A stretch of DNA of 64,000 nucleotides from Sulfurospirillum arcachonense DSM 9755 (GTDB taxonomy: Bacteria; Campylobacterota; Campylobacteria; Campylobacterales; Sulfurospirillaceae). The first letter of the stretch is position 1; each line of letters begins with the position of its first letter. Both the position numbers and the translations under genes were made by a program. The notes under the pieces were generated by a model. That model had not been told where the DNA came from, ran no database searches, and saw only the letters and a program-made list of their open reading frames with translations. The DNA lies in NCBI RefSeq assembly GCF_000597725.1, contig NZ_JFBL01000003.1, positions 1 to 64,000 of the forward strand. The letters are read 5' to 3'. This document shows positions 1 through 64,000 of this stretch, in pieces.

Positions 1-2
1 TT

Positions 3-881
3 TTCTTTATTGCGACATTCATGTTGGCATCGGCTGCATATGCAGCTGATAGCCAAATATGGAGCGATATGAGAATACAAAATATCCTAGGATACGGACA
101 AGAAGAGACGTTGAAATTAGGAGAGTTGTTTACACTGTTGCAAAGCACATATTTTTACAAAATATTTTTAGCGTTATTAATAGGGGTACCAGCAGTATTC
201 TTTATACATTATCTAATAATAGGACCAAAAGTTTTTTCTCATGAAGGGAAAAAGATATTTGCATTTACTGTGTTTCAAAGAATAATACATTTGATAGCAG
301 GGATAGCATTTACAATTTTGATTCCAACAGGATTAATGATAGTGTTTGGTAACTATTTAGGTGGCGGAACACTCATAGAATACGCAAGACATCTGCATGA
401 TATAGCAACAGTATTGTTCGCAATATCATTAGTACCAATGTTCTTGTTCTGGTTCATGGATATGTTACCAACAATGGATGACGTAAAATGGATGTTTATA
501 TTAGGTGGATACCTAAGTAAAGAGATTAAAGAGATACCAGCAGGAAAGTTTAATGCAGGTCAAAAGATGTGGTTCTGGATAGCGTCAGGTGGTGGACTAA
601 TAATGATTATCACAGGAGCAGCAATGTACTTCCAAGATTTCGATTTTGGAATAGCAAAAGCACTAGGATTATCTCAAATAGATTTACTTAGAGCCTCAGC
701 AATAATACATAATGTATTTGCATTTGCAGTAATGGCACTGTTCTTTACCCATGTCTATATGGCAGCAGTTGCAATTAAAGGTGCAATCCATAGTATGATT
801 ACAGGATACAAAGAACATGATGAAGTTAAATATCTTCATAGCTCTTGGTACAAACAGTTAAAAAAAGACGGAAAGGTTTAA
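3..881 (+). CDS. Formate dehydrogenase cytochrome b subunit (gamma), 5' end outside window
   Basis: Membrane cytochrome b subunit that passes electrons from formate dehydrogenase to the quinone pool. The reading frame is open back to the window edge, and the residues before the first visible ATG at 21 belong to a signal-like hydrophobic stretch ending in ASAAYAADS, so the gene starts upstream and this entry is partial. Several long hydrophobic segments carry histidines suited to haem ligation (FQRIIHLIAG, ARHLHDIA, AIIHNVFAF, FFTHVYMA). It is followed by a terminator at 894-935 and then by fdhD, which agrees with the end of an fdh operon. Family assignment is firm; the subunit symbol (fdhC, fdoI or fdnI) is not. 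Confidence 0.88.
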   Translation, partial: FFIATFMLASAAYAADSQIWSDMRIQNILGYGQEETLKLGELFTLLQSTYFYKIFLALLIGVPAVFFIHYLIIGPKVFSHEGKKIFAFTVFQRIIHLIAGIAFTILIPTGLMIVFGNYLGGGTLIEYARHLHDIATVLFAISLVPMFLFWFMDMLPTMDDVKWMFILGGYLSKEIKEIPAGKFNAGQKMWFWIASGGGLIMIITGAAMYFQDFDFGIAKALGLSQIDLLRASAIIHNVFAFAVMALFFTHVYMAAVAIKGAIHSMITGYKEHDEVKYLHSSWYKQLKKDGKV

Positions 882-893
882 TCTACTTTCTTT

Positions 894-935
894 ACATGTA
901 AGTTGTAATTAATTTATAGCTTACATGTTTTTTTT
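894..935 (+). terminator. Rho-independent terminator of the fdh operon
   Basis: A perfect 9-bp inverted repeat (ACATGTAAG at 894-902 and CTTACATGT at 920-928) encloses a 17-nt loop and runs into eight T residues (928-935). It lies 12 bases after the stop of the cytochrome b gene. The stem contains one copy of the TACATGTA palindrome that recurs throughout the window. Confidence 0.8.
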
Positions 936-944
936 ATATATTAA

Positions 945-961
945 TATGCTAGAATAGCATA
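945..961. promoter_or_regulatory. 7-bp dyad upstream of fdhD, possible operator
   Basis: TATGCTA and TAGCATA form a perfect inverted repeat around GAA, between the fdh terminator and the fdhD ribosome binding site. The half-site TATGCTA also occurs in the candidate ModE site before wtpA (2570-2576). A regulator site is plausible but unproven. Confidence 0.3.
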
Positions 962-998
962 GTATTATATGAAATAAGTATAAATAATTGGAGACAAT

Positions 999-1793
999 GT
1001 GGAGACTATTTTTGAAATAGAAGTGACGAAAATAAAAGGCAATAAAAAGGTCACTGTACAAGATACTGTGATTCGTGAAGTAAAACTTGAAATAATCGTC
1101 AATGATAAAAATGTAGGCTCTTTAATGGCAGTTTGTGTTGATTTAAAAGAGTTAGCAGTAGGTTATCTTATGAGTGAAGCTATCATAGAAAATGTAAAAG
1201 ATATATCAAAAATAGAAATAGTAGATGTAGATACTAAAACATTTCAGGTTCGCATTGATGCTAAAGTTGTTGAAGCAAATATAGAAAGATTAGATTTAGA
1301 AGGTGTTATTGTAAGTGGCTGTGGAAGAGCTGTTAGCACGCAGATATCAAAAATTGCCATTGATGCAGCTGTCATGCAAGATGATTTTAGCATAGATACC
1401 ACTTTACTTTTTGAAGAGATGGGAAAGTTTTATACACAATGCCCATTGTATGAGCAAACAGGATGTGTACATACTGCAAAACTCTATTATGATGAAAATA
1501 CTTATTTTATAGGCGAAGATATTGCTCAACATAACACTATAGATAAAGCTGTTGGAAAAGCAAGGTTGGCTGGGGTTGATGTTACAAAGTCATTTTTGAT
1601 GGTAAGTGGTCGTCTAAGTTCAGAAATGGTTGCAAAAGCTGTTATGCATCAAATACCAATACTTGCATCACGTACAGCTTCAACATGTCGGGGAGTGAAT
1701 ATAGCCGATAAATTTGGTTTGACTCTCATAGGTTTTGTAAGAGGAGATAAGATGAATATCTACCGTAATCCACAAAGGATAAATGTAAAATGA
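999..1793 (+). CDS. fdhD: FdhD, sulfur carrier protein for formate dehydrogenase
   Basis: FdhD passes sulfur from a cysteine desulfurase to the molybdenum or tungsten cofactor of formate dehydrogenase. The 264-residue length is typical. The family loop is seen as SGCGRA, with Cys108 as the likely sulfur carrier; the second cysteine of the E. coli CxxC pair is absent (C-G-R-A), as I recall for several homologues. A second conserved block reads QTGCVHTA. The start is GTG at 999 with TTGGAGA 5 bases upstream; the ATG at 997 is in another frame and stops at once. It overlaps the next gene by 4 bases (ATGA), so fdhD and the ModE-like regulator are one operon. Confidence 0.93.
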   Translation: METIFEIEVTKIKGNKKVTVQDTVIREVKLEIIVNDKNVGSLMAVCVDLKELAVGYLMSEAIIENVKDISKIEIVDVDTKTFQVRIDAKVVEANIERLDLEGVIVSGCGRAVSTQISKIAIDAAVMQDDFSIDTTLLFEEMGKFYTQCPLYEQTGCVHTAKLYYDENTYFIGEDIAQHNTIDKAVGKARLAGVDVTKSFLMVSGRLSSEMVAKAVMHQIPILASRTASTCRGVNIADKFGLTLIGFVRGDKMNIYRNPQRINVK

Positions 1794-2527
1794 TAGATTT
1801 AAAAACGTTTATACAAGAGTATCTTAATAATGAGGGTAAGCTTGATTGTAAGGATGCTTATAAAATATCAGCAAAAACGAAAACTTCTATTGGAGAAGTG
1901 GGACAATGTGCTAAAGATCTTGACATAAGAATTTCTGGGTGTGAGCTTGGGCAGTTTGGAAAGTTACGAGGAACTGGCGAGTATAACCAAGAAGCTGATG
2001 AGAAATTAAAACCGTTTGTTAATGATGAAAATAGAATTACATGTAAAGATGCACGTGCTCAAGCTGGTGGTATAGGACTAAAAAATATCAGAGGAACTCT
2101 GAAAGAAAACAATACTGATGTTACTTTTTGTGAACTGGGTTGTTTTAAAGAGAAAAAACGTTCACGTTTATATTTAAAAACAAAAACTTGGATTGAAAAT
2201 GAAAGTGGGGAACTTTTGTTTGGAAAAGGTAAAACAGAAGTTTTAGAGCATATAGAGACTGAGGGTTCAATCGCTAAAGCGGCTGAAAAACTTGGGATGA
2301 ATTATAAAAAAGCGTGGACTCACGTAAAAATCTTGCAAAAAAATCTTGATGATGTCTTAGTAGAATCACATAAAGGAGGAGGAGAGCAAGGCGGTAGCAG
2401 ATTAACACCAAAAGCTGATGAGTTTATAAAAAATTATAAAAAATTACAGCATGAGATTGAAGAGTATGCTAATGAGCGTTTTAAAGAGTTGTTTTTAAAA
2501 CCTCGTAATAAAAAAGAGTTTAAGTAA
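1790..2527 (+). CDS. ModE-like transcription regulator with a duplicated cysteine-containing N-terminal module
   Basis: Residues about 125-215 form a ModE/LysR-type winged helix (TEGSIAKAAEKLGMNYKKAW, then GGEQGGSRLT). Before it lie two copies of a roughly 50-residue unit: CKDA at 20-23 and 85-88, and CELGxF at 51-56 and 114-119. Classical E. coli ModE instead has an N-terminal winged helix followed by molybdate-binding Mop domains; no Mop domain is seen here. Its position between fdhD and a tungstate/molybdate importer supports control of metal uptake or formate dehydrogenase. What the repeats sense is unknown; the paired cysteines could bind a metal or act as a redox sensor (inference). Confidence 0.75.
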   Translation: MIDLKTFIQEYLNNEGKLDCKDAYKISAKTKTSIGEVGQCAKDLDIRISGCELGQFGKLRGTGEYNQEADEKLKPFVNDENRITCKDARAQAGGIGLKNIRGTLKENNTDVTFCELGCFKEKKRSRLYLKTKTWIENESGELLFGKGKTEVLEHIETEGSIAKAAEKLGMNYKKAWTHVKILQKNLDDVLVESHKGGGEQGGSRLTPKADEFIKNYKKLQHEIEEYANERFKELFLKPRNKKEFK

Positions 2528-2558
2528 AACATGGTGCCTAAAGGCTAAAAAGTAAGTT

Positions 2559-2585
2559 TCGCTATATTTATGCTATATAAATATG
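2559..2585. promoter_or_regulatory. Candidate ModE operator upstream of the tungstate/molybdate transporter
   Basis: CGCTATAT (2560-2567), a 6-base spacer and TATATAA (2574-2580) resemble the E. coli ModE site pattern (CGnTATAT, spacer, TATATAACG) as I remember it. The site lies about 40 bases before the wtpA start and directly after the modE-like gene. The match is by eye only. Confidence 0.45.
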
Positions 2586-2622
2586 CAAAAATTTCATATT
2601 ATTAATTCAAAAAGGAAAGAAG

Positions 2623-3573
2623 ATGAAGAAATTAGGTTTAGGTTTAAGTTTATGTTTGGTTGCAACAATGGGTTTTGCAAAAGAAAATATTGTAATTTAC
2701 CATGCAGGTAGTTTAGCAGTTCCATTTGCTGAAGTAGAAAAAGTTTTTGAAGCAAAATATCCTCAATATGATGTTTTAAGAGAAGCAAGTGGAAGTAGAG
2801 CAGCTGCAAGAAAAATTACTGATATTGGTAAACCAGCAGACGTTATGGCAAGTGCAGATTATAAAGTTATTGACAATCTTATGATCCCAAAACATGCAAA
2901 GTTTAACGCACAATTTGCAACAAATGAAATGGCTTTAGCATATACTGCAAAATCAAAATATGCAAATGAAATCAATGCAAAAAACTGGACAGAAATCTTT
3001 TTAAGAGATGGAGTAAAAGTAGGACATTCAAATCCAAATATGGATCCATGCGGATACCGTTCAATGCTTGTAACACAACTTGCAGAAGATTATTATAAAC
3101 AACCAGATTTTTTCAAAAAACTATTTGGTTATGGTGAGAGTTATACAAATGGTGAAGAAAATACTAATAAAGTTGTAGTAAGACCAAAAGAGACAGATTT
3201 ACTTGGACTTATTGAAGCTGGTATGTATGATTATCTTTATATCTATAAATCAGTTGCAGAACAACATGGTTTAAAATATATTACTTTACCAGAAGCGGTA
3301 TCTTTAAAAAGTGCTAAATTAGCTAAAGATTATAAAAAAGCTACATTTAAAATCAATGGTAAAAAACCAGGAACTTGGATTACTAAAAAAGGCGGACCTA
3401 TGGTTTATGGTATCACTGTTGCACAAAATGCAAAATCACCAGTAAACAAAGAAGGCGCTGTTAAGTTTGTAAACTTTCTTCTTTCACCTGAAGGACAAGC
3501 TATTATGATTAAAAATGGTCAAGGCGTTATTAACCCTCCAGTAATTACAGGCGATGCAAGTATATTAAAATAA
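2623..3573 (+). CDS. wtpA: Tungstate/molybdate ABC transporter substrate-binding protein (WtpA/ModA type)
   Basis: Periplasmic oxyanion-binding protein that feeds the importer encoded downstream. Residues 1-19 form a signal peptide (cleavage after MGFA). The mature start reads NIVIYHAGSL, and PNMDPCGYR lies at 138-146; both are typical of the WtpA branch rather than E. coli-type ModA. The length of 316 residues fits. AAAGGAAAGAAG is a good ribosome site ahead of the ATG. The stop at 3573 shares its last base with the ATG of the ATPase gene. Tungstate versus molybdate preference cannot be told from the sequence. Confidence 0.88.
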   Translation: MKKLGLGLSLCLVATMGFAKENIVIYHAGSLAVPFAEVEKVFEAKYPQYDVLREASGSRAAARKITDIGKPADVMASADYKVIDNLMIPKHAKFNAQFATNEMALAYTAKSKYANEINAKNWTEIFLRDGVKVGHSNPNMDPCGYRSMLVTQLAEDYYKQPDFFKKLFGYGESYTNGEENTNKVVVRPKETDLLGLIEAGMYDYLYIYKSVAEQHGLKYITLPEAVSLKSAKLAKDYKKATFKINGKKPGTWITKKGGPMVYGITVAQNAKSPVNKEGAVKFVNFLLSPEGQAIMIKNGQGVINPPVITGDASILK

Positions 3574-4553
3574 TGGAGTTATTAGAAGTCAAAAATCTCT
3601 CTTATAAATTAGGAAACTTTAAATTAGATGATATAAACTTCAATGTAAACCAAGGGGAATATTTTGTTCTCCTTGGACAAAGTGGAAGTGGTAAAACACT
3701 TCTTCTTGAGTCTATTGCTGGGTTTAATAAGGTTGAGGGAGAGATAAATTTTAGAGGCAGTGATATATCACAGTTTACACCAGAAAACAGAGATGTGGGA
3801 TTTGTCTATCAAGATTTTGCATTGTTTCCTAATCTCAATGTTAGAGATAACATTATGTTTTCTAAAAAATATAAACAAGTAGAAAATCCAGAAGAGACAC
3901 TTTTAGATATATCTGAATTTTTGGGTTTAATGCCACTGTTAGATAGACGTATAGAAAATCTTTCAGGTGGAGAAAAACAGAGAGTTGCTATCGCACGGGC
4001 TCTTTTTTCAAAGCCAAAAATTCTTTTACTTGATGAGCCTTTAAGTGCAATTGATCCAACTTTTAGAAACTCTATTATGAAGTTTTTAAAAGATATCCAT
4101 AGACGTTATAACTTAACGACTATACATGTAACGCATAACTTTAGAGAAGCAAGTTATCTAGCAGATAGAATTGCTATTGTTATGAAGGGACAGATTAAGC
4201 AAGTAGGAACAGCAAGTGATGTTCTTAACTCTCCTTCAAGTATAGAAGTGGCAAAGTTTTTAGGATTTAAAAATATTTTACCAGTGAGTATATTAAAAGA
4301 GGATAGTGAAAATCTTTTTTCAGTCGATCCAAATACTATTCAGATTTCAAAAGAACAACTTTATTGCGATTATGTTTTTAAAGGGAAACTAGAAGAGTGC
4401 ATGGGTATAATTGACCATTATAAAATATTTATTAACGTAGAAGAAGAGCAGTTTTTTGCAAAAATTCTAAAACGTGATTATATGGGTTGTTATGCAGATC
4501 GTGGAGAGAGTATATATATAGGATTTGATAAAAAGGATATTTGTTACTTATGA
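3573..4553 (+). CDS. wtpC: Tungstate/molybdate ABC transporter ATP-binding protein
   Basis: ATPase subunit of the importer. Walker A GQSGSGKT is at 35-42, the ABC signature LSGGEKQR at 130-137, Walker B ILLLDEP at 150-156, and the switch histidine follows in IHVTHNF. The last 80 or so residues look like a TOBE/Mop-type regulatory domain, where oxyanion could bind. It overlaps both neighbours by one to four bases, so translation is probably coupled. Confidence 0.9.
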   Translation: MELLEVKNLSYKLGNFKLDDINFNVNQGEYFVLLGQSGSGKTLLLESIAGFNKVEGEINFRGSDISQFTPENRDVGFVYQDFALFPNLNVRDNIMFSKKYKQVENPEETLLDISEFLGLMPLLDRRIENLSGGEKQRVAIARALFSKPKILLLDEPLSAIDPTFRNSIMKFLKDIHRRYNLTTIHVTHNFREASYLADRIAIVMKGQIKQVGTASDVLNSPSSIEVAKFLGFKNILPVSILKEDSENLFSVDPNTIQISKEQLYCDYVFKGKLEECMGIIDHYKIFINVEEEQFFAKILKRDYMGCYADRGESIYIGFDKKDICYL

Positions 4554-5317
4554 GAAATTGGTTTGTATACTTACTTGCAAGTTTGGCATGTATAATTTTA
4601 TTGTTTTTATTGATTCCCTTAGTAAAAATGATATTTGGTGGGGATTTTTCAGTAGTATGGGAAACTTTTCAACAAAAAGATGTTTTAGATTCTATTTATT
4701 TGACTATGAGAGTCTCTTTTATGGCAATGCTTTTTGTCTTATGTACAGGATTGCCTTTAGCATATCTTATTTCAAGATATGACTTTTTTGGAAAGTCACT
4801 TGTTGAAGCGCTTATTGATATTCCTACAATGATACCTCATACCGCTGCTGGTATTGCACTTTTACTAGTTTTTGGAAGAGGACCTATCGCTGAATTTTTT
4901 GTTACTTTTGGTATAAAATTTTCTGATGCAGAACCTGGGATTATGATTGCTATGATGTTTTTATCTGCAACATATTTGATAAATGGGGCAAAAGAAGGTT
5001 TTAATAAAGTTGATATAAAATTAGAAAAAGTTGCTCGAACACTTGGAGCAAATCCTCTACAAGTTTTTTTAAAAATCTCTATTCCAAATGCAAAAAAAGA
5101 CATTATCAATGGAAGTTTGATGATGTGGGGAAGAGGATTGGGAGAGTTTGGTGCGGTGGTGATTTTAGTATATCACCCTATGGTAGCACCTGTTTTGATC
5201 TATGATAGATTTACAAGTTATGGACTTGCTCATTCTGCACCAGTAGCAGCTATTATGATTATGATATCAATTATGATATTTTTAAGTGTGAGGTTTTTGA
5301 ACAACAAATTGAAGTAG
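4550..5317 (+). CDS. wtpB: Tungstate/molybdate ABC transporter permease
   Basis: Inner-membrane channel with about six hydrophobic segments. The EAA loop that contacts the ATPase appears as EKVARTLGANPLQVFLKISIPNAKK, split here by position only: it spans roughly residues 158-182 of this 255-residue protein. The ATG at 4550 overlaps the ATPase stop (ATGA) and is preferred over an in-frame TTG at 4541. The order substrate protein, ATPase, permease completes a standard oxyanion importer. Confidence 0.88.
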   Translation: MRNWFVYLLASLACIILLFLLIPLVKMIFGGDFSVVWETFQQKDVLDSIYLTMRVSFMAMLFVLCTGLPLAYLISRYDFFGKSLVEALIDIPTMIPHTAAGIALLLVFGRGPIAEFFVTFGIKFSDAEPGIMIAMMFLSATYLINGAKEGFNKVDIKLEKVARTLGANPLQVFLKISIPNAKKDIINGSLMMWGRGLGEFGAVVILVYHPMVAPVLIYDRFTSYGLAHSAPVAAIMIMISIMIFLSVRFLNNKLK

Positions 5318-5354
5318 ATATATGCAAATATCGCATAATATCAATAAAAATTGT

Positions 5355-5373
5355 TAAGTGAAAAACTCACTTA
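5355..5373 (+). terminator. Weak terminator-like hairpin after the transporter operon
   Basis: TAAGTGA (5355-5361) and TCACTTA (5367-5373) pair perfectly around AAAAC, 38 bases after the permease stop. The following bases are T-rich but not a clean T run, so termination would be partial. Confidence 0.4.
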
Positions 5374-5409
5374 TTTATGTTAAAATAATAGAAAATAATA
5401 AAGGAGGAA

Positions 5410-5595
5410 ATGATGTTTGTAAGATTAAATGATAGAGTTTATTTAAACACGGATAGAATTACGCGCATAAAGATTGATGAAGTTCAAGATGGAATTAGAA
5501 TTCGTTTTTATGAAGGTGCATTTCAAGTAGCAAAATCTCATAAGTTTGCAACAGTTGAAGATGCTGCTAAGTGGATTAGTGATAATATGAAATAA
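5410..5595 (+). CDS. Small conserved-looking protein of unknown function
   Basis: 61 residues, soluble, mixed charge, with no signal peptide or motif I recognise. A strong ribosome site (AAGGAGG, 5401-5407) precedes two consecutive ATG codons, so translation may start at 5410 or 5413. A region resembling a -10 box (TAAAAT) lies at about 5381-5386. The gene stands alone between the metal importer and yedF, with hairpins on both sides, so it may be its own transcript. The good ribosome site and regular codon use make it a likely real gene. Confidence 0.65.
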   Translation: MMFVRLNDRVYLNTDRITRIKIDEVQDGIRIRFYEGAFQVAKSHKFATVEDAAKWISDNMK

Positions 5596-5629
5596 AAAGT
5601 AGTTACTTAACTGCTTTACATGTAAAAAG

Positions 5630-5644
5630 GCCTAAGGTTTAGGC
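5630..5644 (+). terminator. Possible weak terminator after the small protein
   Basis: GCCTAA and TTAGGC pair around GGT, just after a TACATGTA palindrome (5617-5624). There is only a short T stretch a few bases later, so this is a tentative call. Confidence 0.25.
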
Positions 5645-5759
5645 AGACATTTTCTACAAAACTAGTGATAACGGTTTTACGTTAGTAAAAAGTTTCTTTG
5701 AAAACTGATTTTCTTTTGAGAAAATTATCTGTCTAAATAAAATAATAATTGGAGATAAT

Positions 5760-6350
5760 ATGAATATAGATTGCCGTGATTTGGCATGTCCAGAGCCTGT
5801 TATAAATACTAAAAAATCACTTGAATCATTGGGTGATGAAGGTATCTTAGAAGTTTTAGTAAACTCAACTGCATCAAAAGAAAATGTAATAAGATTTGCA
5901 ACAAATGAAGGTTGTAGTGTAAGTGATGAAAGTACTGAAGATGGTTCTGTAAAAATAACTATAGTTAAAGGGTTTGCTTGTGGAATTACCACCGAAGAAG
6001 AGGGTGACAAATTTCTCAATAAAGTACTTTTTCTAAAAGATGATAAAGTAGGAGACAATGAGCTTGGAAGTATGCTTGTTGTTGGGTTCTTAAAAAGTAT
6101 CTTAGAGTTACCAAAACTTCCTAAAACAATTATTTGTGTCAATAGAGGAGTCTTTTTAACTTCGGCTGCTGCTGATTCTGATATTATTAATATTTTAAAA
6201 GTTTATGAAGAAAAAGGTGTAGAAATCTACTCTTGTGGTGTATGTTTAGACTTTTATAAACGAAGTGATGAGTTAAAAGTCGGTATGGTCGGAAATGCAT
6301 ATGGAACAGTTGATATGCTTTTAAATTCGGAGGGAACTATAACTTTATAA
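5760..6350 (+). CDS. yedF: YedF, selenium-metabolism TusA/DsrE-like protein
   Basis: Two-domain protein of 196 residues. The N-terminal TusA-like domain has the CPEP motif (Cys10) of persulfide or selenide carriers; the C-terminal half resembles DsrE with cysteines in IYSCGVCLDF. YedF proteins commonly sit beside selD and are thought to help deliver selenium, though the exact reaction is not settled. The stop overlaps the selD ATG (TAATG at 6348-6352), so the two are translated together. TTGGAGA precedes the start. Confidence 0.88.
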   Translation: MNIDCRDLACPEPVINTKKSLESLGDEGILEVLVNSTASKENVIRFATNEGCSVSDESTEDGSVKITIVKGFACGITTEEEGDKFLNKVLFLKDDKVGDNELGSMLVVGFLKSILELPKLPKTIICVNRGVFLTSAAADSDIINILKVYEEKGVEIYSCGVCLDFYKRSDELKVGMVGNAYGTVDMLLNSEGTITL

Positions 6351-7381
6351 TGAATAATAGTAGTAAATTAACCAAGTATGTCAAAGCTGCTGGTTGAGCT
6401 GCCAAACTGGCTCCGGGTGAGCTTACAAAAGTGATTGGTGCTCTTACATGTAAAGACGAAAACCTACTTGTAGGAATAGAGTCAAGCGATGACGCGAGTG
6501 TTTATAAAATAGACGATACAAAAGCTTTAGTGCAAACTGTAGACTATATTACTCCTGTTGTTGATGACCCTTACATGTATGGGCAAATTGCTGCTGCAAA
6601 TTCACTAAGTGATATATTTGCTATGGGGGCTGATGTTACAACAGCACTCAATCTTGTAGGCTTTGATGGTTGCAATCATCCTAAAGAAGTTTTAGGTGAG
6701 ATTTTACAAGGTGGTCTTAGTAAGGTCAAAGAGTGCGGTGGTCTTATTGTTGGTGGACACACTATAGAAGCTCCTGAGATGACTTATGGTCTTAGTGTAA
6801 GTGGTTTAATACATCCTGATAAGATTTATAGAAACAATACTCTGCGAGTTGGAGATGTTTTAATCCTCACAAAACCTATAGGTATGGGTGTTTTAACAAC
6901 AGGCATAAAAGCAGATATGCTTAAAGAGAGTGCAGTTGAACATACAGCTTCTATCTTATCTCAACTCAATCATAAAGCATCATTGCTTATGCGTGAGTTT
7001 GATGTGAGTGCTTGTACTGATGTTACTGGTTTTGGATTGGCTGGTCATGCCTATGAGATGAGTAGCGGGGCTTTTACTCTTGAGTTTGAATTTGAAAAAA
7101 TCAATATTTTAAAAGAAGCAATAGAACTTGCGAATATGGGAATAATCCCAGCCGGAACGTATAATAATAAAGCGTATTTAGATTTACATGTAGATGTAAA
7201 AAAAGCATACAAAGATGAGATATTTTTCTATGATGCACAGACTTCTGGTGGTCTTTTGATAGCCGTTAAAGAAGAAGATGCAACTAAGCTTTTAGTCAAA
7301 CTCAAAAATGAGGGTTATGAATATAGCTCAGTTGTAGCAACTGTGAAAGAGTTTAATGGTAAGAGTCTAGTTTTAAAGTAG
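6350..7381 (+). CDS. selD: SelD, selenide water dikinase, itself a selenoprotein (in-frame TGA = Sec16)
   Basis: SelD makes selenophosphate from selenide and ATP for Sec-tRNA synthesis. The frame beginning at ATG 6350, coupled to yedF, reads through a single TGA at 6395-6397. Around it the protein is AAG-U-AAKLAPGEL, matching the SelD active-site loop where Cys or Sec lies before the catalytic Lys (GCGCK-type in E. coli). The rest is standard SelD: DDASVY, GFDG, VGGHT, DVTGFGLAGHAYEM. Total 343 residues with Sec. An ordinary gene finder would begin after the TGA (first in-frame GTG at 6431) and lose the active site. Presence of tRNA-Sec at 12308-12406 supports real decoding. Confidence 0.94.
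6398..6425 (+). promoter_or_regulatory. Candidate bacterial SECIS hairpin of selD
   Basis: Directly after the TGA, GGCTC (6409-6413) pairs with GAGCT (6419-6423; one G-U) around the loop CGGGT. The loop lies 17-21 bases after the TGA and carries GG, as expected for a SelB-binding SECIS element. The lower stem is weak, so the fold needs calculation. Confidence 0.6.
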
Positions 7382-7388
7382 ACTCTTA
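7360..7388. terminator. Bidirectional hairpin spanning the ends of selD and the MFS gene
   Basis: TAAGAGTCTA (7360-7369) and TAGACTCTTA (7379-7388) are a perfect 10-bp inverted repeat with a 9-nt loop. It covers the selD stop codon and the stop of the convergent transporter gene, which lie only 4 bases apart. T-rich sequence follows on the plus strand. Confidence 0.65.
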
Positions 7389-8534
7389 TTTAATATATTT
7401 TGTAAGTAAGAATGCCATTGGAATACATCCAACTGCTAGTACATTACAGATGATATAGGTTGTTTCAAGACCTAGATGATCTCCTAAAAGACCTACTCCA
7501 AAGACTATAGCAGAGCTTACTCCAAAGTTGATAGACATATACATACTATTCATAAAAGTAGGCATGTGAGAGTTTGTGTCCTGTACTGTTGCCATCAAAA
7601 CTGGACCTGTTGCAAAAAGGAACAAACCAATCAATGGAAGAACAAAAATACTATCAAAATAGATAAAAAGAGCCATACTTATAGCTGAACCAATACTTGC
7701 TATGGCAAGTGTGCTTTTACGACCAATCCTATCAGAAATGTTTCCAGCTACAAATGTCCCAAGAACTCCAAAAAACTGTAAAATAGACAATGAAATACCT
7801 GCATGCCAAAGAGATTCCCCTTGAGCTACTAAATAAACAGGTAGATAAAGGGTTAAGGTACTTTTCATACCTGATTGAAAGAGTAAAAAACTTCCCATAA
7901 CAATAAAAAATGGATAGTATTGTTTTAAAAGTTTTTTAGTATCACCTTTTTCTTTTGGTTTTCTAAGAGGTCTATTTGTATCAAAGTCTTTGAGTTTTAT
8001 ATAAAGAATAATAGAAGCAATAAGTCCTAAAGGCATAAGTTTATAAATACCTTCTAATCCCCACCAAGAAACACCAGCAGTTGCAATCAAAGGACCAATA
8101 GTTCTTGCTAACTCTCCTCCAACCATAAAAAAGCTCATCCCTGTTCCAACTTTTTGGCCTGAACTCTCTTTAATCATAGTAGGAGAAGGGACATGAAACA
8201 AAGCTGCACTAATCCCTGCAACAAAAAGTAAAATAAAAAGTATGACGTAAGATGAAGCAAGTCCAACTAAACTCATGCTTATTGCTGTTATAGCAGGAGT
8301 AAGGATAACAAAGTATTTAGCGCCCGTTTTTTCCGCAATAAGACCAAAAAATGGATTAAACAGAGCTGGAATACGTCTAGCAATATCTAAGAAAGCTGCC
8401 ATAAAAAGAGACATCTCAAGCTTTGCTATAAGCAAAGGTAAAAGCGGTGCTAAAAAAGATGAGTAAATATCATGAGATAAGTGGGCAAAAGAAATTGTAA
8501 AAACTTTTGCTTTTTGAAATGTTTTATTTTCCAA
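7386..8534 (-). CDS. MFS exporter related to fosmidomycin resistance protein Fsr
   Basis: Inner-membrane drug:proton antiporter family protein with about 12 hydrophobic segments over 382 residues. The opening FAHLSHDIYSSFLAPLLPLL and the later GQKVGTGMSFFMVGGEL match the Fsr branch, and a loop of MFS type reads NISDRIGRKS. The start ATG at 8534 is preceded by AGGTCC. It points toward selD and ends within 4 bases of it. The real substrate is unknown. Confidence 0.8.
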   Translation of the reverse strand: MENKTFQKAKVFTISFAHLSHDIYSSFLAPLLPLLIAKLEMSLFMAAFLDIARRIPALFNPFFGLIAEKTGAKYFVILTPAITAISMSLVGLASSYVILFILLFVAGISAALFHVPSPTMIKESSGQKVGTGMSFFMVGGELARTIGPLIATAGVSWWGLEGIYKLMPLGLIASIILYIKLKDFDTNRPLRKPKEKGDTKKLLKQYYPFFIVMGSFLLFQSGMKSTLTLYLPVYLVAQGESLWHAGISLSILQFFGVLGTFVAGNISDRIGRKSTLAIASIGSAISMALFIYFDSIFVLPLIGLFLFATGPVLMATVQDTNSHMPTFMNSMYMSINFGVSSAIVFGVGLLGDHLGLETTYIICNVLAVGCIPMAFLLTKYIK

Positions 8535-8703
8535 AGTGGACCTTTATTTTTAATACGAAATAATACAATAAATAATCTAAAATTATAGGATTTATAACTA
8601 AATATACCAAATGGTTAAGCTTGTATTTAAAAAATCAAAACTACTATTACTGTGTTTTAAAGAAAATTTTAGTATTATTAGAGCTTGTATTTTAGGAGAA
8701 TTT

Positions 8704-9168
8704 ATGGGAAATAATAAAAAAGAAAACTTTATTTTTGGATTAATCGCATGTAGTTTAATGGTTTTAGGCATGGTAACGTACAATGCAATCTTATCAAATG
8801 GTATACAATCACATTTAGTACAAGAAGTAGCTTTGATGTATGTACCAGTATTTTGTTTAGCACTATTTTATGAGTGGTTTATAGTTTCAAAAATCGCAAG
8901 AAGATTAGTATCGAAGATAGTAAGTCAAGATGACCCTCTTGTTAAAAAAATTCTTTTCATGTCTTTTTTTATGGTAACAGGCATGTGCTTTTTGATGACA
9001 CTCTCAGTAGTACTTATCAGTAAACCATATACAGATAATTTCATGGATATATTTTTAATCACTTTTGTGAAAAACTTTATTGTTGCACTGCCATTGCAAC
9101 TACTGGTTGCAGGACCTATTGCTAGATTGGTTTTTTTCAAAATTTATCCGCCAGTTGGGAATAAATAA
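8704..9168 (+). CDS. DUF2798-like small membrane protein
   Basis: 154 residues with about four membrane segments, arranged as two similar halves, as in DUF2798 proteins. The start at 8704 is chosen because TTAGGAGA lies just before it; an in-frame ATG at 8611 would add a hydrophilic leader without a ribosome site. It stands alone between the divergent MFS gene and the selC remnant region. No function is known to me. Confidence 0.65.
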   Translation: MGNNKKENFIFGLIACSLMVLGMVTYNAILSNGIQSHLVQEVALMYVPVFCLALFYEWFIVSKIARRLVSKIVSQDDPLVKKILFMSFFMVTGMCFLMTLSVVLISKPYTDNFMDIFLITFVKNFIVALPLQLLVAGPIARLVFFKIYPPVGNK

Positions 9169-9202
9169 TAAATACAAAATATGAAGGTTTTATTGAGGTT
9201 TT

Positions 9203-9255
9203 GTGAGAAGATATAGGAATCTCTTTGAAGTATATGGGATCGTACACACCTTTCA
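9203..9255 (-). repeat. Decayed third copy of the selC-derived attachment region
   Basis: Two blocks match the repeat copy at 10153 in the same order and orientation. Bases 9203-9221 match 10155-10173 at 16 of 19 positions, and 9224-9238 match 10212-10226 at 14 of 15. About 38 bases in between are missing. The second block runs past the tRNA part into sequence shared with the 10153 copy but not with intact selC, which suggests two related insertions. Confidence 0.5.
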
Positions 9256-9373
9256 TTTTTTATGTAAATGAAATACTTATATACATGTACTATTGGATTT
9301 CACCAAAAACAAGTAAGCTGATTTAAACTTTTAATGTATTTTGATATAATTAATTTTTTAAATAAGGATTTTT

Positions 9374-10015
9374 ATGATTGATTTTAATTTATATGTTGCA
9401 TTTATTTTAACAGTTATTTTTGTTATTTCTACTCCAGGTCCAGCTGTTTTATTTGTTATCGCTAGAAGTGTTAATTTAGGAGTTAGAGGAGGTATTTACT
9501 CAATGCTTGGTTTAGCATGTGGTGCTTTAGTTTATGCTGTAGCCGTAGCATTTGGTTTAGCTCAGTTGCTTGAATCATCACCTCAAGCATTTTTATTTAT
9601 AAAGAATCTAGGCTGTCTTTACTTAATCTATTTGGGTCTAAAAACCATTTTAAGTAAAGAGAACTATGAAAATACCGAAGAGGAAAAAATTGTTTCTGCT
9701 AAAAACCTTATAAAAGAAGGCTTTTTAGTAGAGTTATTTAATCCTAAAACTGCTTTATTTTTCCTTGCTTTTCTTCCTCAATTTACTAATTTTTCACTTG
9801 GCAATATGGAGGTGCAACTTATTATTCTTGGACTAACATTTGTTATAGTAGGACTCGTAACTGATAGTTTTTATGTACTGTCAGCTGGACATATAGGAAA
9901 ATTTCTTAAGCAGTCTATAACCTTTAAAAAAATTGAAAAATACTTTTCAGGAAGTATATATTGCTCTTTAGGTATTGCTGGGTTATTCCATAAAATTCAA
10001 AAAAGTCAAGTCTAA
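9374..10015 (+). CDS. LysE/RhtB family amino-acid exporter
   Basis: 213-residue inner-membrane protein with about six hydrophobic segments. The N-terminus has the family signature STPGPAVLFVIARS followed by a glycine-rich second helix, and a later NPKTALFFLAFLPQF block is also typical. A ribosome site AAGGA precedes the ATG. It lies between the decayed selC repeat (9203-9255) and the 66-bp repeat (10153-10218), so it may have arrived as cargo of an older insertion (inference). The substrate cannot be told. Confidence 0.85.
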   Translation: MIDFNLYVAFILTVIFVISTPGPAVLFVIARSVNLGVRGGIYSMLGLACGALVYAVAVAFGLAQLLESSPQAFLFIKNLGCLYLIYLGLKTILSKENYENTEEEKIVSAKNLIKEGFLVELFNPKTALFFLAFLPQFTNFSLGNMEVQLIILGLTFVIVGLVTDSFYVLSAGHIGKFLKQSITFKKIEKYFSGSIYCSLGIAGLFHKIQKSQV

Positions 10016-10504
10016 ATTGTTATAAGTAATTTTTAACTATTAGCTTGACATATAACTTTTAATAGTCTCACGTATTATAGAAATCAGTTTAAACTTTTAT
10101 TATTTTTATAGTGTTTATAAAATTTATATGAAAAGCTTTACATGTAAGAAAGTGGCGAGAAGGTGTAGGAATCGAACCTACCTTCAGACGGTCAACCGCC
10201 CAAACATCGGGTTTGAAGTATGTGGGTGATACACGCTTTTTTTTCTTCCTTAAGCTTCTTTTACTTACATGTATGTACTATGCAAAAACACCTTGACCGA
10301 TTAAAAATAAAAATTAATTTTTTACATGTAAATATTTATCACTAATATTGTTGATATCCTATCTTTTTAATACTAGGCTGTTCTCTTTAACCCACTTGAA
10401 CTGTTAAAACTATTTGTTTTATTTCTATGCTTATTGGATGTCGCTTTAAGTAAACTTATTGATTACTTTTAGTAAAATCTTTGTTACTTTAAATAGGAGC
10501 GTAT
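10016..10504. other. 489-bp gene-free stretch with the selC 3' fragment
   Basis: No reading frame here looks coding. It holds the 66-bp selC duplicate (10153-10218), three TACATGTA palindromes (10139, 10266, 10323) and AT-rich sequence. I see no other clear signal. Confidence 0.7.
10153..10218 (-). repeat. Displaced selC 3' fragment, distal attachment site of the island
   Basis: These 66 bases are identical to 12308-12373, which run from the anticodon loop (C32) to the CCA end of the selenocysteine tRNA gene. The match stops exactly at the anticodon loop, the usual crossover point for tyrosine integrases that use tRNA genes. The 5' half of the tRNA is missing here, so it is a remnant and not a second tRNA gene. 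Confidence 0.88.
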
Positions 10505-11032
10505 ATGTCTATACCTAAATCTGTTCAGAGAATCTTAATCATTTTAGGAATCATTGGCTATATTCTCTATGAGGGTATAACACTAAAAGATGGTTTTGAG
10601 TTTATGCTATCTTTAGCTGTTGGTTTACTTATACTCTTTGTATTTGAGGCTATAAATAAATACATTCATTGTAATAACTTAGTACTTTATCTACTCGCAA
10701 TCATTCCTATAGCATTTTTTTTAATAACTTTAATATCCAATAAATCTTCTTTTGGTGAGAACATAGCTCTATGGGTATCTGTACCTTTTGCTTATCTTTT
10801 ATTTTACTTGATATACAAAAAAGAATCTATTATTTCATCTTTTAGTAGAGTTATAGGATTTCTACTGATATTACTACTATGGGTGAGTTCAATAGTTTTA
10901 ACTATCCTTTGCGTAACATCATATGAATCAAATGGAATAAGTTTGATTACATTACTTTATGGGGTGGTTACTTTAAGTTATTTTTTTATAACTAATTCAA
11001 TAATGGGTATTAGGTCAAGAGAGGTTTATTAA
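10505..11032 (+). CDS. Unknown membrane protein in the selC island
   Basis: 175 residues, almost wholly hydrophobic, with five or six membrane segments and no motif I recognise. ATAGGAG lies before the ATG. The stop overlaps the next start (TAATG), so the two island genes are translated as a pair. No homology can be claimed from the sequence alone. Confidence 0.7.
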   Translation: MSIPKSVQRILIILGIIGYILYEGITLKDGFEFMLSLAVGLLILFVFEAINKYIHCNNLVLYLLAIIPIAFFLITLISNKSSFGENIALWVSVPFAYLLFYLIYKKESIISSFSRVIGFLLILLLWVSSIVLTILCVTSYESNGISLITLLYGVVTLSYFFITNSIMGIRSREVY

Positions 11033-11541
11033 TGATTGAAGGTATATTACTTTTCTCAGGTTGGGTTATAGGGTTCATATCAGTATTCTTATTCCTTCCA
11101 AAAAGAACTTGTCCTATTTGTGGCACTAAATCTATTAAAGTTGTATCCGTAATGAAGAATCTTTTTATAACTAATGAGGGAAGTAAGTGTAATGAATGTG
11201 GTTCTTTAATTCTTATTAATCAACTCTATAAACAGATTCTTAAGCATCCTATAGGATTACTAATGGGTATAATATTTTTTGTAAGTATGTATCTTTTAAT
11301 ACCCTTTAAAGAACTTATGAATGAAACTATATTAAAAGGCACACTTTCTTTAATTGCTCTTAATATGATAGTTATGGTCTTACCTCTTATTATTTCTTTA
11401 TCTATTTATGCTTATCTAATGCCAATAGTTGAAGGTACAGAAAAGGAAATAAAAAGGAAAAATAAAATAGGAATAATAGGGTACTTCATTGAGTTTGGAT
11501 TATTCTTCATTATGCTCTTAGCTCTCTTCTTGTGGATATAA
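11032..11541 (+). CDS. Unknown membrane protein with a cytoplasmic-type zinc ribbon, selC island
   Basis: 169 residues. One hydrophobic helix (about 3-22) is followed by a CPIC (27-30) and CNEC (53-56) pair that would form a zinc ribbon, then three further membrane helices. The four cysteines are the only diagnostic feature. It is coupled to the preceding membrane protein; the pair could form a complex (inference). The family is unknown to me. Confidence 0.7.
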   Translation: MIEGILLFSGWVIGFISVFLFLPKRTCPICGTKSIKVVSVMKNLFITNEGSKCNECGSLILINQLYKQILKHPIGLLMGIIFFVSMYLLIPFKELMNETILKGTLSLIALNMIVMVLPLIISLSIYAYLMPIVEGTEKEIKRKNKIGIIGYFIEFGLFFIMLLALFLWI

Positions 11542-11571
11542 AGTACTTAAAAACACATCTTTATTATTCAT

Positions 11572-11706
11572 TTATTCTTTTATATCGACTTTAAACGTGT
11601 CACCATCATAGATTGAAGTAACTTCACTTACTATTGCATTTCCATAGTTTATATTTTTACTAAATAATGATGTTAAAAGTATAAAGCATATAAATATAAT
11701 TTTCAT
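11572..11706 (-). pseudogene. Truncated thermonuclease-like (SNase) gene, signal peptide and first strands only
   Basis: A 44-residue minus-strand frame starts with a signal peptide (FICFILLTSLFS) and continues into VTSIYDGDTFKVDIKE, then stops. DGDTF is the first catalytic block of staphylococcal-nuclease-fold enzymes, whose full length is about 130 residues or more; the arginine and glutamate blocks are missing. It is therefore a gene fragment inside the island rather than an active nuclease. Confidence 0.55.
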
Positions 11707-11776
11707 TTGTACTTTTTTATTTTAATTGTTGAAAATTTTTCTTTTCATAAATAAAGTTTTATAAACTACCTAATAA

Positions 11777-12121
11777 TTATAAAAAAGTATTAAGGCAATG
11801 TGTAAACATTGTGTTTACATTTTCTTCTTCCACATCAATTAGATGAATTTCAATATCTTTATACCTAATGAATGTCGATTTTGTATTCCTATAGATGAAA
11901 TCTATTCTATGCAATTTTTCTTTTTTATAATTTTTTAAAATTACAATATCATTTTTTCTTTTTTCTAAAAAATCTTTTGTAGAATTATTTCCCTCAGAAA
12001 TATAAATTGAACCAGTTGTAGTTAAATCATCAATAGAAGGAAAAAAACGATAAGTTTTTTGGTGAAACGCTCCTATTAAGTGATACTTAGAAGGAATTAT
12101 AATTTCACACATATTTTTCAT
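11777..12121 (-). CDS. Unknown 114-residue protein of the selC island
   Basis: Soluble, lysine- and isoleucine-rich, with no signal peptide or recognised motif. It starts at ATG 12121 on the minus strand and is followed downstream by the truncated nuclease fragment. An inverted repeat TGTAAAC / GTTTACA at about 11800-11818 lies inside its 3' end. Very AT-rich codon use suits recent acquisition, but composition was judged by eye. Confidence 0.5.
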   Translation of the reverse strand: MKNMCEIIIPSKYHLIGAFHQKTYRFFPSIDDLTTTGSIYISEGNNSTKDFLEKRKNDIVILKNYKKEKLHRIDFIYRNTKSTFIRYKDIEIHLIDVEEENVNTMFTHCLNTFL

Positions 12122-12307
12122 TCTAATAGTAAAAAAATTAATATCTTATTTGACATATATATTTCCTTTCAAATTTTAGTTATTGAAAAATGAAGTTTTT
12201 AATAGCTAATTTCACCCATCGGGCTCATTTTTGGGAAAAGAGCCATAAAAAGGCACTTTACTATAATTTTAGCATATTTTAATTGAAAAAGTATTATAGG
12301 AAAAAAT

Positions 12308-12373
12308 TGGCGAGAAGGTGTAGGAATCGAACCTACCTTCAGACGGTCAACCGCCCAAACATCGGGTTTGAAG
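12308..12373 (-). repeat. Attachment-site repeat inside intact selC
   Basis: The proximal copy of the 66-bp direct repeat; see the identical copy at 10153-10218. It covers the anticodon loop through the CCA end, so integration kept the tRNA whole. Confidence 0.88.
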
Positions 12374-12406
12374 CCCGTGCTGCCCACCAGGGTCAGATAC
12401 CCCCCA
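12308..12406 (-). tRNA. selC: tRNA-Sec (anticodon TCA)
   Basis: Read on the minus strand, the gene has the TCA anticodon in the loop CTTCAAA with a CGGG/CCCG stem. It has a long variable arm (GGGCGG / CCGTCT around TTGA), a T arm GTAGG-TTCGATT-CCTAC and an encoded CCA end. The long variable arm and extended acceptor mark it as selenocysteine tRNA. The acceptor pairs GGGGGGT with ACCTTCT, with several G-U pairs and a likely U1-C72 mismatch, so the exact 5' end (12405 or 12406) is uncertain. A TATAAT box at 12427-12422 sits 16 bases upstream. It decodes the TGA of selD and presumably of formate dehydrogenase. Confidence 0.92.
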
Positions 12407-12487
12407 CTTACGAGGAGTATAATTATACATTATTATTTGTAAAAAATAGCTTACCAACTTACTTGATTGTTTAATATGCAGGAGATT

Positions 12488-13537
12488 TTATATAGATAGC
12501 TTTTCTAATTCATTTAGGATTACTTTTGCCATATTTGAAAGGTGTACTTCTTTTGACACAGCACCTAGTAAAAATGCAGCTTTAGGCATACCATAAACTA
12601 CGCAACTTTGTTGGTTTTGTCCTAGAGTTGTAGCTCCAGTTTCTTTTAACTTGAGCAAACCTCTTGCCCCATCTTCACCCATACCAGTGAGTATAACTCC
12701 TATAGCATTTTTTCCAGCAACTTTTGATACAGAGTTAAAAAGGACATTTATTGAAGGTTTATGGCCAGAGATTTTTTTCCCATCACCAGTTTGAAGATAA
12801 TATTTTTTTCCAGAACGCCTGAGTACCATATGTTTATCTCCTGGGGCAATAAAAACTTGTCCCATTTTTAAAACATCACCATTTTTTGCTTCTTTTACTT
12901 CCACTTTACAGAGTTTATCTAGTCTATCTGCAAACTGTTTTATAAATGAAGCTGGCATATGTTGGACTATAATAACACTAGGAGAATTTTTAGGAAGCTT
13001 TGTCAGGATTTCTTTTAGTGCTTCTGTTCCACCTGTTGAAGATCCTATAGCGATGAGTTTTTGTGGGCTCAATTGTGAGTTATGATATGTTAGTGTACTA
13101 TATGTTTTTGTAATTATAGGATTAATAGGCTTGGGTGGTTTTGTCTTTACAGCCATTTTTACTTTTTGTATTAGTTCATGCTTTGTTTCCCACGTATTAT
13201 CAGAGATATTTGATTGAGATTTTGTTATAAAATCAACTGCTCCAGCATCTAGAGCATCAAGAGTGGTTTTTGCTCCTGTAGTTGTTAAGGAAGAAAGCAT
13301 AATAACAGGGATAGGCATATACTTCATGATTTTTTTTAGAAAAGTAATACCGTCTATACTGGGTATATCAATATCTAAGCAGATAACATCAGGTTTGTTT
13401 TGTAGCATCTTGTTTCTTGCTACATAGGCATCAGGTGCAGTATCTACAATACTTATAAGAGGACAATTTTGTAAGATTTCACGCATAGAAGTACGTGTAG
13501 CAGAACTTTTATCTACTATAAGGACTCTTATGCCCAT
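12488..13537 (-). CDS. cheB: CheB, chemoreceptor methylesterase/deamidase
   Basis: Removes methyl groups from receptors as part of adaptation. The N-terminal receiver has its phosphoacceptor at Asp55 (CLDIDIP). The methylesterase domain shows the catalytic serine in IGSSTGGTEAL, histidine in VQHMPASF and aspartate in GMGEDGA. The length of 349 residues is standard. Last gene of the minus-strand chemosensory operon; it shares its first base with the stop of cheD. selC lies directly downstream on the same strand. Confidence 0.95.
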   Translation of the reverse strand: MGIRVLIVDKSSATRTSMREILQNCPLISIVDTAPDAYVARNKMLQNKPDVICLDIDIPSIDGITFLKKIMKYMPIPVIMLSSLTTTGAKTTLDALDAGAVDFITKSQSNISDNTWETKHELIQKVKMAVKTKPPKPINPIITKTYSTLTYHNSQLSPQKLIAIGSSTGGTEALKEILTKLPKNSPSVIIVQHMPASFIKQFADRLDKLCKVEVKEAKNGDVLKMGQVFIAPGDKHMVLRRSGKKYYLQTGDGKKISGHKPSINVLFNSVSKVAGKNAIGVILTGMGEDGARGLLKLKETGATTLGQNQQSCVVYGMPKAAFLLGAVSKEVHLSNMAKVILNELEKLSI

Positions 13538-13995
13538 TATTCTTTTCCGGTATATTTTAGTAAAATCTTTCCTGTATCGGTTCGCATTAGGATTTTTCTT
13601 CCTCTAGTTCCTCCTACATCTTGTGCGGTTATTTTTATGCCATAGTCTTTAAGTATTTCTTTTGCAATTAAAATATTTTTTCTTCCTATCATCATCTCTT
13701 CATGGCTTACTTCAATGACATTGGCACCACCAAAGATTTTAGCTTCTAGATTGTATTTTTCACAGCCGATATTTAACATATTGTCTATGAGTTTGGGTAT
13801 AGATATATTGCCATATTTTGGGCTTTGTAGTCCATTGTCATTCCAGAGTGGAACAAGATAATGGTTCATACCACCAACTTGTTCTACTTTATCAAATAAG
13901 CAAACAGAGATACAAGAACCTAAAACAGTACTTATCTCAGTAGGTTTTGCCCCTACAAATATTTCACCTACATGAATAAACTTTTTTATATACAT
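13537..13995 (-). CDS. cheD: CheD, receptor glutamine deamidase
   Basis: CheD deamidates receptor glutamines and in some bacteria also binds CheC or CheY. The catalytic set is seen as Cys28 (LGSCISVCL) and His45 (GGMNHYLVP), with the expected threonine just before. The 152-residue length is usual. It is coupled by one-base overlaps to the kinase-like gene upstream and cheB downstream. Confidence 0.93.
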   Translation of the reverse strand: MYIKKFIHVGEIFVGAKPTEISTVLGSCISVCLFDKVEQVGGMNHYLVPLWNDNGLQSPKYGNISIPKLIDNMLNIGCEKYNLEAKIFGGANVIEVSHEEMMIGRKNILIAKEILKDYGIKITAQDVGGTRGRKILMRTDTGKILLKYTGKE

Positions 13996-14888
13996 TAAAA
14001 TTCTACCATCTCATCTGAATCATTATCAAACATAAATTCATTTGAACCAAATGCAGTTGATAAGTTAAGTTCAGACTCATCTACGTAAGGAATATTGACA
14101 ATAAAGATTGTAGAGTTGTTTTTTTGTTCATTATCAATAATACCACCTAGTGCTTCACACATTCCCTTTGCAACACTGAGACCAAGACCAAGTCCTGCAG
14201 TTTCTCTTGTGAGCCCTGTTTCAAAATGTATAAATCTGTTATATATTTCTTTGCAATGTTCTTCTTTTATACCTTCTCCTGAGTCTACTACTATGAGTTT
14301 AAAACTTTTTTCTCCACACTCTAGTGTAACAGTTACTTCTTGATCTTTATACGAGTATTCACAAGCATTTGAAATAAGATTTAAAAGAATGAGATAGATT
14401 TTTTGAGAATCGCTTATAAGCTCTTTTTCACAGTTGTTGTGTAAAGTCACTGTAAGGTTTTTTTCATGAATCAGATTATCAAAATAAGCAACTACTTCAT
14501 TAAAAACCTCTTCAATTTCTATTTTACTATAGTCATTTGCTATCTCTCCAGCCTCTATTTCAGACGCTGCAAATATATTTTTTAAACTAAAATCTATAGT
14601 TAAAAGTTCTATCTTTAAAAGGTTTCCTAAAGTATTTATCTTTTTTATGTCGTTTGTTGTAGATAACATACTTGATATATTTAATAAAGATGATATAGGA
14701 TTGTTAAATTCATTTTTTACTAAAGATAAAAATTGACTTTTTACTTCTTGTGCATTTTTACTTTTTTCATTTAAATCAAGAAGTTTTTTTGTTAAAAACT
14801 CCATCTCTTCTATAGATGAGGCTTTCTCCTCAAATCTTCTTCCGATTTCTTCTAAAAGTTCATTGTCTTGTATAGTTGCAATATCCAT
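13995..14888 (-). CDS. Histidine-kinase-like protein lacking the phosphoacceptor histidine
   Basis: 297 residues: an N-terminal coiled coil (about 1-50), a dimerisation-like helix (50-110) and a complete-looking HATPase domain with N box (LISNACEYS), G1 (VVDSGEGIKEE) and G2 (GLGLGLSVAKG). In the H box the normal S-H-E-L-R-T-P reads K-N-E-F-N-N-P: Asn59 replaces the histidine. There is no membrane segment or PAS domain. It could bind ATP but not autophosphorylate in the usual way. Set between cheR and cheD, it may be a scaffold, a phosphatase or a regulator of the system (inference). Confidence 0.8.
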   Translation of the reverse strand: MDIATIQDNELLEEIGRRFEEKASSIEEMEFLTKKLLDLNEKSKNAQEVKSQFLSLVKNEFNNPISSLLNISSMLSTTNDIKKINTLGNLLKIELLTIDFSLKNIFAASEIEAGEIANDYSKIEIEEVFNEVVAYFDNLIHEKNLTVTLHNNCEKELISDSQKIYLILLNLISNACEYSYKDQEVTVTLECGEKSFKLIVVDSGEGIKEEHCKEIYNRFIHFETGLTRETAGLGLGLSVAKGMCEALGGIIDNEQKNNSTIFIVNIPYVDESELNLSTAFGSNEFMFDNDSDEMVEF

Positions 14889-14889
14889 G

Positions 14890-15681
14890 TTATACCTTTT
14901 TCTGATATATAGATGAAGTTACAATCTGTAAAGATTGTACCGGTTCTGTTATAGATTCTGATTGGCCTAGTAACAAAAGAGACTTGTTACTTAGCAAATT
15001 TTTGAGTTTGTTTATGACTTGATATTGTGTTTTTTTATCAAAATAAATCATTACGTTTCTGCAAAAAATAAGATTAAATTTGTTTTTAAAAATAGAGTAA
15101 TTTCCAGTTACCAAGTTAAAAGATTTAAAAATTATCATATCTTTTATCTCTTGTTTGATTTTGTAAGTTTCACCTGATTTAAGAAAATATTTTTGCAGAT
15201 GAGTTTTGGTTAGACCCTCTACTTCTTTTTGAGAATATTCACCTTTCATAGCTTTTTTAAGTATATCTTTTGAAAGGTCAGTTGCTAAAATTTTAATATC
15301 CCAAGCATTAAAATCTTTGAGGTTTTCTTTTAAAAATATAGCTATAGTATAAGGCTCTTGACCACTAGAACATGCTCCAGACCAAATTCTAAGTTTTTTT
15401 TCTGTACATGTAGATAAATAAGTTTTCAGATATTGCCATTGGTTTGCTTCTCTAAAAAATGAAGTAACATTGGTAGTTATTGCATCAGCTAGTAAATAGA
15501 GTTCAGATGTGTCATTTAAAAAATATTCATAGAGATCTTGATAACTACGCAGATTGAGTTTTTGCACCCATTTTCTAAGCCTTGATTGTACTAAAGTAGT
15601 TTTTCTATCACTGAGTGATATTCCAAACTCTTTATATATAAGTTGTTGAAAATTTTGAAACTCTTGTTTTTTTATTTTCAT
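14890..15681 (-). CDS. cheR: CheR, chemoreceptor methyltransferase
   Basis: Methylates receptor glutamates with S-adenosylmethionine. The SAM-binding block reads WSGACSSGQEPYTIA, followed by the LIFCRNVMIYF block typical of CheR. At 263 residues it is near the E. coli length, with no C-terminal TPR or receptor-tethering tail seen. It starts 5 bases after the cheA stop. Confidence 0.94.
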   Translation of the reverse strand: MKIKKQEFQNFQQLIYKEFGISLSDRKTTLVQSRLRKWVQKLNLRSYQDLYEYFLNDTSELYLLADAITTNVTSFFREANQWQYLKTYLSTCTEKKLRIWSGACSSGQEPYTIAIFLKENLKDFNAWDIKILATDLSKDILKKAMKGEYSQKEVEGLTKTHLQKYFLKSGETYKIKQEIKDMIIFKSFNLVTGNYSIFKNKFNLIFCRNVMIYFDKKTQYQVINKLKNLLSNKSLLLLGQSESITEPVQSLQIVTSSIYQKKV

Positions 15682-15685
15682 AATA

Positions 15686-17743
15686 TCAATTTTTGCCCTC
15701 TTTGGAGCCCCACAAAGATTCTACATTTAAAATCAGGGCTATTTCGCCATTACCCATTACTGCACTTCCAGAAAATTCTTTTATACCTGAGAGTGTGTAG
15801 CCAAGTGGTTTTATGACAACTTGTTGTCTTCCTATCAAATCATCAATTAAAATCGCAAATTTACCATTTTCACTTTCTATACATACTAAAGTAGATTCCC
15901 AAATATTTGGTCTATTTTCGCTTGATTCTAATAGCTCATTTAATCGTACTATTGGTATCATTTCTCCTCTAAGATCTACAAATTCACCTTTATCTTTTAC
16001 AGTATGTACTATTTTTTTCTGTGGAATGAAAGATTCGATAACGCTAAGGGTAGGAATAATATAAGTGTCATTTTCACTTTTAACGAGCATTCCATCTATA
16101 ATCGCAAGAGTAAGTGGTAATAGTATGGTAAAAGTGGAGCCTTTTCCTGTAGAAGAGCTTATTTCTACTTTACCTTTTAACTTTTCAATAGAGGTTCTAA
16201 CAACATCTAAGCCAACACCACGACCTGAGATATCACTTATTTGATCTGCTGTTGAAAATCCTGGTTGCATGATTAGCCCAAAAATTTGAGAGTCACTGAG
16301 CTCTGCACCTTCTGCTACCAATCCCCTTTCTTTGGCTTTTTCTAAAACTTTATCTTTGTTTATACCACGACCATCGTCATTGATTTCAATAGCAATCTTA
16401 CCACCCTTATGATATGCACGAAGCGTTACTTGTCCTATAGGGCTTTTTCTTGCTTTCTCTCTATCTTGAGTATTGTCTTCTATCCCATGGTCAATAGAAT
16501 TTCTTATGATATGAATCAGAGGATCTGAAAGAGAATCTATCATGGTTTTATCTATTTCAGTTTCTGCACCTTCTACGACTAAACTGATTTCTTTATTTAC
16601 TTTTTTTGAAGCATCTCTAACCACTCTTTTCATTTTTTCAAAAGTATCATTAATAGGAACCATTCGAAGAGACATTACTCTATTTTGGATAAGTCTTGTA
16701 GTTTTTGAAAGAATATTGATAGTTTTAGTTATATTCTCATTTTTCATGATTTGAATATCTTTGTTCTCAGCTAAAAAGTTTTGTGCTATAACTAATTCCC
16801 CGATAGAATCAAATAGTTCATCTAGCTTATTAGTATCTATCTTTACATAAGAGTGAATATCGCTTTTTCTTCGACCTTTTTTAGGAGTTACAGCAGTTGC
16901 TTCTTTATCTTCTTCTCTTCTTCCAAATTTTATATCTGCTTTATCTATTGTTATAGGAGCTTCTTTAGTCGAAGTATAAATTTTTTCAAAAATATATTCT
17001 GTATCGTCGAGATACTCAAAAATTTCTTTTATAGAAGCTTCATCTTCTTTAGAAACAAAATAAATCACAATACTTGTTATATAAGAGGTCTCTGGATTGA
17101 ATTTTTTTATATCTGGTATGTTTGACATATCCCAATGAGATTCCAGTATATAGCCTTCTTTTGTAAGAAGCTTAAAAAGTTTTGAGTGGTCAAATCCTCT
17201 AAAATAAACATCATCATCTAAATTAAGAGTTATTCTAAAAAGACTTTCATCTTCGATTAACTCTTTTTTTAGATGCTCAATGTTCACTTCATCAGTATTA
17301 TTTGTACCTTCATTATCTAAATCTGATTGTGTAGGTGAACTCTTTTCTTCTTGAGTATCTTTTTTTTGAAGCAAAGTTTTAATTTCTTCTAAGCATTGAT
17401 TGTATTGATGAGGTAAGTCAGGATTACCTTCGATCTCTACTTCCATTACTTCTTTTATAATATCTACTGATTCAAGGAAGACATCAATAATATTTGAGGT
17501 TATCTGCTCATCACTACTTCTATAATAATCAAGGGCATCTTCAAAATGATGTACAAATTCTCCAAGCCTTGAAAATCCAAAAGAATTTGCACTCCCTTTG
17601 AGAGTATGAACACCACGAAAAAGTTCATTTAGTAACTCTTTATCTTCTGGATCTTCTTCAAAATTGATGATATCAACATCAAGTTTTTCAATAATTTCAG
17701 TTGCTTCTTCAACAAAAATTTCTTTTAGTTTATTTATGTCCAT
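15686..17743 (-). CDS. cheA: CheA, chemotaxis histidine kinase
   Basis: Core kinase of the array. Domain order: HPt with phosphoacceptor His46 (GVHTLKGSA), a linker with a P2-like region, dimerisation helices (from about 295), HATPase (LIHIIRNSIDHGIED, GRGVGLDVV) and a C-terminal CheW-like domain. Length 685. It lacks the C-terminal receiver found on the main CheA of Campylobacter and Helicobacter, which marks this as a separate, accessory chemosensory system. It shares its start base with the stop of the STAS-like gene. Confidence 0.94.
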   Translation of the reverse strand: MDINKLKEIFVEEATEIIEKLDVDIINFEEDPEDKELLNELFRGVHTLKGSANSFGFSRLGEFVHHFEDALDYYRSSDEQITSNIIDVFLESVDIIKEVMEVEIEGNPDLPHQYNQCLEEIKTLLQKKDTQEEKSSPTQSDLDNEGTNNTDEVNIEHLKKELIEDESLFRITLNLDDDVYFRGFDHSKLFKLLTKEGYILESHWDMSNIPDIKKFNPETSYITSIVIYFVSKEDEASIKEIFEYLDDTEYIFEKIYTSTKEAPITIDKADIKFGRREEDKEATAVTPKKGRRKSDIHSYVKIDTNKLDELFDSIGELVIAQNFLAENKDIQIMKNENITKTINILSKTTRLIQNRVMSLRMVPINDTFEKMKRVVRDASKKVNKEISLVVEGAETEIDKTMIDSLSDPLIHIIRNSIDHGIEDNTQDREKARKSPIGQVTLRAYHKGGKIAIEINDDGRGINKDKVLEKAKERGLVAEGAELSDSQIFGLIMQPGFSTADQISDISGRGVGLDVVRTSIEKLKGKVEISSSTGKGSTFTILLPLTLAIIDGMLVKSENDTYIIPTLSVIESFIPQKKIVHTVKDKGEFVDLRGEMIPIVRLNELLESSENRPNIWESTLVCIESENGKFAILIDDLIGRQQVVIKPLGYTLSGIKEFSGSAVMGNGEIALILNVESLWGSKEGKN

Positions 17744-18009
17744 TATGTTTTCCAGTATACTTTGCCAAAGTTTTTAAAAGTAAAAAGTTCCTCATCGATA
17801 AGAGGAATCTTGATTGATGGTTTTGTTTTTTTTATAGAAAAAAGTAAAGAGAAAAGTGAAGATGTAGCAAACTCTTCATCTCCTCCTACAAAAATTATTT
17901 CTTCTATATACTTAAGTCTAGTTGCGACAAACTCTTTGAGTTCACACACATCATCTAATTCCATATCAAGTTCTATTTCTAAGACATCACCATCAATTGT
18001 CATTTTCAC
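17743..18009 (-). CDS. Small STAS-like protein in the chemosensory operon
   Basis: 88 residues; the pattern of an N-terminal strand, a central loop with paired serines (FATSSLFSLLFSI) and a final strand resembles a STAS domain, but the match is only by shape. It overlaps the cheW 3' end by 17 bases and abuts cheA, so it is translated with them. A STAS-like partner might adjust kinase or array assembly (inference). Confidence 0.55.
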   Translation of the reverse strand: MKMTIDGDVLEIELDMELDDVCELKEFVATRLKYIEEIIFVGGDEEFATSSLFSLLFSIKKTKPSIKIPLIDEELFTFKNFGKVYWKT

Positions 18010-18493
18010 TCTTTTCTATATTTGAAATATCAACTAATTCGCTTTGCTCAAAAATCTTTTTAAGATTTAATACCATGACTACATTCTCATTTATTTGTGC
18101 AACACTTTCAATAAATGAAGTATCAACATTTGTTCCAAATTTTGGTGGTTCTGTTAATTCAGAATGTTTTATTGAAAGAACATCTTCTACTCTATCTACG
18201 ATGAAACCAATAGAAACATTGTCTATTTCATTTATAATAATCGCAGTATTGATATCATATGCTCGCTCATCCATACCAAATTTTAATCTCACATCAACTA
18301 TAGGAATAACCGCTCCCCTAAGGTTAATAACACCTTTTATATAATCGGGTGTTTTAGGAACATTTGTTATGTTCATGGAGGCGATAATCTCTTTGACATG
18401 TGAAATGTTGAGTCCATATTGTTCATCATCTATAAAAAATGTTAAAAATCTACTACTATCTTGATTAAGTTCTCTTTTTCCTTCTTCATTCAT
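17993..18493 (-). CDS. cheW: CheW, receptor-kinase coupling protein
   Basis: Links receptors to CheA. The CheW fold is clear from FFIDDEQYGLNISHVKEI, the YIKGVINLRGAVIPIVDVR block and the GFIVDRVEDVL block. Length 166 residues. Standard position before cheA, separated only by the overlapping STAS-like gene. Confidence 0.94.
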   Translation of the reverse strand: MNEEGKRELNQDSSRFLTFFIDDEQYGLNISHVKEIIASMNITNVPKTPDYIKGVINLRGAVIPIVDVRLKFGMDERAYDINTAIIINEIDNVSIGFIVDRVEDVLSIKHSELTEPPKFGTNVDTSFIESVAQINENVVMVLNLKKIFEQSELVDISNIEKSENDN

Positions 18494-18540
18494 TTTAATG
18501 CCCCTTTAACCTAAGCAAAGCCCACGTAAAATTTTTCATG

Positions 18541-20478
18541 CTAAAACTCCTTTAAATCATCTTCATCCAGTGGAAAAACGTCATTTGGATCTTCTTCTTT
18601 TTTGGGAGTTTTATAAGGAATTTTCTTTTTTGTAGAAGATGTTGGTTTACTTTGTATGTGAGTGTCTAGATGGTCATGTTTTTCATTAAATCCAACCATT
18701 TGTGCGATAATTCTTACGGTTTCTTTCATTGACATTGCCTGAGCATTTAACTCTTCACTTGCAGCGGCTGTTTCTTCACTTGTTGCAGCATTTTGTTGTG
18801 TGATTTGATCTATTTCGCCCATAGCACTTGCAATCTGACCCATACCTTCGCTTTGCTCTTTAGCTGAAATCGATATTTCACCTATGAGATTAGAAGTTTT
18901 TTTAATTTTATCAAGGATATCATTAAAAGCTTCACTTGTTTGAGCAGAGATGTCAGAGCCATTTTTTGCTTGCTTAATCGATTCTTCAATGATACCAGCT
19001 GTTTCAGTTGCAGCGTCAGCAGAACGACCAGCAAGGGCTTTGACCTCATCTGCTACGACAGCAAATCCGAGTCCATGTTCACCTGCTCTAGCTGCTTCAA
19101 CAGCCGCGTTAAGTGCAAGAAGTTTTGTTTGAGAAGCGATTTCATCGATTGTTTTTATAATTTTTGAAATTTTTTCACTTGAACTATTGATTTCTTCCAT
19201 AGCACTCATAAGTTCATTGCCTTTACTGTAGCCATTTTCTGCTGCTTCTTTTGTTTGTTTGGCTAAGATATCCGCTTCTCTTGAATTTCCTGCATTTTGA
19301 GTGTTGATTGAAGTTGATTCTTCTATAGTCGCACTTACTTCTTCCACACTACTTGCTTGATTACTAGCTCCTTCAGCTAAAGATGTTGCTGAATCTGCTA
19401 TCTCATTTGATGCATTTACTACTTGATTATTAGCTTCAATGATTGAGCGTACAGATGCGATAATAGTAGTTGTAATATTTCTAGTAATAAAAAATGCAAG
19501 AACAAAACCTATAAGAAGAGCAATGATAAGTCCTATTTCCATGGTCAACACAGCAGATTCCATTCTTTTATGTGATTCATTAGTAAGTTTTGTTGTTTCG
19601 TCTGCACTAATTGTATATATTTTTTCTACAATTTTTAATGATTCATTACCGACTGCAGCAAATTTAGCTAAAACTTGTTGTGTAAAATTTACACCTTCTA
19701 TGTATTTTGCATATTCAATTTTTGTACTATCAATTGACTTTTGTAAATTATTGATAATTTTTAAATCGTTGGCTTGTGTTGTTATTTTCTTTAAATCTGA
19801 AAAAAGTTTATTTAACTCATCTGAGATATAAAGTTCACTTTGTAAGATTCCAAGGTCACTTTGAGTATTTGATTGTAAATATGCTGTTTTATATTGATAG
19901 CCAAGTACGATAATTTTTTCACCTAAATTTAATTTAGTGAGTCTTTGATTGATTACGTTTATACTAGCATTATTTTTAAGAGCTATATTTAGTTTTCTTT
20001 TTTGGTCGTTTAAATATTTGTTGATTTCATTCATAAAAGTAATATGATTTGCAATGATTATTTCATTTGAAGCAATTTGTTTTCTATAAACCTTTTCAAG
20101 AGATAAAATACCTTTTTGATAAGCAGTAATTTTTTGTGAGACTTCATCAATAAGTTTTTTAATAGGAGCTAATTCTACATAGGATGATGTTAATTCATCA
20201 GCTTTTTTGATTGCTTCATTTGTTAAAGCAAAATATTTTTTTACACCAACTACGTACTTAATGTCTGGACCGAATATAAGTTTTGAAGCATCAATTCTTG
20301 CTTTAGCAAAGTTTCTTTCAATATCTGCAGCATATTTTAATGCAGGGACATGCTTGTGATTTAATTCAGTAGCATTGTGCTCTGCTATATTCATATTGTA
20401 GATACCAATTATTCCTAGTATTATAGTGATGAGTAATACGCCACCTAAGCCACTTGCTATTTTTTTACCTAAAGTCAT
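18541..20478 (-). CDS. Methyl-accepting chemotaxis protein without an evident HAMP domain
   Basis: 645-residue receptor: TM1 about 8-30, a helical ligand-binding region resembling the four-helix-bundle class, TM2 about 308-331, then a cytoplasmic signalling domain. The hairpin tip ([20 protein letters not shown]) lies near 450-470. After TM2 the chain goes almost straight into the methylation helix ([18 protein letters not shown]); I do not see a normal 50-residue HAMP. The acidic C-terminal tail ends DDLKEF, with no CheR-binding pentapeptide of the E. coli kind. The stimulus is unknown. Confidence 0.92.
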
Positions 20479-20533
20479 TTTTATTTCTCCTTCTTTTTGT
20501 CTTTATTACAGAGTATTGAATTTTAAAATATTT

Positions 20534-20920
20534 TTATAATCCCAATACCATGGATATAGCTTTAGTTAGTTTTTCATTACTAAATGGTTTTACTAACCAT
20601 CCTGTTACTCCTATTGCTTTACCTTTTGCTTTCATGTCTGCGGAACTTTCTGTTGTCAAAATTAAAATAGGTTTGTTTTTAAAAGCTTCATTTGCTTTTA
20701 GTTTTGTAGCTAAATCAAGACCATTTAGTTGAGGCATATTAATATCACTAATAAGCATGTCATAATCTTCTATACCATTTTCTAATGCTTCTAGAAGTTC
20801 TGCGGGATTTATATAGGTAACCATATCAATAAGGCCATTACTAACTAAGTCTTCAACAGCCATTTGAGCTGTTGCTAAGATAGTTTTTGAGTCATCTACT
20901 AATATTACTTTTTTTGCCAT
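20534..20920 (-). CDS. CheY-like single-domain response regulator
   Basis: 128 residues, all receiver. Acid pocket Asp9/Asp10, phosphoacceptor Asp59 (LISDINMP), the switch threonine in LILTTES and the conserved lysine in LVKPF are all present. It is probably the output of the CheA encoded downstream in the same minus-strand run. Confidence 0.92.
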   Translation of the reverse strand: MAKKVILVDDSKTILATAQMAVEDLVSNGLIDMVTYINPAELLEALENGIEDYDMLISDINMPQLNGLDLATKLKANEAFKNKPILILTTESSADMKAKGKAIGVTGWLVKPFSNEKLTKAISMVLGL

Positions 20921-20945
20921 TTTATATCCTTATTCATTTAAGATA

Positions 20946-22226
20946 TTAAAAAAATTCTAGGTCATCACCTTCCTCAATATCTTTTTCATCAAAAAGAGCT
21001 TCTATTTGTATACATGAACTTAAAAGTGATGCATCTAAATAGTGAACGTCTAAAGCTTCTTGTTTTGTAAATATATTTTCTCTCCAACTTGATAAGTCAT
21101 TAAGGAAAAGAAGAAGAAGAGATACTAAATTTTTGACTTTATCACTCTGTAGTTTTTCATCATCTAAAGAATCTAAAAATGATATTAGAGATTTAATTGC
21201 AAATGCTAAATGTTCAAATTCAACTAACAACTCTAAAACATCATGATATTCATCAAAAATGATACAAGCTTTATGTAGCATATCTTTTGTAGGATTTAAT
21301 TCAAATGCTATAAAAGCAGTATCAAGCTCAAACTCTATATTCTCTAGTGAATCAATTTTTGGAAGAATAGAAATTGCTGTATTTTCAATAAATTCTTCTG
21401 CAGATATATTATTGATATGTGTTTTTGAAAGTATATTTTTTGCTTCATCGTTAACATAGAGTGTTTCATTTTCTACTGTTTGTATTTGAAGTAGTTTAAA
21501 AGTTAATGTTTTATCTTGTATTGTAAATAAAGCATTTGGAATATATTTATGAATAATATTATTGATAGTTCCTTTTTTCAAAGAACCAATATCATTTATC
21601 ATTATGTAGACATTTGATTCATTAGACTCAACATCAATTGTAAATTGTACATTATCTTTTATAAGCCAGCGACTAAATCCATATACAATACGAATATAAT
21701 CACTTAAATCCATACAGTTATAAATATTATGTTGGAGGAAAAAATCCCAAAATTGTACTATTGATTCTTCATTTTTCATGAAAAATGTAATTTTTCTATC
21801 ATATACAGAAGTCGTAAAAGGATTTGATGCATCTTGATTATCAATTTGATTTTGTCTTAAGTTGATAATATTTATATAGTTTTTAGTACGTTGTATGAAG
21901 AGATCAGAATCTATAGGTTTTGTAAGATAATCTTGAGCTCCGGATATAAGCATTGTTTGTTTTGATTCTTTATCATCAAGAGCACTTAAGGCAATTATCA
22001 TCGAAGAGGGTGAAATCTCATTTATTATTTTAGTAGCTTCGATACCATCCATAATTGGCATCATAATATCCATAAAAACTAAATCAATTTTTTTTGTTTT
22101 ACATAATTCTACAGCTTCTTTTCCATCGGCAGCTTCACATGTTTCTATATTGTCTAAACTTTCAAGAAGTAAATCGATTGTTAAACGATTGTTATCATTA
22201 TCATCTACTATTAATACTTGTACCAT
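20946..22226 (-). CDS. Receiver-domain protein with an unknown C-terminal region
   Basis: Residues 1-120 form a receiver domain with Asp8/Asp9, phosphoacceptor Asp53 (VFMDIMMP) and the YLTKP lysine block. The remaining 300 residues are acidic, without DNA-binding, GGDEF or HPt signatures that I can see; a weak ATPase-like region may lie in the middle and the end is helical. First gene of the chemosensory run, so it may tune or scaffold the array (inference). Confidence 0.8.
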   Translation of the reverse strand: MVQVLIVDDNDNNRLTIDLLLESLDNIETCEAADGKEAVELCKTKKIDLVFMDIMMPIMDGIEATKIINEISPSSMIIALSALDDKESKQTMLISGAQDYLTKPIDSDLFIQRTKNYINIINLRQNQIDNQDASNPFTTSVYDRKITFFMKNEESIVQFWDFFLQHNIYNCMDLSDYIRIVYGFSRWLIKDNVQFTIDVESNESNVYIMINDIGSLKKGTINNIIHKYIPNALFTIQDKTLTFKLLQIQTVENETLYVNDEAKNILSKTHINNISAEEFIENTAISILPKIDSLENIEFELDTAFIAFELNPTKDMLHKACIIFDEYHDVLELLVEFEHLAFAIKSLISFLDSLDDEKLQSDKVKNLVSLLLLFLNDLSSWRENIFTKQEALDVHYLDASLLSSCIQIEALFDEKDIEEGDDLEFF

Positions 22227-22528
22227 AAATCACCTCATTATAAATTTACATGCTTTTGTTCTTATATATACATTTTAAAAGTTAATAAAGACTCGTCTAG
22301 CTCCTAATTGTTCAATTTTACCTATATTAGTAATGATATGGTTGTTTTTAGTAATCAAAATACTATAACTAATATGATTACTATACATAAACTAAACTGA
22401 TGCCAATATTAAAAATATTTAATAAGAATAACTTATTAATAAAAAACTATTCTTAAGTTACATCTATTTTTATTAATATATGGAATTTTTTTTGCTTATT
22501 AATGAGAATACTATGAGAAGGATTTACT
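22227..22528. other. 302-bp divergent intergenic region
   Basis: AT-rich, no coding frame. It must hold the promoters of the minus-strand chemosensory operon and of the J-domain gene. The only specific signal I see is the sigma-54-like box at 22481-22496. Confidence 0.6.
22481..22496 (+). promoter_or_regulatory. Possible sigma-54 promoter of the J-domain gene
   Basis: TGGAATTTTTTTTTGC-type box with GG at 22482-22483 and GC at 22494-22495, ten bases apart, as in -24/-12 promoters, 33 bases before the ATG. The middle is a T run, so a chance match is quite possible. Confidence 0.3.
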
Positions 22529-22966
22529 ATGAAAATAAAATTAAAAAGTAGTTATATAGAGATAGAAGTTCCTAAAAATTCTAAATATCTTGATTTTATT
22601 TATTCTAATCTACCATCTAAAAATACACCACAAAACAAAAAAGAAGAGTTTTTAAAAACTCTTTATTATATATGTGTAAAAAATGTACAGTATCAAAATC
22701 CAAATTTTTTAAAAAAGCTTTTAAAAGCTTCTTCAAAGCAGATTAAGGTTGATATCATAGAACCTTTAAAAAAGCATTATTTAATTTTAAATGTCAATGA
22801 GAATGACTCTTTACATGTAATAAGAAAAAGGTACCTTAAACTAGCTAAGATATATCATCCTGATAAGGTAACATGTACGAATAAAAATTTAGTAAAAGAG
22901 TATACAACTAAATTTCAAAAAATTCAAAAAGCGTATGAAGTTTTAAAGTATAAAATTGCTTCATAG
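22529..22966 (+). CDS. J-domain (DnaJ-like) protein
   Basis: 145 residues. The last 70 residues are a J domain with the HPD motif in KIYHPDKV, preceded by HYLILNVNENDS and followed by FQKIQKAYEVLK. The N-terminal half is lysine-rich and unrecognised. There is no Gly/Phe region or zinc finger, so it is a dedicated co-chaperone and not DnaJ itself. GAAGGA precedes the start. It ends at a perfect hairpin shared with the convergent PP-loop gene. Confidence 0.85.
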   Translation: MKIKLKSSYIEIEVPKNSKYLDFIYSNLPSKNTPQNKKEEFLKTLYYICVKNVQYQNPNFLKKLLKASSKQIKVDIIEPLKKHYLILNVNENDSLHVIRKRYLKLAKIYHPDKVTCTNKNLVKEYTTKFQKIQKAYEVLKYKIAS

Positions 22967-22970
22967 TATG

Positions 22971-22995
22971 GTATGTGACTATTTAAGTCACATAC
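22971..22995. terminator. Bidirectional terminator hairpin
   Basis: GTATGTGACT (22971-22980) and AGTCACATAC (22986-22995) form a perfect 10-bp stem with loop ATTTA, 5 bases after the J-domain gene and 15 before the convergent gene end. Confidence 0.65.
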
Positions 22996-23009
22996 ACTTT
23001 AATATATAG

Positions 23010-23990
23010 TTATATAACAAAATATTTATGCGCATCTTCTCTAGTTGGTAGAGGTTGTGCTTTTACACATGTATCTCCTATAAAAACATCATAAGTATTT
23101 TCTGGCAAAGTTTTAGTAAAAGTCAAAATTATTCTAGCACTTAAATTTTTATCTTCTTGAGTTGCATTATTTGATAATAATGAGAATGGTCCAGGTATTT
23201 CATCGGCTTTAATTCTTAGATATTTATCATTAATTGCATTTTCAAGAAATTCATTCTCTGCTTGATTTCTTCCAATAACAAGTTTTGCACCATCAGGGAG
23301 TCTTAAGTGACGACCATTTTTAAGTACGTCTATATCTTCTACATGTAAAGAGTCATGTTTTAAAAATTCTCTCATTTTTTTTGTAAAGTTAGTATCAGTT
23401 AAAAGACAACCACCTCCAGGACTTTGAAAATCTTCCCAACCAAAATCTTCAGCCATTTGGAGTTGCGTCTCTCTTCCTCGACCACTTATGTCTAAAAGTT
23501 TTTCTCTATCTACCCAGCCTTCACGTTCTGGCTTGGTTGGCTCCATATTTTTAGCACACATTGGTCTTAGGATTAAATCTTCTTCATCTAGAGCTAGTTT
23601 TTTTACCAAATCCATAGCTTCTGCCCTTTGACTCATAGGACGTTGCCCTAAGATTTCGCCAGTAACCATAAAACTTGCATCAAACTCTTTTAAATACTCT
23701 TTAGCTATTCTAAACATAAAAGCATGACAATCTATACAAGGATTGAAATGTTTACCATATCCATATTTTGGGTTGAAAAGAACTTTTTTAATATAATCAT
23801 CTCTCACATCAATGATTTTAAAATCTGCTCCTGCAAGTTCGGCTCTTTTTTTCATAGTTTCGCTAACATCAGTTCTGCTTCCAAAACCTATGTTCATATG
23901 TATTGCTGTTACTTTAATTCCTTGTAGTGTCATTAGCTTAATAGCAAGCATGCTATCAAGTCCTCCACTAAATAGTGCTAAGGCTCTCAT
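23010..23990 (-). CDS. PP-loop ATPase related to tRNA thiolation enzymes, with an NFACT-R-like C-terminal part
   Basis: The N-terminus has the ATP-pyrophosphatase motif SGGLDS. NPCIDCH supplies a CxxC, and a third cysteine lies in PGGGCLLTD; MnmA, TtuA and ThiI-like enzymes use such cysteines for sulfur transfer or an Fe-S cluster. Later KLVIGRNQAENEFL resembles the NFACT-R (DUF814) RNA-binding module. Together this suggests a tRNA sulfur-insertion enzyme of 326 residues, but the target base is unknown. Its start overlaps the 3' end of dnaG by 23 bases. Confidence 0.72.
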   Translation of the reverse strand: MRALALFSGGLDSMLAIKLMTLQGIKVTAIHMNIGFGSRTDVSETMKKRAELAGADFKIIDVRDDYIKKVLFNPKYGYGKHFNPCIDCHAFMFRIAKEYLKEFDASFMVTGEILGQRPMSQRAEAMDLVKKLALDEEDLILRPMCAKNMEPTKPEREGWVDREKLLDISGRGRETQLQMAEDFGWEDFQSPGGGCLLTDTNFTKKMREFLKHDSLHVEDIDVLKNGRHLRLPDGAKLVIGRNQAENEFLENAINDKYLRIKADEIPGPFSLLSNNATQEDKNLSARIILTFTKTLPENTYDVFIGDTCVKAQPLPTREDAHKYFVI

Positions 23991-25623
23991 ACTGTACTAA
24001 TTTTCCTTGTTTTAATTTAAATATATTTTCTTGAATTTTGCGAATTGCAAAACTTTTGTTTTTATAATCCATATTTGAACTTTTTACTTTTGTAAGTTCA
24101 TTGTGGTAAAAACTTATTAAAAAGTTTATCATAGAAGCTATCAATTCATCTTCATCATAAACTTTTATATCATCTCTTAAGAGAATTCTTCTCAAACTTG
24201 GATCTTCTTTTTCATTTTGTAAAAGTTTTGAAAGTTCCATGTTATGAGTTTTAAACATATTGACATCAATTGTATCTAAAAGCGTGTCAATAAAATTGGG
24301 CTTGGTCAATAAAGTTTTTATAATAGTAAGTTCTAAAGTATCTTCAAAAGCTGTTTTTTGCTGTTTGAGTCTATTTGACTGGTGTGTTTGTACTTTTACT
24401 AAATTTGGATTGATATTGAGTGAGCCTGAAAGCATCCCAGCATAACTATTAGCAATAGAACTAGGTAATGTTTTGAGGTAGCTACTTCCTTCTTCTAATG
24501 CTTTTTGTTTTTCTAGTGGATCTTGTAGATTGTATTTTTTTACTATTTTGTCAATTGCAAATTCTATAAAAGGTTGTGGATTGTGAAAAAGTTTATTAAG
24601 TTTATCACTTTGTCCATGTTGCACCATATCAGCAGGATCCATACCTTCAGTAAAAAGTACAACACCTCCACTAATACCTACTGTACTTAACATTAAAGCA
24701 GCTTTAAGTGCAGCAGCTACTCCTGCATTATCCCCATCATAAGCTAAAATAACTTTTGGATTTCCTCTACTAATAAGAGGAATATGTTCTTTTGTTAATG
24801 CAGTTCCAAGTGTAGCAACAGCATTGGTAAAACCTGCTTGATGGAGCATAATAACATCAAGGTAGCCTTCTGTAATAATAATAGATTTTGTTTGGTATAT
24901 ACTCTCTTTTGCAAAGTTGTATCCATAGAGGAGGTAAGATTTATTAAAAAGTTTTGTTTGGGGTGAATTGACATATTTGGCTTGATGACCACTAATGGTT
25001 CTGCCTCCAAAACCAACTATTTTCCCACTTACTGATCGGATTGGAAAAGTAATTCGTTCTATAAATCTGGCATAGTTTCTTCCGTTTTCTCCAGTTCCAG
25101 CGACACCAGCTTCAATAGCTTCTGCAATATTGTAGCCATTGGAACTTAAAAAGTTAAGATTCTCAGGTGAGCTTGGGGCATATCCTAATTCAAATTTTTC
25201 AATACTTGCTTCGCCAATACCTCTGTCTTTTATATACTTTAGTGCATCTGTTTTTGCATCTAAATTTTTTCTAAAATACATATTGATATTTTCCAAAAGT
25301 TTTCTATCTTCTTTTATTTTTCCATCATCTGAAGTGTAATCAAGAGAAAAATTGTACATTGAAGCGAGTTTTTCTAAACTTTCTGGATACGAGAGTTTTT
25401 CATACTCCATAACAAAACGAATAGGATCACCTCCAGCTCCACAACTAAAACAATGGTATATTTGTTTAGAGGGGCTTACTACAAGGCTAGGGTTGCTATC
25501 GTCATGAAAAGGACAAACACATTTCCAATTTGCACCATTTTTTTTAAGTTCTATATAGTGTCCTACAACATCAACAATATCAAGTCTTGCTTTTAAATTT
25601 TCTATTGAGTTATTGTCGATCAT
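23968..25623 (-). CDS. dnaG: DNA primase DnaG
   Basis: Makes RNA primers at the fork. The CHC2 zinc finger is complete (CPFHDDSNPS ... YHCFSCGAGGD), followed by the RNA-polymerase basic core and a Toprim domain (IIITEGYLDVIM, VILAYDGDNAG). At 551 residues it is typical of Campylobacterota. It is followed, with overlap, by the PP-loop gene, and divergent from the TPR protein gene across a shared promoter region. Confidence 0.95.
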   Translation of the reverse strand: MIDNNSIENLKARLDIVDVVGHYIELKKNGANWKCVCPFHDDSNPSLVVSPSKQIYHCFSCGAGGDPIRFVMEYEKLSYPESLEKLASMYNFSLDYTSDDGKIKEDRKLLENINMYFRKNLDAKTDALKYIKDRGIGEASIEKFELGYAPSSPENLNFLSSNGYNIAEAIEAGVAGTGENGRNYARFIERITFPIRSVSGKIVGFGGRTISGHQAKYVNSPQTKLFNKSYLLYGYNFAKESIYQTKSIIITEGYLDVIMLHQAGFTNAVATLGTALTKEHIPLISRGNPKVILAYDGDNAGVAAALKAALMLSTVGISGGVVLFTEGMDPADMVQHGQSDKLNKLFHNPQPFIEFAIDKIVKKYNLQDPLEKQKALEEGSSYLKTLPSSIANSYAGMLSGSLNINPNLVKVQTHQSNRLKQQKTAFEDTLELTIIKTLLTKPNFIDTLLDTIDVNMFKTHNMELSKLLQNEKEDPSLRRILLRDDIKVYDEDELIASMINFLISFYHNELTKVKSSNMDYKNKSFAIRKIQENIFKLKQGKLVQYESLSTI

Positions 25624-25724
25624 TTTATTGTCTCCTTTTTACTGAGCTATCATCAGTAAAACATCCTATTACTGAATTACAAAGTAAACTTTTGTTGCAT
25701 TTGTTTTTTGGGAGGACAGCCATA

Positions 25725-25771
25725 GCTATTATACATCTCATATTGCTATTATACTAAATTTGGTATAATAG
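25725..25771. promoter_or_regulatory. Repeated dyad in the dnaG/TPR-gene divergent promoter
   Basis: GCTATTATAC occurs at 25725-25734 and 25745-25754, a 20-base period, and CTATTATAC (25746-25754) is inverted perfectly as GTATAATAG (25763-25771). TATAAT at 25764-25769 is a good -10 for the plus-strand gene. The reverse copies offer -10 boxes toward dnaG. This could simply be back-to-back promoters or an operator. Confidence 0.5.
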
Positions 25772-25797
25772 ACTCCTTTTGGAAAGGGAGGAATATT

Positions 25798-26841
25798 TTG
25801 GGTAGTTTTTTTATCGAGTATCGTGACCCTATGTTTGGTCTTATTATTCTTTTTGCCACGATTTTTGTAATCTCCTTTGTAAACTATTGGTGGGGTGCTT
25901 ATAAGAGTAAAGAAGAAAAAGATGGTATTGAAGATTTTATAAAACGTTTTGAAATAGTAAGTGATGAAGGAGAGTTTAAATCTCTTTTAAAAGACAAAAC
26001 TATTCCTTTAGAATCTTTAGCTCTTTTGGCTCATGGGTATAGCAAAAGTGGAGATTTTGAAAAAGCAATTGGATTGTACCTTTTAGCTTTAGAAAGAACA
26101 AAACATAGAGAACAAAAAAAATATATATTAACTGAACTTGGTAGAACCTACTTTAGTGCAGGATTTTTAAGAAGAAGTTGTGAAGTCTTTTTAGATTCTT
26201 TAAAATTGCATCCTAGGAATGAAGAGTCTTTAAAATATTTAAGCGTAAGTTATGAAAAACTAAAAGAGTACAACAGAGCTATTGAAGTACTTGATTCTTT
26301 AGAAGAACTTGGAGCACAAGTAACAAAACAACGAGACTATTTAAAATCACTTTCTATTATTTATGATTACAAACTTAGTAATTCCGAAAAAATAAAAAAA
26401 TTGACTAGTATGCTTGAAACGGCACCATTCTTGCAAAGAAAAATATTTGAATTTTGGCAAGTAACCCAAACAGAAGTGGATTTAAAACTTTTTGAAACTT
26501 TTGATCATAAAAAACTTTTAGATTTACTTTGGTTAGCAGATCAAAAGTGGTTTGATATATCTACATGTAAAGCACCACTATTGCAAGAAATAAGTAGTGC
26601 AAGGGGTTTAATTGAGCCTATAAAAGAAGACAATCAATATTTTGAATTAGAAGTATTATCAAACTTAAATTCTGTTGGATATTCTAAAGCGTCATTGAAT
26701 TTTGAGTATATTTGCGAAGAGTGTAAAAATAGTTTTCCTGTACATTTTAACAGATGTCCAAGTTGTCAAGCAATAGAAAGTGCAAATATAGAGCCAATTA
26801 TTACAAAAGAGATTTATGAAGAAAATATCTCTTTTCAATAA
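25798..26841 (+). CDS. Membrane-anchored TPR protein, LapB/YciM-like
   Basis: 347 residues, starting at TTG 25798 right after GGGAGGAAT. One N-terminal membrane helix (about 9-30), then several TPR repeats, then a C-terminal zinc ribbon (CEEC ... CPSC). This is the architecture of LapB/YciM, which controls lipopolysaccharide synthesis in E. coli; here the role is only inferred. A gene of this type lies next to dnaG and rnc in Campylobacter as I recall. Confidence 0.75.
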   Translation: MGSFFIEYRDPMFGLIILFATIFVISFVNYWWGAYKSKEEKDGIEDFIKRFEIVSDEGEFKSLLKDKTIPLESLALLAHGYSKSGDFEKAIGLYLLALERTKHREQKKYILTELGRTYFSAGFLRRSCEVFLDSLKLHPRNEESLKYLSVSYEKLKEYNRAIEVLDSLEELGAQVTKQRDYLKSLSIIYDYKLSNSEKIKKLTSMLETAPFLQRKIFEFWQVTQTEVDLKLFETFDHKKLLDLLWLADQKWFDISTCKAPLLQEISSARGLIEPIKEDNQYFELEVLSNLNSVGYSKASLNFEYICEECKNSFPVHFNRCPSCQAIESANIEPIITKEIYEENISFQ

Positions 26842-26951
26842 AGCTTTATTAGATAGTTCAAAATTTAGTGAATAAGAAAATTTAATTGATATAAAAAGAA
26901 GTGTGATGGAAGTACGAGAGGCGAAGCCGAAAAATTAAAGGAGAAAATTAT

Positions 26952-27635
26952 ATGAGTCAATCATTAGAAAATTTACAAAAGCGTCTGGATTATCAGTTTG
27001 AAGATAAAAATCTGATAATCGAGGCACTTACTCATAAAAGTTATAAAAAACCTTATAACAATGAGCGATTAGAATTTTTAGGTGATGCAGTTTTAGATTT
27101 GATTGTTGGAGAGTATCTTTATATGAAATTTCCTCATGTTCCTGAGGGAGATTTATCTAAACTAAGAGCATCGTTAGTAAATGAAAAAGGTTTTGAAAAA
27201 TTAGCTAAAGTTTTGAATTTAGGAGAGTGTATATATCTTTCGGTTGCAGAAGAAAATAACAATGGAAGAAAAAAACCTTCTCTTCTTTCAAATGCTTTTG
27301 AAGCAATTATTGGGGCTCTTTATTTAGAAGCGGGACTTATAAAGGTACATGATGTTGTAATTCCTCTTTTAGAATTGACTTATCCTAGGATTGATTTAGA
27401 TACTATATTTAAAGATTATAAAACTACACTGCAAGAATTTACACAAGCCAATCAAGGAATAACTCCAGAATATACTTTAGAGAGTTCTTCCGGACCAGAC
27501 CATAAAAAAGAGTTTGTAATCTCTGTGAATATTCATGGACGTCAAATTTCTTCTGCAAAAGGTAAAAGTAAAAAAGAAGCACAGCAAAATGCAGCACAAA
27601 TCGCATTAGAAATACTTGCTAAAGGAGAGATATGA
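26952..27635 (+). CDS. rnc: Ribonuclease III
   Basis: Cuts double-stranded RNA, including rRNA precursors. The signature ERLEFLGDAVLDLIVG and the second acidic block (NAFEAIIGALYLEAG) are intact, followed by a double-stranded-RNA-binding domain. Length 227 is standard. AAAGGAG lies before the ATG. The stop overlaps the aroC start by 4 bases (ATGA). Confidence 0.96.
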   Translation: MSQSLENLQKRLDYQFEDKNLIIEALTHKSYKKPYNNERLEFLGDAVLDLIVGEYLYMKFPHVPEGDLSKLRASLVNEKGFEKLAKVLNLGECIYLSVAEENNNGRKKPSLLSNAFEAIIGALYLEAGLIKVHDVVIPLLELTYPRIDLDTIFKDYKTTLQEFTQANQGITPEYTLESSSGPDHKKEFVISVNIHGRQISSAKGKSKKEAQQNAAQIALEILAKGEI

Positions 27636-28705
27636 ATTCATTTGGTAAAAAGTTTAGTTTTACTACTTTTGGTGAGTCACATGGGAAGGCTATAGGCTGT
27701 GTGATAGATGGAGTTCCTGCAGGACTTACGATAGATGAAGGTTTTATACAAGCCCAACTTGATAGAAGAAAACCTGGACAAAATAAGTTTGCAACTTCGA
27801 GAAATGAAGGGGATAAAGTAGAAATCCTTAGTGGAGTTTTTGAAGGACAAAGTACAGGAACCCCAATAGCACTTGTGATTTTTAATGAAAATCAAAAAAG
27901 TAAAGATTATACCAATATAAAAGATATTTTTAGGCCAGGTCATGCTGATTTTACGTATTTTCATAAATATGGACTTAGGGACTATAGAGGCGGAGGAAGA
28001 AGTAGTGCCAGAGAAACAGCTGCAAGAGTAGCTGCTGGAGCAATTGCAAAGATAATGTTGAATGAGCTTGGAATTGAAGTGCAAAGCGGTGTATGTGGTA
28101 TTGGAGGAATCAATACTACTCAATACGATTTTGATGCAGTCAAAGAGAGTCAAATCTATGCACTAGATAAAAACAAAGAAGAAGAGTGGAAAGAAACAAT
28201 ACTTGCAGCAAAAAATAGTCATGATTCTGTAGGGGGAGTAGCTCTTGTAAGAGTAAAAAATGCTCCTATTGGTCTTGGTGAACCACTCTATTATAAATTA
28301 GATGCAATTTTTGCAGAAGCTATGATGGGAATAAATGGCGTCAAAGCTGTTGAGATTGGTGAAGGTATGAATGCTTCGAGTCTACAAGGTTCCACCAATA
28401 ATGACTCTATTACAAAAGAGGGTTTTGTAAGTAATCATAGTGGAGGAATACTTGGTGGGATTAGTAATGGTGATGATATAGATATAAAAGTATATTTTAA
28501 ACCAACACCATCAATATTTATTAATCAACAAACTGTTGATATAAATAATGAGGAGCATAATTGTGCTCTTAAAGGAAGACACGATCCTTGTATTGCAGTA
28601 AGAGGAAGTGTGGTTGCTGAATCAATGGCGGCATTAGTTATAGCAGATATGTTACTTTTAAATATGAGTGCAAAGATGGCAAATGTCAAAAAAGTTTTTT
28701 GTTAG
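27632..28705 (+). CDS. aroC: Chorismate synthase
   Basis: Last step of the shikimate pathway, using reduced FMN. Signatures are GESHGKAIG near the start, RRPGQNKFAT, and RDYRGGGRSSARETAARVAAG. At 357 residues it is a normal length. It is coupled to rnc, an order I recall from Campylobacter. Confidence 0.96.
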   Translation: MNSFGKKFSFTTFGESHGKAIGCVIDGVPAGLTIDEGFIQAQLDRRKPGQNKFATSRNEGDKVEILSGVFEGQSTGTPIALVIFNENQKSKDYTNIKDIFRPGHADFTYFHKYGLRDYRGGGRSSARETAARVAAGAIAKIMLNELGIEVQSGVCGIGGINTTQYDFDAVKESQIYALDKNKEEEWKETILAAKNSHDSVGGVALVRVKNAPIGLGEPLYYKLDAIFAEAMMGINGVKAVEIGEGMNASSLQGSTNNDSITKEGFVSNHSGGILGGISNGDDIDIKVYFKPTPSIFINQQTVDINNEEHNCALKGRHDPCIAVRGSVVAESMAALVIADMLLLNMSAKMANVKKVFC

Positions 28706-29534
28706 TTTTATATTACTATTTTTTGTATCTATAGGAGTTTTCTTTACTGTCATGGATATGATGGAGGCTAAAAAAAAGGTAAAAATAGAATCAATAAAAC
28801 CTAAAAAAGTAAAAAAATATTCTTATAGAAAGTATTTACATGTAAAGAATTTTTATGAGAGTATTGCGAAGCAGAGTGTAGAAATAGGTTTAAAATATAA
28901 TGTTCCTCCAGCAGCTCTTTTAGCAATAGCAGGAGTAGAATCTGGTTATGGAAGAGGATATGTTGCAAAAATAACAGGCAATATTTTAAGTTTAGGTGCT
29001 GCTCGAGGAGAGCCAGAACTTCCAGCTTTGTATCTTCCAAATTTAAAAAAAGATAGTAGTAAAATACTGTATTCAAAAGAAAAAATAGATAATTTTGATA
29101 AAATGGAGGTAGAGTGGAAAAAAAGACCTGCGAGTCTAAAAAAAGATTATAGACCAGAAGGCATAGCGGGAAGTAGCAAAAAATTGGACTTTTTTGATAA
29201 GAATTTAGAAAAAAAAGTTCAGGCGAATGTGCAATGTATGGAAGATTTTGCAAAACAGTGGATAAGTAAAGATAAGAAGTTTAAACCTTTTGTAGAGGCT
29301 AGGGTCATGTTAGATAAACAAGTAAAATTGCATTCAAGTGATATTTTATTTGATGAAAAATTAAATGAAGATTTTATCAAAATGATAAGTGGAAAAAAGA
29401 ATTCATTTAATTATAGAAAAACATGGGCACCTAAAGTTATATTGATTATGAAAAAAACAGGTTTAGTTGAGCTTGTCAAATCTTTACATGTAAGTGATAA
29501 AAATTTTAAGGAGATTTGGAAAACGAGTAGCTAA
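28683..29534 (+). CDS. Bax-like glucosaminidase-domain protein, membrane anchored
   Basis: Probable peptidoglycan hydrolase. An N-terminal hydrophobic segment (FFVSFILLFFVSIGVFFTVM) would anchor or export it. The glucosaminidase region includes LKYNVPPAALLAIAGVESGYG, with the likely catalytic glutamate, and TGNILSLGA. Length about 283. The ATG at 28683 lies inside the end of aroC; an in-frame ATG at 28668 is possible but adds a poor signal-peptide start. No strong ribosome site is visible for either. Confidence 0.78.
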   Translation: MSKKFFVSFILLFFVSIGVFFTVMDMMEAKKKVKIESIKPKKVKKYSYRKYLHVKNFYESIAKQSVEIGLKYNVPPAALLAIAGVESGYGRGYVAKITGNILSLGAARGEPELPALYLPNLKKDSSKILYSKEKIDNFDKMEVEWKKRPASLKKDYRPEGIAGSSKKLDFFDKNLEKKVQANVQCMEDFAKQWISKDKKFKPFVEARVMLDKQVKLHSSDILFDEKLNEDFIKMISGKKNSFNYRKTWAPKVILIMKKTGLVELVKSLHVSDKNFKEIWKTSS

Positions 29535-29562
29535 GTTGATGCAAAAACAATAAGGATCCATT

Positions 29563-31239
29563 GTGAATCAAACAAAGCAAGATATAACAATAAACGATGA
29601 TGATACATTAACATTTATGGATGAAGGTTCTACGTTTGAAGAAAACAGTGAAGATAAATGGAAAATCTTAGTCGTTGATGATGAGCAAGCAATACATGCT
29701 GTTACAAATATTGTTTTAAAAACTTTCTCATTAGACAACAAAAAAACTACTATTTTAAATGCCTATAACATACCTCAAGCAAAAGAATTTTTGACAACAC
29801 ACAAAGATATAGCATTAATCCTTTTAGATGTAGTAATGGAAACAGATAGTGCTGGATTAGACTTAGTTAAGTATATAAGAAATGATTTAAAAAACAATGA
29901 TATAAAAATAATTATAAGAACAGGTCAAGCAGGACTTGCCCCTGAACTTGAAGTTATTAAAAAGTATGATATTGATGATTATAAAGAAAAAACAGATTTA
30001 AGTAATGTAAAACTTTTTAGCACTATCTATGCTGCAATAAAATCTTACAGAGATATCCAAAAACTGAAAAAACTTCAAAAAGAGCTAGAAAAAAAAGAGT
30101 CTTTATTAAATAAAGCACAAAATTTATCTAGAATGGGTTGTTGGGAATGGGATATATATAAAGATGAAGTAGTATGTTCTGATGCAGCTTATAAAATTTT
30201 AGAATTGGACATAAAACCTAAACATAGCCGACAAGTTTTTTTAGATTTTGTTCATCCAGATGACTTAGAAAAACGCGCAAAAGTCATCAATAAAGTAATA
30301 GAAACGGCAGAGCCATATAGTTTGGAATATCGTGTAGTTTTAAAAAATGGCGATATTTTATATATGGATGAAAAAGGTGAAGCTATCACAGATGAGAATG
30401 GAAAAGCTATTAAATTATTTGGAGTATCAATAGATATTACAAAACAAAAAGAAGTCGAAAGAGTAAAAGAAGAAAATGAACTCATACAAAGACAACTGTA
30501 TAAACAAAAACTAAAAGAGAATGAACAAAAGAAAATAGCAGATGCGAAAGACTCTTTTTTAATCCTTTTTACACATGAGTTAAAAACACCATTGAATGCT
30601 ATTATAAATTTTAATAAATACTTATTAAAGCATGTTCATGCAGATACAATTGATAAAATACCTCTTTTAAAAAGAGAAAAATTACTAAAACAAATCGATA
30701 TAAGTGCAACCCAAATGCTAGACGATGTAACAAAAATATTAGAGCTTAGTAAAATTAGATCAAATAAACTTGAATATAAAATATCTTCTTTTAACCTATG
30801 TGATGTTCTGACAGAGATTATTGAAAACCATGATGCTTTGTGTGAAGAAAAAGGTGTAGGTTTATCTGTGCAGTATGCTTCAAAACAACTTTATGTACAA
30901 AGTGATGCGTATCGATTAGGACAAATATTTGCAAATGTTATCTCTAATGCTATAAAATATTCTAAAGGCAAAGTACACATAAGTGTAAATAATGTTGATG
31001 ATAAATATATTGTAATAATACAAGATAATGGTCCTGGTATGTTAGATACAGAAAAAGCTTTTGATCTTTTTGAGCAATTTGATTCAAGTATTACTAAAAG
31101 AAGTAAACAAGGAACAGGAATAGGACTGAATTTTGTAAAGTATCTTTGTCAAGATTTAAATATAGAGTATAAGCTAAATAAATCACAAGAACTTGGTGGA
31201 TTAAGTTTTGAGCTTTTAATAAATAAAAGTAGTAAATAG
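29563..31239 (+). CDS. Response-regulator/PAS/histidine-kinase hybrid
   Basis: 558 residues, soluble. Receiver domain with phosphoacceptor Asp89 (LILLDVVM), a coiled coil, a PAS/PAC domain (SRMGCWEWDIYKD ... GVSIDITKQ), a HisKA box with His338 (FTHELKTPLNAI) and an HATPase (NVISNAIKYSKG, DNGPGM, GTGIGLNFV). A receiver placed before the kinase suggests it takes signals from another kinase. GTG start with TAAGGA upstream. The next kinase begins 2 bases after its stop, so they probably work as a pair. Confidence 0.88.
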   Translation: MNQTKQDITINDDDTLTFMDEGSTFEENSEDKWKILVVDDEQAIHAVTNIVLKTFSLDNKKTTILNAYNIPQAKEFLTTHKDIALILLDVVMETDSAGLDLVKYIRNDLKNNDIKIIIRTGQAGLAPELEVIKKYDIDDYKEKTDLSNVKLFSTIYAAIKSYRDIQKLKKLQKELEKKESLLNKAQNLSRMGCWEWDIYKDEVVCSDAAYKILELDIKPKHSRQVFLDFVHPDDLEKRAKVINKVIETAEPYSLEYRVVLKNGDILYMDEKGEAITDENGKAIKLFGVSIDITKQKEVERVKEENELIQRQLYKQKLKENEQKKIADAKDSFLILFTHELKTPLNAIINFNKYLLKHVHADTIDKIPLLKREKLLKQIDISATQMLDDVTKILELSKIRSNKLEYKISSFNLCDVLTEIIENHDALCEEKGVGLSVQYASKQLYVQSDAYRLGQIFANVISNAIKYSKGKVHISVNNVDDKYIVIIQDNGPGMLDTEKAFDLFEQFDSSITKRSKQGTGIGLNFVKYLCQDLNIEYKLNKSQELGGLSFELLINKSSK

Positions 31240-31241
31240 TT

Positions 31242-33563
31242 ATGAATATTGAAGTATCAATAAAAAAACTTAAAAAAAGAGTTTATATTTTATTAGCAAC
31301 TACTGTATTCGTTTTTTTTATTGCATTATTAGTGCTATTTATATATTTAGAGAGTAGCCATGTAAGTGCACAAGAAAAAAGGTTTCATAATAATTTTATT
31401 ACATCAAAAAAAGAAAGTTTAGACTATACCATTCATAAATATAGATCATATATAAAAACAATGAGTGATATTGATATCATGAAAAATTATATTAAAAATG
31501 AAGATAGAAAAAAATTGCAACTTTTTATGAAAGATAGATTGGCACTTCTTAAAAAAGAAAATCCATATATTAAAGTATTTCATTTTTATTTTGACAACAC
31601 AAGTCCTTCTTTGAAATTGGATAATGCAAAAGCATTGATTGAAAAAGTTCATAAAAATCAAAAGACTATATATAGCCATGAAAGATTAGATGATAAAGTT
31701 ATTCTTTCCATAGTTATGCCTATGTTTGATCAAAAAAATTATATAGGTGCATTTAAAATAGGGATAGATTTAGATTATTTTGTTCAAAAGATCAAGAAAG
31801 AATTGAAATGTCCTAGTTATGTATTTTTAAAAAGTAATAATTCATCATCAGAGAAAGAGTTTTTTCTCATAAGCAAAGTTGATAAAACACAGCAGAATAT
31901 TTTAAATAGTATTGATAAAAAAAGTTTTTTTCAAAATAGTCACAAATTTAGTCTTGATCATAAAGAGTATATAGCTAATGTTGTAGATATAAAAAATGTC
32001 TCACAAGATGTTATAGCGAAACTTCTTTGTATTAACGATATAACTTATATTAAAGTTATTAATTTTAAAGTCATTAGTCATTTTATATTTTTCTCATTGT
32101 TGATATTTTTAATTCTTCTGTTTTTTTTAAAGAAAAAGATAAAAGTTTTAGAAAGAATATTAACAAAATTGCATAAAAAACATTCAAACAAATTAAATAA
32201 TTTAAATAATGTATTACAAGTGATCTTAGATATCAATAAAAATATAATCAAAATAAAAGACAAAGATTTGTTATTAGAAAAAGTTTGTGAGATTTTAGTG
32301 CAAAGTAATCTTTTTAGTAGTGTTTGGATAGTTAAGTCTAGAAAAGATGGTTGTTTAAAAAAAGTGATTGAAAAAGGTTTAGAAGCAAGTTTTACAGCTT
32401 TTAATGAAGAAATATTAGCTGGTAAAATACCAGAATGTATAAAGAGTATGGCAGATAAAAAGTTAGTTTATATTCACAATAGAGAAGAATTTTGTCAAGA
32501 ATGCACTTTAAAAGAGTTACAACATCAAGACTCATTGATTGTGTTAAAACTTGAATACCAAAGTAAAGTATATGGATACATGGGTGCTTCAGTATCAACA
32601 AAAAATCTGAATGAAAAAAGAATAAATAGACTACTTGTTGAGGTGGCTGAAAATATTGCATTTTCTTTATACAATATAGAGTTAGAAGAGAAACAAAAAC
32701 AAGCAAAAATTCAACTTATGCAACATAAAGAACAACTTGAAGAGTTAGTACAGCAAAGAACAATGAAACTAAATGAGTCTTTAGAAAAATTACAAAATAC
32801 ACAAAATAGTCTTATTGAAGCAGAAAAAATGTCAGCCTTGGGAAGATTAGTTGCAGGTGTTGCTCATGAAATAAATACTCCTATTGGACTAGGAATCACA
32901 AGTATGAGTCATTTTATAGGTCAAACTAAAAGGTTAAATAATCTGCATAAAACGAACCAGATGAAAAAAAGTTCTTTTGAAGAGTATTTAAATGAATCGA
33001 CAATTTTAGCAAATATTACTTTTGAAAATCTCAAACGAGCAGCAGAACTTATAAGAAGTTTTAAACAAATATCAGTAGATCAAATAAACTTAGAAAAAAG
33101 AGAGTTTTTCTTAAGAGCATATGTTGAAGAAACATTTTTAAGTTTTTTTAATAAGATAAAAAAGACAAAGATAAAAGTAGAATTAAATTGTGATGAGAAT
33201 ATTGAAATACAAACATACCCTGGAGCGTTATCTCAGATAATTACAAATCTTGTTATGAACTCATTGATTCATGGTTACAATGAAGATAGTGAAGGGACGA
33301 TAAGGTTAGACTTTACTGTAGAGAATGCAACACTTCATTTAGTATATAAAGATGATGGAAAAGGAATAAGTGATGTAAATATTAAAAAGATATTTGATCC
33401 ATTTTTTACTACTAAAAGAGGTAAAGGTGGAACTGGTCTAGGATTAAATGTTATTTATAACATAATAGTGCAACAGTTAAAAGGCACAATAGAATGTATA
33501 AGTAAAGAGGGAGAAGGGGTAGAGTTTATTATAGAGATACCTTTAGAAAAGTCTTTAGTATAG
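31242..33563 (+). CDS. Transmembrane sensor histidine kinase with GAF-like domain
   Basis: 773 residues: TM1 about 12-35, a periplasmic Cache-like sensor, TM2 about 275-298, a GAF-like region, a coiled coil, a HisKA box with His542 (VAGVAHEINTPIGLG) and an HATPase (NLVMNSLIHGY, DDGKGI, GGTGLGLNVIYN). No C-terminal receiver; the hybrid protein encoded directly upstream, which carries one, is the obvious partner. The sensed ligand is unknown. Confidence 0.88.
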   Translation: MNIEVSIKKLKKRVYILLATTVFVFFIALLVLFIYLESSHVSAQEKRFHNNFITSKKESLDYTIHKYRSYIKTMSDIDIMKNYIKNEDRKKLQLFMKDRLALLKKENPYIKVFHFYFDNTSPSLKLDNAKALIEKVHKNQKTIYSHERLDDKVILSIVMPMFDQKNYIGAFKIGIDLDYFVQKIKKELKCPSYVFLKSNNSSSEKEFFLISKVDKTQQNILNSIDKKSFFQNSHKFSLDHKEYIANVVDIKNVSQDVIAKLLCINDITYIKVINFKVISHFIFFSLLIFLILLFFLKKKIKVLERILTKLHKKHSNKLNNLNNVLQVILDINKNIIKIKDKDLLLEKVCEILVQSNLFSSVWIVKSRKDGCLKKVIEKGLEASFTAFNEEILAGKIPECIKSMADKKLVYIHNREEFCQECTLKELQHQDSLIVLKLEYQSKVYGYMGASVSTKNLNEKRINRLLVEVAENIAFSLYNIELEEKQKQAKIQLMQHKEQLEELVQQRTMKLNESLEKLQNTQNSLIEAEKMSALGRLVAGVAHEINTPIGLGITSMSHFIGQTKRLNNLHKTNQMKKSSFEEYLNESTILANITFENLKRAAELIRSFKQISVDQINLEKREFFLRAYVEETFLSFFNKIKKTKIKVELNCDENIEIQTYPGALSQIITNLVMNSLIHGYNEDSEGTIRLDFTVENATLHLVYKDDGKGISDVNIKKIFDPFFTTKRGKGGTGLGLNVIYNIIVQQLKGTIECISKEGEGVEFIIEIPLEKSLV

Positions 33564-33634
33564 TTTTTATAATTTATATATTTTTCATATCATCTTGCTA
33601 TAATTTATAGTATTAAGATTTTAAGGAGGTCAAT

Positions 33635-34123
33635 ATGAACGCTTATCAATATGCAATGCGTATGGAGAATGAAGCAGAAAAGTTTTATAGAGATTTAGCT
33701 AATAAATGTTCAGATACATCAATAAAAGGTGTTTTTGAAATGTTAGCAGACGAAGAGCTTAAACATTTTAAAGTTTTTGAGAAAATGGCACAAAATGAAG
33801 AATTACCTAGTATTGAAAATATAGACATAAAAGCTAGAGCAAAAGATATATTTTCAAAAATTAAATCATGTAATAGAAGATATTCTTTTACTAATGATCA
33901 AGTTTTATATTATGAAAAAGCTGCTCAAGTTGAAGAGGATGCGTATCAGTTTTATCTCAAAAAAGCAGAAGAAATGGAAGACTCTAAACAAAAAGAAGCA
34001 TTTATCCTTATAGCGAAAGAAGAACAGAAACATCAAATTCTTATGGAAAATATAGCAAGTTTTGTTGCTTCTCCTGATACTTGGTTAGAGAGTGCAGAGT
34101 TTTATAATATTATCAAAGATTAG
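33635..34123 (+). CDS. Ferritin-like/rubrerythrin-family diiron protein
   Basis: 162 residues, a four-helix diiron fold with metal-ligand patterns ENEAEKFY, DEELKHF, EEDAYQFY and EEQKHQ. The C-terminal rubredoxin domain of classical rubrerythrin is missing. Such proteins act in peroxide or oxygen defence or in iron handling. TTAAGGAGG is a strong ribosome site. It is a single gene between the kinases and the convergent rnhB. Confidence 0.85.
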   Translation: MNAYQYAMRMENEAEKFYRDLANKCSDTSIKGVFEMLADEELKHFKVFEKMAQNEELPSIENIDIKARAKDIFSKIKSCNRRYSFTNDQVLYYEKAAQVEEDAYQFYLKKAEEMEDSKQKEAFILIAKEEQKHQILMENIASFVASPDTWLESAEFYNIIKD

Positions 34124-34140
34124 TTCATGTTGAGCCATTC

Positions 34141-34701
34141 TTAAAAAAGGGTAGGCTCTCTCAAACTTTTGATTTTAAAACTTTTTCTATGAATTTTTGA
34201 GTATCCAAATTTCTCAATTTCTTTTACATGTAAAGCTGTTCCATAACCTTTATGTTTAGTAAAACTGTAGTTTGAATATTCTTCGGCTATGGAGTACATG
34301 TAACGGTCACGACTCACTTTTGCAAGTATACTCGCAGCACTCACTTCTGCTACTTTAGCATCTGCTTTTATCATAGTCTCAATCCCCTGAACACCAAAAG
34401 AGCTATTGCCATCCATAAGAATTTTACATTTGTTATCAATTTTTAAAAAATAATCTTTGATTGTTTGTATGCTATATCCTAAGCAATAACTAAGTCCTTT
34501 TTTATCTACCATTTCATTATCACAAAAAACTATTTTGTATTGTGTATTTTCTTTGATATCTTCAAAAAGAGTTTCTCTCTTTTTTTCACTAAGTTGTTTT
34601 GAATCATTTAACCCATCTATCTTTTTATTTATAATAACACCAGCTACAACTAATGGACCAGCAATACAACCTCGTCCCGCTTCATCTATTCCACATAACA
34701 T
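34141..34701 (-). CDS. rnhB: Ribonuclease HII
   Basis: Removes RNA from RNA:DNA hybrids. The catalytic DEDD set is visible: GIDEAGRGCIAGP near the start and AKVSRDRYM later. 186 residues is normal. The C-terminal motif LREPTLF is also typical. It is convergent with the ferritin-like gene and follows the ATPase gene on the minus strand. Confidence 0.95.
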   Translation of the reverse strand: MLCGIDEAGRGCIAGPLVVAGVIINKKIDGLNDSKQLSEKKRETLFEDIKENTQYKIVFCDNEMVDKKGLSYCLGYSIQTIKDYFLKIDNKCKILMDGNSSFGVQGIETMIKADAKVAEVSAASILAKVSRDRYMYSIAEEYSNYSFTKHKGYGTALHVKEIEKFGYSKIHRKSFKIKSLREPTLF

Positions 34702-34719
34702 GTGACTCCTTTTTTTCTA

Positions 34720-35784
34720 TTAATCTTGCAATGCCCAATCCCAATAAGGAAGGATTGTGCATTTTATATTTTTTAACCAAAATTCTCCTTCATTTCCTAT
34801 CGTTACTATTTCTATTTTTTTTAATTCTAATTCTTTTACATGTAAAAGAATTTTTTGCAATTTTATTTTAATTAAATCTTCTGTTAAAAAAGGAATACAA
34901 AAAACTCCATAATCTTTTTGAGGTATATATAAATCTATAAAATCTGTATAGTATATTTTATAATCTTTTTTCATAAGTTCTAAAAAAACCATATTTTCAA
35001 ATCGTTTTAAAAACTCCTTTTTAAAAGTAAGGGCATTTTTCAAAGCAAAGTCAATTAAAAAAAGTTTTTTATTCGCTTTTGGAGAGTTATATTTTTCTAC
35101 TAAAAACAACATTTTTTCAGATTCAAGTTTTTTTACTTTTTTATAAAGATTATCTTTTGAAATTTTTATAGAGGTCTTAAGTTGATTATATATTTGAAAA
35201 AGTGATATTTTAGAACTTTGGAATTCACTAAACTTTTTAAATATTAAAAACTCTATAGGGTCCTTTATCATTACATGTAATAATTCTTGCATTGCTGAAT
35301 ATATATTGTTGGAGTTATTTAAAACTATTTGAGGGTATGAGCCAATATTTGTGTATATATTAAAAAGATGTTCAATATTAAAATGTCTTTTATCAAAAGA
35401 TATAAATTCCTCAAAATCTAAAGGGTATAAAGTTAATATTTCATAGTTTTCTATTTTTTTATCACATGTGAGGATAATTTCTTCCACATTAGGGAGTTCA
35501 AATGAAAAGTCATAATTTTCAATAACCAAGATTTTAATAGGATTTAGTTTTATAAATTTATGTATATTTTGTGCAATTTTTTTGTTCTCAACTCTTTCAT
35601 CTTTTAAATCTATATATAAAACATTTTCATCATCAAAATTTTGTAAATAATCTATAATTAAAAAAGTTTTGCCTGCTTTTTTTACACCATTGATGATTGT
35701 TTTTTTACTATTTATAGATATTTTTCTTGCAAAATATTGCATATTTTTATGTTTTGTTTCATATAAAATTTCTAAAGAATTCAT
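34720..35784 (-). CDS. AAA-type ATPase of the AAA_14/DUF4143 kind
   Basis: 354 residues. Walker A is GVKKAGKT, a Walker B-like acidic strand is ILVIENYDF, and the C-terminal half is a winged-helix plus nuclease-like region as in DUF4143 proteins. These proteins are widespread, often single and poorly characterised. No toxin, methylase or other partner gene adjoins it; the neighbour is rnhB. Function unknown. Confidence 0.65.
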   Translation of the reverse strand: MNSLEILYETKHKNMQYFARKISINSKKTIINGVKKAGKTFLIIDYLQNFDDENVLYIDLKDERVENKKIAQNIHKFIKLNPIKILVIENYDFSFELPNVEEIILTCDKKIENYEILTLYPLDFEEFISFDKRHFNIEHLFNIYTNIGSYPQIVLNNSNNIYSAMQELLHVMIKDPIEFLIFKKFSEFQSSKISLFQIYNQLKTSIKISKDNLYKKVKKLESEKMLFLVEKYNSPKANKKLFLIDFALKNALTFKKEFLKRFENMVFLELMKKDYKIYYTDFIDLYIPQKDYGVFCIPFLTEDLIKIKLQKILLHVKELELKKIEIVTIGNEGEFWLKNIKCTILPYWDWALQD

Positions 35785-35879
35785 TTAATCACTTTTTATT
35801 TTTAATTCTAAGTATTCTAATCTTTTCCTTATTAAAAGGAAATAAAATTAGTTAAAAAATGAAAAACATCCCTATATAC

Positions 35880-35908
35880 TTGACTTTTAAAGAAAATTTC
35901 AGTAAAAT
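35880..35908 (+). promoter_or_regulatory. Sigma-70 promoter of the S10 ribosomal cluster
   Basis: TTGACT (35880-35885), a 17-base spacer and TAAAAT (35903-35908). A leader of about 50 bases follows, with a small stem (GTCATT 35924-35929, AGTGAC 35936-35941) and a T stretch before rpsJ. Confidence 0.8.
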
Positions 35909-35962
35909 CACGGTCCTTATATAGTCATTCTTAGAAGTGACAAGTTCTTTTTAGGGGTAAAC

Positions 35963-36274
35963 ATGGAAAAAATTAGACTTAAACTCAAGGCGTATGACCA
36001 TAGAGTTTTAGACAGATCTGTTGCAGCTATTATAGAAGCTGTTAAGCGAACTGGAGCTGAAATTAGAGGCCCAATTCCTATGCCAACGAAAATAAAGCGC
36101 TATACAGTGCTTAAATCACCACACGTTAACAAGAAATCAAGAGAACAATTTGAAATGAGAGTACATGGCCGTATGATAGATATCGTATCTGCTACGACTG
36201 ACACAATCGATTCATTAATGAAACTTGACTTGGCACCTGAGGTGAATGTTGAAGTTAGAGCAATGGGTAAATAG
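35963..36274 (+). CDS. rpsJ: Ribosomal protein S10
   Basis: Small-subunit protein, also NusB partner in antitermination. 103 residues; starts [14 protein letters not shown] and contains the family block [15 protein letters not shown]. First gene of the cluster, following the promoter at 35880-35908, with AGGGGT before the ATG. Confidence 0.97.
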
Positions 36275-36281
36275 GGAGTAA

Positions 36282-36863
36282 ATGATGGAATATATAGTAG
36301 AAAAAATCGGAATGAGCAGAACTATTGCAGTACCGAGTGTTCCTGTAACTTTACTTAAAGTAGTGGAAGCAAAAGTTTGTGAAGTAGATGAATCTAAGCG
36401 TGCAATTGTAGCATATGCAAGTGGCAAAAAAATGAATAAAGCAATCGCTGGTCAACAAAAAAAATATGACCTAAGTGCTGAATTTAATCGTTTTGTTACT
36501 ATGGATGTTGTAAATGCAGAAGCTGGAGCTTTAGATACAGCACCATTAAGTGAAGCAAAAAATTTAAAAGTTAGTTTTAACTCTAAAGGTAGAGGTTTCG
36601 CTGGTGTTATTAAACGTCATGGATTTGCGGGTGGACCTGCAAGTCACGGTAGCCGTTTTCATAGACACGGTGGTTCAATCGGTAATGCTGAATGGCCTGG
36701 ACGTGTTCAAAAAGGTAGAAAAATGCCTGGACATTATGGAAATGCAAAAGTTACAGTTAAAAATGATGTAGTATCTTTTGATGCAGAAAATGGCATTTTA
36801 GCGGTTAAGGGAGCAGTTCCTGGCGCAAATGGTGCAATGGGTAGAGTAAGGATAGTTAAATGA
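36282..36863 (+). CDS. rplC: Ribosomal protein L3
   Basis: Large-subunit protein near the peptidyl transferase centre. The block [19 protein letters not shown] and the [20 protein letters not shown] region identify it. 193 residues. Two ATG codons in a row (36282, 36285) follow GGGAG; the second has the better spacing. Overlaps rplD by 4 bases. Confidence 0.96.
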
Positions 36864-37474
36864 GTAGTGCAATCGTACTAAATGATAAATTTGAAAACTC
36901 AGGCAAGTTAGACCTTCCTGCGAAATATGAAGAGATCAATTCTCATAACTTACACATATATGTTAAATCATATTTAGCGGCATTACGTGCTAACACTGCT
37001 TCGACTAAAAGTAGAAGTGCTGTAAGTGGTGGTGGTAAAAAACCTTTTGCACAAAAAGGTGGCGGTAGAGCACGTGCTGGTAGTAGAACTAACCCTGTAT
37101 GGGTAGGTGGTGGTATTGCTTTTGGACCAAGAGCAAATAGAAACTATGACCAAAAAGTTAATAAAAAGCAAAAAAGATTAGCGTTAGAATTCGCATTAAA
37201 TGAAAAAGCACAAAATGGTGCACTTTTTGTTGTAGATTCTATAGCGGTTGAGTCTGGTAAAACAAAAGATGCTGCTGCGATTATAAAATCAATAGGCGCA
37301 AGAGATACACTGATTGTAAAAGATCTAGTAGATGAGAAAACGTTTTTAGCATTTAGAAATGTTCCAAACGCTTATTTAGTAGAATCAAATGAACTAAACG
37401 CATATTTAGCTACAGCATTTTATGCCGTAGTGATTGAAAAATCAGTGCTTGAAACAATAGCAAAAGAGGGCTAA
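36860..37474 (+). CDS. rplD: Ribosomal protein L4
   Basis: Large-subunit protein lining the exit tunnel; in E. coli it also represses the S10 operon. The extended loop is seen around [18 protein letters not shown] and is intact. 204 residues, standard, 2 bases before rplW. Confidence 0.96.
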
Positions 37475-37476
37475 TT

Positions 37477-37758
37477 ATGGCAGATATTACTGATATTAAA
37501 GCAATACTTTATACTGAAAAGAGCTTAAGCCTTCAAGAGAATGGTACAGTTGTTATTCAAACATCAACTAGAATGACTAAAAACCGTCTTAAAGAAGTGC
37601 TTAAAGAGTACTTTGGCTTCACTCCTATTAAAGTAAACTCAATGAGATGCTTAGGAAAAGTAAAAAGATTTAAAGGTATCCAAGGTAAACGTAATGATTT
37701 TAAAAAATTCTACGTTCAACTACCTGAGGGTGCTCAACTAGAAAATGTAGAGGTGTAA
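37477..37758 (+). CDS. rplW: Ribosomal protein L23
   Basis: Exit-tunnel rim protein that docks trigger factor and SRP. Starts [17 protein letters not shown]; 93 residues, with the usual basic loop ([15 protein letters not shown]). Two bases separate it from the L4 stop. Confidence 0.95.
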
Positions 37759-37759
37759 T

Positions 37760-38590
37760 ATGGCAATTAAATCATATAAACCATATACTCCGAGTCGTAG
37801 ATATGTTACTGGCTTGGATTCAAGCGATATTACTGCTAAAGCGAGTGTTCCTTCATTATTGAAAAAGCTTCCTGTAACTGCAGGTAGAAATAACAATGGT
37901 AGAATCACATCTCGTCATAAGCAAGGTGGAGCAAAAAAACTTTATAGAATCATTGATTTTAAAAGAAGAAAATTTGACGTTCCAGGAACAGTTGAAGCAA
38001 TTGAATATGATCCAAATAGAACTTGTCGTATAGCACTTATTAGTTATGCTGATGGTGACAAAAGATATATTCTTCAACCAAGTGGTTTAAAAGTTGGGGA
38101 TATTGTTGAAGCAAGAGAATCTGGACTAGATATTAAACCTGGTAATGCAATGAAAATGAAAAATATCCCAGTTGGTACAATCATTCATAACATCGAAATG
38201 AAACCTGGTAAAGGTGGACAGATGGCAAGAAGTGCTGGTGGATATGCTCAACTTATGGGTAAAGAAGAAAAATACGTTGTTCTTAGATTACCATCTGGTG
38301 AAATGAGACAAGTACTTTCAGAATGTATGGCAACAATCGGTACAGTTGGATGTGAAGACTGGGCAAATGTTGTTATTGGTAAAGCTGGACGTAGTCGTCA
38401 TCGTGGTATTAGACCACAAACTCGTGGTTCTGCGATGAATCCAATCGATCACCCTCATGGTGGTGGTGAAGGTAAAACGAACTCAGGTCGTCATCCGGTT
38501 ACTCCTTGGGGTAAACCAACTAAGGGTGCTAAGACTCGTCGTAAAAAAGCGAGTGACAAACTGATTATTTCTAGAAAAAAAGGAAGATAG
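37760..38590 (+). CDS. rplB: Ribosomal protein L2
   Basis: Needed for subunit joining and peptidyl transfer. 276 residues, complete; the conserved C-terminal block [18 protein letters not shown] with its essential histidine is present, as is [16 protein letters not shown]. It adjoins rpsS directly. Confidence 0.97.
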
Positions 38591-38872
38591 ATGGCTAGAT
38601 CGCTAAAAAAAGGTCCTTTTGTTGATGATCATTTACTTAAAAAAGTAGTGAAAGCAAAAGAAGAGAAATCAAACAAGCCGATCAAGACATGGTCTCGTAG
38701 AAGTACTATTACTCCTGATATGATTGGTTTAACACTGAACGTACATAATGGAAGAAATTTTGTACCTGTATATGTAACTGAAAATCATATTGGTTATAAA
38801 TTAGGTGAGTTTGCTCCAACGCGTACATTTAAGGGCCATAAGGGCTCTGTTCAAAAGAAAATTGGTAAGTAG
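38591..38872 (+). CDS. rpsS: Ribosomal protein S19
   Basis: Head protein of the small subunit. 93 residues; starts [17 protein letters not shown] after the initiator Met and ends in the usual [15 protein letters not shown] block. No gap to rplB. Confidence 0.97.
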
Positions 38873-38878
38873 GTAGAT

Positions 38879-39211
38879 ATGAGTAAAGCAATATTAAAAT
38901 TTATCAGATTATCTCCTATTAAAGCTAGATTAGTAGCACGTGAAGTACAAGGTATGAATGCAGAATTAGCATTAGCAAGTTTAGACTTTATGCCTAATAA
39001 GGGTGCGAAAATTATATCTAAAGTGATTGCAAGTGCAGTGGCTAATGGTGGATTTGAACCAGAAGAGGTTGTTATTTCATCTTGTAGAGTAGATAGAGGT
39101 CCTGTTCTTAAAAGATTTAGACCTAGAGCAAGAGGAAGTGCGAGTGGTATCAGAAAACCAACTTCACATGTATTTGTTGAAGTAACTAAAGCTGCAAAGA
39201 AGGAAGACTAA
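38879..39211 (+). CDS. rplV: Ribosomal protein L22
   Basis: Tunnel-constriction protein, the site of macrolide resistance changes in other bacteria. 110 residues; [17 protein letters not shown] and [18 protein letters not shown] identify it. Confidence 0.96.
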
Positions 39212-39212
39212 G

Positions 39213-39905
39213 ATGGGTCAAAAAGTAAATCCAATTGGTTTAAGACTTGGAATCAATAGAAACTGGGATTCAAGATGGTTTCCTGGAGAAAATTTAGCGG
39301 CAAATATTGGTGAAGACTACAAAATTAGAAAGTTTTTGAAAAAAGAACTTTACTATGCTGGTGTTAGCCAAATTCTTATCGAAAGAACTGCTAAAAAATT
39401 AAGAGTTACAGTTGTTGCTGCAAGACCTGGTATCATTATTGGTAAAAAAGGTGCAGATATCGAGAAGTTAAGAGTTAAACTTAATAAGCTTATCGGTAAA
39501 GACGTTAATGTAAATATTAAAGAAGAGAGAAAGCCACAAGCTTCTGCACAATTAGCAGCTGAAAATGTTGCTATGCAATTAGAGCGTCGTGTTGCTTTTA
39601 GAAGAGCTATGAAAAAAGTTATTCAAGGTGCTCAAAAGTCTGGTGCAAAAGGTATTAAAATATCTGTTTCTGGTAGACTTGGTGGTGCTGAGATGGCTAG
39701 AACTGAGTGGTATTTAGAAGGTAGAGTTCCTTTACATACACTTAGAGCTAAAATAGATTACGGTTTTGCAGAAGCTCATACAACATACGGAATTATCGGT
39801 ATTAAAGTATGGATCTTTAAAGGCGAAGTACTTACTACAGGTATTCAAGCTGAGCCAAAAGAAGAGGCTAATAAACCAAGAAAACCAAGAAGAGGTAAGA
39901 ACTAA
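39213..39905 (+). CDS. rpsC: Ribosomal protein S3
   Basis: mRNA-entry protein with helicase role. KH domain with [14 protein letters not shown], and the start [13 protein letters not shown]. 230 residues with a basic C-terminal tail. Shares its last base with the rplP start. Confidence 0.97.
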
Positions 39906-40330
39906 TGTTAATGCCTAAAAGAACAAAATACAAAAAGCAAATGAAAGGCCGTAATCGTGGTAAATCATTTAGAGGTAATACTATCTCTTTTGGTGATATC
40001 GCGTTAAAAGCTACAGAAGCTGGTCGTATAGATTCACGTCAAATAGAAGCAGCTCGTATTGCATATACAAGACACGTTAAGCGTCAAGCAAAAACATGGA
40101 TTCGTGTATTCCCGGATAAACCACTTACAGCTAAACCACTTGAAACAAGAATGGGTAAAGGTAAGGGTGCTGTTGATAGATGGGTTATGAATATTAAGCC
40201 TGGTAGAATCATTTTTGAAATGGCAGGCGTTAGTGAAGAGTTAGCTCGTGAAGCTCTTACTCTAGCTATGCATAAGTTACCTTTCAAAACAAAGATAGTT
40301 ACGAAAGAGATCGAAAATGAAATATACTGA
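39905..40330 (+). CDS. rplP: Ribosomal protein L16
   Basis: Supports the A-site tRNA. Starts [19 protein letters not shown], the usual family start, so 39905 is preferred over the ATG six bases on. 141 residues, containing the [11 protein letters not shown] block. Overlaps rpmC by 14 bases. Confidence 0.97.
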
Positions 40331-40505
40331 TTTAAATGAAAAATCTGCAATTGAATTAGCAGAATTATTAAAAGAAAAAAAGGTTCTTTTGTTTACAGTA
40401 AAACAAAAGTTAAAGACAATGCAACTAACTAACTCAAATGAGATTAGAGAAGTTAGAAGAGATATTGCACGTATTAGTACGGCTATTTCGGCTCAAAATA
40501 AGTGA
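40317..40505 (+). CDS. rpmC: Ribosomal protein L29
   Basis: Small exit-site protein of 62 residues; two helices with the conserved [10 protein letters not shown] stretch. Starts inside the end of rplP. Confidence 0.93.
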
Positions 40506-40518
40506 TTAGGGGTAAGTA

Positions 40519-40770
40519 ATGGCATTAAAAAGAGAAATACAAGGCGTAGTTGTACAAAAAACTGGTGATAAAACAGCAACAGTTTTGGTAGAAAGACGTG
40601 TTATGCACCCTAAATATCGTAAAATTGTTAAACGTTTTAAGAAATTTCTTGTACATGACGAGAGCAACCAAGCAAAAGCTGGTGATGTTGTAAAAGCTGT
40701 TGAATGTAGACCAATCTCAAAAAGAAAATCTTTTAGATTAACTACTATAGTTACAGTGGGAGTTGAATAA
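40519..40770 (+). CDS. rpsQ: Ribosomal protein S17
   Basis: Binds 16S rRNA 5' domain. 83 residues; [18 protein letters not shown] and the [11 protein letters not shown] block are typical. AGGGGT precedes the ATG. One-base overlap with rplN. Confidence 0.96.
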
Positions 40771-41138
40771 TGATACAAGGTTTTACTAGATTAGCTGTTG
40801 CAGATAACACTGGTGCTAAAGAAATTATGTGTATTAAAGTTCTTGGTGGTTCTAAGCGTCGTTATGCGACTGTAGGTGACGTTATTGTTGCTTCTGTTAA
40901 AAAAGTTTTACCAACAGGTAAAGTGAAAAAAGGACAGGTAGTAAAAGCGGTAATCGTTAGAACTAAAAAAGAAATACAAAGAGAAAATGGCTCACTTATC
41001 AGATTTGATGAGAATGCAGCTGTTATTCTTAATGATAAAAAAGAACCAATTGGAACAAGAATTTTTGGACCTGTTGGTAGAGAAGTGAGATATTCTGGTT
41101 TTATGAAGATTGTATCACTAGCTCCGGAGGTGCTTTAA
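40770..41138 (+). CDS. rplN: Ribosomal protein L14
   Basis: Subunit-interface protein, the silencing-factor RsfS target. 122 residues; starts [18 protein letters not shown] and contains the [19 protein letters not shown] block. Confidence 0.97.
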
Positions 41139-41374
41139 TGGCAACTAAATTTAAAATTAAAAAAGGCGATAGTGTAAAAATTATTGCTGGTGATGATAAG
41201 GGCAAAGTAGCTAAAGTACTTCAAGTACTTACAAAATCTTCAAAAGTTATTGTTGAGGGTTGTAAAGTAGCTAAAAAAGCAATTAAGCCTGATGACAAAA
41301 ATCCTAATGGTGGATTTGTAAATAAAGAAATGCCAATTAACATTTCTAATGTTGCAAAAGTAGAGGGTGAATAA
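41138..41374 (+). CDS. rplX: Ribosomal protein L24
   Basis: Assembly-initiating protein with a KOW motif ([17 protein letters not shown]). 78 residues, somewhat shorter than in E. coli, as is common in this phylum. One-base overlaps on both sides. Confidence 0.95.
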
Positions 41375-41919
41375 TGAACAGATTAAAAGCTAGATATCAA
41401 GCTGAGATAAAAGATGCTCTTGTAAAAGAATTTGACATCAAAAACCCTATGCTAATTCCTGCTTTAGAAAAAGTTGTTATTAGTGTTGGTGCTGGTGATG
41501 ATGGTAAAGATAGTAAAATTTTACAAAATATTGTAGATACAATATCTTTAATTTCTGGACAAAAAGCACAAGTAAAAAATGCTAAGAAATCTGTAGCGGG
41601 TTTCAAAGTAAGAGAAGGTTATCCTGTAGGCGTTAAAGTTACTATCCGTAATGAACAAATGTATGCATTCTTGGACAAACTGATTTCAGTTGCACTTCCA
41701 AGAGTTAAGGATTTCCGTGGATTACCAAGAACTGGTTTTGACGGACGTGCAAACTATAATTTTGGTTTAACTGAGCAATTGATGTTCCCAGAAGTTCTTT
41801 TTGATAATGTTTTAAAGACTCATGGAATGAACATAACAATTGTTACAACTGCTGCTAATGATAAGCAAGCTTTTAAGCTTCTTGAATTAGTTGGTATTCC
41901 GTTCGCGAAGGGCAAGTAA
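41374..41919 (+). CDS. rplE: Ribosomal protein L5
   Basis: 5S rRNA-binding protein. 181 residues; the blocks [18 protein letters not shown] and RDFRGL-type [19 protein letters not shown] are present. Confidence 0.97.
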
Positions 41920-41920
41920 C

Positions 41921-42106
41921 ATGGCAAAAAAATCTATGATTGCAAAGGCTGCTAGAAAGCCTAAGTTTAGTGTTAGAGGATATTCAAGATGTCAAATTTG
42001 TGGGCGTCCTCACTCAGTTTACAGAGATTTTGGTGTATGTAGAGTTTGTCTTAGAAAAATGGCAAATGAAGGTCTGATTCCCGGACTTAAAAAAGCAAGC
42101 TGGTAA
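41921..42106 (+). CDS. rpsZ: Ribosomal protein S14, zinc-binding short form
   Basis: 61 residues with two CxxC pairs (CQIC and CRVC), the zinc-containing type Z form. The start at 41921 ([10 protein letters not shown]) follows the L5 stop by one base; a longer upstream frame overlapping rplE is not supported. Ends [10 protein letters not shown], the normal terminus. Confidence 0.96.
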
Positions 42107-42117
42107 GGAAAAATATA

Positions 42118-42513
42118 ATGATTAATGATCTCTTAGCAGATGCACTAACAAGAATTAGAAATGCATCATTAAGAAAACTTGATGTAACACAGTTAATGCA
42201 CTCAAAGCTTGTAGAAGCTGTAATGGGTGTATTTCAAGCAAAAGGTTACATTGAAAGTTTTAATGTTATTGAAGATGGCAATAAGAAATTTATTAAAGTT
42301 GCTCTTAAATATGACAAAAACGGAAGCAGTGTTATAACTGAAGTTAAAAAAATATCTAAGCCAGGACGCCGTGTTTATAAAGCTTCTGATGATATTAAAA
42401 AATTTAAAAATGGGTATGGTACTTTTGTAGTAAGTACTTCTCATGGTGTACTAAGCAACGACGATGCTCATAAAGCAAAAGTTGGTGGTGAAGTACTTTG
42501 TAGTATTTGGTAA
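42118..42513 (+). CDS. rpsH: Ribosomal protein S8
   Basis: Central-domain 16S rRNA binder that represses the spc operon in E. coli. 131 residues; ends in the usual [20 protein letters not shown] block. A 72-base gap follows before rplF, longer than elsewhere in the cluster. Confidence 0.96.
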
Positions 42514-42585
42514 AATACTAACTTTTATGGTATTCGATAACCATTCTAAAAAGTAGTCTTATCGTAGACAAGTAAAAGGAAATAA

Positions 42586-43122
42586 ATGTCACGTATTGGA
42601 AAGCAACCAGTAACTGTCCCAGCTGATCTTAATGTATCAGTTGATGGAGCTGTAGTTGTATTTAAAAAAGGTAGTGCTTCAAAAGAATTGGACACTAAAG
42701 GCAATGTTGATGTAAAAGTAGACGGTGGTCAAATTATATTCTCTGCAAAGAGTGATGATAGACAAGACCGTGCATACTGGGGTACATATCGTGCTTTAGC
42801 TCAAAACATTATAGTAGGACTAACAACAGGTTTTCAAAAACAATTGGAAATCAATGGTGTTGGTTATAGAGCTGCAGTTAAAGGAAATGTTCTTGAATTG
42901 CAACTTGGTTTTTCACACCCAATTAACTATGAATTCCCTAAAGGTCTTCAAGTTACAGTTGAAAAAAACTTAATTACTATTAAAGGTGATGACAAGCAAG
43001 TTGTTGGTCAAGTTGCTGCTGAAGTTAGAAGTTTTAGACCACCTGAGCCTTACAAAGGTAAAGGTGTTAAATATGTTGAAGAACATATTATCCGCAAAGC
43101 CGGAAAAACTGCTAAGAAATAG
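42586..43122 (+). CDS. rplF: Ribosomal protein L6
   Basis: Elongation-factor binding region protein, two similar domains. 178 residues; starts [11 protein letters not shown] after Met and contains the [13 protein letters not shown] signature. Confidence 0.97.
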
Positions 43123-43131
43123 GGGTAGCAT

Positions 43132-43488
43132 ATGAGAGCAAATTTATTAAAAAGAAAACTTGCGCTTAGAATTAAGCGTAAGAAAAGAGTTAGAGCAGAT
43201 ATCTTCGGTACAGTTGAACGTCCTAGAATTTCTATTTTTAAATCAAATAGATATGTTTATGTACAAGCAATTGATGATGTTAATAATGTTACATTGGTAA
43301 GTGCAGATGGTGCTAAATTAGGTTTAAAAGCAAGTAAGGCTGGAGCAATTGAACTTGCAAAAGTTTTTGCTGAGTCTCTGAAAGAAAAGAAGTTAACAAC
43401 AGTTGTATATGATAGAAATGGATATCTTTATCATGGTGTTATTGCTGCTTTTGCAGAAGGCTTAAGAGAAAACGGCATTACGCTGTAA
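43132..43488 (+). CDS. rplR: Ribosomal protein L18
   Basis: 5S rRNA-binding protein of 118 residues; [20 protein letters not shown] and the C-terminal [16 protein letters not shown] block are standard. Confidence 0.96.
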
Positions 43489-43507
43489 TATAAGGAAAGA
43501 CGATTCA

Positions 43508-43951
43508 ATGGAAAAGTATAATAGAGAAGAATTTGAAGAAGTCATCGTTAACATCGGCCGTGTAACAAAAGTTGTTAAGGGTGGTAGACGTTTTAGATTT
43601 ACAGCACTAGTAGTTGTTGGAAATAAAGATGGTTTAGTAGGCTTCGGTTTTGGTAAAGCTAAAGAAGTTCCTGATGCGATTAAAAAAGCAGTAGATGACG
43701 CTTTTAAAAGTATTATAAAAGTTAATACTAAAGGTTCAACAATTGCTCATGATATCGAAGTAAAATACAACGCAAGTAGAGTTTTACTTAGACCAGCAAG
43801 TGAAGGTACTGGTGTTATTGCTGGTGGAGCAACACGTCCTGTTGTTGAGCTTGCAGGTATTAAAGATATTTTGACAAAGTCACTAGGATCAAACAACGCG
43901 GCTAACGTGGTAAGAGCAACAATGAAAGCTCTTAGCATGCTTAAAGCTTAA
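43508..43951 (+). CDS. rpsE: Ribosomal protein S5
   Basis: Fidelity protein; 147 residues with [20 protein letters not shown] and the [14 protein letters not shown] block. It is followed directly by rplO: rpmD (L30), which lies here in E. coli, is absent, as known for Campylobacterota relatives such as Helicobacter. Confidence 0.97.
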
Positions 43952-43963
43952 GAAGGATTTATA

Positions 43964-44362
43964 ATGGCATTAAATAATCTAACTCCTGCTGATGGTTCAA
44001 CTCACTCAAGAAAGAGAGTTGGCCGTGGTCAAGGAAGTGGTATGGGTAAAACAGCGAGTCGTGGTTGTAATGGTCAAAAGTCTCGTTCAGGTTACAAAAT
44101 AAAAAGAGGATTTGAAGGTGGACAACAACCACTACAAAGAAGACTTCCAAAAGTTGGATTTGTTTCTCGTGTAACTAAACCATATACTATAAATGTAGAA
44201 AGAGTAAAAGCAGTTGCTGAACTTGCTGAAATCACTATGGATTCAATCAGAAGTGTTCACAAGATAGCTGGAAGTGTTAGTAAAGTAAAACTTATCGGTG
44301 CAGGTGCAAAAGAACTTGCTGCTAAAATTAAAGACGATAATATAACTTTTACTGGTAAATAA
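43964..44362 (+). CDS. rplO: Ribosomal protein L15
   Basis: Late-assembly large-subunit protein. 132 residues; the glycine- and arginine-rich N-terminus ([19 protein letters not shown]) identifies it. One base separates its stop from secY. Confidence 0.96.
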
Positions 44363-44363
44363 A

Positions 44364-45626
44364 ATGAGTAATGATCTTACTAAAAAGATTTTAATTACTT
44401 TAGGGTTTATTTTTGCGTACAGGATACTGGCTTATGTGCCAGTGCCTGGCGTAAATCTTGCTGTAATTAAAGAATTTTTCGATTCAAATAGCTCAAATGC
44501 ATTAGGTATGTTTAATATGTTCAGTGGTAACGCTGCACAAAGATTAAGTATAATTTCATTAGGAATTATGCCATATATTACTGCATCAATCGTTATGGAA
44601 CTTCTCGCTGCTACATTCCCTGCTTTTGGTAAAATGAAAAAAGAGCGTGATGGGATGGTTAAATATATGCAAATCATTCGTTATGCAACTATCGGTATTA
44701 CTATTATTCAAGCAATTGGTGTTTCAGTTGGTTTGCAAAGTATGACTGGACGTGCAGGTGAGAGTGCTATCATGATTGATATGACTACATTTACTGCAAT
44801 TGCAGCTGCTTCAATGCTAACAGGGACTATGCTTCTTATGTGGATTGGTGAGCAGATTACGCAACGTGGTATTGGTAATGGTATCAGTTTAATTATTTTT
44901 GCAGGTATTGTTTCAGGTATCCCTTCAGCAATAGGAGGTACAATTAATCTAGTAAATACTGGAGAATTGAATTTCTTAGTTGTTATAGGAATTTTACTTG
45001 TTATATTAGCTACAGTTGGTTCAATTATTTATGTGGAAATGGGTGAACGTCGTGTTCCTATCTCATATTCTAGAAAAGTAATTATGCAAAACCAACATAA
45101 AAGAATTATGAATTATGTACCTATTAAAGTAAATCTTAGTGGGGTAATTCCTCCAATTTTTGCAAGTGCAATTTTGATGTTTCCATCAACTATTATGCAA
45201 GCAAGTACTAATCCAATTATTCAAAAAATCAATGATTTTTTAAGTCCTAATAGTTATGCATTTAATGTATTAACTTTTATATTTGTTATATTTTTCGCAT
45301 ATTTTTACGCATCAATTGTGTTTAATGCAAAAGATATTTCAGAAAACTTAAAAAAGCAAGGTGGCTTTATTCCTGGTGTTCGTCCAGGCGAGAGTACGGC
45401 TCTTTTTCTTAATGAAGTTGCAAGTAGATTGACTTTTTGGGGTTCTATATATCTTGGTCTTATTTCAACACTTCCATGGGTTTTAGTAAAAACTATGGGT
45501 GTTCCATTCTTTTTTGGAGGAACAGCAGTGTTAATTGTTGTACAAGTTGCTCTTGATACAATGAGAAAAATTGAGGCTCAAATGTACATGAATAAATATG
45601 AAACATTGAGTGCAGTAGGTCTTTAA
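44364..45626 (+). CDS. secY: SecY, protein translocase channel
   Basis: Ten-helix inner-membrane channel of the Sec system. 420 residues; plug and gate region near the start (VPVPGVNLAVI), GIGNGISLIIFAGIVSG in the middle and the cytosolic loop QGGFIPGVRPGEST. Position after rplO and before map is common in many bacteria. One-base overlap with map. Confidence 0.97.
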   Translation: MSNDLTKKILITLGFIFAYRILAYVPVPGVNLAVIKEFFDSNSSNALGMFNMFSGNAAQRLSIISLGIMPYITASIVMELLAATFPAFGKMKKERDGMVKYMQIIRYATIGITIIQAIGVSVGLQSMTGRAGESAIMIDMTTFTAIAAASMLTGTMLLMWIGEQITQRGIGNGISLIIFAGIVSGIPSAIGGTINLVNTGELNFLVVIGILLVILATVGSIIYVEMGERRVPISYSRKVIMQNQHKRIMNYVPIKVNLSGVIPPIFASAILMFPSTIMQASTNPIIQKINDFLSPNSYAFNVLTFIFVIFFAYFYASIVFNAKDISENLKKQGGFIPGVRPGESTALFLNEVASRLTFWGSIYLGLISTLPWVLVKTMGVPFFFGGTAVLIVVQVALDTMRKIEAQMYMNKYETLSAVGL

Positions 45627-46384
45627 TGGCAATAGCTATTAGAAAACCACAAGATATTGAGTGCTTAAGAATATCTAATAAAATGGTGGCTCAAACTTTA
45701 GAGCTACTTTCTCAAAATGCTCGCCCAGGTATGACTCTTTTAGAGTTAAATGAAATGGGTGAGGAATTTATAAGAGCAAATGGTGGAAGACCAGCCTTTA
45801 AGGGGTTATATGGTTTTCCAGCAGGTGTTTGTACCTCTGTAAACGAAGTAATCATTCATGGAATACCTAATAATTATACATTAAAAGATGGGGACATTGT
45901 AGGTTTTGATATTGGTGTTGAAAAGAACGGATGGTATGGAGATGCAGCTGTTAGTGTAGGAATTGGTGAAATTTCAAAAGAAAATCAAGATTTAATTGAT
46001 TGTTCACGAGATACACTTTATCACGCAATAGAAAATATAAAAGTAGGTATGAGATTTAAAGAACTTAGCCTAGTTTTAGAAGAATTTATTCACTCGCGTG
46101 GATTTGTTCCTTTAAGAAGTTTTTGTGGACATGGAATAGGCAGAAAACCTCATGAAGAACCTGAAATACCAAATTACTTAGAAGGTCCTAATGCAAAACA
46201 GGGTCCAAAAATAAAAAATGGTATGGTTTTTTGTTTAGAACCTATGATTTGTCAAAAAAGTGGAACAGCTAAAATTTTAGAAGATAAATGGTCAGTAGTC
46301 TCAGAAGATGGTTTGTTTGGTAGTCATTATGAGCATACTGTAGCAATTGTAAATAATAGAGCCGAAATTTTGTCGGCAGTATAG
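45626..46384 (+). CDS. map: Methionine aminopeptidase, type I
   Basis: Removes initiator methionine. Dinuclear-metal ligands are seen in GFDIGVEKNGWYGDAA, CGHGIGRKPHEEPEI and the final EHTVAIV block. 252 residues. Coupled to secY. Confidence 0.96.
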   Translation: MAIAIRKPQDIECLRISNKMVAQTLELLSQNARPGMTLLELNEMGEEFIRANGGRPAFKGLYGFPAGVCTSVNEVIIHGIPNNYTLKDGDIVGFDIGVEKNGWYGDAAVSVGIGEISKENQDLIDCSRDTLYHAIENIKVGMRFKELSLVLEEFIHSRGFVPLRSFCGHGIGRKPHEEPEIPNYLEGPNAKQGPKIKNGMVFCLEPMICQKSGTAKILEDKWSVVSEDGLFGSHYEHTVAIVNNRAEILSAV

Positions 46385-46393
46385 GGAGGAAAA

Positions 46394-46612
46394 ATGGCAA
46401 AAGATGATGTTATTGAAGTAGATGGTAAAGTATTAGAAGCATTACCAAATGCAACATTTAAAGTAGAAGTTCAAAATGGGCATGTAGTTTTATGTCATAT
46501 TGCAGGTAAAATGAGAATGCATTATATAAAAATAATGCCAGGTGATACTGTAAAGGTGGAATTAACACCTTATAGTTTAGATAAAGGACGTATAACTTAT
46601 AGATATAAGTAA
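46394..46612 (+). CDS. infA: Translation initiation factor IF-1
   Basis: 72-residue S1-fold protein; [20 protein letters not shown] start and [14 protein letters not shown] end are the usual family termini. GGGAGGAAAA lies before the ATG. Confidence 0.97.
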
Positions 46613-46620
46613 ACTATTAG

Positions 46621-46772
46621 TTTATTTTCTGTATAATATGCCCCTTTTGTAAAGCTGTGTGAAGAATACTTGGAAAAATCACCACTGTTTTTCCAAATAT
46701 TGGTATAACCTTAGTTCGTTATACCTGTGACAGTTTACGAATTTTAGTGGAAAAAACGACTCAGGAGAGATC
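46621..46772 (+). promoter_or_regulatory. Structured leader with promoter before rpmJ-rpsM-rpsK-rpsD-rpoA-rplQ
   Basis: A TATAAT box (46632-46637) is followed by two perfect hairpins: TTGGAAAAA 46670-46678 with TTTTTCCAA 46688-46696, and GGTATAAC 46702-46709 with GTTATACC 46718-46725. The loop ACTG (46684-46687) could pair with CAGT (46731-46734) as a pseudoknot. The 160-base gap is unusual inside this tight cluster. In E. coli the alpha operon is repressed by S4 binding a leader pseudoknot; a like role here is inference. Confidence 0.55.
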
Positions 46773-46886
46773 ATGAAAGTACGACCTTCTGTAAAGAAGA
46801 TGTGCGATAAGTGCAAAGTGGTTAAACGTAAAGGTATCGTTAGAATCATTTGTTCAAATCCAAAACACAAACAGAGACAAGGATAA
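46773..46886 (+). CDS. rpmJ: Ribosomal protein L36
   Basis: 37-residue zinc-type L36: [15 protein letters not shown], with zinc ligands Cys11, Cys14, Cys27 and His32. CAGGAGAG lies before the ATG. Two bases separate it from rpsM. Too short for most frame-length cut-offs. Confidence 0.96.
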
Positions 46887-46888
46887 GC

Positions 46889-47254
46889 ATGGCAAGAATT
46901 GCAGGTGTAGACCTTCCTAAGAAGAAGAGAATAGAGTATGGTTTAACTTATATCTATGGTATTGGTTTAACTACTTCTAGAGCAATCTTAAATGCTGTGG
47001 GAATTTCTTTTGATAAAAGAGTTCACGAGCTAACTGAATCAGATGTTGCATCGATTCGTAATGAGATTCAAGAGAAATATTCTGTTGAAGGTGATTTAAG
47101 AAAGAAAGTTACATTAGATATTAAAGCTCTAATGGACATGGGTAGCTACAGAGGGTTAAGACACAGACGTGGTCTTCCTGTACGTGGTCAAAAAACAAAA
47201 ACTAATGCGCGCACGAGAAAAGGTAAGAAAAAAACCGTCGGCGCAAAAGCATAA
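46889..47254 (+). CDS. rpsM: Ribosomal protein S13
   Basis: Head protein that contacts P-site tRNA. 121 residues from [19 protein letters not shown]; ends in the basic [17 protein letters not shown] tail. The start at 46889 fits the family; a longer frame through rpmJ does not. Confidence 0.96.
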
Positions 47255-47274
47255 TTACTCAGAGGGACAATTAA

Positions 47275-47667
47275 ATGGCAAAAAGAAGAGTAGTACGTAA
47301 AAAAGTTGCAAAAAAGAATATCGCTAAAGGTATAGTATATATTTCTGCAACATTTAACAATACTGTCGTAACTGTTACTGATGAAATGGGTAATGTTATA
47401 GCATGGAGTAGTGCAGGTAGTTTAAGTTTTAAAGGTAGCAAAAAATCAACTCCTTATGCAGCGCAGCAAGCAGTTGAAGATGCACTTAATAAAGCAAAAG
47501 AACATGGTATCAAAGAAGTTGGTATTAAAGTTCAAGGACCTGGCTCAGGACGTGAAACAGCTGTAAAATGTGTTGGTGCAATGGAAGGGATTAAAGTGAC
47601 TTTTTTAAAGGACATTAGCCCACTGCCACATAATGGTTGTAGACCACCAAAGCGTAGAAGAGTTTAA
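47275..47667 (+). CDS. rpsK: Ribosomal protein S11
   Basis: Platform protein of 130 residues; [16 protein letters not shown] and the end [18 protein letters not shown] are typical. GAGGGA lies upstream. Confidence 0.97.
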
Positions 47668-47745
47668 TTTTTTAACTTATAAAAGTTATTAATTACAATA
47701 AAACGAAATTATTTTTTTGGTTTATGCAATAGATTAGGAGAAAAG

Positions 47746-48372
47746 ATGGCGAGATATAGAGGACCTGTCGAGAAACTTGAAAGAAGACTTGGCGTAAGTT
47801 TGGCCCTAAAGGGTGAGCGTCGCCTTGCTGGTAAAAGCGCATTGGATAAACGTCCATATGCACCAGGTCAACACGGTCAAAGAAGAACAAAAATTAGTGA
47901 ATATGGACTTCAATTAAGAGAGAAGCAAAAAGCTAAGTTTATGTATGGAGTTTCTGAAAAACAATTTAGAAGATTGTTTAAAGAAGCAGCAAGAAGAGAA
48001 GGAAATACAGGTTCAAACCTTATCCTTCTTATAGAAAGACGTTTAGATAACGTTGTTTATAGAATGGGTTTTGCAACTACTAGAAGAAACGCAAGACAAT
48101 TAACAACTCACGGACACGTTCTTGTAAATGGAAAGAAATTAGATATTCCTTCTTATCAAGTACGTCAAGGTGATAAAATTGAGATTTGTGAAAAAACTAA
48201 AAATAATCCTCAAGTTCAACGTTCAATTGAGTTAACAGCTCAAACTGGTATTGTTCCATGGGTTGATGTTGAAAAAGAGAAAGCAATGGGTGTGTTTACA
48301 CGTATCCCTGAGCGTGAAGAAGTAGTTATCCCGGTTGAAGAGAGATTGATCGTCGAGCTATACTCTAAATAA
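47746..48372 (+). CDS. rpsD: Ribosomal protein S4
   Basis: Assembly and autoregulatory protein; 208 residues, cysteine-free N-terminus ([15 protein letters not shown]) and S4 RNA-binding domain ([21 protein letters not shown], positions about 103-123). A 78-base AT-rich gap precedes it. Confidence 0.97.
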
Positions 48373-48389
48373 TAAGTGAGGTAGTATAA

Positions 48390-49403
48390 GTGAAAAAAAT
48401 CAGTACAGCGGCACATATGCCAACAGAAATTGAAGTAGAAAATATTTCAAACAATAAAGCTCAGATAATAGCATATCCATTTGAAGCTGGTTTTGCTGTA
48501 ACTCTAGCTCACCCATTAAGAAGATTATTACTTAGCAGCACAGTTGGATTTGCTCCAACTGCTGTTAAGATAGATGGTGTAACACATGAATTTGATAGTA
48601 TGCGTGGTATGCTTGAAGATGTTGCTTTATTTATAATCAATCTTAAAAATATACGTTTTAAAATCAAAGGTGATGAAGAACGTGTAGAAGTGAATTATTC
48701 ATTTGGTGGACCAAAAGAGATTTATGGTAGTGACCTTTCTAATGAATTAATAGAAGTTGTTACACCTGAGGGTTATTTAGCGACTATTAATGAGGATGCA
48801 GAATTAAACTTTTCTTTAATTGTAGAGAAAGGTATAGGTTATGTTCCTAGTGAAACTATTAGAGATTTAGTTGATAGTGACTATATTGCTTTGGATGCTT
48901 TTTTTACACCAGTAAAAAAAGCTTTATACGATATTGAAAATATTCTTGTAGAAGATAATCCAAACTTTGAAAAAGTTATTTTTACTATAGAAACAGATGG
49001 ATTAATTTCTCCAATTGAAGCTTTTAAAGATTCTTTGGAAGCAATGTATACTCAAATGTCAGTATTTAACGGTGTTTTAGATATAGATATCGCTCCAAAA
49101 GAAGAGAGCGCTAGTGATAATGTTGAATTAAACAAATTATTACAAAGTGTTGAGGAATTAAATTTAAGTGCAAGAAGTTTCAATTGCCTAGACAGAGCAG
49201 AAGTGAGATTTGTGGGTGAATTAGCATTAATGAGTGAATTAGAGCTTAAAAATCTTAAAAATCTTGGCAAAAAATCTCTTGAAGAGATTAATGCTGTCAT
49301 GGAAGAGATTGGATTCCCAGTTGGATCTGATTTTTCAGATGATACTATTGACGTACTTAAGAAAAAAATTGCAGATTTAAAATCTGAAGAGAATGAGGGT
49401 TAA
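48390..49403 (+). CDS. rpoA: RNA polymerase alpha subunit
   Basis: 337 residues. The N-terminal dimerisation domain contains [20 protein letters not shown], and the C-terminal domain carries the promoter- and activator-contact helix [19 protein letters not shown] start at 48390 with GTGAGG upstream. Confidence 0.97.
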
Positions 49404-49405
49404 TA

Positions 49406-49756
49406 ATGAGACATAAGCATGGATATAGAAAGCTTGGCCGTACTTCATCACATAGAAGTGCTCTTTTAAAGAATATGGCTATAGCGATTATTAAAAGTGA
49501 AAAAATAGAGACTACTCTTCCAAAAGCTAAAGAGCTTAGAGGATATGTAGAAAAATTAATTACTAAAGCAAGTACAGGTGATTTTAATGCTCATAGAGTA
49601 GTTTTTGCAGCACTTCAAGATAAAGAGTGTACTAAAAAATTAGTTGATGAAATTGCACCTAAATATGCTGATAGAAATGGTGGTTATACAAGAATCATCA
49701 AAACTCGTATCAGAAGAGGCGATGCTGCTCCTATGGCTTTCATAGAGTTAGTATAA
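49406..49756 (+). CDS. rplQ: Ribosomal protein L17
   Basis: 116 residues; [20 protein letters not shown] start is diagnostic. Last gene of the ribosomal cluster, 2 bases after rpoA and 10 before the terminator. Confidence 0.97.
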
Positions 49757-49766
49757 TTCTTCTTTT

Positions 49767-49797
49767 TTGGAGACCTTTTGGTCTCCAACTTCTTTTT
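49767..49797 (+). terminator. Rho-independent terminator of the ribosomal cluster
   Basis: TTGGAGACC (49767-49775) and GGTCTCCAA (49780-49788) form a perfect 9-bp stem with a TTTT loop, followed by CTTCTTTTT. The strongest terminator in the window. Confidence 0.9.
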
Positions 49798-49888
49798 AAA
49801 ATATAAACTTTCTTTCATAATTCAGTCGCATATAAGCGAATATATTGTTAAATAGCTATCAGATAAAAATGATGATAATGGAGATATA

Positions 49889-50167
49889 ATGATACCCTTT
49901 TCAGATGAGGAATTACTTCCTGCTGTTGAAAAATCTTTAGAAAAAGTAAAGCCTATGTTAGCACTTGATGGTGGTGGGATGACTTTATTAGCTATTAAAG
50001 GTGGAAAAGTATTTATACAACTTCAAGGAGCTTGTGTTGGTTGTGCTTCAAGTGGTCAGACATTAAAGTACGGAGTAGAAAGACAATTAAGAATTGATAT
50101 TCATCCTGAATTAGAAGTTATAAATATTGCTCCAGGTATGGAAGATACAATAGAAAAGTATGAGTAA
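49889..50167 (+). CDS. NifU C-terminal domain (Nfu-type) iron-sulfur carrier
   Basis: 92 residues, the whole being an Nfu domain with the Fe-S-binding CxxC in GACVGCASSGQTL. It receives and delivers Fe-S clusters. GGAGATA lies before the ATG. It opens a run (nfu, hypothetical, murE ...) that I recall in the same order in Campylobacter jejuni. Confidence 0.92.
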   Translation: MIPFSDEELLPAVEKSLEKVKPMLALDGGGMTLLAIKGGKVFIQLQGACVGCASSGQTLKYGVERQLRIDIHPELEVINIAPGMEDTIEKYE

Positions 50168-50178
50168 AGGTTTATAAT

Positions 50179-50745
50179 TTGGCAAATAAATTTATAAAAA
50201 GAGCAATTGAAAGTTTTTATCAGAAAAATTTTAAAAGTTCTCTTTTAAATTTTTCTTTAGCATTAGAAGAATTACCAAATTCTTCAGAGGCTAGAATTGG
50301 TGCAATTCTCTCTGATTTGGCTATGGAAAAAGAGGATGAGGCAGTAGCTCTTTTTGAGTACTATTTGTTAAGTAAAGATAGCGGCATAAAAAATATCGAA
50401 GCAACTGTAGAAGAAATTATTGATTCTGTTGATTTATCTTTAGAGAGTTTAGAGGCTCTTTTTTTAGAAGATGAAATTGAAGATAAAATTAATGAAGAAA
50501 ATGGAATAGCTTATGAAGATTTTAAAATTTTTATTGAAAACAAAAGTAGTTTTAAAGAAGCTTTTGAAGATATAATGTTTTCTACAAAAGTTATCATTCA
50601 TAAAAAAGATGATTTTATTGATTTTTTAGAACAACTTATAGATAATGGTTTTAAAGATATTTCACTTAATTATTTCGAGAGTGCAGTTCAAATGTATCCT
50701 AATGATGAAAGACTTCTTTCTTTAGTAAAAAAAGTAGAAAATTGA
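50179..50745 (+). CDS. TPR-like protein of unknown function
   Basis: 188 residues, acidic, helical, with an N-terminal tetratricopeptide-like pattern (FYQKNFKSSLLNFSLALEELP). No signal peptide. TTG start with AAAGGT upstream. It overlaps murE by 4 bases and keeps the same neighbours as in Campylobacter, so a link to cell-wall work is possible but unproven. Confidence 0.7.
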   Translation: MANKFIKRAIESFYQKNFKSSLLNFSLALEELPNSSEARIGAILSDLAMEKEDEAVALFEYYLLSKDSGIKNIEATVEEIIDSVDLSLESLEALFLEDEIEDKINEENGIAYEDFKIFIENKSSFKEAFEDIMFSTKVIIHKKDDFIDFLEQLIDNGFKDISLNYFESAVQMYPNDERLLSLVKKVEN

Positions 50746-52037
50746 TAATTGAAGTAGAAAATTTTGCTCCTTATAATGCAATTACAGATGATTCAACACA
50801 GTGTAATGAAAATATAGCATTTGTATTAACTCATCAAAATCAAAAATATTTAGATGATGTTAAAAATAAACCTACATGTAAAATAATAACTCCAAAAGAT
50901 TGTCTAGACATATTGGGAATAAAATCAAATATAAAAATTATAGGTATAACTGGAACAAATGGTAAAACTACAACAGCGGCGGCTATTTATTCTATACTTT
51001 TGGATTTAAATAAAAAAGTAGCTATGCAAGGAACTCGTGGGTGTTTTATTAATGATAAAAAATGTGATGAGAAAAGTTTAACTACACCTCCTATTTTACA
51101 GACAATGAAGAATATAAAAAATGCAATTGATGAAGGTTGTGAATATTTTGTCATGGAAGTTAGTTCTCATGCAATTGAGCAAAAACGCATTGAAGGTTTA
51201 GAATTTGCATTAAAAGTATTTACAAATGTTACTCAAGATCATTTGGATTATCATGGTAGTTTGGATGCTTATATAGCTGTTAAAAGTAGTTTTTTTGAAG
51301 ATGAAACTCCAAAACTTATAAATAAAGATGATGGTAAAATAAGATTTAATAGAAAAAATTGTATGACTTATGGGGCTGATAATCCTGCAACATATAAAGT
51401 AGCAGCTTATTCACTTAAAAATGGAGTGAGTGCTGTTTTACAGAAATTTGATAAAATGCAAGATTTTCACTCATCTATCCATGGGTTTTTTAATTTGTAT
51501 AATTTAGTTGCAGCAATTGGTGCTATTGATATGCTAGAAGTTGCCTCATTAGATAAAATTTGTGCAGTTATAGATAACTTTGGTGGCGTAGAAGGGCGTA
51601 TGGAAGTAGTAAGTGAAAATCCTCTTGTTATTGTTGATTTTGCACACACTCCAGATGGCATGGATAAAGTTCTTGATTCACTTAAAGAAAAAGAGATGAT
51701 TGTTGTTTTTGGAGCAGGTGGGGATAGAGATAAAAGTAAAAGACCTAAAATGGGAAATATAGCAGCAAGATATGGTAAAAAAGTTATTGTCACAAGTGAT
51801 AATCCAAGAAGTGAAGATCCTAAATTAATTATAGAAGATATTCTAACAGGAATAAAATCATGTAAATCTTTACATGTAGAAGTCGATAGAAAAAAAGCTA
51901 TAGAGTACGCTTTGAGTGTAAGAGAAAATGATGAAATAATAGTTATCTTAGGTAAAGGTGATGAGACTTATCAAGAGATAAAAGGAGAAAAATTTCCTTT
52001 TGATGATAGAAAAATAGTGAAAAAAATAGTATCTTAA
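50742..52037 (+). CDS. murE: MurE, UDP-MurNAc-Ala-Glu:meso-diaminopimelate ligase
   Basis: Adds the third stem-peptide residue in peptidoglycan synthesis. ATP site GITGTNGKTT, and the DNPR motif (TSDNPRSEDP) that selects meso-diaminopimelate over lysine. 431 residues with a shortened N-terminal domain, usual for this phylum. TTG start at 50742, overlapping the upstream stop. Confidence 0.94.
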   Translation: MIIEVENFAPYNAITDDSTQCNENIAFVLTHQNQKYLDDVKNKPTCKIITPKDCLDILGIKSNIKIIGITGTNGKTTTAAAIYSILLDLNKKVAMQGTRGCFINDKKCDEKSLTTPPILQTMKNIKNAIDEGCEYFVMEVSSHAIEQKRIEGLEFALKVFTNVTQDHLDYHGSLDAYIAVKSSFFEDETPKLINKDDGKIRFNRKNCMTYGADNPATYKVAAYSLKNGVSAVLQKFDKMQDFHSSIHGFFNLYNLVAAIGAIDMLEVASLDKICAVIDNFGGVEGRMEVVSENPLVIVDFAHTPDGMDKVLDSLKEKEMIVVFGAGGDRDKSKRPKMGNIAARYGKKVIVTSDNPRSEDPKLIIEDILTGIKSCKSLHVEVDRKKAIEYALSVRENDEIIVILGKGDETYQEIKGEKFPFDDRKIVKKIVS

Positions 52038-52106
52038 CTTATTTTTTTCAGCTAAATTCTATATCTTTTTGATACAATCAGGCAAAAATTGTATTAAAGG
52101 TAAATT

Positions 52107-52484
52107 ATGGGTATTCCTCAACCAGCATTTTATATATTTAAGTGTGAACAAAGTTCACCTCCAGGTATGCCAAAACCAAGTTGTGTCAATGAAATAACAC
52201 GTGAATTGTATCAATATATGTCAAATAAACTCATGGTTTTAGGTATAACAACAACAGTGCATCCAATAAGAACAGCTTGCTTAAATCGCTGTCAAATGGG
52301 ACCAGTTATGCTAGTAGAGCCAGGACATCACATGTACATTGGACTTACTAAGGAAAAAATTGATAAAATAATAGATGAACATATCATCAAGGGTATTCCA
52401 GTGCAAGAGTATATTATTCCAGAGGAGTTTTGGGATAAAGCAATTAGCCCAGCTAAGATGATGGAAATGGAACAAAGGGTATAA
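52107..52484 (+). CDS. Thioredoxin-fold [2Fe-2S] ferredoxin
   Basis: 125 residues. Four cysteines spaced as in the thioredoxin-like ferredoxins: Cys in [16 protein letters not shown], then CLNRC in the middle. Likely soluble electron carrier; partner unknown. AAAGGT lies before the ATG. Followed 4 bases later by panD. Confidence 0.82.
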
Positions 52485-52488
52485 AAAA

Positions 52489-52854
52489 ATGACATTTGAT
52501 ATGTTGTATAGTAAAATACATAGAGCATCTGTTACAGATGCAAATCTTAACTATGTAGGATCAATTACAATTGATGAAGAGTTAATGGAAGCATCAAATC
52601 TGATTGTTGGTCAAAAAGTAGAAATTGTAAATATAAATAATGGGGAAAGATTTAGTACCTATGTTATAAAAGGTGAACGTGGTAAACGTGATATTTGTTT
52701 AAATGGTGCAGCTGCGAGAAAAGCAGAGATAGGTGATAGAATAATTATTATAGCCTATGCTTCAATGAATGAAGAAGAACGAGCAAAGTTTAAACCGTAT
52801 GTGGTTTTAGTAGATGAGAATAATAATATAAATGAAATAAGAGACTTTATTTAA
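52489..52854 (+). CDS. panD: Aspartate 1-decarboxylase precursor
   Basis: Makes beta-alanine for coenzyme A. The self-cleavage site is Gly24-Ser25 ([11 protein letters not shown]), which yields the pyruvoyl group; Lys9, Tyr22 and the INNGERF block are conserved. 121 residues. One-base overlap with ybaB. Confidence 0.96.
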
Positions 52855-53171
52855 TGTTTGATAATATGGATTTTTCAAAAATGGGAGAGATGTTAAAAGT
52901 AGCACAAGAAAATGCCCAAAAAATGCAAGAAGAAGCAAAAAACAAAGAGTACACTTCCAAAAGTGGTGGTGGACTTATCAGTGTTAGTATTAGTGGAGAG
53001 GGCGAAATAAACGATATAAGTATAGATGACTCTCTTTTAAGTGACAAAGAATCACTACAAATCCTTCTTATAAGCGCTACAAATGATGCAATTAAAATGG
53101 TAGAAGATAGCAAAAAACAAGCAGCAGCACAAATGCTTTCAGGCATGGGAGGCTTCGGCGCTAAAGGATAA
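52854..53171 (+). CDS. YbaB/EbfC nucleoid-associated protein
   Basis: 105-residue DNA-binding protein with an N-terminal helix rich in Gln and Ala (AQENAQKMQEEAKNKEY), a central strand region (GEGEINDISID) and a glycine-methionine tail. Usually found near recR; here it lies between panD and the PDZ protein, as in Campylobacter. Confidence 0.9.
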   Translation: MFDNMDFSKMGEMLKVAQENAQKMQEEAKNKEYTSKSGGGLISVSISGEGEINDISIDDSLLSDKESLQILLISATNDAIKMVEDSKKQAAAQMLSGMGGFGAKG

Positions 53172-54190
53172 TGATGATGATACGGTTGGTTATTTCTTTT
53201 TTTATATTTTTTCAGGTTGCAAATTCTGCAAGTTTTACTTACCCTGATTTTAGTCAGTGTTACAAAATAAATACAAAGTCTTTTGTTTATTTTGGAGATA
53301 CAAGAGCAATAGCAGTTACAAAACATTTAGCTGTTGCATATTCACAAAAAAAACCTACAGTAAACTTTGTGAAGTTTGATCCTTTTTTAAATCTTTATCT
53401 TTTTTCTTCTAAAAAAACTTTAAAACCAGTAAGATTAAAAAGTACTCATTTGCTTAAATTAGGCGAATGGATAGCAGGTATGGACGACACTTCTTTGTAT
53501 GCTGGTAACTTTGCAAAAAGTGGAGACTTATTGGATAGTTTTTATTTACAAAATGCTCAGTTAGAAGAGAACAGCATTATCTCTTGCTTATGTTGTGAAG
53601 TGTATGGTTTAGGTATAGGGGCTGGGTCGTTTATAGGAAGTGAATATATAAAAAGATTTATAAATTCTAAAGAGATTTATTATGGTGATATTGGTGTCAG
53701 ATTTGAGAAACAAGCAAAAAGTTTTGTTGTAAAAAATATTGATCCATTTTTTAAAAATCAGATGTTTCAAAGTGGTGATAAAATTTTAAAAATTAATGGT
53801 AAAAAAGTTTCTTCTTTGAAACAGTTAAATCAAACTGTACTTTTTGCAAAACCAAAAAGTACTATAAAAATAGAATTTTTAAGACAAAATAAAATATATA
53901 AAAATAGCATAACAGTTGCATCAAGAATGGGTGGTGGATATTTGAGTGACTCATTTTTAGAAAGAAAAGGCGTATTTTTTGATAAAGATATGAAAATAAA
54001 TAAAATTAATGAAAAAAGTTTTGGTATGATAAATGGGTTAAAAATAGGTGATAAGCTTATACAAATAGACCATCACAAAATAAAAAGTTCAAATGATTTA
54101 AAAATGTATTTGTCAAAAACAAAACAAAAGACAGTACAACTTCTTTTTGATAGAAAAGATTTTCAATTTTTTGTAAAACTAGGGCTTTAA
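53171..54190 (+). CDS. Exported PDZ-domain protein (DUF7488-like)
   Basis: 339 residues. Signal peptide 1-20 (FFIFFQVANSAS). An N-terminal domain with cysteines (SQCYK, SCLCCEVYG) is followed by two PDZ domains (about 190-250 and 270-335). No protease triad is visible, so it is a binding or scaffold protein, not an HtrA enzyme. It keeps the ybaB-PDZ-ispA order known in Campylobacter. Confidence 0.75.
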   Translation: MMMIRLVISFFIFFQVANSASFTYPDFSQCYKINTKSFVYFGDTRAIAVTKHLAVAYSQKKPTVNFVKFDPFLNLYLFSSKKTLKPVRLKSTHLLKLGEWIAGMDDTSLYAGNFAKSGDLLDSFYLQNAQLEENSIISCLCCEVYGLGIGAGSFIGSEYIKRFINSKEIYYGDIGVRFEKQAKSFVVKNIDPFFKNQMFQSGDKILKINGKKVSSLKQLNQTVLFAKPKSTIKIEFLRQNKIYKNSITVASRMGGGYLSDSFLERKGVFFDKDMKINKINEKSFGMINGLKIGDKLIQIDHHKIKSSNDLKMYLSKTKQKTVQLLFDRKDFQFFVKLGL

Positions 54191-54191
54191 T

Positions 54192-55037
54192 TTGTTAAAA
54201 GATTTTGAAATTTTTTTAAAAGAAAATTTACCGAGTGTGGAAAGTTTTCACCCTGATTTTAATAATGCCTTAGGTGAAATGTTAGATGCTGGAGGAAAAA
54301 GGTTTCGCCCACTTTTACTTTTAAGTGTAGTAAATAGTTCAAGCCCTCTTTTAGTCAAAAATGCGATGCATATTGCTTTAGCATTAGAAATGCTTCATAC
54401 ATATTCTTTGATACACGATGATTTACCAGCTATGGATAATGCTGAGCTTCGCCGTGGACATCCAACTTTACATGTAAGTTATGATGAAGTGACGGCTATC
54501 TTAGTTGGGGATGCTTTAAATACTCATGCATTTTATATGATAGCAAATGCTCCATTGAGTGATGAAGTAAAGGTAAGATTGATATCTGTTTTAGCAAGAG
54601 ATGGTGGCATAAGTGGCATGATAATAGGTCAGGCAATTGATTGTAAATTTGAAGATAAAAAGATTACTTTAGATGAGTTAAAGTTCTTACATGTAAACAA
54701 AACAGCTAAACTCATAGCAGCATCACTTTTAATGGGTGCTATTATTGCTGGATTGAGTAGAGAAGAAGAAAAAAGTATTTATGAATTTGGACTAAAGCTT
54801 GGACTTTTATTTCAAGTTCAAGACGATATTATAGATGCAACACTCACAAGTGATGAAGCAGGCAAACCAACAGGAAATGACGGGCATAAAAACTCTTTTG
54901 TAAATTTACTCGGAGTAGAGGGTGCAAATAAAGAGAAGAGTAGACTTTTAACAGAGTTAGAAGATGAAACAAAAAAGCTAGATACTAATTTAGCCAAAAC
55001 ACTACAAAAAATTATAAGTGATTATTTTAAAGGATAA
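54192..55037 (+). CDS. ispA: Polyprenyl (farnesyl/geranyl) diphosphate synthase
   Basis: Chain-elongating prenyltransferase. First aspartate motif DDLPAMDNAELRRG and second DDIID are intact, as is GGKRFRP. 281 residues. TTG start at 54192, two bases after the PDZ gene. The product length (C15 most likely) is inferred from the family. Confidence 0.93.
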   Translation: MLKDFEIFLKENLPSVESFHPDFNNALGEMLDAGGKRFRPLLLLSVVNSSSPLLVKNAMHIALALEMLHTYSLIHDDLPAMDNAELRRGHPTLHVSYDEVTAILVGDALNTHAFYMIANAPLSDEVKVRLISVLARDGGISGMIIGQAIDCKFEDKKITLDELKFLHVNKTAKLIAASLLMGAIIAGLSREEEKSIYEFGLKLGLLFQVQDDIIDATLTSDEAGKPTGNDGHKNSFVNLLGVEGANKEKSRLLTELEDETKKLDTNLAKTLQKIISDYFKG

Positions 55038-55042
55038 ATGGA

Positions 55043-57013
55043 ATGGAAGATAAGTTAATGTTACAAAAGCAAGCTGATACTATTAGATTTTTATGTGCTG
55101 ATATGGTACAACAAGCAAATAGTGGGCATCCGGGTGCTCCTATGGGTCTTGCAGATATTGTTACAGTTTTAAGTAGACACATCAAGCATAATCCAAAAGA
55201 TACAAAATGGTTAAATAGAGATAGATTAGTTTTTTCTGGAGGACATGCTTCATCTTTAGTATATTCTTTTTTACACTTAAGCGGATATGATGTAAGTTTA
55301 GAAGATTTAAAAGAGTTTAGACAATTAGGTAGTAAAACTCCAGGACATCCTGAATATGGAGATGTTCCAGGTGTTGAAGTTACAACAGGTCCTTTAGGTC
55401 AAGGAATTACAAATGCTGTAGGTTTTGCAATGGCTGCAAAATATGCAGGAAATATTTTAAATAGTGATAAAGCCAGTGTAATTGATCATAAAGTATACTG
55501 TTTATGTGGTGATGGAGATTTACAAGAAGGAATTAGTTATGAATCTTGTTCTTTAGCAGGTCATTTAGGACTTGATAATCTTGTAGTGATTTATGATTCA
55601 AATGAAATTACAATTGAAGGTAGTACAGATATAGCTTGGAGTGAAAACGTTAAGCTAAGATTTGAAGCACAAGGTTGGCAAGTAGCACGTATTGATGGTC
55701 ATAATTTTGATGAGATAAATGAAGTATTAGAAAATTCAAAAAGCCAAAGTAAACCTCTTATGATTATTGCTGATACTACTATTGCTAAGGGTGCTTGTGA
55801 AATGGAAGGAAGCCATCATTCTCATGGAGCTCCTTTAGGTGACGAAGAGATTGCAAACTCTAAGAAAAAAGCTGGATTTGATCCCCAAAAGAAATTTTTC
55901 ATACCTGAAGATGTTAAAGCAAGATTTGAATGTGCTATAGAAAAAGGTGATTTAGCACAATCTGAGTGGAATAAAGTAATCAAAAATGAGTTAAGTGAAG
56001 AACAAAGTACTCTTTTAGCCGGGCTTTTAAATCCAGATACTGCAAAAATAGAGTGGCCAACATATGAAGCAGAAACGGGAGTTGCTACTCGTGATAGTAA
56101 TGGACAAATTTTAAATGCAGTTGCTAAGGCATTACCTGGTTTCATGGGTGGAAGTGCCGATCTTGGTCCTTCAAATAAGAGTGAACTAAAAGGCATGGGT
56201 GATTTCCCACATGGCAGAAACATTCACTTTGGTATTCGTGAACATTCAATGGCAGCTATTACAAACTCTTTTGCTCTTTATGGTCTGTTTATTCCTTATA
56301 GTGCAACATTTTTTATCTTTAGTGATTATTTAAAACCAGCAGCAAGATTAAGTGCATTGATGAGCTTGAAAAACTTTTATGTCTGGACTCACGATAGTAT
56401 TGGTGTAGGTGAAGATGGACCAACACATCAACCAATTGAGCAATTAAGTCAATACAGAGCAATGCCAAACTTTTATACATACCGTCCAGCAGATGCAAGT
56501 GAAAATGTAAAATCATGGCAAAAAGCATTGAGTATGAATGCACCAGCTTCATTTGTTTGTTCTCGTCAAAAACTTACAGTTTTAAAAGATGACAGAGCTA
56601 TAGGTGATGTTGAAAATGGTGGTTATCTTCTTACAAAAAGAGAGGGAGCTACTTTAACTTTAATGGCAAGTGGTAGTGAAGTATATCTTGTACTTAAAAC
56701 AGCTTGTGCCTTAGAAAAAATGGGTATTAAAGCAAATGTAGTAAGTGTACCTTGTTTTGATTTACTAATTGAACAAGATAAAGCATATATAGACTCTATC
56801 ATTGACCCAGCTACAAAAGTTCTTGCAGTTGAAGCAGGAGCAGGAACTGAGTGGTATAGATTTGCTGATGAAGTGATATGTATGACTCGTTTTGGAGCTT
56901 CAAGTCCAGCTGATAAACTATTTATCAAGTTTGGATTTACAGAAGAAAATATAGCAAAAAAAGCGTGTGAGTTAGTTGGAGTTCCTTATAACGAAATAAG
57001 TAGTTGTAAATAA
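55043..57013 (+). CDS. tkt: Transketolase
   Basis: Thiamine-diphosphate enzyme of the pentose phosphate pathway. TPP motif GDGDLQEGISYE, the N-terminal NSGHPGAPMG block and the VGEDGPTHQP block are present. 656 residues, complete. An earlier ATG at 55038 stops after a few codons, so 55043 is the start. Confidence 0.96.
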   Translation: MEDKLMLQKQADTIRFLCADMVQQANSGHPGAPMGLADIVTVLSRHIKHNPKDTKWLNRDRLVFSGGHASSLVYSFLHLSGYDVSLEDLKEFRQLGSKTPGHPEYGDVPGVEVTTGPLGQGITNAVGFAMAAKYAGNILNSDKASVIDHKVYCLCGDGDLQEGISYESCSLAGHLGLDNLVVIYDSNEITIEGSTDIAWSENVKLRFEAQGWQVARIDGHNFDEINEVLENSKSQSKPLMIIADTTIAKGACEMEGSHHSHGAPLGDEEIANSKKKAGFDPQKKFFIPEDVKARFECAIEKGDLAQSEWNKVIKNELSEEQSTLLAGLLNPDTAKIEWPTYEAETGVATRDSNGQILNAVAKALPGFMGGSADLGPSNKSELKGMGDFPHGRNIHFGIREHSMAAITNSFALYGLFIPYSATFFIFSDYLKPAARLSALMSLKNFYVWTHDSIGVGEDGPTHQPIEQLSQYRAMPNFYTYRPADASENVKSWQKALSMNAPASFVCSRQKLTVLKDDRAIGDVENGGYLLTKREGATLTLMASGSEVYLVLKTACALEKMGIKANVVSVPCFDLLIEQDKAYIDSIIDPATKVLAVEAGAGTEWYRFADEVICMTRFGASSPADKLFIKFGFTEENIAKKACELVGVPYNEISSCK

Positions 57014-57694
57014 ATGTATAAAGCAGTAATCTTTGATTTAGATGGTACTTTACTTGATACTTTAAAAGATATTGCAATAAGCAGTAATTACGTACTCGAA
57101 CAGTATGGTAAAAGTCCTCTTCCTATAGAGGACTTTAAATTACTTGTAGGAAAAGGTGCCTCTCAACTTTTTATAGACCTTTTACCAGATTTATGTGCTG
57201 ATGAACATAAAAAAGCAAGAGCTTTATTTGAAGAACACTACGCAAAGCAGTTTGATAAAAATACAAAAATGTATGATGATATCAATAAATTATTAACCTT
57301 TTTTCAAGTAAGAGGTTATAAAATGGCAGTTTTATCAAACAAACCTAACTCTTTTACAAAAAAATGTGTACTTAAATATCTCAGACGTTGGCATTTTGAT
57401 GCAGTTTATGGCATACGAGAAGGGATTCCGAGAAAACCTGATAGTGCTGGTGCGGATGAGATATTACAAGAGTTAAATATTGATGCAAATGAGTGTCTAT
57501 TTGTAGGAGATACAAAGACAGATATGCAAACAGCAGTAAATGCAAATCTTACTCCTATAGGTGTTTTATGGGGATTTAGAGAAAAAAAAGAGTTACTTGA
57601 ACATGGTGCAAAATTTATTGTACAAAAGCCAAGTGAACTTATAAAATTAGTAGTGACAATGGAAATATTGGAGAGAGATAGATGTCAAAAGTAG
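57014..57694 (+). CDS. gph: HAD-family phosphatase, phosphoglycolate phosphatase-like
   Basis: 226 residues. HAD motif I is FDLDGTLLDT, motif II VLSNKP and motif IV VGDTKTDMQTA; the cap domain is helical. Gph is the best family guess, though the true substrate is not certain. Begins directly after tkt and overlaps the next gene by 13 bases. Confidence 0.85.
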   Translation: MYKAVIFDLDGTLLDTLKDIAISSNYVLEQYGKSPLPIEDFKLLVGKGASQLFIDLLPDLCADEHKKARALFEEHYAKQFDKNTKMYDDINKLLTFFQVRGYKMAVLSNKPNSFTKKCVLKYLRRWHFDAVYGIREGIPRKPDSAGADEILQELNIDANECLFVGDTKTDMQTAVNANLTPIGVLWGFREKKELLEHGAKFIVQKPSELIKLVVTMEILERDRCQK

Positions 57695-58380
57695 CAATAG
57701 TAACAGCAGCAAGTATGGGTATGGGTAAAGCTTGTGCAATTGAGTTGATAAATAGTGGATATAAAGTTATCATCATGTCACGTGGTGAAGAAATACTCAA
57801 TGTTGCAAAAGAGATAGGCGCTGATGCTATGCAAGGAAGTATTACATGTAAAGAAGATATCGTTTCTTTAGTAAAACTTGCAATGAATCAATACGGAAGA
57901 ATAGATGCTGTTGTAAATAACGCTGGTTATATTCCTAAAGGCGATTTTTTTGAACTTAGTGACGAGAATTGGCATGAAGGTTTAGATATTGTTATAGGAA
58001 GTGTAAACACTATGTTAAAGCTAGTAACTCCTATCTTCCAATCACAAGGTGGTGGTAGTGTCGTTAATATTTCTACGTATGCTGCTTATGAGCCTAGTCC
58101 AGTTTTCCCAATCTCTGCTTGTTTAAGAGCAGCACTTGGTAGTTACATTAAACTTTACGCTGATAAGTATGCAAAAGATAATATTCGTATAAACAATGTT
58201 CTTCCAGGATTTGTAGACTCTAAACCAGTAAATGAAAAGTTTTTAAAAGATATTCCTATGGGAAGATATGGAAAAGTAGAAGAGATAGCAAAAACAGTGA
58301 GATTTTTACTGAGTGAGGATGCAAGTTATACAACAGGCCAAAACATTAGAGTTGATGGTGGAATTACTCGTTCAGTATAG
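57682..58380 (+). CDS. Short-chain dehydrogenase/reductase
   Basis: 232-residue Rossmann enzyme: NAD(P)-binding start VTAASMGMGKACA, NNAGY at about 77-81, and GG-type terminal RVDGGITRS. The usual catalytic Tyr-x-x-x-Lys is not plain: where YxxxK is expected the sequence reads FPISACLRAALGSYIK, with Tyr displaced. The substrate is unknown. Confidence 0.8.
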   Translation: MSKVAIVTAASMGMGKACAIELINSGYKVIIMSRGEEILNVAKEIGADAMQGSITCKEDIVSLVKLAMNQYGRIDAVVNNAGYIPKGDFFELSDENWHEGLDIVIGSVNTMLKLVTPIFQSQGGGSVVNISTYAAYEPSPVFPISACLRAALGSYIKLYADKYAKDNIRINNVLPGFVDSKPVNEKFLKDIPMGRYGKVEEIAKTVRFLLSEDASYTTGQNIRVDGGITRSV

Positions 58381-58388
58381 GGAATTAG

Positions 58389-59180
58389 ATGGATATAATA
58401 CAAATAGTTTTTTTAAGTTTAGTTCAGGGATTTACGGAGTTTTTACCAATATCAAGTTCTGCACATCTTATTTTAGTTCCTAAGTTTTTAGGGTGGTCTG
58501 ATCAGGGTTTAGCTTTTGATGTTGCTTTACATGTAGGAACTCTTATTGCTGTTTTATATTATTTTAAATCTGATATATTTTGCATTTTAAAAGACTTTTT
58601 AGAAAGTTTTAAAAAAAGAGAAAAAGTTGGTGAAAGTACTTTAGGATGGGCAGTTATCGTAGGGACTATTCCTGTAGGGCTTGCAGGTATTAGCTTTAAT
58701 GATTTTATAAGTAATAACCTACGTTCGCCAGAAGTCATCGCTGCAACAACTTTAATATTTGGTTTAGCTCTATTTTTTTCTGATAGAAATGTTGGTAAAA
58801 AAAGTGAAATCAATATAACTATAAAAGTAGCAATACTCATTGGTATTGCTCAAGCTATCGCTTTAATTCCTGGAACTTCTCGTTCAGGTATTACAATGAC
58901 AGCAGCACTTTTTTTAGGTTTTAGTCGTGTGGCATCTGCAAGATTTTCATTTTTACTTTCTATTCCTGTTATTATTTTAGCAGGTGGACTTAAAACACTT
59001 GAACTTATTGAAAGCAAAGCAGTTGTTGTTTGGAGTGAACTCTTTTTTGGAATAGGCTTATCAGCTCTTAGTGCATATGCTTGTATATATTTTTTCTTAA
59101 AGCTTATTTCTAAAACTTCAATGTTGCCATTTGTAATATATAGATTTATTTTAGGTATTTTTTTACTATCGGTATTCTAA
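58389..59180 (+). CDS. uppP: Undecaprenyl-diphosphatase
   Basis: Recycles the lipid carrier of wall synthesis (BacA type). Membrane protein of 263 residues with the two active-site motifs FTEFLPISSSAHLIL and PGTSRSG. It follows the SDR gene by 8 bases. Confidence 0.95.
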   Translation: MDIIQIVFLSLVQGFTEFLPISSSAHLILVPKFLGWSDQGLAFDVALHVGTLIAVLYYFKSDIFCILKDFLESFKKREKVGESTLGWAVIVGTIPVGLAGISFNDFISNNLRSPEVIAATTLIFGLALFFSDRNVGKKSEINITIKVAILIGIAQAIALIPGTSRSGITMTAALFLGFSRVASARFSFLLSIPVIILAGGLKTLELIESKAVVVWSELFFGIGLSALSAYACIYFFLKLISKTSMLPFVIYRFILGIFLLSVF

Positions 59181-59183
59181 ACA

Positions 59184-59678
59184 GTGACTCTTAAAAAAAT
59201 TCAATTTATATTTATTGTTATTTCACTATTAGCTTTGGTTATACTAATAAGAAACTGGTATAGCACGTATAATTTTAATAAAAATCCTATACCTCAAAAA
59301 TATCAAGAAGCAATAGCAAAAGAAGAACAAAGAGTATTAGTTAATATGCAAAAAAACTTTGGTTTTCAATATAAAGTACCTATTATCATTACAGATAAAA
59401 TTCCAGGAAAAATTTATGGAGTTACATCTTTGGGTCAAGATGGTAGTGTAAAAATATATCTTAATAAAAAAGTTATGAAAGAAAGTATAGAGTATATAAT
59501 TTCTAATGTAATTGCTCATGAATATGCACATGCAGTACTTTTTAAAATTCATGCATATAACAATAAAAATGATGGTCACTCAAAACTTTGGCAAAACACT
59601 TGTGTGAAATTGGGTGGTGCTAAGTGTGAGCAATATGTAAATTCTCATGATGTCATTATGAAAAAGCTTCCATTTTAA
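59184..59678 (+). CDS. Membrane-anchored SprT-like metallopeptidase
   Basis: 164 residues: an N-terminal membrane helix (FIFIVISLLALVILI), then a zinc-site helix IAHEYAHAVLF and a downstream GHSKLWQ block, the third-ligand region of SprT-like proteins. The target is unknown. GTG start at 59184, 3 bases after uppP. Confidence 0.65.
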   Translation: MTLKKIQFIFIVISLLALVILIRNWYSTYNFNKNPIPQKYQEAIAKEEQRVLVNMQKNFGFQYKVPIIITDKIPGKIYGVTSLGQDGSVKIYLNKKVMKESIEYIISNVIAHEYAHAVLFKIHAYNNKNDGHSKLWQNTCVKLGGAKCEQYVNSHDVIMKKLPF

Positions 59679-59681
59679 TAT

Positions 59682-59709
59682 TTGCTTTAAATATTTTTTA
59701 CGTTATAAT
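59682..59709 (+). promoter_or_regulatory. Sigma-70 promoter of sstT
   Basis: TTGCTT (59682-59687), a 16-base spacer and TATAAT (59704-59709), with AGAGGA and the ATG about 30 bases on. Confidence 0.65.
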
Positions 59710-59739
59710 CCTCAGTTTTAAATTTTAAAGAGGATTAAT

Positions 59740-60951
59740 ATGAGTCAAAAATGTAGTTTAGTATCTAAATACTCTAAAGGCAATTTAGTTGTACAAATTC
59801 TTATTGGTATAGTTTTAGGAGTAGTTGTAGCAATGGTTTCACCAGAGCTTGCATCAGCTGCATCTATATTAGGAAGTCTTTTTGTTGGTGCTTTAAAAGC
59901 AATAGCTCCTATTTTAGTTTTTATACTTGTGGCAACGGCAATTGCAACAAAAGAAGTAGATAGTACAGCAAATATGAAACCGATTGTTATGCTTTATCTT
60001 ATTGGTACATTTTCAGCAGCACTTATAGCAGTTAGTGCAAGTTTTTTATTTCCAGTAGAGTTAGTTCTTATTGACGCTGCTAATACTAATTTAACTCCAC
60101 CAGATAGTGTGATATCAGTTTTAAAAGGGGTACTTTTTAACATGGTTGATAACCCAGTAAATGCCTTAGCAACTGGTAACTTTATTGGTATTTTAGTTTG
60201 GGCAATTGCTATTGGTATTGCTATGCATTATAGTTCTAAAGAAACAAAAAATCTCTTTCATGATGTTTCAACTGGTGTAACTAAAATAGTTCGTTTTATT
60301 ATTCGTTTAGCTCCATTTGGTATCTTTGGTCTTGTTGCAAATACGTTTGCAGAGACAGGATTTGAAGCACTGTTTAGTTATGGTAGACTTCTAAGCGTAC
60401 TTGTAGGAACAATGCTTTTTATCGCATTTGTTGTAAATCCTATAATCGTTTTTGTTAAAACAAGACGTAATCCATATCCACTTATTTTTACTTGTGTTCG
60501 TGAAAGTGGTATTACAGCTTTCTTTACACGTAGTTCTGCTGCAAATATTCCTGTAAATATGAATTTATGTAAGAAACTTGGTCTTCATGAAGATACATAT
60601 TCTATCTCAATTCCTTTAGGGGCAACAACAAATATGGCTGGAGCTGCTGTTACTATTACAGTTCTTACTTTAGCTACTGTTCATACTTTAGGTATTCACG
60701 TAGATATGGCAACAGCACTTCTTTTAAGTGTAGTTTCTGCACTTGCAGCTTGTGGTGCTAGTGGTGTTGCTGGTGGATCTTTGCTTTTAATACCTTTGGC
60801 TTGTAGTCTTTTTGGTATTAGTAATGATATCGCTCTTCAAGTTGTTGCTATTGGTTTTATTATTGGGGTTGTTCAAGATTCTCTTGAGACGGCGCTTAAC
60901 AGTTCAACAGATGTCGTATTTACAGCGGCATGTGATGCTAAAAAAATCTAA
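59740..60951 (+). CDS. sstT: Serine/threonine:sodium symporter SstT
   Basis: Dicarboxylate/amino-acid:cation symporter family, 403 residues, about eight membrane helices and two hairpins. The serine-rich hairpin reads [15 protein letters not shown] and the substrate region is [13 protein letters not shown]. Closest to SstT by its start ([15 protein letters not shown]). It ends at a strong bidirectional terminator. Confidence 0.9.
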
Positions 60952-60958
60952 TTATATC

Positions 60959-60990
60959 TTTACATGTAAGGATTTTTCCTTACATGTAAA
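60959..60990. terminator. Bidirectional terminator made of two TACATGTA palindromes
   Basis: TTTACATGTAAGG (60959-60971) and CCTTACATGTAAA (60978-60990) form a perfect 13-bp stem with an ATTTTT loop between the convergent sstT and glutamate-synthase-like genes. Confidence 0.8.
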
Positions 60991-60994
60991 CCTT

Positions 60995-62698
60995 TTAAGC
61001 ATCTAATCTTTTACGCAAATATCTATTAACATCAGTATAAACGAAACCATTTTTATCTACAAATTGTAAATCATTTTTGTTTAACTCTTTATGACTTTTT
61101 TTACCCATGACTGCAAGTACCGTTTTTATCCCTTTAATAAGATTATTATGATAACTTTCGATATGTAAAGATTGTTTCATTACTAAATAAGCACTTCTTT
61201 TTTTAGCATCTTGTGTAGCTAGTCCAACAGGACAGTGTCTTCCTCCTGCTCCTGAACACTCCCTTGCACGAATACACCCAGCACTCATCATAAATCCTCT
61301 AGCAACCCCTACCATATCGGCACCAAGGCTCAGAGCTATTACCGCATCATCAGGAGTAAGTATTTTTCCACTAGCAAAAAGTTTTACTTCATCTCTTACT
61401 CCGTATTCTTCGAGAACACTATTTACTACAAAAAGAGCATCTTTTATACCTAATCCAATTCTATCCATAAGTTCTAATGGTGCAGTAGCACTACCTCCAT
61501 CACCACCATCAACTGTAATATAATCAGGAATGCCTTCCATTTTGTTTTGTTTTCTATTTTTGATCTCTTGAGCAATTTCTTCTATATTATTTCTACCAGA
61601 GATGACTATTTTAAATCCTACTGGTTTATTTGAGAGTTTTTGTAATCTTCCAACAAAATCTAAAAGTTCTTTAGTCGTATTTGCAAAAGGAAATCTATTT
61701 GGAGAAAAAATATTTTTATATGGTTCTAATCCTCTATAATAGGCGATTGCAGGGGTTACTTTTTCAGCTATAAGTTTTCCACCTGTCTGTTTTGCTCCTT
61801 GGGCTATTTTTATCTCAGTTGCACGACAAAAACTCATGACTTTTTTATATCTATCTTCATCAAAGTTGCCATCTTTGTTTCTACATCCATAAAAACCTGA
61901 ACTCATTTGATAAATAATATCAGGCATATCTTCAGGAATTTCTTTTGGAAATAGTTTAAATGGAAGTTGCCAATTTGGTCTAAAAAATATTAAAGAGTTA
62001 AAATCTATTACGTATGTATCATAAGTTTCTTTTGTAAGTAAAAGGGCTCGAAGAACTTTAAGTGCAACAGCACGGTTAAAAAACATTACTAAAAGCATAT
62101 AAATAGTTCTATTAACTCCTGAAATTGGAATGTTTTCCATATACTCATCACCTCCGTGATTAGCGTGAGTTACAAAAAAGTTTGAAGTGAGTCCACCTTC
62201 TCCTGTATTTATTGGAAAATTTCCATTGGTTGCCCCTATAACAAATGCTCTTGTTCCCTCTGGTGATATAGAGCCATCACTCATGGCTGAGCGATAAATG
62301 ATTGATTTTGTAACAAAGGGATATTTTCTTTTTTCACCTATAGTAATACTAAAGTCATCGCTTACTTCACTATCATTTAGGACTTGATTTGAGTGTTTTA
62401 TAAGAAATTTTGGAAGAGGTTGTGGTTGTCCTGGTGAAAAAGATATATAATTTGGCATATCTCTACTTGCATTATATACCCAGTTGATTTTATCTCTTGA
62501 TTCGTAAAAATCTTCATTAGCAAAGTATTGGCGAAATGGTTCACGAATTGCTTCAAGAAAATATCTCATTCTTCCAATAATAGGGTAATTAATAAGAAGT
62601 TGATGTTTTCTTTGTACATATTTATCGTGCACAAACCAAGCAAACATAATAATTATAAAAATTGCTGTAGATATTTCAATAAATAATTCAAAAAACAT
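60995..62698 (-). CDS. FMN-binding glutamate synthase-like protein, membrane anchored
   Basis: 567 residues. An N-terminal helix (8-24) is followed by the glutamate-synthase FMN domain with TVDGGDGGSATAPLELMD and FASGKILTPDDA. The cysteine cluster CIRARECSGAGGRHCPVG would hold a [3Fe-4S] centre. The glutamine amidotransferase and C-terminal GltB domains are absent, so it is not a full glutamate synthase. Members of this family are often of unsettled function. Confidence 0.88.
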   Translation of the reverse strand: MFFELFIEISTAIFIIIMFAWFVHDKYVQRKHQLLINYPIIGRMRYFLEAIREPFRQYFANEDFYESRDKINWVYNASRDMPNYISFSPGQPQPLPKFLIKHSNQVLNDSEVSDDFSITIGEKRKYPFVTKSIIYRSAMSDGSISPEGTRAFVIGATNGNFPINTGEGGLTSNFFVTHANHGGDEYMENIPISGVNRTIYMLLVMFFNRAVALKVLRALLLTKETYDTYVIDFNSLIFFRPNWQLPFKLFPKEIPEDMPDIIYQMSSGFYGCRNKDGNFDEDRYKKVMSFCRATEIKIAQGAKQTGGKLIAEKVTPAIAYYRGLEPYKNIFSPNRFPFANTTKELLDFVGRLQKLSNKPVGFKIVISGRNNIEEIAQEIKNRKQNKMEGIPDYITVDGGDGGSATAPLELMDRIGLGIKDALFVVNSVLEEYGVRDEVKLFASGKILTPDDAVIALSLGADMVGVARGFMMSAGCIRARECSGAGGRHCPVGLATQDAKKRSAYLVMKQSLHIESYHNNLIKGIKTVLAVMGKKSHKELNKNDLQFVDKNGFVYTDVNRYLRKRLDA

Positions 62699-62815
62699 AT
62701 TTAATCCTTTTATAATAATATTTAAATAAATATTAGCACAAATTTAATAAACCAACAGATATATGGCACAATAAAATACTAATTTGTATATAATGAACAA
62801 AAATAAGGTAAATAT

Positions 62816-63460
62816 ATGGAAAAATTAGTAGGAAGATATAGTTTAATAGAAGAAATTATTAATGCAACAACTCATGGGATTGGTATATTATTAAGTATTG
62901 TAGGTTTAGCTGTTTTAGTCGCATATGCATCACTTACAGAATCTGCAACAATAATAACAAGTTGTGCGATATTTGGAGCATCATTGATTTTTGCTTATAC
63001 TTCATCAACACTTTATCATGCAATAACTAATGAAAAAGCAAAACAAATTTTTAGGCAATTTGATCATGCATCTATATATCTTTTGATTGCAGGTACTTAT
63101 ACACCAGTTGTTTTAGTACTGTTGGGAAACACTTGGGGTTGGAGTATATTTTTTATTATTTGGTCAGTTGCTATTGTGGGCATTGTTTTAAAGTTCGTTT
63201 GCCCTCATCGATTTAAAAAATTATCCGTTGTACTATATATAACAATGGGTTGGTTTGTCGTAGTTGCTATTAATCAACTTATGGAAAACATGGCAGTAAA
63301 TGGTCTTTGGCTTATGCTCATAGGAGGGCTTTTTTATTCTATTGGTGTTATCTTTTACGTTAGAAAATCAATTCCTTATAATCATGCAATATGGCACATT
63401 TTTGTATTGTGTGGTAGCATCTCTCATTACTTTATGGTGCTCTTTTATGTGCTCCCTTAA
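62816..63460 (+). CDS. Hemolysin III / PAQR-family membrane protein
   Basis: 214 residues, seven membrane helices. Family motifs: EEIINATTHGIG, STLYHA, QFDHASIYLLIAGTYTP and NHAIWHIFVL, with the conserved histidines of a metal site. The name comes from a Bacillus protein; a haemolytic role here is unlikely. AAGGTA precedes the ATG. Confidence 0.88.
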   Translation: MEKLVGRYSLIEEIINATTHGIGILLSIVGLAVLVAYASLTESATIITSCAIFGASLIFAYTSSTLYHAITNEKAKQIFRQFDHASIYLLIAGTYTPVVLVLLGNTWGWSIFFIIWSVAIVGIVLKFVCPHRFKKLSVVLYITMGWFVVVAINQLMENMAVNGLWLMLIGGLFYSIGVIFYVRKSIPYNHAIWHIFVLCGSISHYFMVLFYVLP

Positions 63461-63540
63461 TTAGTATAAAATTAAATCAACTAAACAAATAAAAAGTAAT
63501 CTTTAGTTAAAATAGAGTCAAAAACTTAATAGGGCGAGAT

Positions 63541-64000
63541 ATGTTACTTCTTACACCAGGGCCAACACCGGTACCTGAAGATATTAGAATGGCGATGAGT
63601 GGGCCAACAATCCACCACAGAACACCTGAGTTTGAAGAAATTTTTGAAAAAACAAGAGAACTTTTAAAAGAACTTTTTGATATGGAAGAAGTGTTAATGT
63701 TAGCAAGTAGTGGAACAGGTGCGATGGAAGCTACTGTTTTAAATCTTTGTAAAACTAAAGCACTTACTATTAATTCTGGAAAATTTGGTGAGAGATTTGG
63801 AAAAATCTGTGAAGCATATGGTAAAGAGTATAGTGAGCTAAAGTATGATTGGGATACTCCTTCTAATGTTGCAGATGTAGTAAATGCAATTAAAAATGAT
63901 GAAAGTATAGATGCTATTTTCATACAAATTTGTGAAAGTGCAGGAGGTCTTCGTCATCCAGTAGAACAAATCGCAAAAGAAGTAAAAAAAATCAGACCAA
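63541..64000 (+). CDS. Class V aminotransferase (alanine/serine-glyoxylate type), 3' end outside window
   Basis: The frame opens with LLLTPGPTPVPEDIRMAMSG and HHRTPEFEEIF, the N-terminus of the serine-pyruvate / alanine-glyoxylate aminotransferases, with LASSGTGAMEAT for cofactor phosphate binding. It runs off the window end, so the PLP lysine cannot be seen. AGGGCGAG is the ribosome site. Archaeal and epsilon members have been annotated as phosphoserine or aspartate aminotransferases; the substrate is open. Confidence 0.88.
   Translation, partial: MLLLTPGPTPVPEDIRMAMSGPTIHHRTPEFEEIFEKTRELLKELFDMEEVLMLASSGTGAMEATVLNLCKTKALTINSGKFGERFGKICEAYGKEYSELKYDWDTPSNVADVVNAIKNDESIDAIFIQICESAGGLRHPVEQIAKEVKKIRP

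Follow-up and report, generated by a model that had tools for sequence, protein, structure and literature searches.

The downstream gene of a yedF-selD pair near the start of contig NZ_JFBL01000003.1 of Sulfurospirillum arcachonense DSM 9755 carries an in-frame TGA at its sixteenth codon. The locus therefore raises the question of whether this codon ends the gene or is decoded as selenocysteine (Sec). In the window, by which we mean the whole stretch of 64,000 nucleotides that was analysed, the surrounding frame, the genes for Sec decoding and the homologous loci of other genomes were compared. We conclude that this selD is almost certainly a selenoprotein gene in which the UGA at 6395 is decoded as Sec16 via the hairpin at 6409-6423. 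The features of the locus are collected in Table 1.

Table 1. Features of the yedF-selD locus and the tRNA-Sec gene, in window positions
Feature	Position	Strand	Basis or remark
yedF, selenium metabolism protein	5760..6350	+	TIGR03527 199.8 bits, cut-off 110
selD, selenide water dikinase, Sec at residue 16	6350..7381	+	TIGR00476, PF00586, PF02769, phmmer to 2yye/3u0o
N-terminal stretch of selD lost with GTG 6431 start	6350..6430	+	carries Sec16 and Lys19 of G-U-A-A-K
UGA selenocysteine codon of selD	6395..6397	+	sole recoded codon in frame; TGA/TGC/TGT among relatives
Apical hairpin of bacterial SECIS, predicted	6409..6423	+	arms 6409-6413 and 6419-6423, loop 6414-6418 (CGGGU)
tRNA-Sec, anticodon TCA	12308..12407	-	ARAGORN; RF01852 57.3 bits vs 47 at 12312-12407

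Frame and identity of the selD gene

With the TGA read as Sec, the selD frame gives a protein of 343 amino acids, about 37 kDa as estimated from its length, with one recoded codon. The open reading frame under translation table 11 starts at GTG 6431 and gives 316 amino acids, with residues 1-27 missing. The TAA stop of yedF and the ATG of selD have base 6350 in common, and a GGAGG site ends ~14 nt 5' of this ATG, which is a long spacing. The initial annotation had placed the in-frame TGA of codon 16 at the catalytic Cys/Sec position, had proposed that the true ATG overlaps yedF, and had warned that automatic callers would start selD at 6431 and remove the active site. The coordinates of the TGA proved exact, the overlap amounts to one shared base and the table 11 frame is the truncated one that was foreseen. 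The correct start and Sec16 together restore the active site of a SelD that is otherwise headless under the standard gene call. Upstream, between yedF and a transport operon (modABC-like by eye), lies a 61-aa open reading frame at 5410-5595 (+) with a GGAGG site before it, for which profile and Pfam family searches returned no family match.

The full-length protein matches the TIGR00476 equivalog model at 359.6 bits (cut-off 125) over profile positions 1-310 of 311, and contains the Pfam domains PF00586 and PF02769. SelD proteins carry their catalytic motif near the N-terminus, where Cys or Sec and Lys occur in G-[CU]-x-x-K. In the window gene the motif reads G-U-A-A-K at residues 15-19, and phmmer alignment to the SelD structures 2yye and 3u0o sets the Sec against the Cys of GCAAK (2yye) and of GCGCK (3u0o). 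Judged by these matches, the window gene is SelD.

The genome assembly (2.66 Mb, 42 contigs, 99.99% complete) encodes SelA (519.2 bits, cut-off 267.9), SelB (282.9 bits, cut-off 242.25) and MnmH (299.5 bits, cut-off 219.75). The four genes of the Sec-decoding trait, selA, selB, selC and selD, are all present. A search of the genome for YedE (TIGR04112) at E 0.001 was negative. Four FDH-like genes of the genome each contain one in-frame TGA, their matches coming in pieces and none above the model cut-off. In all four, the sequence after the TGA can fold into a 5-bp stem topped by a GGU loop; this stem is part of the minimum free energy (MFE) structure in two of them, while the other two favour a different hairpin. 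FDH-like alpha genes with a TGA lie on contigs C28 and C29 and are perhaps near-repeats that broke the assembly. At the edge of the window's own contig (C3), positions 21-881 resemble a formate-dehydrogenase cytochrome subunit by eye. A scan of single-TGA frames in the window, judged by eye, gave no convincing second selenoprotein.

With these components, ribosomes would begin at ATG 6350 and then reach UGA 6395, where SelB with Sec-tRNA-Sec, held by the hairpin, would place Sec as residue 16. The predicted activity of the resulting SelD is the conversion of selenide and ATP to selenophosphate, which SelA would use for Sec-tRNA and MnmH for selenouridine. SelD would then both produce and consume Sec, implying feedback on its own supply.

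The hairpin and its conservation in Sec-type relatives

The hairpin of the window gene, GGCTC-CGGGT-GAGCT, has 5 bp and GGG in its loop, lies 11 nt 3' of the TGA, and was contained in the MFE structure in two separate folding analyses. For a sequence encoding the peptide LAPGEL with the window's own codon preferences, the chance of all five pairs is 0.067, and that of the five pairs together with CCG is 0.002. CCG accounts for 3.0% of the Pro codons in the window, and it is this rare codon that sets the G run in the loop. Folding energy was dropped as evidence for a SECIS, the energy at the site being not unusual (z -1.00, with 35 of 200 shuffles folding equally well), also when compared with synonymous shuffles (z -0.70, p 0.20). 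A search of window positions 5000-8000 against Rfam, at E values up to 5, returned no SECIS match and seven chance-looking matches. As the folding energy is ordinary, the case for a SECIS rests on where the hairpin lies, on its presence in relatives, on covariation and on the choice of codons.

The nearest named relatives are the metagenome-assembled genomes (MAGs) of Sulfurospirillum sp. BB15 (85% identity) and S. arcachonense (83%). In the window gene and 59 relative loci the Sec position is TGA in 47, TGC in 7 and TGT in 6, as located by a pattern that allowed only a stop or Cys and matched in all 59. These are the readable loci out of 60 relatives, one of which (L076) begins after the site. 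Twenty-three of the 60 loci come from other phyla and were read for the codon alone; the hairpin alignment covers Campylobacterota. The loci nearest to the window gene, L017 and L018, have TGA and not Cys. We considered whether some relatives have no normal start codon; this was ruled out, as every Sec-type site tested has ATG, GTG or TTG at least 10 codons upstream.

Within the family, a selD match (E 1e-40) was found in 39 of 44 genomes, with one in-frame TGA in 19 and none in 20. All four selD-bearing genomes of the genus, the present one included, have one in-frame TGA. The family genomes with no selD match are G037, G040, G025, G031 and G035; both G025 and G035 were searched for SelA and SelB with no match, and tRNA-Sec was matched in G035 and not in G025.

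All five standard pairs are present in 44 of 44 distinct Sec-type Campylobacterota selD genes, the window's included, in a comparison that holds 14 Sec-type genes from outside the family, hand-picked by kinship before their hairpins were seen, and from which five Sec-type family genes (G004, G011, G008, G003 and G009) are absent. For the family, 30 of the 39 selD matches came as loci, and G034, G017, G015 and G027 were added later. The hairpin Pro codon is CCG in 43 of these 44 genes, compared with 47 of 432 downstream Pro codons; the sole exception is L061, with CTG (Leu). On 40 distinct Sec-type rows, 100% of cells are paired and two pairs are altered on both sides, compared with 20-51% of cells in slid controls. 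At the third, central pair, genes with C-G encode Ala and Glu, and those with G-C or G-U encode Gly and Asp; the protein residues thus follow the RNA pair. A comparison of Sec and Cys genes by energy z was set aside. Over all phyla the means were -0.89 (47 Sec) and -0.34 (13 Cys; Mann-Whitney p 0.027), and inside Campylobacterota they were -0.67 (26) and -0.37 (11), which was too weak and ignored kinship.

Two other readings of the TGA were weighed. It could be a true stop or a sequencing error, leaving a pseudogene or a SelD that starts at GTG 6431 without its active-site loop. The standard code does yield the frame from 6431, but TGA stands at this same codon at 47 of 60 sites from many assemblies and Cys at the other 13, the hairpin is intact in every one of the 44 Sec-type genes, and the stretch preceding the TGA shows conservation at the protein level, so that we regard this as extremely unlikely. 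UGA read-through exists in general, and decoding by another amino acid (e.g. Trp or Cys, by a near-cognate tRNA) has nothing specific in its favour here; with a complete Sec machinery in the genome, a SECIS-type hairpin with covariation, and Cys as the usual alternative at the site, it is highly improbable.

The decoding of UGA 6395 as Sec16 agrees with the remainder of the initial annotation. The stem with a GG-containing loop that it had seen at SECIS distance is the conserved GGG-loop hairpin, and the alignment to Sec- and Cys-type SelD that it had called for gave the 47 TGA and 13 TGC/TGT codons. Against its own reading it had set the combination of Cys codons in relatives and missing selA and selB; SelA, SelB and tRNA-Sec were found in the genome and TGA in the nearest relatives. 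Its view that the novelty is local, Sec-SelD being known in some bacteria, also holds, as the available text of Cravedi et al. 2015 (PMC4607533) reports Sec-SelD for the same class, together with SECIS hairpins and truncated GenBank selenoprotein entries in Epsilonproteobacteria/Campylobacterota. The window gene resembles the Sec-SelD of that text in its Sec codon, in the apical hairpin of 5/6 bp that follows within a few nt and has an invariant G in its loop, and in the truncation of database entries; nothing basic separates the two in the portion available. According to Mariotti et al. 2015 (PMC4561486), 19% of the SelD genes that they detected in their reference prokaryotes encode Sec, and the residue invariably occupies this position. 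The selD of the window belongs to this already published Sec-SelD type and is ordinary in kind.

Retention of the hairpin in Cys-type relatives

The part of these results that is worth a specialist's time is the hairpin retained in Cys-type relatives. The Cys-type set, among the matches listed, consists of 20 distinct genes of a genus coded g4, which is named Sulfurospirillum in most records with a genus name, and 21 genes from other genera, the latter being the 22 stop-free rows outside the family, among the matches listed, minus one with Leu. Among the matches listed, 38 Cys-type selD genes lie in genomes that have Sec machinery; all five pairs are found in 34 of them, and CCG is kept in 35 of the 38 versus 46 of 380 downstream Pro codons. 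Since most Cys-type relatives have the same hairpin, the hairpin alone is no proof of Sec insertion. The incomplete hairpins in machinery-bearing genomes retain 1 (G172), 3 (G222), 2 (G104) and 4 (G303) of the five pairs. Three further Cys-type genomes, G115, G212 and G249, gave no match for SelA, SelB or tRNA-Sec, and none of their genes has all five pairs (4, 1 and 1, respectively). The link between hairpin and machinery (34 of 38 versus 0 of 3) is weak, as G172, G212 and G249 form one clade and G172 has the machinery.

For the 38 genomes, SelB, SelA and tRNA-Sec were each found in 37; the SelB match is above cut-off in 36, and the SelA match of G032 comes as two pieces. G030, which is 86% complete, has tRNA-Sec and the hairpin, with neither SelA nor SelB found; in G024, 78% complete, tRNA-Sec was not found. 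Over the whole Cys set 88.9% of cells are paired on 18 distinct rows, and covariation is weaker than in the Sec set. Nine Arcobacter-like Cys-type genes have CCG at the site, and in eight of them this codon occurs nowhere else in the stretch that was read. The tRNA-Sec anticodon is TCA in all six Cys-type genomes checked (four of g4 and two Arcobacter-like), which speaks against an altered tRNA-Sec anticodon in these genomes, and none of 55 genomes had a second tRNA-Sec match at E 1e-7.

Two groups of sequences depart from the common pattern. The Arcobacter-like locus L122 (genome G318) has TTA (Leu) at the Sec position, with an intact hairpin and with SelA, SelB and tRNA-Sec in the genome; TTA is one base from TGA, and the codon may stem from an error in sequencing or from the catalytic residue having been lost. 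In genus g16 (L133-L136 and L149), four Cys-type and one Sec-type selD have a 7-bp hairpin, UAGACCC/GGGUCUA, or the same with one G-U. The peptide is altered to LDP(S/L)GL in these genes, the protein having changed around the RNA.

The Sec and Cys forms are distributed across the SelD tree. On a tree made without the N-terminus from 84 rows (42 Sec, 41 Cys and 1 Leu), the distribution of the three states takes 14 changes to explain, and the well-supported branches force at least nine Sec/Cys changes among the sampled Campylobacterota, counted in either direction and with gene transfer not set apart. This contrasts with the rarity stated in the available part of a 2026 review (PMC13188914), in which Sec-to-Cys changes are described as rare and mostly in FdhA and SelD.

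Codon constraint and possible uses of the Cys-type hairpin

Codon conservation was assessed at columns with invariant amino acids that have four or more codons. In a Cys-only Sulfurospirillum-like clade (16 rows, support 97/96, downstream DNA identity 0.76-0.95), 7 of 8 such columns are codon-invariant at +1..+10 versus 3 of 106 after +12 (P 2.3e-8), as are 4 of 6 before the site. In an earlier 19-row version of the test 9 of 96 columns were invariant, all within -9..+10. The frozen stretch of the Sulfurospirillum-like clade spans -45 (the ATG) to +36 in 15 rows, with L037 omitted as its record starts too near the site. Nine Sec-type rows from another genus of the family gave a weaker excess of the same sort (4 of 7 versus 2 of 91, P 1.4e-4). 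No significant excess was seen in the five Sec-type rows that surround the window gene (P 0.56), for which only 10 columns beyond +12 were usable. In the Arcobacter-like Cys clade, seven rows in all, the test fails (0 of 6 columns, P 1), the hairpin having been lost in G222; leaving G222 out, an exclusion chosen after looking, gives P 0.012. The codon-level constraint across the whole Sulfurospirillum-like clade suggests that the Cys-type hairpin is in use.

It is quite possible, if short of probable, that the Cys-type hairpin is a mere relic of a recent Sec-to-Cys change. The close intermixing of Sec and Cys forms, with at least nine changes on well-supported branches, means that conversions may be recent, and G222, G104, G172 and partly G303 are without the hairpin despite having SelA, SelB and tRNA-Sec. 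Remnant SECIS-like structures after Cys codons are also known for FdhA and a HesB-like protein; these are the two examples in the accessible text of Zhang et al. 2006 (PMC1794560), where a hairpin outliving its UGA is described as a remnant. The selD genes are like them in that a Sec-decoding organism has replaced Sec by Cys and still keeps the SECIS-like hairpin, and differ from what that text describes in their number and in the codon-level constraint of one clade. That constraint weighs against a relic, which would drift like the rest of the gene and not leave 7 of 8 invariant columns near the site of the 16-row clade versus 3 of 106 beyond it.

A role of the frozen codons in translation initiation or as an early-elongation ramp, unrelated to SelB, is somewhat unlikely. 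Such a role fits the freeze in the Sulfurospirillum-like clade, which begins at the ATG and extends beyond the hairpin, and it fits G030, which keeps the hairpin while SelA and SelB were not found at 86% completeness. However, CCG and the stem are also preserved in other families whose sequences differ, the 7-bp stem of g16 being one example, and the start of selA in 14 genomes of g4 has no such freeze, a control that is thin because only 3 columns are usable in the first ~30 codons.

Finally, the hairpin of UGU/UGC selD may stay under selection since SelB, with or without Sec-tRNA, binds it, a proposal that we consider unlikely and offer tentatively. Translation of SelD would then be set by Sec supply, or some Sec would be placed at the Cys codon, giving a Sec/Cys mixture with UGA and UGY freely interchangeable. 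As all six tRNA-Sec have the anticodon TCA, Sec at UGY would need wobble and not an altered tRNA. In E. coli, a SelB-binding hairpin without UGA recoding reportedly controls a sel operon, selAB, as Thanbichler and Boeck are said to have found in 2002; that hairpin is said to sit before selA, whereas the one considered here lies inside the selD coding sequence. Non-UGA decoding guided by a SECIS was obtained in E. coli with sel genes overexpressed, where, according to the available part of PMC3834832, UGC before the SECIS gave 75Se labelling and activity, less than UGA or UGG. The Cys codon UGC in front of a SECIS is common to both cases, but the gene in that text is an engineered rat TrxR1 and the selD genes with Cys codons are natural. 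PMC8124441, citing Mukai 2016, states that UGC/UGU are used in some bacteria together with variant tRNA-Sec anticodons.

We found no report of a retained hairpin in Cys-type selD in searches of the open-licence PMC literature. Remnant SECIS structures after Cys codons have already been noted by Zhang et al. 2006, and signs of selection on such a hairpin would be new. Were SelB to bind the Cys-type selD hairpin, the mRNA of the enzyme that feeds the Sec pool could serve cells as a sensor of Sec supply or, alternatively, Sec could be inserted at sense Cys codons; in either event, if true, Cys homologs of selenoproteins would have to be read differently. A separate observation was made on the opposite strand of the frozen stretch, where an antisense open frame of 51-54 codons lies over selD positions of about -46..+107 in all four of the loci L042, L036, L027 and L031. 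This frame is probably a by-product of the codon conservation.

Follow-up and report, generated by a model that had tools for sequence, protein, structure and literature searches.

The selenocysteine tRNA gene (selC) of Sulfurospirillum arcachonense DSM 9755 lies about 2.1 kb from a second copy of its own 3' half. What kind of element placed the intervening DNA at selC, and how did it arrive if it carries no integrase gene? Here we analyse this locus in the first 64,000 nucleotides of contig NZ_JFBL01000003.1 (“the window”) and compare it with related genomes of the Sulfurospirillaceae.

An intact selC and its displaced 3' half

ARAGORN and Rfam both place a tRNA-Sec gene on the minus strand at 12308/12312-12407 (RF01852, 57.3 bits). 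Its 3' half is present twice:

12308-12407, minus strand: selC, intact tRNA-Sec gene, presumably rebuilt by the insertion (ARAGORN, Rfam RF01852)
12308-12373, minus strand: selC-side copy of the 66-bp repeat (selC 3' half, anticodon loop to CCA; sequence identity)
10153-10218, minus strand: displaced selC 3' half, the other copy of the 66-bp repeat (100% identical to 12308-12373)

The two copies agree at 66/66 bp, and the adjoining base is mismatched at either end. Read in the orientation of selC, the first bases of the repeat are those of the anticodon loop (CTTCAAA) and its last are the encoded CCA. A repeat of this length is far above chance expectation. In the 2.66-Mb host genome one further copy of the selC 3' half exists besides selC itself, and none more. 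The locus combines a repeat of the tRNA 3' part with an intact tRNA (66 bp, selC), as is typical of tRNA-targeted islands. Both the perfect repeat and its extent from the anticodon loop to the CCA end, as described in a first-pass annotation of this DNA, are confirmed by the identity of the copies, by ARAGORN and Rfam, and by the CTTCAAA start.

Contents of the island

Between the repeat copies lie ORFs for two membrane proteins, a nuclease fragment and an ORF on the opposite strand:

10505-11032, plus strand: 175-aa orphan membrane protein (ORF; without a match in Pfam, PHROG, NCBIfam or PADLOC, hits of 20-25 bits only in the phylum)
11032-11541, plus strand: 169-aa orphan membrane protein carrying a CxxC pair (ORF; zinc-ribbon matches below threshold only)
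11572-11706, minus strand: SNase-like nuclease truncated to its N-terminal 44 aa (61% to the beginning of a 145-aa protein of genome G058)
11777-12121, minus strand: orphan ORF, 114 aa (ORF)

The cargo is most likely a two-gene operon of orphan membrane proteins plus one further ORF. The frames of the 175-aa and 169-aa genes overlap, and the 169-aa gene is missing from the remaining 43 genomes of the family. Homologues of the 114-aa ORF are absent from 397 genomes of the phylum and from phages. Three island ORFs, compared with phages, plasmids, viral contigs and up to 397 genomes of the phylum (not every ORF with every collection), gave hits of 20-25 bits at most. The nuclease fragment abuts the end of the 169-aa gene; its 145-aa relative in G058 adjoins an S24-type repressor gene and a Mu-like phage region (both named by sequence reading). 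The G+C content of the island, 25.5% (window mean 31.2%), falls near the lower limit of the values within the window itself. Thus, the first-pass description of unknown membrane proteins and a broken nuclease holds: the former are two overlapping orphans matching no family, and the latter is a real N-terminal remnant.

Inspection of the ORFs in 10219-12307 revealed no integrase, also in line with that description. A Zot/pI-type ATPase is absent from both the island and the host genome. Replication initiator, coat and secretin genes have no match in the island, and Rep is missing genome-wide.

An occupied relative with a shared attachment arm

In Sulfurospirillum sp. BB15 (G004, a MAG of the same genus) selC is occupied by a 12-kb insert. 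Its genes encode a Mrr-like protein, a coat-like 106-aa protein, a secretin (PF00263; PHROG “protein IV of M13”), a Zot-type ATPase (PF05707), Rep (PF23343), a tyrosine integrase (PF00589, frameshifted in that assembly) and a C5 methyltransferase. The insert is a filamentous-phage (inovirus) prophage. Its displaced selC half starts at the same base of the anticodon loop as in the window and differs from its own selC copy at 1/66 positions. The resemblance extends beyond the tRNA part:

10219-10330: attachment arm common to the window and the selC inovirus of G004 (91% over about 112-113 bp to G004 C10:100-212)

Repeat and arm together reach 93% over 178 bp. Given the same anticodon-loop breakpoint and a 112-bp flank that is 91% identical, the island carries what, judged by its sequence, is the attachment arm of a G004-type inovirus. 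The attachment site of the selC inovirus is present in the window island, with core and arm both matching G004. Past the arm the similarity to the phage stops cleanly, shortly before the first phage ORF; beyond this point island and phage have no common sequence, and their right-hand ends are dissimilar. The junction pattern was found in the G004 genome only among the genome contigs and in none of the viral contigs. Rfam yielded no RNA element other than tRNA-Sec in the island or the shared end. Many weak DNA hits at 10300-10340 were dismissed as AT-rich palindromes, which are common in these genomes. The motif TATTTATCACTAATATTG, shared with G004 contig C12, could be linked to no function.

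An empty relative and the conserved flanks

In another genome of the same genus (G001) the selC 3' end lies 15 bp from the start of an MFS gene that corresponds to the left flank of the window locus:

7386-8534, minus strand: MFS transporter gene, conserved left flank, adjoining selC in G001 (synteny)
12488-13537, minus strand: cheB-type gene, conserved right flank (synteny with G004 and G010)

G004 and G010 retain the MFS gene at the left and the chemotaxis cluster at the right. Relative to the compact selC-MFS arrangement of G001, all of 8535-12307 is therefore extra. This arrangement may not be ancestral, since G005 and G010 hold about 0.45 and 2.2 kb of other genes, without repeats, between selC and the MFS gene. 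To the left of selC, window positions 21-8534 comprise a selenium/formate-dehydrogenase neighbourhood (FDH gamma-like subunit, FdhD, molybdate transport, YedF-like, SelD, MFS), the order of which is largely kept in G001 and G004.

The first-pass annotation had predicted relatives in which an uninterrupted selC is followed by the sequence now left of 10153. The empty selC was found, in G001, but its partner is the MFS gene and not the LysE-type gene left of 10153, because the sequence there is itself an older insertion layer. Likewise, a boundary at 10153 is correct for the newer insert, but foreign DNA begins further left, with an older junction at 9205-9293.

An older insertion layer

The DNA between the MFS gene and the newer insert contains:

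8611-9168, plus strand: DUF2798 protein gene, between the MFS gene and the older junction (PF11391)
9205-9293: decayed older copy of the selC-half/arm junction (alignment versus shuffles)
9374-10015, plus strand: intact LysE-type transporter gene inside the older layer (PF01810, E 1.4e-31)

The older junction is composed of a tRNA 3' remnant (GAGAAGATATAGGAATC), a 36-base alignment gap and then TTTGAAGTATATGGGATCGTACAC through to ACTTATATACATGTACTAT. Its alignment with the G004 end scores 46; 2000 dinucleotide shuffles scored 20.8 +/- 3.0 and none was as high (0/2000), while the tRNA part alone is weaker (2/1000 shuffles). The 15-mer core of the junction occurs in two places only in the 64 kb. 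Of the older copy and the newer window end, the older copy is the more similar to the G004 end. A LysE-type gene was not found beside selC in relatives, and the DUF2798 gene is missing from their selC flanks.

A decayed older insertion spans about 9205 to 10152 and bears the LysE-type gene, and the island at 10153-12307 is the newer of at least two insertions at this selC. Since each new integration moves existing elements further from the tRNA, the left copy is expected to be the older and more decayed one, which matches the observation. In G004, remnants of the right end of the phage itself lie in front of the displaced copy; this stacking is the same layering process as in the window. Decayed junction copies also occur in G004 far from selC, at C12:2412 (C12 2390-2960) and C27 3734-3792. 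After the C12 copy come about 400 bases of non-coding DNA that looks structured, and a 60-base stretch common to window positions 10331-10390. In addition, a decayed selC 3' half adjoins a 442-aa integrase gene away from selC on contig C15 (64001-84000; 10049-11467 of it), which suggests another selC-type element at an ectopic place.

Proposed origin of the island

We interpret the island as an inovirus-type insertion into selC that was reduced to accessory cargo, with the phage genes and the integrase lost (probability about 0.6). The core of attP would duplicate the selC 3' half, and a G004-type tyrosine integrase would carry out recombination between attP and selC within the anticodon loop. 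The incoming DNA would restore a full selC at 12308-12407 and displace the host's original 3' half to 10153-10218. The stretch 10153-12307 would thus have entered via the attachment module of an inovirus group that targets selC in this genus. Phage genes and integrase would subsequently have been deleted, with the cut nuclease beside the 169-aa gene as a plausible scar.

The window element probably used the same machinery as the G004 phage, as it has the same core and the same left arm. Further support comes from the truncated phage-associated nuclease and from the greater distance of the older junction from the tRNA, as expected for serial insertion. That the cut nuclease directly adjoins the 169-aa gene favours the deletion that we infer. 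Three points weigh against this origin. The displaced copy is unchanged (66/66), so any such deletion would have to be recent. Island and G004 phage have no common sequence beyond the arm and their right ends differ, so that a full phage was never demonstrated at the window locus. The compact selC locus of G001 may also not be the ancestral form. A role of the membrane operon in defence against related phages is purely speculative.

Alternatively, a small unit may have integrated with the assistance of a phage, a reading compatible with the unaltered displaced copy and with the abrupt loss of similarity past the arm. In this case the 2.1-kb unit would have integrated as it is, a passenger or satellite with a phage arm, for which a helper inovirus would supply integration (and perhaps also replication and packaging) in trans. 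We consider this possible but unlikely. The unchanged copy indicates a recent event, the phage similarity ends just before the first phage ORF, the element has no integrase of its own, and two successive small layers each consist of a phage-type left end and cargo only. Against it, inovirus satellites would be expected as a conserved unit in several genomes, but the unit and its genes occur a single time in the collections searched; replication or packaging genes are absent, the truncated gene inside suggests decay, and the host genome has no helper phage. A more specific version is doubtful: a minimal satellite of about 2 kb, belonging to selC-specific Campylobacterota inoviruses, integrated by a helper and made of arm and membrane-protein cargo only, such that the two layers would be two satellites.

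Mobilisation by a resident integrase, another way for an integrase-less element to move, is not supported. The search for a selC-type integrase elsewhere in the genome, proposed in the first-pass annotation, returned none that matches: the only tyrosine recombinases of the host are an integron integrase beside recA and an Xer-type protein. With these recombinases only, and neither Zot nor Rep in the genome, no resident mobiliser is expected. The integron integrase lies directly beside recA (TIGR02249, 415 bits; G000:C13 about 79711-80310), and several relatives have homologous ORFs of similar length.

Rather improbable, too, is a composite element, in which later rearrangement fused a phage-type left end with the right end of another selC element, such as one of the P4-type-integrase group. 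Such an origin would account for an inovirus-like left arm next to a right end unlike that phage; P4-type integrases and other islands also use selC in the family, and the gene that the nuclease fragment resembles adjoins a Mu-like phage region. However, the repeat is of the full anticodon-loop type and agrees with the inovirus breakpoint on both sides, and the right end matches no other selC element compared. Finally, a local duplication of part of selC with unrelated sequence and no integrase event, which the repeat by itself would permit, is hardly credible and was rejected: the same breakpoint and 112-bp flank bound a phage in the occupied G004, selC is empty in G001, and the 169-aa island gene occurs in no other family genome.

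Comparison with known systems

In enterobacteria, selC islands are bounded by a copy of the selC 3' part. The window resembles them in carrying foreign DNA at selC. In contrast to these large islands, however, it holds only 2.1 kb and shows an anticodon-loop breakpoint and an inovirus-type arm. selC is an established island site of E. coli, e.g. for AGI-3 of BEN2908 (cited in PMC2704930).

Closer in gene content to the G004 phage are the zot-carrying prophages of Campylobacter (CON_phi and relatives), in which filamentous-phage genes and a tyrosine integrase are inserted in tRNA genes, the 3' part of which recurs as a direct repeat; these use tRNA-Met, -Ser and -Leu sites, with repeated insertions at one tRNA (PMC5025632). 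The window differs from them by its site, selC, and by the lack of any phage gene or integrase in its element. The insertion is of a known general type. A partial survey of the literature on selC integration in Sulfurospirillum, Campylobacter or Arcobacter, or on inoviruses and Sulfurospirillum, yielded none describing such an insertion.

Small phage-dependent elements offer another comparison. RS1 retains replication and regulatory genes and relies on host Xer recombination. This satellite of the filamentous phage CTXphi is likewise small, integrase-less and related to its phage through shared ends (PMC11389934). Unlike RS1, the window element has no replication gene and is located in a tRNA gene.

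selC as an integration site in the Sulfurospirillaceae

Clear occupation of selC was found in 9/33 family genomes with readable downstream sequence (the window, G004, G022, G013, G009, G033, G024, G034 and G036). The use of selC in this phylum, for which the first-pass annotation could cite no case, is hereby documented. In G022 a 30-bp repeat bounds 8.6 kb of DNA that lacks an integrase and includes an MZA-type defence system; this island (C1:328001-348000, 6884-15610) encodes a DNA methyltransferase and homologues of MzaB, C, D and E. G013 has an integrase (413 aa) beside selC and a 24-bp partial copy on another contig. Its element is split over contigs C22 and C31, with large ATPase/kinase/DndC-like genes resembling a defence cluster. 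G009, G033, G024, G034 and G036 encode integrases of 411-419 aa directly after selC and are counted by this adjacency alone, a distal repeat not being found within the stretch examined. The six selC-adjacent integrases (including that of G013) show 51-63% identity to the first and share an Arm-DNA-bind_3 domain. Together with the occupied G004 and the empty G001, these six further family members support the initial proposal of a tyrosine-integrase insertion at selC. Other Sulfurospirillaceae carry related filamentous prophages in the vicinity of tRNA-Met/Gln, -Leu and -Ser genes.

Our results identify selC as a recurrent integration site outside enterobacteria, in the Sulfurospirillaceae, where at least two breakpoints in this tRNA are used: the anticodon loop by the inovirus type and the T-loop region by others. 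The locus in S. arcachonense preserves, in legible form, a stack of filamentous-phage insertions from which small pockets of genes remain. Should the small unit move in trans, it would represent a very small hitchhiker on phages.
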